Source of the DNA: Chytriomyces cf. hyalinus JEL632
Taxonomy: Eukaryota; Chytridiomycota; Chytridiomycetes; Chytridiales; Chytriomycetaceae
Direction: 5' to 3'
DNA: 64,000 bases
Assembly: GCA_025435555.1 (NCBI GenBank)
Contig: JAIWWG010000022.1
Coordinates: 343,133-407,132 of the forward strand
Under the pieces are notes generated by a model. It did not search any database, was not told the DNA's origin, and worked only from the letters and a program-made list of their open reading frames with translations. This document shows, one piece after another, positions 1-64,000 of this stretch. Position 1 is the stretch's first letter; each line of letters starts with the position of its first letter. A program made the translations under genes and the position numbers.

Positions 1-2
1 TG

Positions 3-1574
3 AATTCTCTGGCCCCAAATACCTGCAAAACCAAAGCGTATAATCCACGCCCGCCTTTGAGCTTGGTCATGAACTACACCCTGATTTATCCATACGGACC
101 CTTGACAATGGAATGGTCCTTCAGCGACAGGTACAATTTTCGTTTTTTTTCATTCGTGTTTCGAAGGTTTGTTTACGTGCCTTCCAATAGCAATGCAACT
201 GTCACAGGCACTGTTACTACTTCCGCTGCTACTGCTACTCTTGTTGCCACTGCCACCCCAGGATCAACTGACACCGGTACAATCGCTCCTACCTCCCCAA
301 TTACCGTGAATGCGCAATCCACAGTCAATGCCAAGAGCAGCGATGCTGTGAAAATCAAGCGCAGGCAAGTTGTGCCCAAAGTGGAAAAACTTTTTGAAGT
401 TCTGTTAAGACGCGGGGGCACACGATGGTCACCATTGGCCCAAGCAACGCTATCCTACCAGTTTGCTGTAACGAGTGGCGTGATTCCCAGGGATACGGAT
501 TTTGAGACCAACCATCTGGCTCCCGCCATAAACAGATTTTCTGCATCGAACCCCACCGCTGCTAGCCTGCTCGGCACCGGACGCATGCTTGAGGCGGCAC
601 AATTTTCAAGCCTCAACAATCCATCAACAACGTCAGAATTTCTCTCGAAATTTTTGTCGACCCCTGGGTTGAAGATCTCGTCTCCCCAAACGGCCGACTT
701 CTCCGCATTGAAGGCCATGATCGCGGGTGGTAACCCTTCTGACGTCGCGGCGGCGAGGGATATTATTGAGGAATCGGCTGTTGAGGGGCTTGCGGCGACT
801 CTTTCTGATCAACAGGAATTGCTGGAGATTCCGGGATTTGATGCCAAGGCGATGATGGCAGAGTATAAGAGGCAGAGGGCGTTGAAAATACCCAAGCTCA
901 TAAAGATGGTGGGAGGGGGTGACGCGCAGGTGGGCGCATTTGTGGTGGATCAGGCCATAGGGTATGTGGCGGGAAAAGCGTTGGAGGCGAATGGCCTTCC
1001 CTCCGAACTGACAGTGTTCATTCCATCTGTCGGTGTACCCGAGCCGCCCCTGATAACAGTTTTTAAAAGCGTTTTAAGCTTCCAAGCCGCCAGTGCGGAT
1101 GTATTTCCCGACGGAGTCGATACAGAAGGCAGGGCCGGGCCATTAATCGACAGCATCAGTTCGAAAGGACTGTCGGGAAAGGTGACTGAAGATATCAAGA
1201 ACTACATTTCCAAAAACTCGGACAAAGGGTTGTCGTTTCCAGACGCGGACACGTTCACTGCTGCGGACCTGCTCAACCACGTGGCCAAGCTTTTTCGTGG
1301 ACCCGGAACTTCGGATGGTGCTGCTTTGAATACTGTCCAGGAACTTGTGTTGGATGAACTGTGCGACATTGCGTTTGAGGCCGTTGAGGTGGATGCGGAC
1401 CTGACTTCCGATGGAACCAATAATTTGGGCATGAAGGAGCTCAGCACTGCGGGGGAAGCATTGAACTCATTGGGTCGCCCAAATGGTAAAAAGACAAAGA
1501 GAAGCGGGCGTTTCAATACTGTCAAAAACAACCAAAGGACGCGTGGGACTGGTCTCCGCGCCGTGAGGAAGTAG
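3..1574 (+). CDS. Unknown-family protein, copy A (5' end outside window)
   Basis: The gene enters from the left edge in frame 3 and ends at TAG... of codon TAG/TAA region at 1572-1574. I read two exons, 3-130 and 191-1574. The 60-nt intron (GTACAA..CAATAG) is a multiple of three without a stop, so the frame also stays open through it. The join is supported by the paralogue at 2045-3841, which has an intron at the same place (..YS-NVT.. there, ..DS-NAT.. here). Shared blocks are a Cys-containing segment (NSLAPNTCKTK), PGGPLT/YGPLT, a Thr/Val/Ala-rich linker, and a C-terminal block around FPDADTFTAADLL followed by a basic tail rich in K, R and N. I recognise no domain. No signal peptide can be judged because the start is missing. 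Function unknown. Confidence 0.7.
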   Translation, partial: NSLAPNTCKTKAYNPRPPLSLVMNYTLIYPYGPLTMEWSFSDRYNFRFFSFVFRRFVYVPSNSNATVTGTVTTSAATATLVATATPGSTDTGTIAPTSPITVNAQSTVNAKSSDAVKIKRRQVVPKVEKLFEVLLRRGGTRWSPLAQATLSYQFAVTSGVIPRDTDFETNHLAPAINRFSASNPTAASLLGTGRMLEAAQFSSLNNPSTTSEFLSKFLSTPGLKISSPQTADFSALKAMIAGGNPSDVAAARDIIEESAVEGLAATLSDQQELLEIPGFDAKAMMAEYKRQRALKIPKLIKMVGGGDAQVGAFVVDQAIGYVAGKALEANGLPSELTVFIPSVGVPEPPLITVFKSVLSFQAASADVFPDGVDTEGRAGPLIDSISSKGLSGKVTEDIKNYISKNSDKGLSFPDADTFTAADLLNHVAKLFRGPGTSDGAALNTVQELVLDELCDIAFEAVEVDADLTSDGTNNLGMKELSTAGEALNSLGRPNGKKTKRSGRFNTVKNNQRTRGTGLRAVRK

Positions 1575-2044
1575 GTTTGCTCGCTAGGAAGAGTTGCTCG
1601 GACATCATTCGTTTATAGTTTCTTCGTTATGCTTAGAAGTGAGATGGTCATTGAATACTGCTTGAATCGTTCTGTCCGATGTCCTTTTTTTCTGTTTCGG
1701 TAGCCCTGACACGCTGCATTAAATCGGCACAGCAAACATATGGCCTGAATTTCTGGGAGCCATGCAACGATTAGCATTGGTGCTGGTGTTGCAGAAGGGT
1801 CTGTCTGAAATGGCGCGGTGTCTGAAATGGCGTTGCCAACCATCTACACGGACTCAAGTGACACTCTTCGCATGCACTCGGCGCTTGTTGTGTCACCATC
1901 TCGGCCAAAGGAAGAGGGTGGGCCACTTTGCAAACGCTTTTGTTTGAATGTCGTTTTCAGATTTCACCAATGTGTTCAAACTAAATTCTTCAACTATAAT
2001 ACCACTTCCATCCCCCCTTTTTGCCCTCTATGGATTCAGCCGCT
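1575..2044. other. Intergenic, between two convergent paralogues
   Basis: This is the shared 3' region of two tail-to-tail genes. I see only short overlapping open frames without family features and no clear repeat. Confidence 0.6.
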
Positions 2045-3841
2045 TTAATGGTGTTGGCTGTTCCAAGGCCTCGAGCCAGTACCTTGTCTTTTTTGGCTTT
2101 GCTTTGCCTTGTTGTACTTGAAGCGACGATTGGCTTTGTTGTTCGCGCTAGTGTCCAATTCGTTCAGTTCTGAGGCTGCTTCCACAACCTCCTGAACCGC
2201 TCCGTTGATGGAACCATCCGAAACCATGGTACCATCCAAATCCACCGCGTTGGAAACAATTTCACAGACGTCCGCCAGGAACCCAAGCTGTTGTGTTGAC
2301 GGGCCACCGCTCAGCTGGCTTGTGAGATGTCTCACCATGTCAGCAGCGGTGAAGGTTTCAGCATTCGGAAAGCTCAAGCCGTGCTGACTAGGTTTATGGA
2401 GGCATACTGTCAGGCTGTATGGGTCATCCTAAAACAGAAGGATGGACTGTACCTATAATAGTTTTTCAGTTCTTGCGTGATTCCACCGCCAATGGTCTCC
2501 GTCCACACGGCGTCATTGTAAGGTCCATCCTCGCTGACTGACGCAACACCGTCCGGACGCGTCTCCTGTGTCACGGAGTTCAAGTTTTTTGTTGCCTGGA
2601 AAAGTCTAAGCTTGCCAAGGCTATATGTGGATCCTGGCTCTGGCTTACCCACTGCGCCACGGAAAAATGCGAGGAAGTTTCCAATCTTGTCTTGCACCTG
2701 CAAACCAGCCTGCTCATTCCCTGCCCCAAGGAAATCTGTGTATCGGAACGAAAGGGAGTCCTTGTTCTCGTCGTAATATGCCTCCGCGTTTAATTTGTCA
2801 AGAGGGATGCCGCTTGCGCCAACCTCCTTGAGCAATTGTTGAACAGCATGGGCCTCCATACGCTGCGCAGCCTTTGGATAGAACCTCGCAAAATTCTTTA
2901 TGCGGGCTCGCTTGTTTGTCAAGTCGAGCATCTTGTCTGGCGGCAACGCAAAGAATTCGTCCCCAATCACCGTCCCAATAAGCTCGGAGATAGGTTCCGG
3001 GTCGGTGGAGGGTAATTGCTGAAACGCTTCCACAATTCGCCCCACCCCAAGTTTTTGAGTCTTTTGCGGGTTCGCTGATTGAAACTGCTTGAACGCATCA
3101 TCGAGCTGCGCCTCAAACTTTGGCAGTTTTGGGAACCTGCTCGTGGACGTGGTGTATAATACTGCGATTCTACCGACCCACGCGAGTTCTCCCGGGGCGG
3201 TGTCATCGTCTGCCCGGCGTTGCAACTGAGCTCCTCCGCTTGTGCCTCGCTTTACCTTCAAGCCACCGTCAGACGATTTCAGCGCTGCCACTGTGGCAGT
3301 CTGGGTGAAGGAGGCAACTGTGCCAGTGACCGCCGTCTCTGTTGCGGTCACAGTTGCAGTCACGTTGCTGTACTCTAGAGTTAAGAAAGTCCGAAACTGA
3401 TGAAGAACCTTCTCACCTGTACTCGAATGCCGTAAGGGGGCCACCGGGATACATCAAATCGTAATTCATGTCCAACTTCAAAGCAGGCCGCGGGTTGTAT
3501 GATTTCGTTTTACATGTGTTTGGGGCAAGCGAGTTGACGTATCCACACAGCTGATTGTACTGGCTGCTAGACGCAACACTAGGAAGCAAGTCCACAATCG
3601 GTGAAGCAATGTCATGGAGGATGGTAGCGTTGGTCGTCCACGCCTTGGCAGTGCTTGACATTCGATCGAGCAAGTCCTGAACGGAGGAAGCGCTTTCAAA
3701 GACGGTGCCAAGGTTCAGGGTGTGATCCACGTTTGGATAAGGCTCGCGTGAATAGGCTGGCATGAAGCGGCGGTCATATGGGAAGTAGTAGGCCGCCATT
3801 TGGGCGCTGCTGACGAGGGCGTAGGACAGGTCGACAACCAT
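2045..3841 (-). CDS. Unknown-family protein, copy B
   Basis: Three exons read on the minus strand: 3841-3417, 3367-2453 and 2387-2045. Introns are 49 nt (GTGAGA..GTACAG) and 65 nt (GTACAG..CCTAG). The joins restore the same order of blocks as in copy A: NSLAPNTCKTK, PGGPLT, a Thr/Val/Ala-rich linker, then LKNYY..GLSFPNAETFTAADM and a basic C-terminus. Copy A lacks the second intron. The first ATG follows a divergent promoter shared with the lectin gene at 4039. I see no convincing signal peptide at this start and no known domain. Copies A and B are tail to tail, which suggests an inverted tandem duplication. Confidence 0.75.
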
Positions 3842-3911
3842 TGCGCTCTTTCACGATGTTCGTGACGTAAAGTGGTATATATTTCAGCTGAGGCATCGCT
3901 TAAAACAGAGT

Positions 3912-3988
3912 TTAAGTTTGATGTCGAGCGTGGGATGGCAGAGTTTGATTTTGAGTTTGAAGAAATGCGCAATTTTTTTCAGTTTGAT
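3912..3988. promoter_or_regulatory. Bidirectional promoter with four AGTTTGA motifs
   Basis: The 197-bp gap between the divergent starts at 3841(-) and 4039(+) contains AGTTTGA four times, at about 3914, 3942, 3953 and 3981. The same heptamer is clustered upstream of the genes starting at 11695(-) and 17034(-). I infer a shared regulatory site; the factor is unknown. Confidence 0.45.
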
Positions 3989-4038
3989 TGGCGTTGATAA
4001 AGGAACGGCGATGGGCGGAGTGCAGGGGTGAAACTAGA

Positions 4039-7000
4039 ATGCACGTGCAAGCGCTACTGACCGTGCTGTATCTGGCGACGGAGGTGATCGCGGTTGCCCC
4101 TTGGCAGAACCCCTGCTACCCTCTCATCCGGCGACGGGCGGCCCACCAAAACCCGTGCTTTGATGCAGACAGCGGGGACAAGGACACAGGCGCCACGTCG
4201 CCCTCGAATAGCGGTGGCATTTCGAGTGCCGATGTCAAAGCAGCCGCCGACAAGTGCACAAAGTTCATTCAAGACCATTCTGCAAAGCTACTGAACGACT
4301 TTGCGACTGCCGCCAGTCCAACTGTAAGCTCCAATTTTTTATGGCATTCTCGTCCATCTTACCACGTTCCAATTTCTCCTCCGACAGAACTCTGATGGCC
4401 CCACACCAGTCAAGTGCCCAGGAGTCTCCGTCAACACCGGAGGAAGTCCCCCACACAGGCGAGCGATTTCCCGCAGAGATAGCGCAATCGCTCCCAATCC
4501 CTACTCATGTCTTCCGCTTGTATGTGTCACCAGTGTTGTGTGCACTGAAAACAAACACACTAACTCCTTTTATTTTCAGGTCAGCAAGCATGTTTCTGCA
4601 AATCCATACCACAACTTGCTAACTGGAATGGACGCAAATGACATTCTTGCCCGCACCGGCCAAGGGAATGGCTTCAACATTGCCAGCCCCACCGGTATCA
4701 AATGTGAGCAGACAGACAGGCCATGTACCATCACTATCACAAGGAGTGTCACAACCTCCAGCTCTTGGATGATGAGCGTATCAGACGCGTTGTCTACATC
4801 CTACACTTCCGCCAATTCCACGTCTTGGGGGTCTTCAAACACTCTTACTCATGGAGACCAAATTTCTGCAAACCTTGAGCGTTCGATGCAACACACAAAA
4901 ACGGATGACTTGAACGGTAGCCGAGCCACCGAAATTCAAAACACGATCCAAACAACGCACGAAAATGCCACTGAGCATGCCGCTACTGACGGTTCTGAAC
5001 ACCAAGATACCGGCACCACAACATGGGACAGACAAGACTACAATTTACTGTCATCTGAGTCTGGAACGGATACAACTAGAGACTCCGGTATCGATACAAC
5101 GAAGGTGCAGGACAGCACCAACGAGGCAGGCGAGACTAATCAAGCCCAGGCTCAAATTTCTGTCACGTGCGAGGTGACTCAATCCACCGCCGATTCCGAC
5201 ACGGTTGGCGCTAGTGCCTCCGCGGACATTTTCGAACTTTTCAAAGTCAGTGTCGAATACAAACATGAACACACGTCGACGACCTCCAATGGCTTCAAGC
5301 TGACGTTTGAAATCAGCCGATTGAACTCAAAGGATCGCAAAGACACAAATCACTGCAGTGATTCCACCACTTCTTACGGCAAGGTTTCGAAACTCACACA
5401 CGATTCGTACAACAGTCAAACGGGCAGCATTACCTCAAATGGAGGATCAACTGCCGTTATGGAAGGCCACTCACATTCGGACACCACAACCACCAGAGAT
5501 GCAGACACAATCAGTCAGTCTCTGCTCACGGGATCGACGGACACATCAGGATGGGCTCATTCTACTTCAGACATGCGTGGTGTCACTGTTGGAAACACTG
5601 TCGGATCCAATACCGAACGCAGCGCCGTGGACAACCGCAATACCGACTTGACCGATACGGTCGGACGGACTAACGACCGCACAACCACGCGGGATTTCAC
5701 CAAGTCCATCAGTGTGACGACTGGAGAAGATCAGACCCTCAACGTACCAGGAGGTTCTTGCCGCTGGGTCGTTTGCCGCACACCTGTGACATCCGTGCTT
5801 GTCCCGCATGCCTGTACAACCGTGGACGGCGGTATCAAGTTTTACACGGCAGAGTTGCAAGAAGTTTCCAAATCTGGTGTTACTTGCGAGCTCCAATTGG
5901 TGCCGTGCGGCGCGGATCTGCCTGGATTCACTCCAAATCCCATTCGCACGTATAGTCCATCAAACACGCTACCCTTTGGGCAATCCGTACCTTTCAGAAA
6001 TCCTGGAGGGGCAACAGCAAACGCGGCCACCGTGACCATCATTTCTGACATAAGTCAGGGTCAAATTACGTACCGTCTTGCATTTCTTGTCGCGACAAAG
6101 CAAGTTGGATTGTTCCTTGGAAACTCAGATGTTCCTTTCTGGAGGACAGGAGATTACGTGCTAAAGGACTCGCTATTCAACGTCACTGACACTGGGCACG
6201 TGACGCTTTGGGGTAAAGGTGTCTACCAAAACCAGGACGCATGGACACCTGTTTGGAGCACACAGCCGTACATTTTTCAGCAGTACCAAGTGGGGATGAA
6301 TACGGCTTCGACCAAGTTCAGGCTGCACATTGATGCGAGCCTTGATGGCGAGCTTTCCTTGATTGACGGAAATGAGGTGTTGATTTGGTCGTCTTCTCGG
6401 TCGTCAACAGGCCTCGGGTTCAAGTTTCCGTACTCTTCTTTGTACCCGTCTATCAACCCCACAGATCCGAATTTCCCGGGACAAATCGATCCACACAATA
6501 GTCTGCCTAAGGTTATGACCGTCATTGGTGATACACTTTTTAATACCGGCTGCGATTCTGTGCTGCAAGAGTCCCAGGCATTGCAGTCTGTCAACGCTGC
6601 AAACGGACGGACGTTCACTCTGTACTTGGCGCCGAGTGGCAACCTTGTTTTGTACGATGGAACGAGGCTCATGTGGGAATCCAAGACTGCCGATGTTCGT
6701 TATGCAAAGGGACCGTACCGTGCCATGTTTTTATGGGAGGGATCCTTTGCTGTGAAGGATTCGCGCAATGCTTTGATTTGGAGCACTCAGATCCCAATGT
6801 TGACACGCGTTTACTTGGACGGTAACGGGAACTTCTTTGGAGAAAACGGTGAAACTGAAGCGTTGATTGCGAAAGGAGACTTGAGTCAGCATGCGTGGGG
6901 ACTCACATGGAAGTACAATGGATGGACAATTTATGACCGGGCAACTGTGAGATGTGATTCTTGCCACACATGCTTGCTTCCCCAATTGACGTACGGGCCA

Positions 7001-7644
7001 ATGAAGCACCTCCTTACGGGTACACAACTTCCTGGAAATTGGACGTACAACTATGTCACGCAAAAATACGTGGATGTTTCGAAATACCCGGCTGTTACGC
7101 TTGGGGGCAATATCCAGTGGCGTCATTACAGCGATGGGCTCTTGTCATCTATAAACTCGCAGGATACTTGTCTTGGGTTGAATGGGACTGCAATTCGGTG
7201 TACTGCTGGGAACACGGTCTTGGATAAGCTTTGGAGCCACGGGACGTTCCCATTAACGCAGCTGAACGTGACCAATCCATTCTTGCTGTATGGACATACC
7301 ATGGACAATGTGGTTATGTATCCGAATGGGACGCTGCAGGTTGGTGCCAGGCTGGTGTACGCGCCAAAAACCGCGTTGAGGTAAAGAAATACTTTCTTCG
7401 ACGTCAGAATGCTGGTTAATTTTACTTCTTCCTGTTTTCAAGATACGGTCCAGCAGTGCTTCGCCTGGTTCAGAGTACCATGACTCTTGAAGTTCAAAAC
7501 TTTGCGGGAAACTACACTTACAAGTACTTCAAGCCTACGTACTCGGGCACGAAGCCGTTTAAGGCCAGCGTGGAGAACAAGCCACCGACCGGAATCCGGT
7601 TCGTAATGCGGGATGCGTTGGGACAGTTTATTCAAGCGTTGTGA
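4039..7644 (+). CDS. Secreted bulb-type lectin protein 1
   Basis: Four exons: 4039-4323, 4388-4519, 4580-7380 and 7443-7644, giving 1,139 residues. Introns are 64, 60 and 62 nt with canonical ends. The join places YGPA after the third intron, exactly as in the paralogue at 13455-17034. The chosen ATG begins a signal-peptide-like stretch (MHVQALLTVLYLATEV). An in-frame ATG 17 codons upstream would bury it. Residues about 140-550 are extremely Ser/Thr-rich. The region about 650-860 has repeated bulb-lectin-like strands (for example LYLAPSGNLVLYDG and ALIWSTQ), as in mannose-binding monocot-type lectins. A Cys-rich segment and conserved C-terminal exon follow. Likely secreted or wall-attached, binding carbohydrate. 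The Ser/Thr-rich N-terminal part has no domain I can name. Confidence 0.85.
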
Positions 7645-7700
7645 CGAAAAGAGGTGGGGGATGTTCAATGTGTTGTTTCTTTTTTTCTCTTGGTTTTTAG

Positions 7701-7706
7701 AATAAA
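7701..7706 (+). terminator. AATAAA poly(A)-like signal of lectin 1
   Basis: AATAAA lies 57 nt after the stop codon of the lectin gene, following a T-rich run. This is a typical position for a fungal cleavage signal. Confidence 0.45.
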
Positions 7707-8385
7707 ATGCGGTTGCTGCGAGTGCTTGCCCTTGGATTTCCATCTGTTTCAACGCGGTCAGAATGCCGAGTTACAGTAACTGCGCATTCCAACACTGGTC
7801 CGCCTTGGTATCTGGAGAGATCGCACCGGGTTGCAGTTTACGGCCTACCAATAGAGCGGGGGTCAGCAAACATACTGGTACCGAAGATATTGAGACGGAT
7901 AACTGCGAGGTGATGCGGATCCCTGTGTTGGTTTGGTCATATCCATTATTTTTGCAAACCCACATTTTTTAATTGCTTTTTCAGCCGCCTTGGTATAACG
8001 CGTCTCATCGAAATCACATGCTCTCATGCTTTACTTGTTGGTCACACGTGACAGAATGTAGCTACGCGTATTTCACGCTTATATTAGTTCGGGTGAGTAA
8101 AGAACTACCGCAGCTGCAGATTGGCTCCCGTTTGGGTGCTGCCGAAAAGTCCGCTGAATGTGCAAAATTCAGGACCATCGGGACTGTGAATTGCGAAACG
8201 CGACGAAAGTGCAGCTTGCACCTTCTTCTTGAAGGCCGCTCAGTCTTGTTCACCTCCTGCTTCATGGATAAATTCTGCTCACCAACATTATCAACATTTG
8301 GTTGTTTATTTAGCTCTATATCAAAACGGAACAAATTCACGAAGGAAGCAAAGGAAACAGAAGGAAGGAACAGGAAAGGCTCCCC
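7707..8385. other. Intergenic, between convergent lectin genes
   Basis: About 680 bp separates two 3' ends. Open frames here are short, start at arbitrary ATGs and show no family features. Nothing else seen. Confidence 0.6.
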
Positions 8386-11300
8386 TCAAATGCTCCAGAA
8401 TTGGTAAGCGTTGCCAGGTTGGCAGGTTCTCAAATGCGCCAGACCGTTCTCGACACCGTTCCACAAGTCCAGGCAATACGAGTCACCAAATTTGATGCTG
8501 GAACCGTCTTGGCGCACATTTCCAATGGATTGATGGCAAGGTTTCAGGATCGTGGGTGTCCAGTCGTTGTTATCGACACCGCTCACACACCAAGCTGGGT
8601 TTCCGTTAAAATGCATTTGCCCGTTCCAAAGCACAAACATTTGGCCATGGTTCGTGCTTGCAGCACCTTGGGCATCCCACCCGTTGAAGAGAAGCCAGTC
8701 GTTCTTGTTATTGCCTCCGTTATAAACGACGGGTGCAAACCCACTGTTTGACGGAAACACGGATCTGCTGCTGTCATACGTGATCATTTGGTTCGGGTTG
8801 TGGATGTCCCGCGTGAAAACAAGGAGACGACTTGCACCGCTGTTGTCGAAACACACGCTGTTGTCGGGTTTGCAAATCATGTTGTAAGTCGAATCCAGTT
8901 GCCAGTTTTGTTCCCCGATGGATCCGCATGGCGCATAGACAACCGTGCTTCCACTGCCACCCTGACGCGTGAGACAGCGGGTGAGGTCGTCTTTGCTGAT
9001 GATGTTTCCATTTTGCGGGTTCATGTACCATCTCTGGCTGGAATCCGTGTCCCATGTCAGGTCTGTGCGCAAGAACTTGCCCTGGGCAATGTTTGCAAGG
9101 TACATGGAGATCAGGTTTGCGGTGACGTCGGAAAGCTTGAAAGAATACAGCTGGTTTCTGTTCAGACCGGCGGTGCCGCTGGGGAGGGTGAAAAAGTACG
9201 CGGATCGCCCAATCACACCGTATGAGTCCAGCACATGGGTGCTGTCGCCGGCAGGACGGATCGATTTGTCAGCATTCCAAGAAAGCTGCGTATTTTGTTT
9301 GTAGCATGGAACCCAGACGGCGGTGAAGGCCGTGGGATTCATGGATAAACAGTAGGCTGGGTTGGCTTGAGCAAAGAGCCTGTTGTTGACGAAAGCAAAA
9401 AGGTCTTTGCAGTCTGAAGAACTGAGGAGACCGGCCGAGAGACAAACACCGGGCTGCATGGTCAGGTACAACGGCGCGTACGCTGGGGATCCAATGCTTG
9501 GTGGGGTGGAGGTGTACACCAGCCTAGCATCTGGAGCCTCAACGTTGGGGTAGTCGTTCACAAACCCAGTGTAACAGTTCTGAGTGCCCAAAGCCAGTTG
9601 AGCGTTGATGGCACATTGGCGCACAGGGATGCTGTTGTCTGGGTTTGGGTAGAATGGCTTGCCGTCGTCGAAAGCGAGCACGTTGCCGACCCAGAACCAT
9701 TTGCCCATGTTTGCACCAGTTGCATAATTGTAAAGCGTGTGACTGTCTATGGTCAGTGGCAAGTTGTTGCTCATGATCCAGGTGGGGTTGCAGTTGGGAC
9801 CAGTGAGCATGCTGGATTGAAGACATGTACCGTTATTAATGTTCAAGGCCCCGTTGTTAAAGGTCCAGGCATCGTTGATTGAGGAGCATACTTGAAGAGA
9901 CAGGTCGCGGGCAAGACACCAGGCGGGGTTGACAATGTATCGGAGTTTGGTCCCGTCCAACTTCCAGAACGTGGATTGGTCGCATGACTTCAAAACCGCC
10001 TTCAAATTAACATTCCAGATGGTGTTGTCCGCGGTAGGGGGCACAATGCATGTGTTGAATGGGCAGGACGCAGTAACTGGTGGTTTTGACGGAACTTGGC
10101 AAGTGGATCCAGTGGCGGACAGTTGACATAAAGAGGAAGCATCACCGACATCCGTATTATTGCTGCGGAGCCACCAGTTCACTCCGATGCATTGGGAACT
10201 GGGGCTGTAGATGTGGACTGGGTTCGAAATCGTAAGAACTTCTTCCGGAATCAGAGTCCACATGATATTGCTGGCAATCATGTCGCATTCGACGGTGAGG
10301 AGGTCGTATGTTAGGCACTGCATATTCTTGTTTTTGATGACGTTGTTCACATATTGCCAGGATGAAGTCACAGTGTAGCAGGATTTGGAGAACACGCCGT
10401 CATCACCGGCACAGGCGACACCGTTGGAAAGCTTTCCGTTGCCGACCACAAACTGCTTCGAAAGTCCGCTTTTGTTGATTGCGTAGTAGGTCAAAGGAGA
10501 GCCAAACTTGGAGTTAAAGTTCCACTCTTGCGCCTGCTGCGACTCGTCACAATTCGCCAACTGCAACGAATTTGTGAGACAATAGTTGTTGAAAACTAAA
10601 GAGTTGTGCTGGTATGACCAGTAGTCCGAAACGCAGCTGCCAACGGTCAATTTGGAGGTCAAACAGCCACCGGCCTGGTTGTGCAACAATCCATTGCTGT
10701 CAAGGTTCCACATCTGTGACTGCTTGGTCTTGTCGCATGGAACCATTTTTGAGGAACCGTCAAGGCAGAGTCCGTTGTCGAACGAAACAATCTGCTTATA
10801 GTCCAAGTTGGAGTTTGAAGTAATATCCAGTGACCACAACGTCTTCCCAGCGACGTCTTTTAGAAGTAAGGCACCGTTCGCAGTCAGAGACAGAAAGTAG
10901 TTTTTGCTCGGGACTGCGCTAGTGTCCTGGAAGAATGTCTTCATCAAGTCGCCGTACACGTTATACAGGTTCAATGCGCCGCTAGCCTCCAACTTCAGGA
11001 CCGAGTCACCAGCGACAGCGGAAGGATCGTTCCAAGCGGCCAAGTTGTTGCCAACGAGCTGCCCGTACGAGTTGAGAGAGATCCAGTACTGGCTGTTGGG
11101 GCCGACAAGTTGTTCGCCGGTTCCAATAAAGTTGAGCTTGTTGGAGTCCAAAACAGTGACTGGTGCACGCGGACCAGGGAAAGTGTAACTGATTGGAAGA
11201 AACGATAGGATGGGTTTACTTTTCGAATATCGGAAGCGATGAATTGTTATGCAAAGAATGCATACATTGGGTCCTGCGAGGCATCCCTGATACGGAAACG

Positions 11301-11695
11301 AGCGTCAAACTCAAGCGCGGCGGTGTACGGACCATTGGCGTCTACATCGCTGATGGGCTGGTTGAAGGAGTACACAATACTGCCTTCAAAGTCCGCTTGA
11401 AAGTATCCTGGTTGTTTGAAACAAAATGGTCAGTCAGGTGAAAAGAAAGCCCAGGCGTGAACAATTGCGCACCATTTTCTTCAAAGACGGACAGCTCCGG
11501 AAACGGAGGGCGTTTTTGGTCGATCTGGCTGACATCCATGATGTCGGGGATCTTGCCGATAACAAAAGCACCGCGAGTATTGTTGTACTTGACGACGACG
11601 GAACTGGTTGTGTCTGAGCCCGCGTAGGTCATATGCGAGTTGTAGGTGGGATTGGCGACGACATTGCCCAGGGTGAGGTTGAAGGCGATTGTCAT
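8386..11695 (-). CDS. Bulb-lectin plus ricin-type beta-trefoil protein
   Basis: Three exons on the minus strand, 11695-11473, 11407-11266 and 11188-8386, give 1,055 residues. Introns are 65 nt (GTGCGC..ACCAG) and 77 nt (GTATGC..AATCAG). After an N-terminal beta-rich segment, a bulb-lectin-like unit appears (YFLSLTANGALLLKD, KTLWSLD). A long series of ricin-B-like repeats follows. Each has a Cys pair and a QxW-type end (for example NGLCLDGSS..PCDKTKQSQMWNL and SYCLDL..GNAYQFWSI). Such repeats build beta-trefoils that bind sugars. The protein is far longer than a single trefoil, so several are probably present in series. No toxin enzyme domain is visible; only lectin-like parts are seen. The start lacks a clear signal peptide, so an upstream exon or unconventional export is possible. 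Confidence 0.8.
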
Positions 11696-11775
11696 GATTG
11701 GGGACAGACAGATGAATGCTGCATACCATGCGAGTGTGCGGGTGGGTGTATTTATTGAAAGATGGTTGAGTGTGA

Positions 11776-11808
11776 TTTTGAGTTTGATGATTTAAGTTTG
11801 ATTTGTTG
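11776..11808. promoter_or_regulatory. AGTTTGA motif pair upstream of the beta-trefoil lectin
   Basis: Two AGTTTGA heptamers lie 80-115 nt upstream of the ATG at 11695 (minus strand), the same motif found in the promoters at 3.9 kb and 17.15 kb. Confidence 0.4.
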
Positions 11809-11895
11809 GGACCGCACTGAGCCTGAGCCGGAGTGGGGGGCAGTGTATTGGTGAGTCTGGCTGGGGTAGTTGTTGCGTGGTTGTTGTCTGGCTGT

Positions 11896-11962
11896 CAGTG
11901 CTGCTGCTGCTGCTGCTGGTGCTGGTGCTGGTGCTGTCTGGTCTGGTCTGGTCTGGTCTGGA
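11896..11962 (+). repeat. CTG/TCTGG microsatellite
   Basis: Runs of CTG and GCTGGT units are followed by four or five TCTGG units. The repeat gives a spurious Leu/Val-rich frame upstream of the homeobox gene. Confidence 0.8.
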
Positions 11963-12173
11963 TCCATGCGGGAAGCGGGAAGCGGCATGCGGGATTCAGG
12001 GTTGCGACCCAAGAGTTAGTTTAGGGTTAATAAACCAAGTCGAATGGCTGGCTGTGCTGAGCCAAGGTGGGATGAATGGATGGATGGATGCCACTTTGAG
12101 AAAATTTACTCACAAAAATACCCAGTTGCTTTTTAATCTCTCTCGTACGGATAAATTATACGAACGGACATAC

Positions 12174-13178
12174 ATGGATACGAGCATGCGCAACACAAAC
12201 GAGCACGCCCTGCTGGACATGTGGCCCCACGCGAACGCAAACGCAAACGCGAACGCGCAGCATCTGGATCTGCACTTCGCCATGCGTCCCTACCCACCAG
12301 CAATGCCCTCCGTGTGCTGTCACTGCGTCCACAACACACCCGGCACTAGCACTACCTATCTGGCAAATGGTGCATGGCAACGCTTGGCATTGGCGTCTGA
12401 TTGCTCATCAGCGAGCCCTAAATTCCAATCCGCCATATCCCCCCTAGACCTGACTATGTTTGCAATGTGGCCTGAATTCGGCGACTGTCTGCAGATACCG
12501 AGCAACGAGCACGAGCAGACGTTCGAGCACAGCGCGGCTATGGATTTGGCATCACGGGAGCTGTGCGCGGTACTCGGACTGCCGTATACGGGGTCGTCGC
12601 CAGAGTCTGCAGGGAGCGATATTGCTGCCACCGGCTGCGGAATTCGACAGTCACAGATGCATCAGGCCGGCTGCGGCCCGTACGTCAGTCACACACCCAG
12701 CAGCAACGCAAACACCACCGCCGCCACACATAACCATCGCAATCTCCCGCGCAGTCGGTTTAGCAAGGAGACCCTGGCGCTGCTGAAGCTCGAGTACGCG
12801 ACGAACCCTGTGCCGGCACCCACGCGCATTACTGCATTGGCCGCCCAGCTGGACGCGACGCCGGCCAAGGTCAAGGTCTGGTTCCAGAACTACCGCGCCG
12901 CGCGCAAGGGCAAGGGTGACATTCCCCCCGATCTCGCCACCCATCTCGCCGCAAAGAACAAGCCACGCGACCGCATGCCCAGGTCTGCAGTCGAGACGCT
13001 CTGGCGCGAGTTCCACACCAATCCCATCCCGTCGTTTGACCGCATTGTGCGTCTAGCATGCGAGCTCAAGAGATCACCGAAACAGGTCAAGACATGGTTC
13101 CAGAACGCCCGCGCCAGAGCTGTGGCGCCGCCTCATCCGTCCGCATCTCCCACCAGCAGCGACCTGGGGAGCTTGTGA
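12174..13178 (+). CDS. Double-homeodomain transcription factor
   Basis: From the ATG at 12174 the frame gives 334 residues without introns. An earlier in-frame ATG at 11877 is rejected because it reads through a CTG microsatellite. Two homeodomain-like units lie in the C-terminal half. The first starts near SRFSKETLALL and ends with KVKVWFQNYRAARKGK. The second starts near MPRSAVETLWREF and ends with QVKTWFQNARARA. Both keep the helix-3 WFQN core that contacts DNA. The N-terminal half contains a (NA)5 repeat and His/Ser/Thr-rich, low-complexity sequence. The protein is presumably nuclear. Two homeodomains in one fungal protein is unusual. The gene sits between unrelated lectin genes. Confidence 0.8.
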   Translation: MDTSMRNTNEHALLDMWPHANANANANAQHLDLHFAMRPYPPAMPSVCCHCVHNTPGTSTTYLANGAWQRLALASDCSSASPKFQSAISPLDLTMFAMWPEFGDCLQIPSNEHEQTFEHSAAMDLASRELCAVLGLPYTGSSPESAGSDIAATGCGIRQSQMHQAGCGPYVSHTPSSNANTTAATHNHRNLPRSRFSKETLALLKLEYATNPVPAPTRITALAAQLDATPAKVKVWFQNYRAARKGKGDIPPDLATHLAAKNKPRDRMPRSAVETLWREFHTNPIPSFDRIVRLACELKRSPKQVKTWFQNARARAVAPPHPSASPTSSDLGSL

Positions 13179-13454
13179 CAATTTTTTTTTTTTTTTTTTT
13201 TCCTTTTTCTTTTCCCGATCCGCCGCCGCCAACAATAAACAATAGAAGCAAATGTCTGTGTTTTTTGCATTTTTGCATTCGCTCAGACTCACGAAACTCG
13301 TCTAATCACTCTCACTTGTCAGCTGATCACTATCGCTCTAATCACAAAATTTAAAATCTGAAGAACCAAAAACGCAACAACACAAGGGCAAAGAACAAAC
13401 AGTAAATAACAAAAAAAAAAAAAAAAATTACAACAGCCGAAAAACCGGGTAAAA
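13179..13454. other. Intergenic with poly(T) and poly(A) runs
   Basis: A run of about 23 T just after the homeobox stop and a run of about 17 A near 13411 flank AATAAA at 13233. These mark the 3' ends of two convergent genes. Confidence 0.5.
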
Positions 13455-16400
13455 TCATAAGGCTTGAATAAACTGCCCCAACGCATCCCGCATCACGAGA
13501 CGGATTCCAACAGGCTTGGTGTTTTCAATGGAGGCAGTCAACGGCAGTGTGCCCGTGTAAGTGGGCTTGAAGTACTTGTACGTGTAGTTTCCGGCATAGT
13601 TTTGTACCTCCAGCGTCATTGTACTTTGAACCAGGCGCAGAATGGCCGGACCGTACCTGTTTGAATTCAAGGTTACTGTTAGTTATCCACCCTGCCAAAG
13701 AGAGAGAGACACGACTTATTGGTGCTCAATCCACTTACTTTAACGGCGTTTTTGGTGCGTACACAACCCGTGCACCCACTTGCAGCGTCCCATTGGGATA
13801 CATGACCGCGTTCTGCATGGTGTGCCCGTACAGCAGGAACGGGTTGGTTTGATTGAGTTGTGTCACGATAAACGGCCCATGCGACCAAAGCTTGTCCAAG
13901 ACTGTGTTTTGCTCCGTGCATCGAATTGTAGTTCCATTCAGCCCAAGGCACGTGTCCTGCGAGTTGATGGACGATAAGAGCCCGTCGCTGTAGTGGCGCC
14001 ATTGAATGTCACCCCCAAGCGAGGGAGTCATGGGTTGCGACACGTCGCGGTAGTGCTGTGTAACATAGTTGTACGTCCAGTTTCCAGGGAGGACAGCTCC
14101 AGTCAGTAGATGCTTCATGGGAGCAGACAAGAGGGTTGCAAGCTGGCATGGATAACAGTCGTCGCATTGCGTAACGGCCCTGTCGTACAACACCCATCCG
14201 TTGTATTCATACGTTAATCCCCATGCATGCGTGCTCTCATCCCCATTCGCAATGGCATCTTCACTCGTCGCATCTTCCGCTAGAAACTCGCCGTAAATGC
14301 TGACATACACGCGTGTCAACTGCTTGATTTGCGTGCTCCAAATGAGCGTGCTGCGAGAGTCCTTGATGCCAAACGATCCGTCCGCCAAAAACATCCCACG
14401 GTACGGCGCCTGCCCGTACCGCAGGTCTGCTGTCCGAGATTCCCACATGATGCGCGAGCCGTCGTAAAATACAAGGTTCCCCGTCGGTGCTAGGTACAGC
14501 GTGTACGTCCGGTTATTCCCGGCTTCGTCTTGTCCGATGGATTGAAGCGCTTGAGACTGCTTCAAAACTGATTGGCACCCCGTGTTGTAGAGTGTGTCGC
14601 CAATGACGGTCATGCCGCTTGGGAGGCTGTTGTGCGGATCGACTTGGCCGGGCGCGTTTTCATCAGTAGGGTTCACTGAAGGATACAGAGATGAGAATGG
14701 AAACTTGTATCCCAGCTTGTTGGTGGACTTTAACGACGACCAGATTTGAACTTCGTACCCATCAATCACAGAAAGCTCGCCATCCCGATCGGCACCAATG
14801 TGAAGTCTGTATTTAAACGAGGCTCCATTCATTCCAATGGTATACTGTTGCAAATGATGCGGTTGAGTGCTCCAAACAGGTGCCCAGTAACTAGTGTCAT
14901 TGGCAAAAACACCTTGGCCCCAAAGAGTCAGCTGTCCCTTGCTTGTAATGTTCAGTAATGACCCACTCAGTGCATAATCCCCAGAGCGCCATAATGGAGC
15001 ATCATTGTTTCCAAGGAAGATGCCAATCTGCTTTGTGGATGTCAAAAACGCGAGTGTGTAATCCACTCCTGAGGATGAGTCGCAAATGATGTTGATAGTG
15101 TTTGGCTTCTGACGGTTGCAGCCAACGCCATAGGAGAGCTTCGGGTCTGAATTGAAAGGAATGGAAACACCGTAGGGAAGCGTGTTGAGAGCGCTGTAGA
15201 CGCGTGCCGGGTTTGGTGTGAATCCGGGAAGTTTCGACCCACAAGGAACCAATTCCAGCTCGCAATTGACACCAGATGACGACACCTTTTGCACTTCCGC
15301 CACGTAAAAGTTGATGCCGCCGCTCACTGTAGTGCAGGCGTGCGGAACCAGCAGAGACTTAACAGGTGTACGACACACGACCCAGCGACAGCTGTTGGCA
15401 GGAACGTACAAGGTTTGATCCACACCTGTGGTAATACTGATGGACTTTGTAAACTCGTGCGCGACAGTGTTCACTTTCGTCGAGCCAACGGTGGTAGTAA
15501 GGTCATTGTTTCGATTGTCCACGGCACTACGGTCAATGTTGCTACCAACTGTCGAGCCAACAGTCACGCCGCGCATGTCTTGCTTTGTGCTGGCCCATCC
15601 TGCCGTTTCTGTCGACCCCGTGAGCAAAGACTGGCTGATAGTGTCTGCGTTTCTGGTGGTGGAGGTGTCAGAATGCGAGTGGCCGTCCATCATGGCCCTG
15701 GAGCCCCCGTGGCTTTCAATGTATCCCGTTTGCGCATTTTGAGCATCCTTTTGCACGGTCGCGACACGGCCAAACGAGGTTTGTTGTTGACTGCAGTGGT
15801 TTGTGCTTCGCCGGTCCTTGATGTTTGTGCGGCTGATGGTGAATGTGAAGTGGAAGCCGCGCTCAGTTGTTTTCACATGGTCATGGCTGTACGAAGCAGA
15901 AACATGCACGATTCCCCAGAACGCATCAGCTTCCACAGACACACCAATGTGGTCCGAGTCTTTGATTTCCGTGACAACATCGCACGTGACGGACAGCTGC
16001 GCCATGTTCTGGTTGCTCTCCCCGGTCTCGTTGGTGTTGTCAAAAATTTGCGTCGTGTCATGGCCAGACTCGGTTGTTGTGTCGACTCCTGTCTCATGGG
16101 ACAGCAAGTGGTAGTCTTGCGTGTCCCATGTGGTGGTGCCGGTTTCTTGGCGATCGGTGCCATCTGTGTGCGCACGCTCCGTGGCGCTTTCGTGCGAGTT
16201 TTGGATAGTGTTCTGGATCTCGGCTGTTTTGCTGCCAGACAATTCAGAGCTGTTGGTGTGCTGCATAGATGACTCGAGGTTTTTGGAAATCTGGTCGCTG
16301 TGAGTTACGGAGGTGGAGGATCCCCACGAGGTGGAGTTTGCAGAGGTGTAGGAAGTGGAGATTGCATCCGAGACGCTCATCATCCAGGAGCTTGTTGTTG

Positions 16401-17034
16401 TAGTGGAAGAGGAGATTGTGATGGCGCAAGGTTTGTCCGTGTTGGGGCAGCTGACACCGGTGGATGAGGCAATATTGAAGCCGTTGCCTTGGCCCGTGCG
16501 CACGAGGATGGAGCCTGCGGGCATTCCTGTCAGTAGATCGTGGTACGGGTTGGCGGACATGTGCTTGCTGACCTAGAAGGAAGCAGCCAAATAATGTTTT
16601 AGGGAGAATGATCATTTGTTGGTGTATAAGGAGGCGTACTAATGGCAGACAGGAGTAGGGATTCGGAGCGGTGGCAGCATCGATGGCGCGTCGCGAATTG
16701 TATGTAAAGGATCGACGCTTGGCAGCGTTGGGGTCCGAGAAGGTGATACCGGGACATTTGGCATCGTTAGCGCCTTGGTCGTTCTGCAAACGGATCAAGA
16801 CATTTAGTCAGCAGCGGCGGCGGCGGCAGAAGTCATAAACCCTAAAACATTTACAGTGGGGCTTGTTGCGGTAGCCCATTTCGTGACAGCGTCCTTGTTA
16901 ATTTGGCTCATGCACTGATTCACGGCGTCCATTTCAGCATCTCGCCTGACGCGGTTTGATGGTCCTTGATTGGAGGCGAGGGCGATTGCATTTGCGGCGA
17001 GTGTAGTGGCACCAAGGACGGATAAAAGGACCAT
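13455..17034 (-). CDS. Secreted bulb-type lectin protein 2 (paralogue of lectin 1)
   Basis: Four exons on the minus strand, 17034-16855, 16783-16640, 16572-13739 and 13656-13455, give 1,119 residues. All three introns (71, 67, 82 nt) interrupt the same codons as in lectin 1. The final exon is exactly 202 nt in both genes. The N-terminus is a signal peptide (MVLLSVLGATTLAANAIA). The body repeats the lectin 1 layout: conserved NPYHDLLTGM, a long Ser/Thr-rich region, bulb-lectin strands (LYLAPTGNLVFYDG, TLIWSTQ), and a Cys-rich part. Likely secreted and carbohydrate-binding. Lectins 1 and 2 lie in opposite orientation about 6 kb apart, with another lectin and the homeobox gene between them. Confidence 0.85.
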
Positions 17035-17148
17035 GGATGCAGGATGGCGGCGGGGGTTGGCTTGACGCGCGAGAGACGGGATGGGAACAGGATTGTTGGC
17101 GGGAGGGACATCTTGTGGATTTGTCGGATATTTAAAGCATCAATCAAA

Positions 17149-17185
17149 CTGAAATTTGTTTTGCTCAAACTCAAAATCAAACTGT
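17149..17185. promoter_or_regulatory. Three TCAAACT motifs upstream of lectin 2
   Basis: TCAAACT, the complement of AGTTTGA, occurs three times in 36 bp, 115-150 nt upstream of the ATG at 17034 on the minus strand. Confidence 0.4.
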
Positions 17186-17837
17186 ACGCACACGACCTGC
17201 ACTGACGGAGATTTTTCAGCAGAGGGATATGCCCAAGCGCCAGTTGATGAGTGGGATATGGGCACACGGCGGCTCCTCTGTTCGCTTGTCGAGGTTATTC
17301 TTCTCAGCATTTTCCCGGGTCTCAAAAAAACAAACCGCCGTGGCTGGTGCTTCTGCCATACGTTAAACCTACGCGCTGTCTCAAGCTATCAAGCTTAATC
17401 TGTGGTTCTTGCAAATCACGTCATATGTCACAGAGCAGGATTTCGTCGTGACCAAACAAGTCAAGGTGCCAAAGGCAGGAATAAAATCGCGCTTTACAAA
17501 TAAAGAGTTTAAAACATGAGTAAGGAATGCAGGAGAATGATGCGGAAGCAAAGTGCGTGCCTCGTTATTTTGCTTCAAAAGAGTTGGTTGTTGTTTCCTG
17601 ATGGCCCAAAAATTCATGCGTGCCGATTCAACCTCTTGTCGGCATCACCAGCTTTTTTCCGTTTCGAAGGGCCAAACGAAAGGCCCATGTTTTGCAACTG
17701 AATCGCCAGTTTTGAGTCCAGGAGTCAGCTTATATTTCAATCTGTGGGAATGTCAGTTTGTTTTGTACTGAAAAACCCTAACGCAAACGGTGGCTCAGAA
17801 CCCATATATCCACTGTTACGCACACAGAAATGTGTGA
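17186..17837. other. Intergenic, no gene seen
   Basis: About 650 bp separates the lectin promoter from a Crinkler-like relic. Short frames in several registers have no recognisable content. Confidence 0.55.
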
Positions 17838-19004
17838 GTGAGAAATGCGCGTCGCTGCAGAGCGATTACCTCCGGGCAGTTCCTCAAGCACAAAAGGTGG
17901 ATGCGCAACAAAAGTTGGTCGGGTTCAAAGTCACGTTGCACCAACGTTTCAAATTTACATAAATATGAATCGAGTGTTTGGTTCCTTCTGGTTGGAAGAG
18001 GCCAGCCGGCCTTCGACGGTGTCGGTGCTGATAAGGTCAAGATCAGCACTGATGGGGATGTTGCGGACTTGAGGAAGAAAGTGCGGGAGGAGAATCAAAG
18101 GATTATCGAAGGAGTGGCTGCGCATTTGAAGGTCTACTCAACCAAGGACGACATCACCGATCCTGCGAATGCGCTCAAAGTCAGGGCGCTGATTGGTGAT
18201 GGAGGAGGGACCGAGGATATGCCGCTGTTTGTCGTCGTGCCGAAAAAGACTCATAAGCGTTCTCTACGGTCAATAGTTCCCGCTTCCGTGGATGTCAATG
18301 TTCATTGGAAAGACGAACCACCAACTATCGATGCACTGAGTCAAGGGTAAATGTTCTTTGTGAATCAATCTGATGCTGTTCATCGCTTCAAATTCTATCG
18401 GGCCACTAAGAAAGCTGGGCTAACATCGGTCATCCCCATTGCCGACAACGTGCTTGGTTTGGCCAAATCGGAGTTTGGACATTGCAAATCAAAGGAGACG
18501 TGGCCCGACGCTGCCACAAGGGATAATTTCCAGCAAACACTCTGCAACTGCCACACGATCGCAATAGAGTTTCACAATGGAGCGCTGTTTGAAGACACAT
18601 TTGATGCTATGATGATCAAGCTTTTGTGTAAGGCGCTGAAGGACGTGTTTGTCATTCAGCCAGCTATTCTATCAACGCCCCCGAGCAGAGTCAGCGACTT
18701 CTTAGATGATTTGACAGAAGTTGCTGGCCCTGTCTTCATTGTGCTCGACAAAATTGAAAAAGCTTTCCACCGTGATATCAACTCTCTTGACGACTTTCAA
18801 CAACGCGAACAGTTTCTCTTCTTCTGCAACGGAATTCTCGACAGTTGGTTCACTATGAAGAATGTAGTCTTTGTTGTGGTTGGACATGCCTCGTATCTCA
18901 ACTACGTTGGGCCGAGACCGTGGTGCAGCTACAAATTCGAGCGTTTGAATACCGCTGCTTGCCTGAACATAGGGGTTGAGAAAAATCAAGGTTTTTTGTG
19001 CTGA
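17838..19004 (+). pseudogene. Crinkler (CRN)-type gene, broken
   Basis: The upstream frame (to 18350) carries a ubiquitin-like Crinkler N-terminal domain, from VWFLLVGRG to MPLFVVVP. After an in-frame TAA at 18348 the same frame resumes at 18351. It encodes the associated NTPase-like region, with VIPIADNVLGL, an F..TLCNCHTIAIEF segment and FIVLDKIEKAF. In the family the Walker-B-like motif usually reads FIVLDEIG, so K replaces the acidic residue here. The obvious ATG near 17965 is one base out of frame with the domain. The frame ends at 19004 without a normal C-terminus. Crinklers are modular effector-type proteins known from oomycetes and chytrids. This copy looks dead. Confidence 0.6.
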
Positions 19005-19331
19005 ATAAATTGATTGTTATCTTTTCCTATCATCTGGACAGTGGTCATTCCCGCAGAGTTTAGAATGGGGTTTTTTTTTGTGATCTTTTTTTTTTTTTTG
19101 TTCAAAGGCATTGACTTTACTTTCTGTTTCAACAGACATCTCCCACTACAAGAAGGAGATTGCTGACATGTACAAGAAGTAGAGGTCTTCATGAATCGGT
19201 GAGGACAAGTGGGCGTATATCGGAAATACGTTCAAATGGTGACCTGTTCATCCTTACCAATTTTTTTGACCAATAAATGTTTGCCGCTGAGATCGCTTTT
19301 GTGTGACCGTTGCTCTCGCGCATTCAAAATG

Positions 19332-19485
19332 TATCTGGCTTACCAGTCTGACTCGGCTGTTGGTATCTTGCATCTGATATATTAATCAAGAATTGAACAA
19401 ACCATCCAGGTATCTCAGGGAAAATCAGTTGACAGGAACCATTCCAACTGAACTCGGCCGGCTTACAAGTCTGCAAATTCAGTTG
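19332..19485 (+). pseudogene. Leucine-rich-repeat remnant
   Basis: One register near 19409 reads as a classic repeat unit, NQLTGTIPTELGRLTSLQ. A second trace (LTSLTRLLV) sits upstream at about 19340 with a stop between. The surroundings are non-coding. This is a decayed piece of a plant-type LRR gene. Confidence 0.5.
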
Positions 19486-19490
19486 GTACC

Positions 19491-20012
19491 ATGAATGTGA
19501 TGAGTTCTAAATTAGTGACCAAATTATGCAGGTCGCTTTCCTGTCCAGCGAGTGTTTTAATTTATTTTGAATATCTTTTCGAGAGGCAGTGTATTTCCGA
19601 GCCCCTGTTCGCAGATTGTTCATACATGCGAAACCAGAAATGGTTGAATTTGAATTTGGCTTTATGTGACATGGGAGTGATGTTCTGGTTCGAGACCATC
19701 AGCTTCATCACCACCTGCTCCATTGTGATCAGTGACCAATATACAATGTCGCGTGTCCGACAATCAATTGAATACAACAAAGAGAGAAGAAATGAGAAGC
19801 ATTTGAGGAGGTCTGCGAGTGAAAAGTAAGGATTTACGAGATTGTGTTTCAAAGTGGGCAGCAGGATTAAGGCGGCCGGCAGCTTCATCATTCTGCATTC
19901 GCCAACAGAACGCGTCCAATCCCTGTGGCATTACGCAGAATACATTCTGGGGTTCGGATAAGCTCGATTTCCTATGCTGCGAGGCGGCCATATGATATAA
20001 CACCCCCAATCT
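19491..20012. other. Intergenic, no supported gene
   Basis: An open frame at 19491-19829 (112 codons) has an aromatic, hydrophobic middle but no family feature and no splice-supported extension. I do not call it a gene. Confidence 0.4.
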
Positions 20013-20028
20013 TTTCACGGGCGAAATC

Positions 20029-20195
20029 GGCCGATTTATCAGTCGAAAACGGCGACGATGCGGCGACGATACACGACCGATAAATCGGCCGAGATCCGGA
20101 CGCTCACGCCATTCGGCCGATGTTCTTCCGATTTATCGGTCGAACATCGGAAACCTATCGGCCGTATCTCGCAAGCATATCGGCCGCGTATCTGC
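20029..20195. repeat. Left subterminal CGGCCG array
   Basis: CGGCCG occurs five times, mostly as CGGCCGAT, with TTATCGG and CGATAAATCGG variants between. It mirrors the array at 25060-25345. Confidence 0.6.
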
Positions 20196-20300
20196 AAACC
20201 AGTCGATGAACGGTCAACCCAAAAGCTGGATTTATGGGCAGTAAAATAAAATATTTATCGTTCGTAAAGTTAAAAATTTATTATGTATAAAATGAGCACT

Positions 20301-20340
20301 CGTCGCAAGACCAGCTGTCGCAAGACCACCCGTCGCAAGG
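20301..20340 (+). repeat. GTCGCAAGACCA short tandem repeat
   Basis: Two full copies and one partial copy of GTCGCAAGACCA lie just beyond the 3' end of the transposon's minus-strand gene. Confidence 0.6.
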
Positions 20341-20369
20341 AACAATGCCGCTGTTGAGGTGAGCAGCGA

Positions 20370-21499
20370 TTATACCCCTTCGTTCTCATCATTTGAGTCA
20401 GCGGCTGCCTGTGGGCCCTGATCTGTGTATGTTGCCAGATCTAAGGCCTTGATCCGTTCCAGTTCAGCAGGACCCCCCGGCCCAAGACCTGCAATGCGCC
20501 TCATCTCCTCGATGAGGATCGCAAAGTAGGGAACCCTCACCCTCAACATACCACGGACTCTGCGCTGTGTGAAGGTGAGTATTTATATTCGTGTCACAAT
20601 TGCGAAACATCGTGAAACACTTACCATCAACGCTGCACGCTTCAGAACGTCATTCGTCAACTTGCACCTATCACCGAATACAACTACAGCGTATTTTTGA
20701 AGGGTGAGATTAGCGGTGTTTTTATTGTAGTGTCCTTTGATCTATTAATGCAAAGTTAGTTCAGCACAACAGAGCCATTCATACTCAATGCCATCAACTC
20801 ACCTTCTTCACCATAGTGTCGCGAGCGCTTCGAAATGAGCTCTTGATCTCTTCAATAAACATGGTGCGCTGATCTTCATTGTATGTTGCAATCAAGGGTC
20901 CCCATTCTGTTTCAAGGTGATGCTGAATGTGAAGAAGCAGAGTTAATAAAGATGAATATCAATAGGACTTGTTTTCACCTCTATCTTAGTGAGATTTGGT
21001 TTCAGAACGTACTTGGTGGCAGTTGCGACAAAATATTTCTCATTTGCACGTTTGATGTCTGTCCTCAACGCTTTTGGAATTGTCTCACGCATCTTGGGCA
21101 CAAAGCTATTGCTGAGCATAGCAATAGACTGCCTCAAAGCTGTGGTTTCACTGTTACTGTATTCAGCCTGCTCTTGAAACTGTTCTTTCAGATCTCTGAT
21201 CACAGAGACAAAGGGCTGCATATCTGAATTTGAATGAGACAGTGAGGTGAGAAACATCATGTAGTGAAAGGCAACATACCAATCTGAGTTGATGGACCAG
21301 CCTGAAGAGGTGAGTTGGAGAATCTGGCAGGTCCCCTTTGTTGGGGGCTGAATTGGTCAAACTCTTCATCCTGATGACGAGGGCGGTAAGAAACTGGCTG
21401 GCCAGTAGATCCCTGGAAAGTAAAGCTGATTGACCCCTGTGCAGTGGAAGATACACTGTATCAGATCACCCTTGCATGCTGATCAGTTCTGAGGCTCAT
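20370..21499 (-). CDS. Transposon partner protein of unknown function
   Basis: Six exons read on the minus strand: 21499-21470, 21436-21280, 21223-20979, 20922-20803, 20741-20625 and 20564-20370. They total 864 nt, giving 287 residues with an exact frame. The first intron is only 33 nt, the others 55-61 nt. The N-terminus is Gln/Pro/Ser-rich. The middle is helical and charged (for example IRDLKEQFQEQAEY and NSFVPKMRETIPKALR). The C-terminus has LRVRVPYFAILIEEMRR and an acidic tail. I recognise no domain. It is transcribed away from the transposase from a promoter of about 70 bp. That suggests a helper or regulatory role in the element; this is inference. Confidence 0.65.
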
Positions 21500-21510
21500 T
21501 TTTCTTTGCT

Positions 21511-21560
21511 CCAATTTGTTCCGACATGCCCAATTTGTTCTGTGATTCATCCCAATTTGT
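21511..21560. promoter_or_regulatory. Bidirectional promoter with three CCAATTTGT repeats
   Basis: CCAATTTGT occurs at 21511, 21530 and 21552 in the same orientation, between the divergent starts at 21499(-) and 21568(+). The spacing of 19 and 22 bp is about two helical turns. Confidence 0.55.
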
Positions 21561-21567
21561 GCCCAAC

Positions 21568-24452
21568 ATGCATCAAAGTCAGCACAGATGTCCAAACTGC
21601 AACACGCCATTTGCTGGGAAACGCTGGGCAAGGAATCTGAACCATCATCTGCAGCGTTGCACAAATGAGTCGGAATCAGATGATGCTTGGAGTATGCATT
21701 CATGCAAGAGTACAAGCTCTGCTCAGCAAAGTTTTGACAGCCTTGCATTCAACCAAGAGTGCATCAATATGATTGCTGAGACTGAAGCAGGTAAAGGCTT
21801 TTTGACTGGGTTAGCAATTTACAAAATGGACTGACAGATCTGTTGCCAGCAGATTCCAATGATTGTCTCAGTGACAAAAGTGTCAGAGCAGAAGAACAAT
21901 GCGCAATTGTGGCTGGACCAGATGAACATCACAGCACAAGCGACAGCAACAGTATTGATCAGTCAGATAGAACTGACATGGAATTGTCAGACACTGATGA
22001 TGGTTCTGATATGGACTCTGATGATGGTTCTGATATGGACTCTGATGATGCAGCTTCTGACTTTGGATCCAGCCATTTCTACCCATTTCCATCAAGAACA
22101 CATGCTCTGCTATTCAGTCTGCTATTTGCTAAGCGTCGCCGCATCAGTATTACTCAAATGAAACTTCTCTGGGGAATATTTGAACTGCTGCAAGTCAAGT
22201 GCCCTTCTTTGAATGCAATTTTGAAGCTACGCAAGAAGCTTTGCAAAGTGCAGCCCATTGAAAGGAAATCTGCATCAGGCATTCAAATCTTTGTCAGGCC
22301 TATTCCTGAGCTCATTGAATCTGCGTTTGCAACACCATCTATTGCAAAGGAAATCCGATATGGTCCACAGTTATCAACACATCCACAAGAAATTTTTGAG
22401 TCATTAGCATTTTCTGTGAGAGCGCCTTGCCTTTGGATGGACAACAATTCAACTCGATTTTACGCTGGGTGAGATCTTCCTTAAATGTTTTTAGTGATTT
22501 AGCTGATATCACTTTTAGAGATACTGTTGTAATGCCCAATTTTGAAGAAGGCATTATTAAGTGTTTTCCAAAACCTGGTATTGTGGCATTTGGGCAAGTT
22601 GCTGAGCATTTCCATTCTGTGTTGTTGCAAAACTTCACAACTACAGTTGAACTGCATCCAGGGGATGCAATGACACTTGTTCAAAGGGGCAATCTCAGTA
22701 TTCGAGGTTTGTGTGCAAGCATTTATTTTGAAGATAGTAACTGAATTTGTTCAGCAAATGGCCGGAAAGTCATCAACTTTCCAGTCATCTGCAGCTCAGA
22801 TGAAACTTCAGGAAACACAACCAAGCGCTACAACCACTTTGAAAACTTTTTCGTTATATTTCCATTGCTTCCGCACAAGTTTTATGGTCCTCGATATATC
22901 AACTTTGCTGCCACTACAAACACTGGATCATGGTCAGATATTGCTGAGGTTGTCTTGCACGATTTGAGAGAAGGTAACATTAATCTGTATTTATTTTGAC
23001 ATTGCAGTACTGAATAAATCACCAGGCAGCCCTCTATCTCTTGGAATCAAAGTACTTGACTCAAGCACCGGAGAGGATGTGATTGTTGTTTCACAATTAC
23101 TTGCAATGCTTGTGGATAATCCACGTGCAGCCCAAATATGCCATCAAGCTGGAGCACGAAGTGACTTCAACTGTCGAGTTTGCACTGCACCTATTGGAAG
23201 TCCATCCACTTGCATGCAACTTCATCCTTATCGATGGTTATATGAAACCAAGCAAGTACTGTCTCGAATGGCACAGATGAACAAAACACAATCAGAGTCT
23301 CTGAGAAAAGCAACTGGGATAACTGTTCCATCTGAGCACGCCAACATCTATCTCTCCCTCCCTGGTTTTTCACCTCATGCGCAAACTCCAGTTGAAATTC
23401 TCCATACACTGTTACTTGGAGTCATGAAATACTTGGGGACAGAGTCCAAAGAAAAGCTGAAGTCAAGGTCTCTCAAACTCAGAGCTGCATCTCTATTTGC
23501 AATCATCTCAACCTATCAACACTGTCATTTGTCATCAAAACAAGTGACTCGCTACATTGGAAGCATGAATGGAAAAGACTTCAAGGGCCTTGCACAAATA
23601 GGGCCATTATTCTTCCCTTGGCTTCAGCCAAATCTAACTTGGCTTTGGCTTGCTGGTGCAATTCTTACGAAACTGGCATATGATTCCAAGTATCCACACT
23701 TTGAGTTAAGGTACCGCCATCTCCAAAAGGCTACCATTGCAGTTCAGCGTCTGTTCCATGTTTCACTGCCATCAGCAAAAGACAAGCTCAAAGTCCATCT
23801 ACTTTCTCATCTCCCTGATAATTTCCGGATCTGGGGACCACTGTCTCTGTATGCTGTTGAAGTTCCAGAACAAATGAATGGAGATGTGCGCAAAGACATA
23901 GCAAATTCAAATCGGCATTCACCATCAAGAGATGTGGCATGGGCATTTGCAATTCGGGAAGGGACAGTATCATATTTACGAGGGGCATCAGGAGGAGGGC
24001 CTGGATTACTTGAACTTGGAGCAAATTCCATTATAGTCAAGCATTTGTTCCCTCCCATCAGGCCAGTTCCATCAAGAGCTCGCATTCAGATTGGCAGATT
24101 CTTCTTTTTTGACAACTGGGGCCGTATTGGAAAAGTCATTCAACATAACGAGCACACCAAAACTTGTCTAATGCAAGAATTAGAGCTGAACGGCCAGTTA
24201 ACATCATGGAGATTACGTGCATGTAGTTTGCACAACAACTTCTATGTCCCTGTTGGCAATATCAATGACCAAGCAGATGTCAGTCACGACTGCTGGGAAG
24301 AGCAGTTTTTGTGCAGCTGGAGACAAGATGGATCTATTGCACATTCAACTTTGAACACGTATTTTCTAAATCCCTTTCGCATGGAATGTCATCACACACT
24401 TGGAAGTGCCCAAACAGATGTGTTCCTTGACTTTTTACTCTCAAAAGCTTGA
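21568..24452 (+). CDS. Plavaka/CACTA-type transposase
   Basis: Five exons, 21568-21790, 21850-22468, 22519-22706, 22755-22973 and 23026-24452, give 891 residues. All four introns (59, 50, 48, 52 nt) have GT..AG ends. A zinc-finger-like motif sits at the N-terminus (CPNCNTPF, then H and C ligands), followed by a Ser/Asp tandem repeat (DDGSDMDSDDGSDMD). The core shows CSSDETSGNTTKRYN, then DNPRAAQICHQAG with a CRVC pair, PVEILHTLLLGVMKY, and HSPSRDVAWAF. These blocks characterise fungal Plavaka-type (CACTA superfamily) transposases, which cut and paste DNA in the nucleus. No stop or frameshift is present. An in-frame ATG at 21526 is possible but would overlap the CCAATTTGT repeats. An AATAAA lies at about 24476. 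Confidence 0.8.
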
Positions 24453-25059
24453 GATGTTTGTTGCTTCTTTGATTCAATAAAGAATTGAGAGCCTGTCTGA
24501 GCACTTGAGGTCCAAGGCCCATGTAGTGTTGCAAAACAAAGGTGAAAGGAGATGATTTGGTGGAGCAATTGATTGGCAAATAGTGGTTGGTCATGAAATC
24601 CTCTCACAAAATAAGAGCGCAGCCTTTTAAGTGTTTTATGTTCAGTCTTGTCAAAGCCCTCTGTTACGTAATCAGCCTGATCACGTAACTACCGCTCTCG
24701 CCTTTCAGCTATATTTGGAACCGTTCTTCACAACATTTTTGGAACCGGATTTCGACATGTCGAAATCTCTCTCGCCACTTCCCACGACATTTTTGGAAAA
24801 CTCTTTATTTAGAAAACTGGAATTCAATATTTAAAGCGCTCCTCGTTCACTTGAATAAAGCAGCTTCTCTTACAACTCTTAATTCTCTTAAAGACAATCC
24901 TCAGAAAAACTCCTCGTACTCAGAGCCATTCCACACTATTAGCTATTCCGTCCCATCGTCACTGGGCATGCAGGATAGTCGTGGGAACCCTCGCATCCAC
25001 TGCGTGGTATGCTGGTTCAAGTCCCCTTTTTGTCACTTTTATCTCTAGCACCGCTTTTC
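24453..25059. other. Transposon 3' flank, no gene seen
   Basis: AATAAA near 24476 ends the transposase transcript. The rest is AT-rich, with short direct repeats around ACATTTTTGGAA, and has no coding signal. Confidence 0.5.
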
Positions 25060-25345
25060 TGCCGATGAAACGGCCGTTTTTCTCCAGCTCATCCGCCGAT
25101 GATCTGTGGCTAAAAATCGGGCGACAATCTTCAGTGTCATGCGACCGAATAACGGCCGATTTCAAAAGCGGCCGTTTATTCTCCGCCAATCGGCCCGTTT
25201 TTTAGCAGTTTATTCAACAGTTTACTGACAGGCAAATCAACCGGTCATCGTTGCCGAATCGGTGACGATCCCGGCCGACGCCGATTTCGGCCGAAAGCTT
25301 TGCCGATTCCGCTCCGATTTCTTTCGCGGCCGTTATCGGTCGGTT
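25060..25345. repeat. Right subterminal CGGCCG array
   Basis: CGGCCG recurs five or six times with TCGGCC and CCGAT variants, matching the array at 20029-20195 in composition and orientation pattern. Confidence 0.6.
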
Positions 25346-25613
25346 TTTTCGTTGGCGGTGAAACAGGCAATGGGAAGTTTCGATTTCCATAAAAAGAAAA
25401 CCAAAAGCAATACCCGCCTGATCGCTCCCAGCTCAACAACCATCCAACTCAGCCAATCCATGCTCGAATGGCCACCCTCAAATTCATCCGCGACTGCATC
25501 TACAGCCCAAACTACGTCTCTTTTCCCGCAACGCCCGCCGAAAACAAGAACGGCGTCCCATTTAACGCATTGACAGACTCGGTCGCCATTCCGAAGCACC
25601 TCGCGAAACTGCA

Positions 25614-26371
25614 ATGTCGCGTTTGAAGTGGAAGGCATATAAGGCAGTCACTGGTGTTGGAAAGGAGAGCATAACAAACATGTCAGGAATCCAAGATGAT
25701 CACAGAATGCGCACTCGAAATGCAGCAGAGTTGGATACAGAACACCCAAATGCGAAAGCAACTCTCAAGTCAATTCAGCAAGCCAGAGAGAGAACTCAGA
25801 AAGCGAGAGGGGCTCAGCAAGATGACGAAAAGCTCCCGGTGTTCAGACTTCTGAACAACAATCAGTATGAAAGTTTGCTCTCTGACAGCAGCTTGATCTT
25901 GAGTCCACCCAATCCGGATGCCACTATAAGCCCCATCCAACACATTCGTGGAGGCTTCAGCAATGCAGACACTCAGTTCATGTCGTTCTCATTGGACCTT
26001 GAATGGATGTTGTACTACGCTTACAAGCAGCGTTGGTATCAGGGTGAGCGAGACCTTGGCAAGATACTGATTTGTTACTTGCCCATATCAACCTTCGAAA
26101 ACCCTGAGTTCCCCGAAACATGTGAAGGCGATCAAGCATGGGGATTCTACAATATTGCGAAAGAGAGACTTGTGTCAGGCCCCTTGCGGTTACCACAGTG
26201 TTACCCCTTCGAGAAGAAGAATTGGAAGATGGCTGGGGCAGGTGGATCAACAACTCATCCGAAAGACAGCAATCGTTAAAGGACTTCAAACAACTCGTGC
26301 GGGATGTCTTTGTTGCAAACATGAGGAAGTTGGAAATGCAGCAAGAAACTGAAGGGTTTCTGTTTTTTTGA
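25614..26371 (+). pseudogene. Hypothetical protein with a probable frameshift
   Basis: The first frame (25614-26279) encodes a charged N-terminus and then a globular stretch (VFRLLNNNQYESLL, HIRGGFSNADTQFMSFSLDL, GKILICYLP). After about 26210 the protein-like signal moves to the next frame, which continues REEELEDGWGRW..DFKQLVRDVF and stops at 26371. This suggests a one-base lesion or an unrecognised intron. The R..., S-S/T and Y-A spacing loosely recalls ADP-ribosyltransferase-like folds, but key residues cannot be confirmed. An open frame from an ATG at 25468 to 25626 may be an earlier exon. Function unknown. Confidence 0.35.
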
Positions 26372-27099
26372 TGAATGGAAGATTTTGAATTTTGATATGT
26401 CACCCCAGGCAAGCCTGAGACTGGTGTTTTAATAAGAAGGAGTGGGTGATTCTTGACTCCTTTTCCACCTTTTCTTCCCACGAGAGTTTTCTTGTGAATA
26501 TTCGACGTTTGCTCTTTCCCGGATTTGCTGCAGCATTCGTAAAGTCATGAAAGCTCTTCCGAATAGGGCATCTCCACACATGGAAAAAAGTATCTGTCGA
26601 CTGTTTCGAGAATTTCACATGGTTGCGCAGCTTTATTTTTGTGTTTTGTGTCATTCTCACAAGTCTCAGAATTCAAAGCTGAAGATGAAAACAAGAAATA
26701 CAGGCAGAAGAGGACATAATGACCCACAAAGTGAACTCCAAGTTCATCCCAGCAGTCAATGTGGCAAACGTTCAAAGCACAACATGGCATGGATGAAAAC
26801 AATCCTCCAATACCCTCGTGAGCTGGGAAGAGATGAGTCCTGCTCATTATCAGATGGCATTTGAGCAGGTGAATATGAGTGAGAGATGGTTTTATTTTGT
26901 TGCGGACAGGAACTTCCTCGCCATTGGACCAACAAGTGCCACCGTTCAAGTTTTCAAACTAACTCAGAGGCAACGCTGGAGTAGCCTGGAGGTGTGGCCG
27001 ATGAACTCGAGGAGGCCACCTGCGACGGCTGCGTTTGAGGGGGTTGCTGTCTAATCGATCCTGGAAGGCCCAGTGAAGTTTTATCAGACAAGCACTGAA
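26372..27099. other. Intergenic, no supported gene
   Basis: About 730 bp with overlapping frames on both strands. None shows a recognisable domain or splice-supported structure. Confidence 0.5.
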
Positions 27100-27501
27100 T
27101 TAAAACATGCACCTCTTACTTTGAACTTTGTCATACGAACTTGATGACATGTTCTGCAAAACAGCGTGCATTCGCCCCTCGTATAAGCGGCAGTCGTTTT
27201 TCAACTCGACAAGTTGAGCATATATGGCATATATGTCACCGAGAAGTGCACGCAGTTCCCCGGGAGGTTTGCTGCCTGAACTCGCAACGAAAAGGGCGTC
27301 TTTCAGTCGCTCGCTTTTTTCTTCCAGCCCATTCATCTTGGTCGTGAGGCTGTCAAGCTTCCCGTGGAACGCAAGATACTTCCGCTGGGAAAGGCGCTGG
27401 TCCTCCAGTTCCATCCGTATCTTCGCCAGTACGAGAATGAACAGGGGTCCCAGAATGAGGCCAAGAGCGATGTAACCCCCTGTATTGTCTGAGTCAGTCA
27501 T
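27100..27501 (-). CDS. Small single-pass membrane, coiled-coil protein
   Basis: The ATG at 27501 opens 133 residues. One strong membrane segment lies near the N-terminus (GGYIALGLILGPLFILVLAKI). A long charged helix with heptad-like spacing follows (HGKLDSLTTKMNGLEEKSERLKD), then a Cys-poor tail. The protein is probably anchored with its coiled coil on one side of the membrane. The frame continues upstream through a 13-bp minisatellite into the Copia reverse transcriptase without a stop. I read that as chance fusion and place the start at the ATG. Family unknown. Confidence 0.55.
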   Translation of the reverse strand: MTDSDNTGGYIALGLILGPLFILVLAKIRMELEDQRLSQRKYLAFHGKLDSLTTKMNGLEEKSERLKDALFVASSGSKPPGELRALLGDIYAIYAQLVELKNDCRLYEGRMHAVLQNMSSSSYDKVQSKRCMF

Positions 27502-27568
27502 GGTTCTTGTTTCTGGTTCTTGTTTCTGGTTCTTGTTTCTGGTTCTTGTTTCTGGTTCTCGTTTCTGG
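27501..27568 (+). repeat. 13-bp minisatellite, five units
   Basis: GGTTCTTGTTTCT is repeated about five times; the last unit has one change. It overlaps the start codon of the membrane-protein gene and forms the junction with the truncated Copia element. Confidence 0.85.
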
Positions 27569-27659
27569 CTGTTGGTGATTTTGGCCTTTATATGGCCATC
27601 AGCGTCGAACATTCCACTCAATTTGAACCGCCAATGCGTGTTCTTGTGGTGCGACATAC

Positions 27660-29316
27660 AATCGTGTCCACCCATGGGTGTAAGTTTGGAGTCACAGTCA
27701 GACATGTTCATGCTACTCAGAATCTCTTCTGCGTAGTTATACTGCCCGAGGTAGATCCCACCAGGGACTCTCTCAATTGTCATACCAAGTTTGTGTTTGG
27801 CTTCGCCAAGTTCTTTGATTGAGAAATTCTTCCGTAAGTTGGATTTTATGGTTTCTACCTCCCCTTGAGTTAGAGCCATAATAATCAGGTCATCAGCATA
27901 GAGTAGAATGAAACCTTTTTGACCTCTCTTGTAAAAGAGGCATGGATCTGTTTTAGCCCTGCTGAATCCTTGTTCTATCAGGGATGCGGTAATGTGTTTG
28001 TTCCATTGTCTACCTGATTGGTGAAGGCCATAGAGGCTCTTCATTAGGTGTAGTATATATGGATTACCATCTTGATCATTCATGGAATATCCTTCTGATA
28101 TGGACATGTAATTGACTGTGTCCAGATCTGAGTTTAGGTATGCAGTATCTATGTCAGTCTGTTCTATGAGGTAGTTCATGAATATGGCTACCACAATCAT
28201 TATTCGGAGACACTGAGTTTTAATGACTGGAGAATGTGTATCTGTGTAGTCAACTCCTTCTTGTTGTAGATGACCCATTACCACTAGTCTGGCTTTGAAC
28301 CGTGACACTGTTTTTGTGTCCAGGTCAACCTTGTAGGAGTAGATCCACTTAGGTCTCAGGAGCTTCCTTCCTTTGACATATTTACCTCCCTTCCATACAC
28401 GCTTGCGATTCATGGCATTGAGCTCAACTTTCTCAGCAGCAAGGAAGTAGTCACAGTATGGGTGGAGTAACATGGCCTTCCTTGACTTTGGTGCATCAGG
28501 TAGGCTCACAGTGGGTATAGATCCTTTTGGTGGGGTATCTATTGGGTTTGGGTACTCATCAAGAAGTTCTTCAATGGGTCCCATAATTTGAGTCTGGACT
28601 CTTTTCTTTGTGGGTTTATGCTTGGCTACCACTTTGGAAATGATGATGTTCTTTATTTCCCATTGCTCCAACTCCTTCCTTGTCTCCACTGATAAATAGA
28701 CTGGAGTTTGTGTTTCTTCATCTGATAGATACTCAGAGAACTCCGACTCCACATTGTCGGGTATTAGATAGTCTTCAGGATGAACTTCAGAGAAGTCTGA
28801 TTCATCGTCAGATAGGAGTTTGGATGGCTCTTCTGTGATACCCTTAGAAGGTGTATTGACTAGCATGTCCTCATCAGGGATATCCAGGTAATCTTCTGCT
28901 GGGCTGACCTCAGGTATATCGAGTGTGACTGGGGCTGGGGCTGTAGTAGGTACCCTTGGCCTTAGCTCATATCTCGGAGCATGCTCGATGTCTGGTTCAG
29001 ACTCAGATAACATGTCTGAGTTTCCTCTTGTGATGGTCATACCAGGGAATGAGGTAGAGTGGAATGCCAAATTGGTGCATGACTTCATGCGGTTGTCTTG
29101 ATACACCCAGTAGAGGGAATTACCGTTGTAACCGAGAAAGATCCCTGTGGAGCCTCTATCTGAGTAGAAAGATTTTCTTTGGTCAGGGTGAGTCCAGACT
29201 GTGACTTTGCAGCCAAAGGGTTGAATCCTTGTCAGATCAGGTTCTCTTCCATACCAAAGCTTGTAAGGGGATGTGTGTATTTCTTCTGGGTGATTCATGC
29301 AGTTTTTGACATGCAT
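27660..29316 (-). pseudogene. Copia reverse transcriptase (continues from integrase after a frameshift)
   Basis: The frame begins in the integrase C-terminal part (NHPEEIHTSPYKLWYGREPD, FGCKVTVW) and runs into the RT. RT landmarks are WIYSYKVDLD, FKARLVV, TDIDTAYLNSDLD, LYGLHQSGRQWN and the catalytic YADDLI. Sequence expected downstream (template switch to RNase H, DADWAG-type motif) is missing. The frame instead passes through unrelated sequence and a minisatellite into a membrane-protein gene. The upstream frame ends at 29295 in a different register. The change of register lies near 29355-29380, so this copy could not make a normal Pol. Confidence 0.8.
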
Positions 29317-31139
29317 TGAGTACTGGAGGGCGTAGCTTGTGAAACGTAGTGGTAGATTGACTGGGCCAGCAGCGTGATAGCATTGCCTTTGTGTATACCG
29401 TAATGTCTCTCTACCATCCCGTTGTACTCCTTGTTGTACGGTGGTGATGTTTCATCGGCTATTTGAGGTGTGCGTGTGTTGCAGAACTGTTTGAACAAGT
29501 CTCTCAGTTCTCCACCATCATGCCTCACTGCACCGACTTTCAGTGGTGCATGTGCTTGCTCCCAATTGTCGATGGTAGACTTGAGGATGTTCTCAGATTC
29601 ATTTTTGAGTCTGTGTGTGACCATGATTGTGAATCTGGACCAGCCATCAACTATGACTGTGCCATGTAAGTGTCGATGGGGTATTGTTTCCTTAGGCAGA
29701 GGCACACAGTCAGTATGTATCCTTCCAAGATTTCGCGTAGCGGGGGATGAAGTTGCATAGACTGGGCTTTGAGAGATTTTCCTGCGTGCGCAATCTTCAC
29801 AAATCTCCATGATCTTAGGAAAGACTTTGATAGATGATAAGAGTTTTAAGGCATCAAACATCAGTTTATTCTTTTTCCCACCAATACTCATTAAGGTTTG
29901 GAAAATCATTTTGAAATGAAAATGTCCAAAAACCCTGTGTATCTCCAAAAGAACCCCTGAATCCACATTAGATGTCGTCCTGAGAGTGTAATTGGGTTGA
30001 GTTGGTGGCAGATCTGGTGTTATGATGGAGAATATGTGGATTACCTCTACTTCCATGCTGGATTCAGCATCAGCATCTTCACCAACAGAGATGTTGGCTG
30101 ACGAGACATCGAGAGCATCTGCTTCCATCGACATGGCTTGCGCCAAGTCATCAGGGTGCATGATCATCTTGAATTTGCTGTAGCGTCTGGTAGCCGACAG
30201 GATGGGGCAGTCTGGTGTGGCCTTGTTACTGCAGGCAGCAATCCAGTTGGCTGAAGCTGCCTTTTGGACTGAGAGCTGGACCAGAGGTGTCATGTGGTAC
30301 ATGCCATTGACAACCCTGGCCACTTCATGAAGCGCATCACATCCATCTTCCTGGTAGTAGGCACCTTCAGCAGTCATGATGATCCAGTCAGATGTACCTT
30401 TGAGCCATTCAGAAGTAGAGATTAGAGTGTCAGTTACTTTGTCGGACTGTAAGACTTTCCGAAACTTGACATTCTTACCGCCCACACGGTGGTTGAAGTC
30501 GCCTTCCACCTGTATGTGTGTTTGGTTGTTAGTAGCGTCAGTGACGATGGTTGTGGAACCTACGTGTTGAACGTTACTGATGTCCAGCTCGACAGGTGCA
30601 ATGTGACGATTGGCACCAGAGTCTAGATAGATTTTGTGTGGATTGGAATAAGCACTTGTGGGTACAATATCCATGTGGTAGAAGATCTTCTCACCATTGG
30701 TCTTGGAAGACAGGATCCGTATGGGTGTAGAGGATTCAGACTTGGCTAAACGAGTGGTCAGCTCTTCCACTTTAGCTTCCAAAGACTGGTAAGCCTTTCT
30801 ACTAGATGAAATTGGTGTCTTGGCCTTCTCAAGGATGGTTGATGGCTTTGTACCAGGGGTACTAGTCTTCTTCCTGAGACTGGCTTTGGGTGCCTGAGCC
30901 TTTCCCCAATTTTGTTGTGATACCAAGAACCGAAAATCCTCTGTAGAATGAAAGCTGTTCTCCTTGTGGTGAGAGCAATAGAACTCCATCTTTGGTTGCT
31001 TCTTCTCTCTCTGATCCAAGTCATCGGCAGCTCGTTTGCCACTCTTTTGACCCATGATCTTGGCTTTCACTGGCTTAACGTCGTAAGACTGCAGTTGGGC
31101 CAATTCTGTCAGCTGCTTCAGTATCTCAGCCGACCCCAT
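29295..31139 (-). pseudogene. Copia protease-integrase part of Pol
   Basis: A gag-type zinc-finger remnant (FYCSHHKENSFHSTED) lies near the start. The aspartic protease motif is KIYLDSGANRH. The integrase has a GAG-pre-integrase-like region, first Asp in HTDCV/VDGWSRF, second Asp in RHDGGELRD and a Glu in YNGMVERH. The frame ends at 29295, where the RT frame takes over in another register, so this copy is broken here. Confidence 0.8.
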
Positions 31140-31174
31140 GGTGCACTTTAGCTTGTCATTCTGGATGGCAAGCG

Positions 31175-32083
31175 TCAGTGGGCATAGTCCCTGTCACTCA
31201 CGGGTACCACCTCCAGGATTCGGCGTTTGAACTTCACAGCCAGCGCAGTGTCCACCTCTGGTGTGCAGCTTTTATTGATGGTGAAGTGCCGGCTGCGGAG
31301 CTCATACCACAGCTTCCTGTTGATGGGAAATTCTCCCACTGTAGTTTCCCAGGATCGATCCCACTCCGCAAGCATGTCAATGCTGTTGCGAGAGTTGCAC
31401 TGGAGATACAGTTCATCTAGCATTGCGCCAAAGTGATCACACTGGGCAATGGTCACTGATGAGTCAACCGGATCGATGGAGGTCCTGAGTAGGGCCACCC
31501 AACAATCATGAGCCTTCTCCTTTGCTTCGAAACGTTTGATCAGAGGGTCTAGGGCCTGTCGGTGAAGGGAGTAAAGTCTGATTTCAGTATCAAACTTGCG
31601 TCGTTGAGCATCCAAGGTGTACTTAGCTAACTCATACGCGTTGGCAGCTGCCTGTGAGGCTCCACGAATGGCCTGGAGCGCGCCTGCATCGGTTGGAGCG
31701 TCTGGCCCATCGTCGTTTGTCAATGCATTCTCCAGGGCAGTGGCAGCTTCCAGTTTGGCTATCCAGCGTTCTCTTGCAGCTTCCTCAGCAGCCTCGACTT
31801 GTCCCAGTTGCTCCGCCTCGAAGTCGGTCAGTGATTGTCCGTCAGTAGGTCGGTCAGTGAGTGGGTTGAAACTGCGTTTGGTGGCTGTTCTTTCAGATTC
31901 CTCGACGTAGATCTCCTTGTAGAAACCGTAAGTGCTTCCACACTTGTTGAGGAGGTTCCTCTTGAACTCAGCAAACGTAGCAGCGCTTGCCAACGCTGGG
32001 AGGGGCTTGAGAGACGACGTGGTGGCTTCTTTGGGGTACATTTGTAGTTGTGTTGGTGTAGGAGGGTCTAGCACGCGGTACAA
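31175..32083 (-). CDS. Copia Gag-like protein
   Basis: An intact 302-residue frame directly follows the LTR. It is Ala/Glu-rich and helical (for example EQLGQVEAAEEAARERW) and has a UBN2-like gag segment (RFEAKEKAHDCWVALL, LDELYLQC). It ends just before the Pol frame, which starts in another register 36 nt downstream, as in elements that use frameshifting or reinitiation. Confidence 0.65.
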   Translation of the reverse strand: MYRVLDPPTPTQLQMYPKEATTSSLKPLPALASAATFAEFKRNLLNKCGSTYGFYKEIYVEESERTATKRSFNPLTDRPTDGQSLTDFEAEQLGQVEAAEEAARERWIAKLEAATALENALTNDDGPDAPTDAGALQAIRGASQAAANAYELAKYTLDAQRRKFDTEIRLYSLHRQALDPLIKRFEAKEKAHDCWVALLRTSIDPVDSSVTIAQCDHFGAMLDELYLQCNSRNSIDMLAEWDRSWETTVGEFPINRKLWYELRSRHFTINKSCTPEVDTALAVKFKRRILEVVPVSDRDYAH

Positions 32084-32592
32084 TGGTTATAAATTCGAGT
32101 AGTAGTTCAAGTTGATGTTTATTGCCTATTCTGAGGTGCTACCTTTATACCCTTTTCACATAAAACAGTTTGTCACGACTTTAAGGGACATATCTCCACT
32201 TTTGGGCACAGCCAGCCTTCACATGGGGGTGAAATCACCTCAAATTGGGTGGCAGGGCCCATGAGTCGTGGAGATTGTTCCCTAGAGTGCCTTTTTGCCT
32301 TGGCGCTGCTCTGTTGGTGATTAAATCGAAAACTATCCAACCAATGTACAAAGTGACTCTGAGTGATGCCCAACACCTGCTAGCGTAACCGCTGCACCTG
32401 CCAGCGGTAGCCCTGATGTCTGGCTATCGAATGCTGACTGGTAGTGCTGCCTACCATGTCTGCACGTTGCAGCGTTCTCGTTTTACTTTGTGTACTGTAT
32501 TTAGATCCCTGATCCCCTCTGTTCCAGAGGGTCTGGTGATCCCTACTTCTCAAATAGCGCCCATCCGGGCTCAAACCTTTGTTTCAACTACA
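32080..32592 (-). repeat. Copia 5' long terminal repeat
   Basis: On the minus strand the repeat begins TGTTGAAAC. A TATA-like GGGTATAAAGG lies near 32145 and AATAAA near 32118, and it ends at about ATAACCA before gag. With no second copy in the window the borders rest on these signals only. Confidence 0.5.
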
Positions 32593-33091
32593 TAAGCTAT
32601 GTACTGTATGTGTTTTCAGCCAAGGTGTTTAGATGTGTGTGCAGTACGACTGGTTTTCTATAGAGGATAGATCCGACACCCTTGATGGTGTGGTGAAGAC
32701 CTCAAGTGGTGTGTTAACAGAGTTCAACAGCCTGGCGGTGTTGCTAGAGGCTCGGGTAAGTGCTAGTGGTCAAAACAATGAAAGTCGGTGATGGGTATTG
32801 AACCGTGGTTCAATTGTGCCAACCGTTATGTCTTAACCACTGCGCTAGACAAGTAATGGAGTTGTTTGGGAATAACTTCACTAGCCTTGTGCAATCAGCA
32901 CGTGTGGGTTCTGCTTTTTGTTGCGCTTGCTGTAGAAGTGATGTCTACTGCTCTTCATGTACATAAAGTTCACTATCTTTATTGTATAGAGTACATAATG
33001 AGAACCAGTGGTCCACCTTGACCATGGTCCGCAACACCAAATTGGAATCCTGTGGATGCACCCAGTTTGTGGAAACGTGTCTAGATTTCTG
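32593..33091. other. Intergenic containing a tRNA-like sequence
   Basis: Apart from the SINE-like sequence at 32785-32862, I see only AT-rich unique sequence and no gene. Confidence 0.5.
32785..32862 (-). repeat. tRNA-derived SINE-like sequence
   Basis: On the minus strand a perfect RNA polymerase III A box (TAGCGCAGTGG) is followed about 40 nt later by a B-box-like GGTTCAATACC. The flanks cannot form a 7-bp acceptor stem, so it is not an intact tRNA gene. A tRNA pseudogene or SINE head fits. Confidence 0.5.
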
Positions 33092-34501
33092 TTACAACGC
33101 AGATACTTCAGGCATTTGTTGCATCCGGCGCATATGGTTGGACAACATGAGCAATTTAGACATGTCGCTTGGTATCCAGTTCAATGTAAAGCCATCTGAA
33201 TGGATCACCGGTTGGCCGGAGAAGGACCCATTCTGGTTCGGATACATGCCCCAGAACACAGTTCCATGGATGTTTGAATTGCCTTCAACAATCTTGAAAA
33301 AAGGATCCGCCAAGTCTGGAGCATATTCTCCAATGACATAAGGTCTGGCAACTCGAGCAGAATTGTCGGCTCCGGACAGAATTCTGTTTGTGTCGACCCA
33401 ATAGAAATGGGCGCCATAGACATCGACTGTTGCCGAGGCTTCAAAGTCTCGCGAAGTGTCACTGCCAAGACATTCGTCACTTCCATTGAGCACCAGATGG
33501 TTTCGATCAATAGTTTTGATATATGCCGACACATCCGTAATCCATTCTCGCGTGGGTACGGCAATACTTCCTGCATCCGGTCTGTAATTTCCCAATTCAT
33601 TGCCAAGTTCAATACACATCAAGCTGGGATCATCCTTGATAGCAATCCCAGTGATGGAATTGACATGGTTCAGCCACTCGGAAACATAACTTTTAAATGC
33701 AGCTCGGGCCTCCTGGTTTGTGAAGAAGTTGGATTTGTCGACACCTGGTGGACAAAAATCACCATAGCTGCCGTGAAAATAAGAATACGCGTCGAGAAGC
33801 GGACAAATAAGTTTGATTCCATAGGTGCGCGCCTCGGCAAATGCAAAGTCAATAGCGGGCCACGCGTGGACATTCAATGGACGGTTGTCATTTGGGCGTA
33901 GTGAATTTGGAGATCCACAAGAAACGCCGAGAGTGTGACTCCGAATCACTGTGGCGGCCATCTTTTGTGCAATCTGAAACATTTGTGTTACCTGAGAGCG
34001 ATCTGGATACGTGTATTCTTCCGTCAATCCTAGCCAGTACGCGTTGAAACCAACGGGCACAAATTTAGCGTCATTGATTGCAAACTGATTTTTGCCGCTA
34101 TCAAATCGGACAAATCCAGAAAGTGCAGGTTTTGGACTGGGAGACGGAATCGGAGTTGGTGGTGGTGTGACAACAGGCGCCGGTGAATTTATTCTAGACT
34201 TGACCAAAAAGGTGGTAAATTTTGAATTCAACGCGTTGTCAGTCGGGTCCGATAGTCGAAACCCTGACTTTGTAAAGGCCGTTTGGGTCTCCCAGTTATA
34301 AACGATGGCGACAATTTTTGGATCCTGAATTGCTTTCTCCAGTTAAGTGCCGATGCCTCCGGGTCCGGCAACCATGACCGAGTAGCCAAACTTGCGTGAT
34401 TCGCCCATGACGACACCATTAATTTTGAAAAACTTTGCATTTGGGTCCTGCTCGAATATTCGCCCACGGAGAAGTTGCCCAGTTGTGACGCTGTTTGACA
34501 T
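33092..34501 (-). pseudogene. GH5 endo-mannanase-like enzyme with an in-frame stop
   Basis: The catalytic part (ATG at 34231 onward) is a glycoside hydrolase family 5 barrel similar to beta-mannanases. It has SHTLGVSCG, a CIELGNELGN segment with the acid/base Glu, HFYWVD, and VIGEYAPD with the nucleophile Glu. A Pro/Ser/Thr linker precedes it. Upstream, the same frame runs back to an ATG at 34501 through an accessory domain (GRIFEQDPNAKFFKINGVV, VAIVYNWETQTAFTKSGF). This stretch is interrupted by one TAA at 34345-34343. Either the stop is a null mutation or translation uses the internal ATG, losing the accessory domain. No signal peptide is evident at either start. The expected role is hydrolysis of mannan outside the cell. 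Confidence 0.75.
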
Positions 34502-34555
34502 GTTTGCTTTGGGATCATAAAATAAATTTATATCTACAAACTTCTTTTCTTTTCT

Positions 34556-35032
34556 TCACATGTTGTTGGAACCGTCAAACCAGAATTCGTTGCCAAGAAT
34601 GGAAAGTGTGGCAGTGTGCGCGTGCTTCGGAAAAACAGCAGCAGAGGCGGCCACCTGAATACTCATGTCCATGCAAGGAGTGCGGGCCGCCAAACTCCAT
34701 TCAGTGAGTGGCGGAACACTCGGCGATTTGCACTGGTCCACTTCATTTGTCTTGAATGAATGAACAATTGGTTGGCTTCGATTGAATCCGACAAATATCC
34801 AACGAGCCAAGTTATTATGCAGGCTTTGACACCTGGCTGGAGAGGCAAAGTCGAGCGGAATCCCGTAATCCAGAATTGGTTTTGACTCTGATCCTTGGGA
34901 AGAGGTAGCAAAGTGGATTTTGGAGCTGTAACGACGATCCAATTGAGGTCCTTTGAAATGGATGGAAAGCGACTGCCTGCATCGTCCTTGCCCCTTATTG
35001 CGCAAAGCCAACCCGGATATGCTCCACGGCAA
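34556..35032 (-). CDS. Hypothetical protein, 158 residues
   Basis: A single frame ends SILGNEFWFDGSNNM and has several Cys residues (SPARCQSLHNN, EVDQCKSPS, ARTPCMDMS). This is compatible with a secreted or surface protein. No signal peptide is seen; an upstream exon is possible. It lies directly upstream of the GH5 gene on the same strand. I recognise no family. Confidence 0.35.
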   Translation of the reverse strand: MPWSISGLALRNKGQGRCRQSLSIHFKGPQLDRRYSSKIHFATSSQGSESKPILDYGIPLDFASPARCQSLHNNLARWIFVGFNRSQPIVHSFKTNEVDQCKSPSVPPLTEWSLAARTPCMDMSIQVAASAAVFPKHAHTATLSILGNEFWFDGSNNM

Positions 35033-35144
35033 TGCATGTGGACTTTGGGTTGGATTCGCTCAGAGTATTTGAGGCTGCAGCGACGTGATGGATTATGATT
35101 ATGATTATGGTTGTCATCTTCTTGGGAAGAAAATCTTCTTCACA

Positions 35145-36698
35145 ATGAATGTCACCGCGCAGGATATGCTCGCTGGGACAACTCTAATTCAAGTCTGGCG
35201 GTTGGAAAACGCTTTTATATCCTGCAGCATCTCCTTCTTGGGCACTCTGTCTGCCGTTCTCTTCTACGAACTACGGGGGAGGTGGCACTTACGACATATC
35301 TTCAATTTCGGCTGACCAACGCGCACTCTGATTCTTAGATCCGACCCACCAATCTCCCCAATGTATTCGCTCTTCCTGCTCATCAGCTCGGCACTTTCGA
35401 TTTCATTCCGCGCCATATTTATGATGTACTTTGTAGGGATGACTGCTGTTACCTTGTACCTTCCCACTGGAGAAATCGTTCCCATGTACCTTGATCCACC
35501 ACGGGCATTCATCAGTGCCATTTCATGCTCCCTTGCTGTCGTATGGGCGTTTCATTTTGCGTCTCAGGACGAACCCTGGAATGGGATCATTGAAGAACGG
35601 CTGAAATTGGCTGAAAAGATTTACGCCAAGTTCGAGGCTGAGAAGATGAAACTGGAGCAGAAACGCAAGACGACGAAAAGAAATACGAACGCCAAGAAAA
35701 ATGTGGGTGTCGAGGTGCGCTCGAGTTCACAGAGCGTTATCAATGATTCAATGCTTTATGAACATCGATTTACTGCCCGTCAAGCAATCTCGACAGCAGG
35801 CCCTCAGGGCCGTGGAATTAATTTACGGAATCATAGTAACGCCACAAGGACCTCCGTCGGCGAAACGCATGTTTGGATGGATCCAGAAGCTACCGTTGTT
35901 GTTGTCAAGCCAGGGATGAGACGCACCAAATTGCACGACGAAATCATGATTCTATTTGATCGTCCGTGGCGAATCATCATCTCGGGTATGATTGTCGCCT
36001 TCGCTGTCCTGGCCATGCACTATCTCGGGATTCATTGCATCTACATGCAAGTGGACTACAAATTCGACATGAATATCGTGCTGCTGAGTGTGCTGATTGC
36101 ACTTGTTGCAGCGACTGCGGCCATGTTCATCCTGTTCAGGGTGATCCCTTATTATCCGAACGATAACGTAAAAGTGATTGGGTATCTTATTATCGCATTT
36201 GCTGTCAACGGTATGCACTACGCCGGCATGGCTGGCTTGCAGTGCACATATGCTCCCGATGTTTCCTTCAGCAGAGATGGACGGCTTGATGGATTGACTT
36301 TTCTGAGGAGTATCGTATGCGTGGAGGTGAGTCCTGAACCAGTGCACAACTCCCAGTTTTTGTTTCACCGACGTATGGTCCCTTCAAATGGCAGATTGCA
36401 TTGAAGATTGTTTCCGAAACATTAATCCGCCGCGATATGTCCAATGTGATTCTCGTTTTGAAAGGGCGGCTGATGGCGATAAACGGTAGTGGTGAGTAAG
36501 AGAGTGATTACGTAATCGCTATATCTGCTGACGAGGATGGATTTGATGCGGATGTTGCCAGAGTTTGAACACACGAGACAGCGCATGGATACCATCCACC
36601 ATCAACGGATGGAGAAGGTGCGCAAGGAGGAGCAACCAACCTTACATTCAACACAAAATAATGGAACACCGAAGAAAACCAACATCATCTCAAAATAA
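35145..36698 (+). CDS. MHYT-domain integral membrane sensor-like protein
   Basis: Four exons, 35145-35281, 35339-36326, 36395-36491 and 36562-36698, give 452 residues. Introns are 57, 68 and 70 nt. The membrane part carries MHYT-type repeats: a degenerate first copy (FMMYFVGM), then AMHYLGI and GMHYAGM, each inside a hydrophobic helix. A basic cytoplasmic loop of about 110 residues (EAEKMKLEQKRKTTKR) separates the first and later repeats. The C-terminal tail is charged. MHYT domains are proposed to sense gases through bound copper in bacteria. That function is not established for fungal members. No output domain such as GGDEF or EAL is fused here. Confidence 0.75.
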
Positions 36699-36868
36699 AT
36701 GGAAAAACTACTAGAAACAACGTTCGCCCGTTATTTTCCAGCTGGTAAATCGCGCCACCCTGCGCTTAGTGGTATGTTCCGGAACCACCGTTTATTGGTG
36801 AAGTGTGAAATAATGATGATGATGATTCAAGGAATCCCAAGCTGTCTCATTTTACATTCTTTGACAAA

Positions 36869-40753
<3,885 letters not shown>

Positions 40754-40824
40754 AGGGCTTGGATTGGGATCGAATAATAAAGAATGTTTGATTCGTGCAG
40801 AAAATCAACCATCGTCCAAAATGA

Positions 40825-41622
40825 AACGGGCGGCCAACTCTTGTCCAGAAAAGACCCAACAATCGAGCGGTAATCAGCAAGCTGAAGACAAATTCCAGCT
40901 CCGTCACCGTCTCTCCCATCCTGATACTAAGTTGGAACCCTGCCGTTTTTCGACACTCGACCACACACGCAGACGGCAAACCACTTTCAAATCGGGTATC
41001 CATCAATACACTCAAGGTCATACGACATGCCGTGTCTCAAAAAGCGCTCATTTTGTCCCTCGTGAACGATAAAAAGTTGATTGTCTCACCAACCAGTCCA
41101 ACATACCCGCAAGAATCCATAATCCGGGATTCCTTCACCGGAATTATATCCCTCTTTTCACAATTGAACGTGTCTCCGCACCGCCTCATTTACATTGCCG
41201 CGGGATTCATGTTCCAACCCCAAAGCGCACTGCCGTATGGCGGTTCGAAAAGAAACCCGGGTTATCTCGAATACACTGGCCGCGATGTGGATTCGCTACT
41301 CTGGTTCTTGGTTTCGGCGGCCTTCAAATGGTATTGGAGATATCGCGGCAGGGAGGGGATTGATTTTTTAACCCATTCGATGAATCACACCCTTCTGCTG
41401 CATGGAAATGGGGAGAAAGATTTCCTGGATGAAATGGTAATGAAGGGGATGATGAAGGCTGGGCATCTTGAGCGGAGCAAATCAACGGTGATTCCGGAGA
41501 ATTTGCGTTTTGTTCGAGAGAAAATGGATGGCAACGAATTCGTCAGCACGAACGGCGTCCAATTTACCCCCGGTCGAAGAAAAATCCTGTTGGATCGAGG
41601 TTGCGGGGAACCTGATGACTAA
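40825..41622 (+). CDS. Unknown-family protein, copy 1 (start not found)
   Basis: The frame is open from 40825 to a stop at 41622 but contains no usable ATG near its beginning, so a 5' exon is missing from my model. The conserved core is shared with the minus-strand gene at 59012-59740: RLIYIAAGFMFQP, LPYGGSKRNPGY, FKWYWRYRGREGIDFLTHS, and MKGMMKAGHLE. Core identity is roughly half. I recognise no domain. Sharing this gene type between the ordinary region and the viral-like region is notable. Confidence 0.55.
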   Translation, partial: NGRPTLVQKRPNNRAVISKLKTNSSSVTVSPILILSWNPAVFRHSTTHADGKPLSNRVSINTLKVIRHAVSQKALILSLVNDKKLIVSPTSPTYPQESIIRDSFTGIISLFSQLNVSPHRLIYIAAGFMFQPQSALPYGGSKRNPGYLEYTGRDVDSLLWFLVSAAFKWYWRYRGREGIDFLTHSMNHTLLLHGNGEKDFLDEMVMKGMMKAGHLERSKSTVIPENLRFVREKMDGNEFVSTNGVQFTPGRRKILLDRGCGEPDD

Positions 41623-41885
41623 AGACTTATTCTGTCACCTTTTGTATGAAACAAAGAGAGATCTATTCTGTTCGCATCATACAATATCACACACGCTGGA
41701 ATCTGGCGAGCATAAGCAAATAATTTTAACTTTTGGACTTACTGCACGCTCTTTCTCCATTCGACGGATGTCATTCCAGCCGGTGTGGCAGTGAAGAAAG
41801 AGTGGGTGTGCAAGCATGGGCTGGGTGAGAACAGACAAATCATTCAATTCAAAGGGTGTGTCCAAGAAACGGTTGACGCGATACT

Positions 41886-42866
41886 TTATTTCTCGCCTTC
41901 TATATTGTTTGACAGCAAATTGAAAAGCGTGGCCTTTGAGGTCTCAATTCCAACGTTTGACGAAGCTGATACACTGTGCCTTTCTTGAATTCGTTTCATC
42001 TCAACCAATCCCAAGACAATGTCCAAGTTCTGCAATAGCACCTTCCGCTTGTTGATTTTATCCCGATGTACCGCCAATTTGAGCGCTCCCAACACTCCCG
42101 TCGCGATGCTCAAAGTCGAAAACATGCACACTTCCAACACGTCGTTGTAAGAAGAAAGTAGCAGTACAGAACACTCCAACCCAACTGCAGCACAGACAAG
42201 TGAGCTAGCGACAACGCCATGGTTTGCAATGATTTTCGTGATGGGATCATTTAAAATATTCACAGTTGAGGCGCTCAGATCAATCGCTGCTGTCAACCGT
42301 AAATAGAGAATGAATCCCGCCAGAAAAGTGATATCCATGAGTAAGGTTACCAAAAGTGTTGCCACTTCACACCACCCAGCCACTGCAGAGAGTATGTTCA
42401 AAGAACTGGAGTCCAATGGAAGCAACGTAGCAAGCTGCAAAACCATCACCGCAGCGACGACGCATCCGAGATATTTGGCAGACATATGAACGAACAGCGT
42501 CAAGATTTCGGGAAACACTTGATCAAATAATTCTTTGCCACGGTGATAGCTGAAGTGGATGAAACCCAATTGAAACGCGACAAAAAACGCAGCGCGAACT
42601 ATATCCGCCACTTTATGTAACTTGATTGTTTCAGCCGACGGGACAAATAGAATGGATCCGCAGAGGTATATTATCAATAGCGATGTTGTGCTCAGAGCCA
42701 GGGAAGAGTTGAAAGGAGTGAAGGCCGTCTTGAGAGTGACTTTCGGAAGGTCCATATCCACATTTTGGCGGCGCAGAATAAATACGATGAGGCAGAGAAG
42801 CTGTACGAACGAGACACCGGCCATGACGAGGCAGAAAGTGCTGAGCAGGCCTGGTCCTTCAGGCAT
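41886..42866 (-). CDS. Putative multi-pass (7TM-like) membrane protein
   Basis: An intron-free 326-residue frame has about seven hydrophobic helices, for example FCLVMAGVSFVQLLCLIVFIL, ALSTTSLLIIYLCGSILFV and VATLLVTLLMDITFLAGFILYL. A charged loop (HFSYHRGKELFDQVFP) and a polar C-terminal tail of about 45 residues follow. The topology resembles a seven-helix receptor, but no family signature is visible. A truncated paralogue lies at 47571-47940 on the other strand. The cyclic-nucleotide-gated channel gene lies between them. Confidence 0.7.
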   Translation of the reverse strand: MPEGPGLLSTFCLVMAGVSFVQLLCLIVFILRRQNVDMDLPKVTLKTAFTPFNSSLALSTTSLLIIYLCGSILFVPSAETIKLHKVADIVRAAFFVAFQLGFIHFSYHRGKELFDQVFPEILTLFVHMSAKYLGCVVAAVMVLQLATLLPLDSSSLNILSAVAGWCEVATLLVTLLMDITFLAGFILYLRLTAAIDLSASTVNILNDPITKIIANHGVVASSLVCAAVGLECSVLLLSSYNDVLEVCMFSTLSIATGVLGALKLAVHRDKINKRKVLLQNLDIVLGLVEMKRIQERHSVSASSNVGIETSKATLFNLLSNNIEGEK

Positions 42867-43035
42867 GATCGATAGGGGATTTACAAACTTTTTTGGCTTG
42901 AATGATATAGTTTATCTTGATTGGTGTTGGTTGGTCTGTTTAAAGCGGTTGCAAAAAAGTTAAAGTTAATATATTCAACAGGCCACAAGAAATGCCACAC
43001 TCCCACCTAAGCAGTCTCGCTCTTGCGGACCACTT
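42867..43035. other. Short intergenic segment
   Basis: AT-rich promoter-like sequence upstream of the 7TM-like gene; nothing else seen. Confidence 0.4.
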
Positions 43036-43215
43036 CTACGACATCCCGCCGCACGAGGCCAAGATAGCGCGCCATGGGATGATCCTGGCAACTGATTGCA
43101 CGCATGGATTAACGGTCTTCCAATCTTTCAGTTTCTTCGGAGCTTCGGAACCATCCCTTCTTTCCTCTTCAACGGCGGCTTCGGCTGCGGCCGCGCCACG
43201 TTGGGCGTCATCCAT
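43036..43215 (-). CDS. Small basic protein, 59 residues
   Basis: The ATG at 43215 opens a short frame with an Ala/Glu-rich start and a basic, Trp-containing end (KKLKDWKTVNPC, RIIPWRAILASCGG). The opposite strand is also open here, so the call is weak. No family recognised. Confidence 0.25.
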   Translation of the reverse strand: MDDAQRGAAAAEAAVEEERRDGSEAPKKLKDWKTVNPCVQSVARIIPWRAILASCGGMS

Positions 43216-43461
43216 TTTAGGAGTATGAAACAATGATACATTATTTACAAAGATCCGTCTGTTGGAAGGAGACTTCGGGCAGTAATGGGAAGTCAGGAGG
43301 AACGCTAGAGCTGGGAACAGCGAAGTGCACAATGAATGATTTTGAGATGAAAAAGTTGTTCTTTATTCTCCGATCTTTCTTGCAGTTGAGATCACGTGCT
43401 GGAATCGCCTCTCAACACCGTCATCTATTCCCCAGACTCCACCCACAATATCTTTGAAGTT

Positions 43462-43963
43462 CTAATTGACCAAGGCTGCAATTGCAAAAGCAAGCACCAT
43501 TGCAAAACCCACGTTTACGGTAGCAGCAGCAGCACCACTCTTGACGTTGGCCTGAGCGTCAGTCCGAGTGCCAACCTGTGCGCTTGTCTGAGCATCTCCG
43601 CAGCCCAACTTGAAGTCTGACAGAATCTGCTGTAACAGTGCCCAACTCCGCCGCCGGAACTGAGCTTTCGCACTTTGCAAATGCCGCCTCGGCGACGCTG
43701 TAGTTGTCGCACATGCATTTGGCCGCAGCGGGTTTGTCCGGGATCGAGACGCCCCTTGAAGTGTACGCCACTCCACAACTGGCCCAGATGGCGAGTACTT
43801 TGTCTCCAGCTGCTTCGCATTCCTTCGCCGGCGTAAGTCCGCCTGGAGCGGCTGCTGTGCTCGCGGGTATTTGGGTTCCGCTGGCGGCGTTGCCGATACT
43901 GCCAGCGGGAATGGACTGTGCATGTGCGAGGGAGAGTAGCGATGCTGTGAGGATGTGACGCAT
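43462..43963 (-). CDS. Small secreted Cys-rich protein, possibly GPI-anchored
   Basis: The ATG at 43963 begins a clear signal peptide (MRHILTASLLSLAHAQS). I read exons 43963-43661 and 43629-43462, joined across a 31-nt intron (GTTCCG..TTACAG), for 156 residues. The join brings the Cys residues (ECEAAG, WASCGV, KCMCDN, AKCESS, LGCGDA) into one frame. It ends with a hydrophobic tail (VGFAMVLAFAIAALVN), typical of a GPI signal. Without the join, the first frame stops 10 residues after the last Cys and the tail is lost. The intron is very short, so a frameshift is the alternative. Family unknown; expected at the cell surface. Confidence 0.5.
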
Positions 43964-44106
43964 AGGATCTCGATTGATTGATTGGCAAATTTGAACAATG
44001 GAGACGGAGGAGTCGACTCCTTCGAAATGAACACGTGTTGGCCATCTCTGTGAGTACGCACCTGCGAGCAGATCCATCACTGCGGACGGAGAATCGACAG
44101 GAATGG

Positions 44107-44313
44107 TAACGCGCTGGCATTATCGGATGCCGAGATTCTCACACATCTAGGTCGTTTCGTGATGGAGCTTCTTGCCGCGAATCGCGAGGCGGAAAAAGTG
44201 GTTGAAAGAGTTTTTCAGGTTTTGAAGCGTGTAAATATGAATGTTGATGTTTATTTTGTATCGGAAGATGGAAATCTGGATATGAAGTTGGCTAAAAAAT
44301 TGCGATTTTGTTA
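44107..44313 (+). CDS. Possible terminal exon of an unidentified gene
   Basis: One frame gives a helical, charged, protein-like run (ALSDAEILTHLGRF, ANREAEKVVERVFQVLKR) ending in TAA at 44313. A splice acceptor-like CGAGCAG lies just upstream. I found no matching upstream exon. The 3' end overlaps that of the channel gene by about 20 nt. Confidence 0.25.
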
Positions 44314-47300
44314 AGTTCTTCCAACTTCACGACCTTCTCCCTCTCCTCTGCAAGCATATCCATGCGGCTCTTCATGTCAGTAAAGTCATCGAGAATGTTG
44401 TGGAAATCTATGTAAGTGAGCCGATACATCAAGCTTGGTAAAACCGCCTTCACGGTTGCCGTTCGGAGTGTTTTCGTTATGAGTCCAACCTCTGTTACAG
44501 ACGAATGAGTGCGCATACATTTATCGTGCCGTCCAAGTACCTCCAAAGTATGCACCAGCCCCTAAGGTTACAGCGAGCCTCTCATTCACGCAGCACTTCA
44601 GCTTTCCCATGAAAAATAAGATACATGTCGGATCCAGAGTCTCCTTGTTTCGTGACGTAATCACCTGCGATGTAGCTTATGGAACGCAGCGCAGCTGCTA
44701 TCCTGCCCATAAACAACTCGTCTCGCCCATCGCCTGTCGTTCTCTTCAGAAACGGTACGTTCATGATCAGCCCGCGCGTATTTTGCAGCAGGATTTCCTA
44801 TTTTTCTGGTTTAGTCAACCCTGTGAATGATAAAATGAGGCTCACGCACCGCTTTCAACGAGTCATTCAAATCAGACAACAGCGAATCTTCTTCAAAATA
44901 TTTGCCTCGGTATCGTGTTTCATAATACGTAAGGAGTCGCACTTCTGTCTCTTTGCTCAAGTCCTTGCTGCGAATATAATCCCGCAGTTCTCCAACCTTT
45001 TGATCAAACAAGCGACCCGAAGGATTCATGGCCATAACGGTTGATGAGATTGCGCCAAGGAATATTGCGTACTAAAAGGCAAAAGCGATCAGATCTAATT
45101 TGCACATAAAACTCAAAGGAAAGCAAAGAATTGGTGTCACACCACAACAGCAGCCAGTACGATATAAATCAATGACGCAATTTGTTCAGCTGCCGACCAT
45201 GGGCTGCAAGTTTCACGGCATTCGATAAATTTCATGTTCAGGAAATCAAATAAAAGCTCACTTGAATGAAGTTGGGAACATGTTTCCAACAGCCTTTCAA
45301 AGCAGAAAATTAGTTCATCGGTCCCTTTTTTGCAAGCAATGCAAGCAAAAGAGTTGAAGAACCTTGTAGTATGTCCAAATATACGTCTCGAAAAGGGTTG
45401 CGGAATCCACTAATGGCCACATTACACTCCACCCAGCGAATCCCGACATGCGACCCATCAAGAAAATTGTGCAGGAATTGCAATGAATAAACCAGAAGAT
45501 TCCACCGATAAGCGGAAGGGTTCTTGAAATGGAAGTTTCAGCAGCTTCGTCCAAACGCCATGCCGCATGGATCATTGTTGGACATTGATAAAAGTTATGC
45601 CACAGCTTAAAGCACCGAATGAGCGAAATTAGGAGAACGAATTCACAGTGCAGCCTGACTTTTGAAAAAGAGGGTAAAAGGTATCTAAACAAAGTCTCTA
45701 TTTTCAAAGGCCGTCACTTGGGTAAAATAATGCGTAAAACTAACCACAGCTAGCAAATTGATGAGAAATTTACTTTTCATCCAGTGGCCCATCCATACAG
45801 GCAGTGTGGGTCGCGCTTTTTCATATTCTCTGATATCGAAGCTGTAGTCTCCGCTTACCAGTTGTGGTGTTATGAGCGACACCACTGAATCGCACAAAAA
45901 AAGTATTGAAATCGATATTGCCAACAAGTTGACGTCGCAAATATTGTAGATGGGGTTGTAGGCAGCAATGAATGGAATGAGCCAGAGAAGGACAAACATG
46001 ATCACTATAATCGGTTTGAAGGTCATAAGGTAATTTTAAGCATAACAGGAAATATTCTTACATCCCAATGCCAGGTCCCATATGTTTGAAAAGAGGGAGC
46101 GGGGATGAATGCCGTTCAAATGAAATGCCGGGTTAATTGTTCCAAATGCCGCAAGCGAGGCAATTGTGACACGTCTTCCTTTGTAATCATACGCTGGAAA
46201 TAGTAGAAAGTATTCGAGAAAGTTCGGAGGCTGCATGTTCGGATCGTCCACCTTATTTGATTGACGTACGGATTGAATATCGGGAGTGGCCAGCGACAGT
46301 TGAGTTTCTTTTTTCTCAGTTTCGACGGAACCCCTTTTTGGTAAAGGCAACGACGGCACTTCGCACGATACACTGGGGGTTCTTCTTCTGGAAATGGAAG
46401 GACGGAAAGATGATTGGCGCTGAACTTCAGATTGGTGAGCTTGCAACTGAGAGAGGATATTCTGCAGAATCCTCCGATGCATTTGCGTCCATTGACGACG
46501 AAGCTGAATGCAGAAATCTTTGCACCTTAAAGTTATTGAAATCAATGGCAATAAATATGAAGGAAGACTACGATCTTCTTGTTCGGCATGTGACGGATCG
46601 TTTAAAGCCTTGCAAGGTTCTTGCCCAAAGGTTCTTCGTGTCAATTTTGCAGAAACGTTTAGCTCCGGTAGGCAATTGGGCGAGGTCGGTGGTTCAACCG
46701 AAGAACAAGAGCTGGTTTGTGAATTCCCTTCAGTCACGATAGAAAGTTGAGGTTTCAATGCGCACAACACATTTGGAACGAGGTGTTTTGGCGATTCATC
46801 GACTTGGAGTCTCTGATTAGGCTGTACCAACAATAAGCTTGTAGTATCCACTTTTTCTGGTTGTTTTGTGAGGGCTCTTTCTGGTCCGCGAGTCCCAGAT
46901 GCCACGTTGTCCCTCTGAGGCGCACCAAAGGTGTTTCGATCGAAAACTTTCTGAGTCGATGTCAATGAACGTTTCAAAGGCTCCCACATTTTCCTTGGCA
47001 GTGAGGTGCCTGCTTCTCCTCCCTCGTTAAGATTGGCTGCAGTGAGACGCCCGAAGGCTGCGGGCGTTTGGCCGTTTCTCACCCTCCGAAAATAAAGCTG
47101 GCTGTAGAGGCTGGCTGTGAATCAGTATTTGACGTGTAGTCTCCTTCGGTGATTCTAAGCCCAAAGTCAAGGTAGTTGATCTGCTCATCCGAAGGCTGCA
47201 CTGTGGCCGACCGTCTGACGGCGGTTTCAAACATGGACAGAATCTGATTGGACTTTTCGATCATTTCGCTTCGAAGGCGGCGATAGTCGTTCGCGAATTG

Positions 47301-47477
47301 GTGCAGCTCCTCGTTGTTCATCTCAGAGTTTTTATTTGCTTGCATGGACCGAATTTGACAAATATTCTGACACATCACCTGGGCAAGGCCCAAGCGGCAC
47401 CACATCGAGCTCACCCGCGCTGTGTCAGTGGAACATACGCAAACGGGTTTCAGAAGATTGTTACTTGCTCGGTTCAT
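44292..47477 (-). CDS. Cyclic-nucleotide-gated/HCN-type cation channel
   Basis: Exons on the minus strand: 47477-about 47082 (join unresolved), then to 46062, 46004-45745, 45695-45363, 45293-45262, 45203-45143, 45071-44850 and 44797-44292. The long N-terminus is Ser/Gln-rich and cytoplasmic. A membrane helix block begins IMFVLLWLIPFIAAYNPIY. An S4-like LISLIRCFKLWHNF is followed by the S5 region, pore and S6 (YIVLAAVVYAIFLGAISSTV). The C-linker has RSKDLSKETEVRLLTYYE. The cyclic-nucleotide-binding domain has GDYVTKQGDSGSDMYLIFHG and TLRTATVKAVLPS. The pore reads YYKAVGNMFPTSF with no GYG. Within the binding domain the register changes twice, near 44583 and near 44545, suggesting frameshifts. 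If real, these remove the cNMP pocket. Confidence 0.75.
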
Positions 47478-47570
47478 TGCGCTATGTCTGCGTAAATTAT
47501 GTTCTCCTTGACGGCAAACTTACGTAAGCCAAGCGAATTGGGCAAATCCTCTGCGAAAAATAGCGCACTG

Positions 47571-47940
47571 ATGCCCACCTCAACATACGCCTGTGTGGGC
47601 ATCACAATGACAGTCCTGACGTCTCTTCACCTCGCAGTCTTTGTCATCTTCATCAACTGTCTGCAAGAAAAGCAAGCGCGTTCCCTCTCCCGAACAGGCC
47701 TCCCCACGCTGTTCACATCTTTCAACATCAGCATCTTCACCATGATTGCATCGCTTCTCACGGTATTCTGCGCAGAAATCGCCTCAACTTTGGTACTCGA
47801 CTGCAATATTACAATGGGAAAGACTGTGGCCAACATTCTTCTCATATCCAAAGCGATTGGTTTCATGGCAATAACACTTGGCTACATAAGCTACAGCTAT
47901 GGCCGTGCAAAGGGCATTTTCGAAAGGACACTCGACTCTG
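47571..47940 (+). pseudogene. Truncated paralogue of the 7TM-like membrane protein
   Basis: From the ATG at 47571 the frame gives three or four hydrophobic helices (GITMTVLTSLHLAVFVIFI, FNISIFTMIASLLTVFC). It continues to YISYSYGRAKGIFERTLDS, matching the HFSYHRGKELFDQ region of the protein at 41886-42866. At about 47935 the similarity ends abruptly. The sequence turns into a minus-strand fragment of a primase-type gene, and the frame stops at 47990. The remaining helices are missing. It is divergent from the channel gene. Confidence 0.6.
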
Positions 47941-48258
47941 TGTCATCAAGTCGCGAAATTCCGCCGGGAAAACGCCGATTGCCGTTTTGACTGTAGCCGC
48001 TGGATTGGAGGTACACTGCGGGCTCGAGCACTTTTTCGAGACGGCAGCTGCTCAAATGACAAGGTATACGCGATTGCTGGAATGCTTGCGCTTCAAGCCA
48101 GGATAATACGTGTCGTCCAATTCGACCAAGACACTTTTGGGGTACTTTTTGAAACTCGGGATTTCTTCTGGCCGGTACATGAGAATAGTCCCCAGACCGG
48201 CTTTGAGAACAGGTCTTGATTGGTAAGCGGCCCATGAGTTTGGTCGTTCGGTGGCCCA
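47941..48258 (-). pseudogene. Fragment of a viral-type primase/helicase gene
   Basis: One minus-strand frame from 48258 to 47941 matches the central part of the gene at 61151-63831. Shared blocks are VLKAGL / VLKTGL, SFKKYP / AFKKCA, VELDD / FELDN, KRKHSSNR / QRKHSSNR, KKCSSPQC / RKCSSPQC and KTAIGVFPAEF / KTAIGVFPADF. One in-frame TGA lies at about 48053. The fragment is fused directly to the truncated 7TM-like gene. It reads through the point where the 63-kb copy has an intron-like insert, without any insert. No promoter or ends of the original gene remain. Confidence 0.7.
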
Positions 48259-48447
48259 GAAAGACTCTCAGTTTTTGTCTTAGTGAATGAAAAAGGATAT
48301 TCTCAGTCGTGTTGTCTTTTCTATTTTCATTCATTGCTGTCACTGTTCTGAGTCATCGAAGTCACTCGCTGGGCAGGAAACAGCAGCAGTGCTTTTTATT
48401 TTTAATCTCAGCAGTGAGCACATGCGTGGCGACAAAGACACCCCAGT

Positions 48448-48486
48448 ACATCCAATCCATCCAATCCATCCAATCCAATCAATCAT
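48448..48486 (+). repeat. CCAATCCAT short tandem repeat
   Basis: About four units of CCAATCCAT/CCAATC lie at the 3' end of the small gene on the minus strand. Confidence 0.7.
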
Positions 48487-48879
48487 CCCAAGTGATTTCT
48501 GTTTCATTTGTGAATGCAATGCGAACTTGGAGGTCTTTGGCTGGTCCGTTGTTGCAATGGGATAGACGTGGTTCCATCTGATCGCGATAAATCCCTTTTC
48601 CAGGCACTCCATGACGATGTTCATTTGGGCACTCAGGCTGACCTGTACAGAATGCACATCGATAGTAGAAGTTGATCCCAACAACCCTTGATGCCACTAC
48701 ATAGAGGATACTGTCAAAGAAGTAAAATTGGTCCTGCAATAATCATTCAGCCATCGGAGTATGAGTCAGTTTCCCTTGCATATTGTTTCTCTTACATCTT
48801 CTAAGGCTTCCATGTCCGCTATATCAGGCTTGTGTGTAATGGCAACATGACGATGATGCTGAGCAATATGATGGGTCAT
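48479..48879 (-). CDS. Small protein of 112 residues, one intron
   Basis: Exons 48879-48796 and 48733-48479 are joined across a clean 62-nt intron (GTAAGA..TTGCAG) in phase 0. The product starts MTHHIAQHHRHVAITHKPD, is His-rich at the N-terminus, and then has an aromatic segment (DQFYFFDSILYVVASRVV). A possible metal site follows (CAFCTGQPECPNEHRH: C-x2-C-x6-C-x4-H). I recognise no family. It is flanked by the primase fragment on one side and the ribonucleotide reductase pseudogene on the other. Confidence 0.5.
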
Positions 48880-49245
48880 TTCAGGTGTTTTTATTTATTC
48901 AAGACTCAATATTAATAATGCTTTGCAGACCACAATTTGCTCTTTTTTGCTCCAGAGCACAACTGCTGGATGACCACCACCACCCAGTACTGGCAAGTCC
49001 CTTCGCTCCAAAAATGATTTGAGCACCCGACTGTTATCTGTCCCGTCGAGGGCTGTGGAGTAAACATCCCTGGATCACAATTGCATATCGTAAACGGAAA
49101 AATACACTAAAAGGCTGAATTGAAACGAGATTGGAATCGCACTCGTTCACATGGCATGGATTCCGAAGTGGGCTCGAATGTTGGGAAATAAAGCTGTTTT
49201 ATTCCAACATTACGACAACAAAATCAACTGGAACATAGAGTACAA
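48880..49245. other. Intergenic, no gene seen
   Basis: About 365 bp between a small gene's start and the 3' end of the reductase pseudogene. No coding signal seen. Confidence 0.5.
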
Positions 49246-51112
49246 TCACTCTCCGTCAGCACCAACAACAGCAAGTTCATCCACCTTCCTGATCGGGGCG
49301 ACGGCAGAAGAAGCGCTGTTGTTGTTGTTACTCACTGTCACCTGAAGCGGCGCCGAGGGTGGCGTCATCATGAGGTAGTACATGCCCGTCTTGAGCCCGC
49401 GGTCGAATGCGTAAAAATGCATACTCATGATCTTCTTGCACGTAGGGTCAGCCAAGAACAGGTTCATACTCTGCGACTGGTCAATGTACACGGCGCGATC
49501 GCTGCATGATCGATGACCACTTTCTGAGAGATCTCCCAGGACGTTTTGAAGAGGGCTTTGACATCTGCAGGGATTTCGGCAATGTTCTGGACGCTACCAC
49601 GGTCTTCGATGATGCGCTGCTTCATGCCCTCGTTCCACAGGGCGAGTTCCAAGAGACTGTGGACAAGATGGTGGTTGATGATCTGAAACTCACCCGAAAG
49701 CGCCTAGCGCTTGTAGACATTGCTGTTGATAGGCTCCGTGGCCTCAGGGTACCCGATGATTTGCGCCGTGCTGGCGGTGGGCGTACACATGGTCAAAAGA
49801 CTGTTGCGCACTCCATGCTTCAAGATCCGATCCTTCAAGCCATCCTAGTTCCACATTCCTGAATGCACGGTGGTTGTGCCATGCACCTTGTCCCACAAGT
49901 CAAATTGGAACTGCCCTTTGCTGAAGCCAGATCCTGCGTATGAGTCATACGGCCCAAATTCCTGTGCCAATTCACAACTGGCTTCAAGTGCGCCAAAGTA
50001 GATTGTTTCGAAAATGTTCCTGTTGATGACACGGGCTTCAGCAGACGTGAAAGGCACCTTCATCATTATAAAGACGTCGGCGAGTCGAGAGACACCCAGT
50101 CCCAATGGACGGTGATGCATATTGGAGTATTTGGCTTTTGCGACTGGGTAATGCGTGATGTCAATGACACGATTCAAGTTTTTTGTGACAATCTTTGCTG
50201 TTTCGTCAAGCCCGCGATAATCGAACGCTGTGGTGCCGACGCGGACGAAACTTGGAAGTCCAATGGAAGCAAGGTTGCAAACGGCCGTCTCGGTGTCAGA
50301 GGTTTACTGACAAGGCCTCAAATTCGGGACCATGTGCTTCAGACAAGCCAGGCGCTTCTTTGGGGCACACCAGCATCCAATCCTCACCCGCCAAGACCTT
50401 TTTCATGAAGAGATCTGGGATCCAGAGTGCATAAAACAAGTCTCTGGCGCGTAATTCCTCGATGCCGGCTGGTTCTTTGAGTTGCAAGAATTGTAAGATT
50501 TCCGCGCTTCCTGGACGCTTGTTGGCCTGGGTGACAAACTTGACAGACGCGTTGCACACGCGCAACACGGGAACTATGCCTTCACTCTGACCATTTGTGC
50601 TATGAATCAAGCTGCATGGCGCGAATATCGTGCATGCTGATGCCAATCCCACCGGAGTGCTTAGAGATGACGGTGGTTTCCTTCAAGAGATCATAAATCC
50701 CTTCGATGGAATCCTGGGTTTTCGTGGCAGTCAAGAGGAAACACGAACTGAGTGCCTCACGCAAGGTTCCTGCATTGAACAAGGTTGGCGTGGCATGGAT
50801 GAACTGCCGGTTTGTATAATCAATTTATCACGACGCTAAATCGGTCTGAGGTCTGCTTGTGGAGATTGGAGACAACAAGACGAGCTGCGAGTTTTGCATA
50901 GTCGGGATGGATGGACTGCAACGCAATTGCGTCTTCTGCAGCGAGCTGGTCGAGTTGGACAGTAGTGACTCCAGAGTACAAACCCGCAAGCACTTTGATG
51001 GCAATTTTGGCAGGGTCCACGTTGGGAAGTTAACACAGAGCTTTTCGAAGCGATGCTGAATTTTCTCAACATTGACTTGTTCATGAGCCAGGCTGCGCTT
51101 GACGACATACAT
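49246..51112 (-). pseudogene. Ribonucleotide reductase large subunit, inactivated
   Basis: Pieces of class I R1 appear in order on the minus strand: an ATP-cone start (MYVVKRSLAHEQVNVEKI), [91 protein letters not shown]-like HHRPLGLGV, PTASTAQIIGYPEATEP, and YIDQSQSMNLFL. Lesions: register changes near 51030, 50640 and 49510, and a TAG at 49706-49704. About 100 residues before LFNAGT are lost. The YLEPWH-type block is lost. A deletion near 50300 removes the region with the active-site Cys (NLCxE). The C-terminal redox Cys pair is absent. The gene cannot make active enzyme. It could derive from a large DNA virus or the host. Confidence 0.85.
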
Positions 51113-51179
51113 TGATGTAAGTTTTTAAGTTCTTGAGTATTTTCTGATGTGGCAGCAGCTCTTTTTATACGTTTTTTGA

Positions 51180-51614
51180 ATGCTTTTTTCCTTCCAGAAA
51201 GACTCCATTTTTGCTCACAAAACATTTTTTTGGGCAACAAAGAAACAGAGGAAGAAAAAGGGACCAATGCCGCTGGACCACACGCAAACAAAAGTGGATA
51301 CCCACTTTCTCGAAACGGGGTGTAACTACAACACCCGGCTAGCCAAGCTGGTTTTTGCGGCAATTGACGCAATAGAATGCATGGACCGCATCTGGGTTGC
51401 ACGTCCCACACTGTCCCACGCGATGGCGAATCTGATTGTCTATCTAGGACACGAACAGTTTGTGGTGACATACACACAGGTCTTCCAAACGACAGACACG
51501 TCTTCTCCCAATCGATTGCCATGTGATGGATGTGGTTACTGCGGCGATGTTGACTTACTGATGAGCCCAGCTGAGCAACGACGAGGTATTCAAATGCCTA
51601 AAGCAACCTGGTAA
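51180..51614 (+). CDS. Hypothetical protein upstream of the helicase
   Basis: A 144-residue frame directly precedes the helicase frame on the same strand. It contains DHTQTKVDTHFLETGCNYN and a Cys-rich spot (LPCDGCGYCGDVDLL). It may be the N-terminal part of the helicase protein in another register, since the two frames are separated by about 10 nt. No domain recognised. Confidence 0.3.
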   Translation: MLFSFQKDSIFAHKTFFWATKKQRKKKGPMPLDHTQTKVDTHFLETGCNYNTRLAKLVFAAIDAIECMDRIWVARPTLSHAMANLIVYLGHEQFVVTYTQVFQTTDTSSPNRLPCDGCGYCGDVDLLMSPAEQRRGIQMPKATW

Positions 51615-51621
51615 TCATGAT

Positions 51622-52607
51622 GGACAAGCGACTTACAAGAGTTCAGAAAGACCCTGTTCTTCATCAACATCGTGTCGCCACAGATAGTTGACGCGCGACG
51701 ATTTTACCATCACTTCCCGTCAATGTCTCGCACCCAACTGGATCAAATTGATTGCCTCAGCCACAGTATCCTAAACCATCGCTGCTTTAAAACGATATGT
51801 TTTCACTTTGCTGGGGAAATCATGGTTCATTCACAACTGCAACGTAATTTGGACGAAAACTGGAACCTTCTCGAATTCTCGAACGGTGTGTACGACCTTG
51901 CGCAATCAGAATTTCGAAATGGTCGACCAGAAGACATGCTGTCATTTTCGCATGGGCACCCACTTGACATCAAAGTGAATGCAGGTACTCAAGCAAGCAT
52001 TCTGAAATTTCTGGAAGAAGTCATACCCGACGCAAGCATGGTGGAAACATTGTTGCTCACGCTGGGGTCGATGCTCTCACAAAAGCCCAAACCAACTGAT
52101 CCAAAAGTACTGGCACTGCATGGAATGGGATCAAACGGGAAAACGACACTGATGAATCTGATATCATGGACATTTCATGGGCACCAACTGGATACACAAA
52201 AAGCTAATGTGCTGGGCTGGGGGTTGACATCGGCCGAATGGCGCCCTTTTCCTTGCATGCGCGTGGGTCAATGCGGATCCCCGCTTTTACCGTTTGTTGT
52301 TCATCGACCTGGCAAACGAGTAACATTTGCCGAGAAATTTCCGCTGCGTCAAGCACTCGACATTTTTGAAAGTTGCCGGGGGTCGTCCCACTTGATCATA
52401 TCCTCAAGGGCTCCGATAAATGGAAACATGGACGACACCGGGATATCGAACAATTCTGATCAAGAACGCATCCCACTTTCGGTGGTACATATCGAAATGC
52501 CATTCAAATTTCGGGATGTAATACACCGACGAAATGCGCCGACGCGATCCACAGTGCATGAACCGAGTCTGCGACTGGGCGCCTCAATCTATGCTCTTGC
52601 TGATTGA
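51622..52607 (+). CDS. D5-like (SF3) primase-helicase, C-terminal part
   Basis: The frame is open from 51622; the first ATG-type start is uncertain (a GTG at 51672 is in frame). It holds a D5-N-type motif (LLEFSNGVYDLAQSEFR), a Walker A (LHGMGSNGKTTLMNL), a Walker B-like region (GKRVTFAEKF), and a strand resembling the SF3 sensor (SSHLIISSRAPI). A late block (RIPLSVVHIEMPFKF) also matches the family. SF3 helicases of this type unwind DNA at viral replication forks. The sequence is strongly diverged from the second copy at 61151-63831. It lacks the acidic pair usual after Walker B. An N-terminal primase part was not found. Confidence 0.65.
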
Positions 52608-52639
52608 ATGGAACTGCATTCATCGGGTTCGAAATCCCT

Positions 52640-53773
52640 AGTACAAGCGTTTTCTTGACTTTGTTGACTTTCTTGACGTTGTTGGCGTTCTTGACGTTCT
52701 TAATTTTTTGGATTTGGACATACTGGACTTGCGCAACTTGGTTGACTTGATTGAGTTGTGGGTGAACTTGGTTGACCTTCTCCGTTGCTGGACATGAGGG
52801 GTGAGGCAGACAGCAGGCCAGCGAAAATAAACTGGTCCATTATTTGGAGATGGGATTGTTGTTTTCTTTGACACGCCTCAAGCTTTCGCTGCAAATCTTG
52901 AAGTTTCGCGTGAGTCTCAAACTCTGGAACAAACCTGTGTATAACAATGGTCGTCGCAGTTGTGGTGCAGTGTCATATGGAAGGGTCTGTGTGGAAGCCG
53001 TGTTCGTAGCGAGAGACCTCTGTACCTGTGACTGCTTTGATTCATATGGTAGGGTCTGTGTGGAAGTCGCGTTCGTAGCGAGAGACCTCTGTACGTGTGA
53101 CTGCTGCTGCAGCGACTCCTTCAGAACATCGATTTGACGCTTCAAGCTTTCAATTTCAGATTGCAATACTCTATTTCCGGCGACAACTTCTTCTCCGGAT
53201 TGAGTAGTATCCCCCAGGTTTTGTTTGACTGCTGCAATGGTTTCTGGAGAAAGGTTAGCTTGACGCAGAGCAGCCTCCACGCTCGATAACGTGAGTTCAG
53301 CGGCGCTTGGTGCGAATCCTGGGACATTTCCCAAGCCAAGATTCACGAATTCTTGAGCTATGGAATTGGGAGTCCAAGTGCTGATTTGTTCCTCTTTGTC
53401 CAAGAGGGTGTCGAACAGCAGTTTCATTTTTGAAACATCAACCTCACCATTGGACGATTTCAGTTGCGCAAGACAGACTTGATAAAGTTTACCGTTTTTT
53501 TCAGCCTCAGGGCGACTGGCAGAGATGACCTTTTCTCCTGCATTTTTTTTGTTTTCAATTGCCCTTCCATGAATGCCAGCTTCCTCGTGCTTTTTGAAAA
53601 CATTGGTAGCGTTCAAATTTGGTTTCATGGTGGGCAATCTCTTCCTTCAGCTGCGTTATGTCATCTTGCTTGGTTGAAATCAGGGGAGCCTTGCTGAGAA
53701 CGGAGTCCTCAATTGTTCCAAGTAGTGTTGGACACGCGTCCTTGATATTTTTTCTAAATTCAATTGGGATCAT
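52640..53773 (-). pseudogene. Coiled-coil protein with internal repeats, frameshifted
   Basis: Three registers appear to form one protein. 53773-about 53600 gives IKDACPTLLGTIEDSVLS..DDITQLKEEI. 53600-about 52930 gives FKKHEEAGIHGRAIENKK and IESLKRQIDVLKESLQQQ. 52930-52700 gives LQDLQRKLEACQRKQQS. The second part contains two copies of a unit around QVQRSLATNTASTQTLPY. The tail after 52800 is a Val/Asn/Lys or Ser/Thr repeat depending on frame. The coiled-coil character is clear, the family unknown. Register changes near 53600 and 52930 suggest decay, though short introns cannot be excluded. Confidence 0.4.
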
Positions 53774-53872
53774 GTTGTGTCCACGAAAAAAGAAGACCTT
53801 AAACTTTTTCCAAATTCAATTGGAAGAAGCAGTGTCCTTGAAAAAAGAAGACCTTGCATTCTTAGACAAAAG
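53757..53872 (+). repeat. Imperfect 57-bp tandem duplication
   Basis: Two adjacent copies share AATTCAATTGG, GTGTCC and GAAAAAAGAAGACCTT, at about 53757-53813 and 53812-53872. Confidence 0.6.
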
Positions 53873-53873
53873 A

Positions 53874-54427
53874 AATCCCCAACCGATTCGCAAAGAAATG
53901 TCATGGCCGTCATGACGCCCAAGCGAATGCGCCCAACAGACTTCGTGGACAAGAACGACAATATCATGGCCGTTTGTTTATGGCCATCCGTCATATTGGG
54001 TCCACAGTTGGCCAACAAATCCTTTTTTCTTCCATGCACGGTATACGCAAAGTTGACTCGCCAAAACTGAACAAAGGATCATTTAGATTCTAAGTGATTC
54101 GCGTCACCGGGAATGGGGCACACACATCAAGCGCAGTGTTTTCGCAGACGTCCCTTCTTTGCAGATTGGGATTGCGTCATGCGACATGCGCTATGCAACC
54201 AAATTTGAGGGTTTGTCAGTTTACCGCATCTGTCGGCCATGACTTGGGATTGTTGGCAGCCAGATTCGTGCACCTGTGTTTTTGTTGGTATACTGTCAGG
54301 TATCAGAGGTTTGTTCATCGATTGGGGGACGCAGTTTTTTCGAAAATAAAATTGGGCTTCTCCTCTGTGGCAAGGGACAATAAAAAAAAATCTTTCAGTC
54401 TTTGAATGATTTTTTGTGGATTTTTAA
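53874..54427. other. Intergenic, no supported gene
   Basis: Open frames occur on both strands, but none carries a recognisable feature. Confidence 0.4.
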
Positions 54428-56544
54428 ATGATTTTCCTGTGTTCGAAAGAGTTTTCGGAACAGAACGAGTTCAAATTCAGAATGCTTGGGTCAACAGCAG
54501 CAACAACCCCCGAAGACTTCAGCTTTGCTTCCGACGACGAACTTCGAAATGCCGACGAACGCACACGCACTCTTCCAGAGAGCGACGACGATCTGCGTGC
54601 AGAGAGCAACATGCTACAAGCACTTGAAGATGCTGTTGGCGCAGCGGGGAAGAGTCCGCAGAAAAATGCGAGGGACAAGACGGAGGCAGCTGCTTTGGCC
54701 AAGTCTAAAGACCCACACTAGGACGAGCGTGAAAAGAAAAAGACAATGAAGGAGGGTTCTCTCAACTGCACGTACGGAAAGAATGTCAATCACGGGTCAG
54801 TCGCGCAGCTGGAATGGATGATTCGCCAGCATAAACTTGTGATGGATAAACCGACCTCAGCACCGCCGGTAATAATGTGAATTCTGTTCAAAATGCAACA
54901 ACTCTCACCAAACACATGTATTGCAGATAATAACGACCCCAATCAGTGCGGCGCGAATTGCTGACAGAGAGCCAAAGCTCCACAGCTACTTTGGAAAAGA
55001 GCTGTATCGATTCGCACCTTTCCGTCAATACCCCACGTTATGCGGACCAAATTTCACAGAGTGCCCACGCTGTGGGCGCACGGATTCATGGTGCGCGAAT
55101 GGATATTCTATCACTTTTCGGCGTGTTGTGGGGCTCTCGAAGCGGTCATTCGCGTATACAGCAAAGTATCGATGTGTGAGGGCTCGAACGGCCGCGGATG
55201 CAGTAATGAATGGCAAGCTTGGGATGAAGAGATGATGGCAAAGTATCCATCTCAAGTTCAACATGGTAAAAAGTGCTCATTACGCGTTTTCAACTGAAAT
55301 TTACTTGCTTCAACAGAATTCCCCTTCATCATCACGCCTAAGTGGATGATAACAAAGGAACTTCTAAACTTTATTCTTGTGTCGCAGCATGTAATGGGAA
55401 TGTCTCAAATTTATCGAATGTTGCGTGGTTGGAACGATTCCCTTTTGTGTTTGCCTCATGTTTCTAACAATTTTTCAGCTATGTACTTTCACACCTTCTT
55501 AACAGACATGCACGTGTACTCAGACCATTTGAAACAGTACGCGAGATCAATTCGCAGGACGCAGTCTCCGGCTGAAGCCGCTGCTTTTTTGAAAACGCAC
55601 GTCCCGTTAATTGGCAAGCACTCGTCAACACTTTTTGAGCTGTGTACCAACACATACAGGTAAATCAGAACTTCCATACATGACGCACTACTAAAGTTAA
55701 TTAATAGGCATGATGGGGCATGGCCAAGTCTTGATTTCTTGGATGAAGTTTGCAGGAAGCAGTTTGAGCGCGTCATAAAACCGATTGCTGATAGAGTACA
55801 ATCCAGTGTTAGTGCTGAATACCTCGCGTTTGATACAACGAAAAAGATAACTAGCAAGGTTCAAGTAAATGGATGCCCTGTTTTTGGTGGTTTGGAGATT
55901 GCATGTAATGAATATCACGAAATTCCGCATTGGGTATTAACTCAGCATTGAATCATTTATGGGATTTCTCCTTATTAACACAACTTCACAGGCATTCCGC
56001 ACATCTGAAGACAGTGTCGAATTTGAACGATCAGTGAAGAGCTTGATTCACTGTCTGAAAGGTTTTGGGTGCAAACTCAAAGGCATCTTTTTGGACAATT
56101 GCTGCACCTGGGGAGATGTTTTCAGGCGCGTTTTCTCAAGCCTGCTTGAGGATGAGCAAAAGCCTCAGATTTTCCTTGATTGTGCCCATTTTTTGATGCG
56201 CTTCACTGAGGCAGCGAAAAAGGACAGCCCGCTTTGGGACTCGTTTCGACGCGATTTGTCGACAGCCGTTTGTTATTCACGGCGTGCAGGTCCAAATGAA
56301 GGGGGGTCATTCTCAGACATAAAGAAGTCGAATTCTTCAGAACTCAGAGCAGCTTCGAAACGCCGTTCAGACACGAGAGGCAGCTGGCAAAGCCCGGGTT
56401 CAGTTGGCAAAGGTGCGAAATTGTTTATTTTTCATTCACTTCAAAACTGAATTGGTGTTCACAGCTGCCCGTCAAAGCAAATATATGAACCCCGTGAGTG
56501 CAATGCCGAATTCTCCAGTTCTGCCTGAAGGGTCTCTTGTCTAA
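54428..56544 (+). pseudogene. DUF6729/DDE-like transposase gene with lesions
   Basis: Exons read as 54428-54868, 54927-55265, 55317-55427, 55479-55659, 55708-55933, 55992-56412 and 56465-56544, with introns of 48-58 nt. An acidic, disordered N-terminus leads to a zinc-ribbon-like FTECPRCGRTDSWCANGY. Then come FPFIITPKWMITKELLNFI, an RNase-H-like core (YLAFDTTKKITSKVQVNG, GIFLDNCCTWGDVF, IFLDCAHFLMRF) and a basic tail. The layout matches fungal DUF6729-type proteins as I know them. These look like DDE transposases: D in FDTT, D in LDNC. Lesions: an in-frame TAG at 54719-54721 with coding on both sides, and a 2-bp GT slippage near 55173. Confidence 0.6.
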
Positions 56545-57443
56545 GGGTCATCAATTGTTGCAATGCTTCTTCTAACAAAACGCGAACAACTCGTCTGGAA
56601 TGAGTCGATTGCTGTGGGAAAGCTCGGTTCTAAAAGAGGTGTCGCGCAAGGCACTTTTGCAGAGGTCAACAAACAAAATCAAAACATCACCCGATGAAGC
56701 CCGCTCACTCACCAGGCAAGCCTCGTTCTCCTAACTTACGCGTAACCCACCGATGAATTATGATCTGGGATTACGCGCCGCTGCTTTACTATTTTGAGCG
56801 CCAGTCACCCTGGGGCCCAAAATGCGGATTCTCAGTCGTGTTAATTCCAATACTATTCAATCTTTTCTTCTTTATAACTCATAAACAGAGCTCGAGCTGC
56901 TGTTCGGCCAAGTTTGCTTGCTTCAGCAAATGAACACGTGCTTCTACATACCCTCCAACCTTCGCTGCAAATCAACGGACACAGTGTCGATCAAGGTCAC
57001 GTTGATTGATGTCAGCATAAGGATGTCTAATCGCAAATATTGAGGACATGCGCACGTCCATCATCGAATTTCGCACTGACTCTAAGGGCGAAAGATCCAT
57101 AAAACTGTCTGAGGGCTGCGCGTGAAACCTCCATTCCAGAATGGATGTTGTGGAGTCATTGACGGAGCCATATGCGTTGGGGCACTCCCAGCCGTGACAC
57201 GCGTGTTTGCATGAAAAGACGCAAGGATATGATGGAATTGATGCGAGTGTTGCTGAGAAGGTGGGCAAAGTTTTCCTGGTTGCACTGAGCAGCTGAACTT
57301 CACTCGACCCTTTGCGCATTGCTGCATAATTGGCGGCTACCCTGGGGTAACCGCCGATTTTTTGTTGGTTCTCGCTGTTTCATGATTGTTTCACTTTTGT
57401 CCACAAAAAAAACAACAACTGAAACACATACTCACACGCGTTA
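56545..57443. other. Intergenic, no supported gene
   Basis: About 900 bp. A minus-strand frame at 56972-57319 contains a few Cys/His residues (KHACHGWECPN) but no family feature. Confidence 0.4.
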
Positions 57444-57505
57444 ATGGACTGGTTAACACCATACGCTAGCACTGGCAATCTATCTAAACCGAGCAACAAA
57501 GTCAT

Positions 57506-58730
57506 GTGGATAGGGAGCTTGCATTGCGCATCAGCGATATTTATCGAGCCTGTTCAAACGGCATTCCGAGTGAAGAAGTCTCCGCCGCCATCCGCTCAAC
57601 TCTTGATGATCTGTGCACCGACTCAAAACGCGGTTTGCCCAGCTCTTCGAATCACATAACTCAACGACGCCTGAACATTATTGGATATGCGCGCAAATCC
57701 AACGAGTCGTCGACAGGAAATTCAATATTGGAACAAAAGAACATGATTCGTGCCTATTTCCCCCCCGACGGATCTCGCCGAGGCTTTTTGTTGTGCAGCA
57801 CAACTCCCTTTTTCAGCGACATTGTCTCGGGTATCAACTGCAATCGGGCGGGATTGGATCAGGCACTGCTCGAGCTTCTTTCTGACGATAGCTGCGATGG
57901 CCTAGCAGTGCTGAATATGGATCGACTTTCTCGCTCATTGACGTTTGGCAATCAAATCCTTGACCGAATCACGAAAGCGCGGAAGCATTTGATTGTTGTC
58001 AAAGACGATCTTTTCTTTGGGCCGACGATTGATAAAAATGAGGAGGTTAGTTGCCATTGTCGCAGTTGGAAATATTGAGCATTTATTTTGGTTGCAGCGT
58101 AACAATTTGCTGCTGCTGCTCATGAAGCTGGTCTTTGCTCAGATTGAGCACACTATCTCCGTTAAGCGCTCTGAAGATCACTTGGAATCGCGAATAAAAA
58201 ACAATTGCTGTCTCGGATTGAACGCCGGATTTGGAACGCATTATCGCCACGTTCGCTCGTACGAAGTTCAGCCAAAAATGAACGCGTTTCAAGAAAGCGG
58301 CCCGAAAATTGCTGGCAATGATATTGTGGTGGAGGAGTGCGACTCGGAGTCCTTGCAGGCACTGCATGCAATCTGCCACTTTGTGGCCTGTCGCATACGC
58401 GGAGAAAAGAAGCCAGCAAATTCTGCTTTTCATCACATCAGCCGTCTCGGAATCTACAGGAATCACAGAGAAATAAGTGCGCATCCTTCCACACAAATCG
58501 AAAGCGTGAATAACTGACAATTCTTAACAGAGGATATTGCACAACAGAAAAAAGGATTTTACGGCAATCTGTGCAGCTTTGTTTCCCAACACTATGTTAA
58601 TAGTAACCGCTGCCGGCTCGACCTGCTTCAAAACAAGGTCCTCGGATTTTTTTCGCACGGATTGCTTCGCCACAGTGCCGACCAGATGGAAGAAGACACT
58701 CCGCTTCTTTCTGAGGACTGTCACGAATGA
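57506..58730 (+). CDS. IS607-type serine recombinase with spliceosomal introns
   Basis: Exons 57506-58045, 58098-58476 and 58531-58730 join to 372 residues. Introns are 52 nt (GTTAGT..TTGCAG) and 54 nt (GTGCGC..TAACAG). The catalytic domain has IIGYARKSNESSTGNS, with Ser in the YARKS motif, an SILEQ helix, and LAVLNMDRLSRSLTFG, the DRLxR motif of serine resolvases. A linker helix follows (LMKLVFAQIEHTISVKRSED), and the C-terminus may bind DNA. No in-frame ATG is near the start; GTG is at 57506. An ATG frame at 57444 lies one base off, so a lesion or an upstream exon is possible. IS607-type enzymes are known from bacteria and giant viruses. No TnpB/Fanzor partner is seen. Confidence 0.7.
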
Positions 58731-59011
58731 TTTTTCAGCGAAATCATTTCTCAGCCCCGTTTCACTTTCGAACCATTCATTTCAACACTTAATTTATCAA
58801 ATTTTTCAGCGTATTCGATGGCCAGTCCCCATCCCAGAGAGGTCTCCCTTGCCGCTATTTTGGCCATAATCGTCCCTTATTATGGCTGGCCAAAAAATCT
58901 AAGATTGAGGGATGAAAAAGTTGGAAAAAAAAGCAAACCATGTGACCCCCAAAATGGACCCCGACACAGCACATGGACGATGGTCGATTTATTTCCACAC
59001 AGACACGGCGA
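58731..59011. other. Intergenic
   Basis: Short gap between convergent genes; nothing recognised. Confidence 0.4.
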
Positions 59012-59740
59012 TCACGAGTCCTCTGTATAAGGGTTGCAACGCTCCACACCTCCCTCTGTCTTGACACCAGTTGTGAAAAGTGCCAGCCGCGGTGTAAACG
59101 CAACCGCAACTTGATTTTGAGGTGAAAACGCATCTTGATTCTGAGGCGAAAACGCATCCGGCGTGTGCCGCAACTCTTTTGGGATCGTGACTATCCCAGT
59201 CCACGCAATATGTCCCGCCTTCTTCATCCCCTTGAGCATCAGCTCGTTCAACAGGTCTGCGTTCCCCGCAAAGTGTAAGTTTCGGGCATTGTTGACGCTG
59301 TGAGTTAAAAAGTCGATTGCGGTCCTCCCGCGGCATAGCCAGTACCATTTGAAGCTCGCTTCTACAAGGTATCGAAGTAGAGACGGTACTGTGGTTCCGA
59401 CATAGTCCACGTATCCTGGTTGGGTTTTTGGACCGCCAAACGGCAATGGTGATGCTGGGTTGAACATGAGACCGGCAGTTATATAGATGAGGCGGCTTGA
59501 GGATACTGCGGTATTTGAGAAGAAAGACATGATGGCAAAAGAAGAGTTGTTGATGATGTATGACTGGGTTATTGGCGGTACAACAGAGTCCCAAACAGAG
59601 ACATGGAGACTGCCGGATGGAGAGTGTTGGGTCAAGACAAGAGTACTTTTCGGATTATAATAGAATATTGTCCGTTCGACCTTGACGGACTGCTTTGCGG
59701 ACCGGGGCAGACCTGAGGATTGTGTAAGGCGGCACAACAT
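59012..59740 (-). CDS. Unknown-family protein, copy 2
   Basis: The ATG at 59740 opens 242 residues with no intron needed. The conserved core (RLIYITAGLMFNP, LPFGGPKTQPGY, FKWYWLCRGRTAIDFLTHS, MKGMKKAGHI) pairs it with the gene at 40825-41622. Near the C-terminus a short unit (DAFSPQNQ) is repeated in tandem. An N-terminal segment (LHVSVWDSVVPPITQ) resembles the start of the copy 1 core. No known domain. It lies inside the viral-like region, convergent with the recombinase gene. Confidence 0.65.
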   Translation of the reverse strand: MLCRLTQSSGLPRSAKQSVKVERTIFYYNPKSTLVLTQHSPSGSLHVSVWDSVVPPITQSYIINNSSFAIMSFFSNTAVSSSRLIYITAGLMFNPASPLPFGGPKTQPGYVDYVGTTVPSLLRYLVEASFKWYWLCRGRTAIDFLTHSVNNARNLHFAGNADLLNELMLKGMKKAGHIAWTGIVTIPKELRHTPDAFSPQNQDAFSPQNQVAVAFTPRLALFTTGVKTEGGVERCNPYTEDS

Positions 59741-60550
59741 GGCAGGTAATTGATTGGCTAGGATTACCGCGGCGGTGTCGTTTTTTTGAAGTTACAGTCA
59801 TGGCGGATCGGCCAACAAGGTTCATGGCTCTGTCGGAATTTTGTTTACTTCGTCGCCACTATTCACAGACCTTTTTATGTTTGTCTGCTAAATTTGGGTT
59901 TCCGCCCGCCAGCAGCGAGCACAAACTTCATTATCACCGGCCAACCGCGCGCATGCGACAAAAGTTGTCAGAACTGAATTCGGTCTCGTGCACCATGAAG
60001 TACATTGGAGACCATTCCTCTGGATGTTCCGGCACACACATGATCACGTTATGTCTCAGATCGAGATCCATTTCACGTTCATTTCACAGGGTCATTTCCC
60101 TCTACTTATTGCGCTGGTCAAAAGAGAGCGCGAGCGACGATAGAAGCCACTGAGTTACTGATGGATGGGTGGATGGGAGAGAGGTTTATTTGACACTCAA
60201 CTTTTCGCTCATTTTTGCGATTCAATCCAAACGCTCAAGGGTGCTGTTCCTGCTTTGTTTTCTCCAACTCGAGTGCCAGACTGGGTGAGGTCTCCATCAC
60301 TGACAAGGCCGTGGCATGAATCACGTAGACAGGACAAGTGTCTCAGAAGAATTTGGGAACACTTAAAAATTTGCCGCACTTAAAAACGTTTTGGGCCAGG
60401 CCGCAACAAGAAGTGTTCGACACCTCGAACAGCTGTCAAAGGTTGTTGACCCATTGAAACTGGATATGGATGGGCACTTGGTGTGGGGGTATGGGGGTCA
60501 CATTGCGCACCAGAAAGACGTCAACGTCAACACCGAGCGTTGTCTTCACA
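59741..60550. other. Intergenic, no supported gene
   Basis: A plus-strand frame at 59800-60153 (117 codons) has no recognisable feature; otherwise nothing seen. Confidence 0.4.
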
Positions 60551-60739
60551 ATGAATGCATCATTGGGCCCTGTGTACTTGGACGTGTATGCCAACAAGGT
60601 CAAGGCCATCAAGAACGACAAGAACCTCGCGTACCAAACGGGTATTGAACCATTCTACATGATTGCTGGAGTTCTCATTTTTGCTGGGTCCGTTTATCTT
60701 GTCTGGAAGGGCCGGCCAAGGACCGGGACGGGCCGGTAA
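60551..60739 (+). CDS. Small single-pass membrane protein, 62 residues
   Basis: The ATG at 60551 opens a frame with a charged N-terminal helix (YANKVKAIKNDKNLAYQ), one membrane segment (FYMIAGVLIFAGSVYLVW) and a basic end. The size and layout resemble small organelle-membrane subunits, but I cannot name one. AATAAA lies at about 60859. A GC-rich run of GGCCGG follows the stop. Confidence 0.4.
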   Translation: MNASLGPVYLDVYANKVKAIKNDKNLAYQTGIEPFYMIAGVLIFAGSVYLVWKGRPRTGTGR

Positions 60740-60888
60740 GGAAATCATGTGGAGGTACCTCTCGCCGGCCTTACATTCCACTCGCCGGCCCCAGGTTCCC
60801 CCAATCGATTCCATGTTTCATTCGTTTAAAGAAATCGACTTGATCGCTCGCCTTCGAAAATAAAACTAATAGAGGTTGACCTTTTGCC

Positions 60889-61090
60889 AAGTCCAATCCA
60901 AGTCCAATCATTTATCGTGTGTATGACCCTACATGAAATACAAGTCCAATCGCGAAATCGCGTGGGGAGGGCATCTGATTGGACTTCTTGAAAAAATGAC
61001 AAAATATATTGAAACAAACACACAGAGAAATTCGAAAAGAAGTCCAATAAGTCCAATTCTGGTAACCCATACGAAGAAAGATTGGACATA
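60889..61090. repeat. Cluster of AAGTCCAAT direct and inverted repeats
   Basis: AAGTCCAAT occurs at 60889, 60900, 60942, 61040 and 61049. Its complement ATTGGACTT is at 60978, and ATTGGAC variants lie near 61082. The pair at 60942 and 60977 (AAGTCCAATC / GATTGGACTT) could form a hairpin with a 25-nt loop. Confidence 0.65.
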
Positions 61091-61150
61091 GAGGTGTTTT
61101 AGACTACCCCACACGACCGCAAAAAATTGGACATTGATTGTCCAAAAAGC

Positions 61151-63831
61151 TCAATCAAGTATTTTAACCAACGAGTGGTTCCTCACTCCCGCATCGGTAA
61201 CGACATAAATTCTCAGATCACGTTTATGGCCCTCCGCCAAAGGAAAATGAACATTCATTCTTTGGCCAAACTTCCTTTTGGACAGGACACAGTTGATGCC
61301 GTTTCTCCTGCGCCATTCATAGTAATCTTCTCTGGCCGTCTTGTGTTGGATATGTACTCCTGGAGTAGCGACGACGCGCTCCATAGCCCAGCGGAGAAAG
61401 TGATCGTTATCTGCACGCGTTTCTTCCGCCTTGACCAACATGGCTTTCGTTGGATGAAGACCCTCAGAAAGGTAAACATTATACCAGTCGAGCAGCAGCA
61501 ACGGGACCCCAGGTCTTGACCTCCTCCTTCAACTTGTCATCGATTTTGCGTTCGTGTGGTCGTTTGGGATCCTTTACGAACGAATGTGGAAAATCCTGAA
61601 TTCGACACCGTCTCCAAACGGCTTGGTCCTGGGCATCCATTTTGGGGATGGCGTTTGTTTGGAGGATGATCGTGTGTTGTGGGGAAAAGTTGATATCCTT
61701 GTTGGAAAACAAGTAACAACCACACAGCCAGTCGTTGCCAGTTAGCAATTTCATGATGCTCGATTTGATCGAGACGGCCTTGTCTGGCTCCGAACCCATG
61801 ACGACACGTTTTCCTTTCAAGTTGAGAATCTCCGGAATCGGACTATTTGCGCTCGCTGGTTCCGACGTCAATAAGGTGGCAGGGATGCTGTGGAAGTAAC
61901 CCGAATGAACGCCCAAAGTAGATGTTAAGAGTTCTGCGAGGATGCCTTTTCCATTTCCGCCCGTACCAGTCCAAATGGTGAATATCTCCTCACGATTGTA
62001 TCCGAGTGCACTGGCCAAAAACTTCAGCATGTATCTGACTTCGGTCTTGCCCGCGAAGATGGAGTGCAAAAACCCAATAATTTTTGCCTGAATATCCAAT
62101 TCCACTTCAGTTGGGAATGGATAGCCAGTGCAAAGAGAGAGGTTGTCATCAGTCTCCGCTGGTCGAAAGTGTTCCTTGTTCAAGTCGTACACACCATTTG
62201 AGAAGCCGAGAAGATTCTTCTTTGCGTCGAGATTTGTGAGAAAGTCCGGATTATTTTCGACAAACTCATCCGCTGCCATCTGTAAGATGCACGAAAGATC
62301 CTTGTGTTTCAGCATCTTTTTGATATTATTCAAGCATGTTGAGCGGGCATCTGACAACTTGACATCAGTTGTGCGAAGGATTTTTTGCAGAACTGACTTA
62401 TTGGAGTAATGGACGCCACCCACTTTCCAGAAGCCGAATGGAACGCCCACCAAGAGGACATGGAATCCGTGGACTGAACAACAGCGCAGTGGGTCTTGCC
62501 AAGACACAACATACCCAATATCACTGGCTAGACCGTTGAAACTTTTGAAAAGGGCTTGATTGAGGACGTCATCCTCAACAATTGGCTCAATTTTGTTGAA
62601 CTGAACATCCATATGAGAGTGTCGCCATCGCCATGAAAATGGTTGACGATGGTGGTGGTGGTGGTAGTGATGTTATTGTTGACCTGAACAAGGTACTGCG
62701 ACAGCAAGGAGAACGTTTCTACAGGAACTGACATGAATACTGCATTCGACTCGGGAAACCTGAATGAACACGTGTCGGATATTATCTTTAACCCCTGAGT
62801 CGACGTTTGTGCAGTGCCCGGTAGCCAACTGTTGTGATGTTCGAACCGCTGTTGAGCGACGATATCCGTAACAGGCAAGCCGACATCCGCAAGTGGCTGT
62901 ATGCCAGCATTAAGAAGTTGCTTGACCACATCTTTGAAGTCGGCCGGAAAGACACCAATTGCCGTTTTGACAGACGACTCCTGGAGGTCCTTGCACTGAG
63001 GGCTTGAGCACTTTCGAACGACCGCAGTTGCCGAGATCACTACAAACGCTCGGTTACTCGAGTGTTTGCGCTGCAGGCGCTGGCAAAGTAGGTTGTCCAA
63101 TTCGAACACAATGGTCTGGTGAGAGCGAAAGCGGCGTCAGTTTAAATGAAGTGGGTAGACGGGGTGTACGATACGTACATTGGCACACTTTTTGAATGCC
63201 AGACACTCCCTGGGATGCAGGTCAAGTTGTTTTAAACCGGTCTTCAAGACGTCAAGGTCGTCGGCACTTGTAATGACCGAGTACGCTCCATCGCCCGGCA
63301 CGGAAACAGGTGCGGAGCCGGTGGTGGGCACCACAGGCAATAAAGAATTCGACCAGGTCAATTGAGGCCAAGTGTCCGGGACGTACTGAAAAAGGAAATC
63401 CTCCATTTCCAAGTTGTCGCAGCATGGAAGCAAAACACGGGCATCCGCAGGACTCTTTGATTTCCCCAAGCAGTTCATTTTCCTTCCTTTCGAGTATACC
63501 GAGGTGTCAAAGAGAGGGTTTGAAAGGTGGTCCTTGATGTCCAGAGAACAATCGGGATGGACTTGAATATGCTTGACGACCGAACTCAGTTTGTCCATCG
63601 TTGTCCACCCGCGTACAGCCGGTAGGAGACCTTAAAAGCGCGGTGGCGGGACGCGATGGCAATTCATGTGCTGTCCAACACAGGCACAAAGGCGGCAGCC
63701 ATGGAGCGCACCAACACCTGGACGATTTGATACTCCTGGTCCACCGACGGAGCGAGTGCCTCTGAATCAAACTTCAGGTCGAAGTCAATGTTTCAGCGGG
63801 GTCCGGAACAGCAAGAACTCGCAGAGATGGG
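61151..63831 (-). pseudogene. Viral-type primase-helicase (AEP primase + D5 SF3 helicase), decayed
   Basis: On the minus strand an archaeo-eukaryotic primase domain is followed by a D5 helicase. Primase landmarks: IDFDLKFD (metal-binding DxD) near 63780, AFKVSYRLYAGG near 63620, and DTSVYSKGRKMNCLGKSK near 63510. A KHSSNR/CSSPQC block follows. Helicase landmarks: LLGFSNGVYDLNKEHF, Walker A TGTGGNGKGIL, GKRVVMGSEPDK, and FSPQHTIILQTNAIP. Lesions: a register change near 63788, TGA at 63666-63664, and register changes near 63605, near 62615 and at 61503-61505 (a C run). A GTACGT..CACCAG intron-like insert spans 63178-63116. This domain fusion is typical of nucleocytoplasmic large DNA viruses, where it primes and unwinds replicating DNA. 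Confidence 0.8.
63116..63178 (-). other. Intron-like insert in the primase-helicase gene
   Basis: A 63-nt stretch with donor GTACGT and acceptor CACCAG splits the coding block between AFKKCAN and the following FELDN in phase 0, and it contains a stop. The related fragment at 47941-48258 reads straight through the same place. Coordinates are given in transcript direction. Confidence 0.6.
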
Positions 63832-64000
63832 GATACATCACATGAGATTCGTTGAACTGGTCGAGGGATCATTCAAGAGCGCCATTCGCGATGGCATGGG
63901 CGAACTGCGGGACGAAGAGCATGCTGAGTTGACAAAACCCGAGTCACATGTGTACAGCGGGTTTTGGGCAGTGTCAGAGAGACGTTTACAGGACTGGGTT
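63789..64000 (+). CDS. Partial open frame at the right edge
   Basis: An ATG at 63789 opens 71 codons to the window end with a charged, protein-like composition (RFVELVEGSFKSAIRDGM, ELRDEEHAELTKPE). It overlaps the start of the primase pseudogene on the other strand. No family recognised; it may be a shadow. Confidence 0.3.

Follow-up and report, generated by a model that had tools for sequence, protein, structure and literature searches.

What are the broken genes that occupy the last 16 kb of this chytrid contig, and how did they come to be there? The window analysed here (64,000 nucleotides) takes up the final 64 kb of contig C134 (407,132 bases) of Chytriomyces cf. hyalinus JEL632, and its end is the end of the contig. 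Pieces of viral type span positions 47,938 to 63,922 and comprise three primase-helicase pieces and one broken large subunit of ribonucleotide reductase (RNR); the contig stops 78 bases past the alignment of the third primase copy. The initial annotation had suggested that the locus may be the remnant of a virus, and this interpretation was supported: the D5 clade is separate from phage primases, the RNR is separate from the host copies, and major capsid protein (MCP), P11, polymerase and penton genes occur in the genome. The last 16 kb carry a giant-virus-type primase-helicase and a non-host RNR, both broken, and these are probably the remains of large DNA viruses whose insertions in the chromosomes have decayed.

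The three primase/D5-helicase pieces proposed initially were all found by tblastn with their relatives, with E-values far beyond chance, and two of the three passed the Pfam D5_N cut-off (E 8.2e-7 and 1.4e-7). The first (47938..48210, minus strand) covers the UL52-like region of an AEP-D5 primase-helicase and contains one in-frame stop; it was detected with P0014 (56%), P0013 and the C51 copies, and its nearest copy among those compared, at about 72%, is on C127. The second (51669..52172, plus strand; PF08706, E 8.2e-7, and tblastn) is an N-terminal piece of a D5 helicase with the Walker A region, and it is absent from the otherwise collinear copy on C210, where there is a gap. The third (61169..63922, minus strand) is a nearly full-length AEP-D5 pseudogene with stops and frame changes, recognised by Pfam, tblastn, the tree and its predicted fold.

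Domain order, tree and predicted fold together place the primase-helicase in the C962R/D5 type, on the side of large DNA viruses and not of P4-type phage primases. In the intact relative on C51 the order is AEP_C962R, a weak UL52 match and D5_N, and its sequence matches pox D5/E5 (3.1e-6) and ASFV C962R (1.1e-3). The AEP domain ahead of the D5 helicase in this relative, and the predicted fold of the window piece, resemble ASFV C962R and poxvirus D5, whereas identity over the folded piece is only about 17–24% and the window copies are broken. The predicted fold of the window piece matched the D5 proteins of Bodo saltans virus, Yellowstone Lake virophage 5, Gaeavirus and Heterosigma akashiwo virus, and also ASFV PrimPol and pox D5. 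Clustering with plasmid or host genes, together with a lack of other viral hallmarks nearby, had been named as the sign of a non-viral origin; in a 43-row D5 tree 15 chytrid rows instead came out as a single clade (96/94), and P4-type phage primases with IMG/VR rows made up a separate group of 19 rows (100/99). Next to the chytrid clade stood a metagenomic AEP_C962R protein and one IMG/VR row (95/95). This clade takes in the placeable rows only; the window D5 piece at 51621 lay outside it, at the base of the phage side, in an unsupported position (36/46). The score of the window D5 piece against the P4 phage/plasmid primase model TIGR01613 came close to the cut-off (105.4 against 108.7 bits), and a P4-type phage or plasmid primase was rejected on this score below the cut-off and on the separation of the 61482 piece from the phage rows in the tree. 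An IMG/VR scan with alignment A1 kept 80 loci, mostly phage-type as we read them, while the scan with the C51 primase, which as a single-protein scan reaches close relatives only, gave no confirmed relative.

The second-best viral fold match was the primase-helicase of a Yellowstone Lake virophage, which raises the question of whether the source was a virophage or a Polinton-like virus and not a giant virus. We consider this very unlikely, since the MCP found in the genome gave matches to NCLDV capsid families and to PBCV-1-type structures and has P11 and P1 partners, and RNR is not known from virophages.

The reductase large subunit reported initially is indeed present, in broken form, at 49249..51112 on the minus strand (Pfam, E down to 3.9e-45, and tblastn). 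It consists of six aligned segments in several frames; four in-frame stops interrupt it, and the alignment has gaps at two places, one of about 90 residues and one of about 63. An intact single-exon copy on C210 is about 90% identical to it at the DNA level, whereas the host RNR copies, on C203 and C222, are spliced and reach only about 52% to the C210 copy. Phylogeny, which had been proposed as a check, gave a divided answer: the window RNR was separated from the spliced host copies, but in a 75-row tree the window-type clade grouped with eukaryotic RNR1 rows (95) and apart from the IMG/VR rows. The window RNR is thus distinct from the spliced gene of the host, and the tree does not put it among viruses.

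The tree position would also fit a cellular RNR, either an old eukaryotic copy or one gained by horizontal transfer, that merely lies next to viral primase pieces. A record from Blyttiomyces helicus falls inside the non-host clade, and the rows kept when the RNR queries were compared with IMG/VR were all at or below 55%; against prokaryote genomes the identities were at or below 58% among the matches listed (80 of 592). Against a cellular origin stand the intact single-exon structure of the C210 copy, in comparison with the spliced and distant host copies, and its company: at three of four places (the window, C210 and C87, but not C232) the non-host RNR has a primase piece no more than about 3 kb away. 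In addition, 6 of 120 listed RNR relatives contain LAGLIDADG or intein domains. Among the closest RNRs, P0039 is on a metagenome contig of 140,950 bases. On balance, a cellular origin of the RNR seems rather unlikely.

A search for capsid, polymerase and packaging ATPase genes had also been suggested, and it failed in the window and succeeded in part elsewhere in the genome, in some cases beside relatives of window sequences. Within the window locus, no gene could be recognised as one for a capsid, polymerase or packaging protein. The only match to PF04451 (MCP) in the genome is on C42, which also carries the minor capsid protein P11 and a family-B polymerase; a further polymerase match is on C84. 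Penton-like matches number eight on five contigs, and one of them, a P1 on C51 (6ncl, E 2.2e-4), shares its contig with the intact primase-helicase. The A32 packaging ATPase (PF04665) had no match in the genome, and two controls, both prokaryotes, matched this model; VLTF3 (PF04947) likewise had no match in the genome, and none in the control genomes. Single-protein scans of IMG/VR with the C42 MCP, the C42 polymerase and P0017, which reach close relatives only, yielded no confirmed relative.

The contigs C42 and C51 are short (69 and 63 kb), and algal prey was raised for two other fungi in PMC5294986, according to the part of that paper available, so the viral sequences could in principle be contaminants, or come from viruses that infect algal prey, and not be insertions in the fungus. 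This we regard as extremely unlikely. In the assembly the locus itself sits in fungal DNA: C134 (407 kb) bears many other genes with eukaryotic domains, and C210 (698 kb) likewise bears many further genes. C42 and C238 have one 88% stretch in common, and relatives of the viral sequences are found in other Chytriomyces and in Rhizoclosmatium assemblies. Base composition was dropped as a sign of foreign DNA, because no G+C contrast was found between the locus (47.6% at 48–64 kb) and its 18–48 kb neighbour (46.3%); the value at 1–18 kb is 51.2%.

Between the viral-type pieces lie sequences of other kinds. A short dispersed repeat (52287..52690) is common to C68, C93, C51, C182 and C210, and a 118-base stretch (54098..54215) matches, at 96% identity, the flanking sequence upstream of the C51 primase-helicase gene. 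The several orphan genes noted initially fared differently. The open frame of 268 codons at 52843..53646 (minus strand) has relatives on C210 and C182 only; the one on C182 has a penton piece 2.4 kb away. The one at 59015..59791 (minus strand) was ruled out as viral, as it belongs to a fungal gene family with 36 matches over the genome, 34 of them stop-free inside the match. The stretch 54876..56447 (plus strand) is probably a decayed DNA transposon that inserted later; a DUF6729 match at 54876-55232, below its cut-off (17.9 against 27 bits), hints at this, and the remainder is assigned by position only. At 55298-55660 a thymidylate synthase match scored 17.3 bits, short of its cut-off of 24.3, and was taken as chance. 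At 57488..58075 (plus strand) we found a serine recombinase that has its catalytic domain at the C-terminus (PF00239, E 6.4e-11), with a 95% copy on C180 and parts on C46, C121 and C156. The recombinase itself thus stood, while its earlier IS607 label proved weak: IS607 is still its best NCBIfam model, but the score is 24.7 bits where the cut-off is 110.

The recombinase bears on another explanation, in which a primase-helicase family, once derived from a virus, now spreads or is kept alone in chytrid genomes, perhaps by means of a serine recombinase or a TnpB/Fanzor-type element, and the locus consists of mobile-element remnants. There are at least 10 D5_N matches on nine contigs, the C51 and C238 primase copies have a sharp-ended block in common, the C51 copy is closely followed downstream by a TnpB-like C-terminus, and P0008 reads as a recombinase-like start fused to a D5 helicase. 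However, none of the D5 loci compared contains a copy of the recombinase, and the TnpB-like C-terminus of C51 had no match when used as a query against the window. Common ends were not seen across the D5 copies, with base-by-base comparison confined to C51 and C238. An isolated mobile family would also leave the RNR beside the primase pieces, and the penton, MCP and polymerase genes in the same genome, to be accounted for. We therefore find it distinctly improbable.

The best reading is that related viruses inserted more than once and decayed. Large DNA viruses would have inserted into chytrid chromosomes and decayed there. In the living virus, to judge from the protein families, the primase-helicase would have started and unwound viral DNA for replication, and the RNR would have supplied deoxynucleotides. 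There was presumably more than one insertion, because the copies differ with dN well below dS (dN/dS about 0.15 for the C51 and C238 primases, 829 codons; 0.24 for the window and C210 RNR, 621 codons), so that those at separate sites probably diverged while functional. Deletions, frame changes and transposon insertions would then have broken the locus. There is about an even chance that these remnants come from large DNA viruses of a still unnamed lineage that repeatedly infected chytrids of the Chytriomyces–Rhizoclosmatium group, with a primase-helicase clade of its own and an RNR type at most 55–58% identical to the IMG/VR and bacterial rows examined, the locus being one of several graves.

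Endogenous Nucleocytoviricota in early-diverging fungi are a known kind, of which the JEL632 locus is a further case. Rhizophagus irregularis has a 1.5-Mb endogenous region related to Asfarviridae, as described in the accessible part of PMC10640383, and like JEL632 it is thus an early-diverging fungus with inserted Nucleocytoviricota genes. In Rhizophagus the insertion is one large, continuous block with few transposons, whereas JEL632 has small decayed pieces over many contigs; MCP, D5 and RNR, all present in the JEL632 genome, are lacking from the Rhizophagus region as far as the same part of the paper goes. Gonapodya prolifera and Allomyces macrogynus are zoosporic fungi with NCLDV core genes which, as in JEL632, form small viral-gene islands amid eukaryotic genes (PMC5294986, available portion). 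Allomyces also has a D5 primase-helicase, but these are other fungi than JEL632, the Allomyces D5 was reported near Heterosigma akashiwo virus, and the portion at hand does not mention RNR. According to an excerpt of PMC11571054, Chytriomyces is one of the eukaryotes in which a PBCV-1 glycosyltransferase has homologs. In the literature searched, no paper on endogenous giant viruses in Chytriomyces or on mycodnoviruses was found.

The finding matters because no dsDNA virus infecting fungi was known as of 2023, according to the available text of PMC10640383. The JEL632 genome holds genes of one virus type for capsid, penton, polymerase, primase and RNR, both intact and broken, with kin in a second genus, and so indicates in which host lineage such a virus may be sought.

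The decayed locus sits at the end of a 407,132-base contig (C134; the window is its bases 343,133-407,132) in a chytrid genome of 37.8 Mb in 242 contigs. Three primase/D5 helicase pieces of one protein family were found: two short ones at 47938-48210 (- strand) and 51669-52172 (+ strand), and a nearly full-length one with stops and frame changes at 61169-63922 (- strand). A broken ribonucleotide reductase (RNR) large subunit (49249-51112, - strand) lies between primase pieces, and the locus also holds a serine recombinase (57488-58075) and, at 54.9-56.5 kb, a stretch that DUF6729 matches weakly. The gene list of the initial annotation was correct overall; its IS607 label for the recombinase is weakly supported, and the gene at 59015-59791 belongs to a fungal family and is not among the viral parts. 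This family has 36 matches genome-wide, two of them in the window (40825-41619 and 59015-59791), and no Pfam domain was found in it. Elsewhere in the window, frames carry eukaryotic domains (C1, C2, MHYT, ricin-type lectin and a Crinkler N-terminus, the last at 17838-18347 with 25.4 bits against a cut-off of 24.6). Beside the Crinkler-type frame, at 19337-19540, there is a short stretch of a repeat unit of about 123 bases that forms tandem arrays on three other contigs (C238:38998-41754, C50:57788-59050 and C51:42570-43057).

In an intact relative of the primase-helicase on contig C51 (1052 codons), AEP_C962R comes first, followed by a UL52-like match that falls slightly short of the cut-off and then by D5_N; its nearest solved structures by sequence are pox D5/E5 and ASFV C962R. 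The open piece 61482-62672 of the window was folded unmodified (mean pLDDT 75.2, pTM 0.70). Its top matches among viral models were the D5 proteins of Bodo saltans virus, Yellowstone Lake virophage, Gaeavirus and Heterosigma akashiwo virus, and the best-matching solved structures were ASFV PrimPol and pox D5. In a 43-row tree this piece fell inside a single clade of 15 chytrid rows (96/94), whose neighbours (95/95) were a metagenomic AEP_C962R protein and a single IMG/VR row; phage-type primases and IMG/VR rows formed a 19-row group apart from it. Two results count against the large-DNA-virus reading: the short 51621 piece branched basally on the phage side of this tree, without support (36/46), and the 61482 piece narrowly missed the P4-type primase cut-off (105.4 bits against 108.7). 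A relative from another C. hyalinus assembly is 94% identical to the window copy over 37% of the query. A metagenomic AEP_C962R-D5 protein adjoining the chytrid clade (P0017) has N-terminal residues resembling a GIY-YIG nuclease. The chytrid clade consists of three lines, and since Chytriomyces and Rhizoclosmatium both occur in two of them, its diversity predates a single insertion.

What is left of the window reductase aligns as six separate segments. It is interrupted by 4 in-frame stops, and two gaps account for about 90 and 63 residues. An intact single-exon copy on C210, a 698-kb contig (35272-37671, 799 codons), is about 90% identical to it in DNA. Spliced copies on C203 and C222 are nearly identical to each other, and their main exons are about 50-57% identical to the C210 gene. 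Trees were built with 50 and with 75 rows, and both place the C210 reductase in a 26-row clade (100/100 and 100) together with metagenomic proteins, further Chytriomyces rows and a single Blyttiomyces record. The spliced copies fall outside it, so the window/C210 type is not the host's spliced gene. The closest identities among the matches listed were 58% for prokaryotes and 55% for IMG/VR; LAGLIDADG or intein domains occur in 6 of the 120 relatives listed. In the 75-row tree the clade adjoins eukaryotic RNR1, not viral rows; the tree does not show the reductase as viral, and a viral origin is suggested by its linkage to primase pieces. The non-host reductase was found at four sites, and three of them (window, C210 and C87) have a primase piece no more than about 3 kb away; none was found near the fourth, on C232.

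Further links lead to viral genes elsewhere in the genome. The flank upstream of the primase gene on C51 shares with the window a 118-base stretch (at 54098 in the window, 96% identity), and C182 holds a relative of the orphan frame 52843-53646 (-), with a penton piece 2.4 kb away. C51 itself carries a PBCV-1 P1-like penton gene (match to 6ncl, E 2.2e-4) with 8 matches spread over C51, C189, C182, C84 and C53. C42 encodes a family-B polymerase and two capsid proteins, the major one and a P11-like minor one. A polymerase match is also present on C84. We favour a position of C42 in fungal DNA, because it shares with C238 an 88% stretch that, from reading of its frames, is probably a retroelement. 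No match to A32 was found in the genome, and none to VLTF3 (PF04947), for which the control genomes gave no match either. Contig C51, viral in appearance, also encodes a GlcNAc glycosyltransferase (PF11397, E 3.5e-84) within C51:21000-40999, along with a frame of WD40 repeats and long frames that look fibre-like on reading. Just downstream of the C51 primase-helicase (C51:36791-37135; L021:5792-6136) is a putative TnpB/Fanzor-like C-terminal end, judged from zinc-finger and DRD motifs; a block common to C51 and C238 stops directly before it.

The reductase lies in a stretch of about 4.5 kb over which the window and C210 run collinear, and the D5 piece kept in the window at 51723-52562 is absent from the C210 copy. 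Copies already dead when they diverged are expected to have dN near dS. The two values were far apart both for the reductase of the window and C210 (dS 0.18, dN 0.044; 621 comparable codons) and for the primase of C51 and C238 (dS 0.048, dN 0.007; 829 codons), so the copies probably diverged while still working. Duplicates maintained as working genes in the fungus would be expected to leave the same pattern. In the simplest view, the copies would be genes of related viruses inserted at separate times; on this viral reading, the locus would have gained its stops, frame changes, deletions and transposon remnants afterwards.

Insertions of the phylum Nucleocytoviricota are already known in fungi: they are reported from Rhizophagus (PMC10640383) and from Gonapodya and Allomyces (PMC5294986). 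No report from Chytriomyces was found in the literature searched, most subscription journals being outside its scope. The JEL632 locus adds another such case, and if the primase and reductase clades prove to belong to an unnamed lineage of chytrid viruses, it would gain weight beyond one more insertion of a known type.
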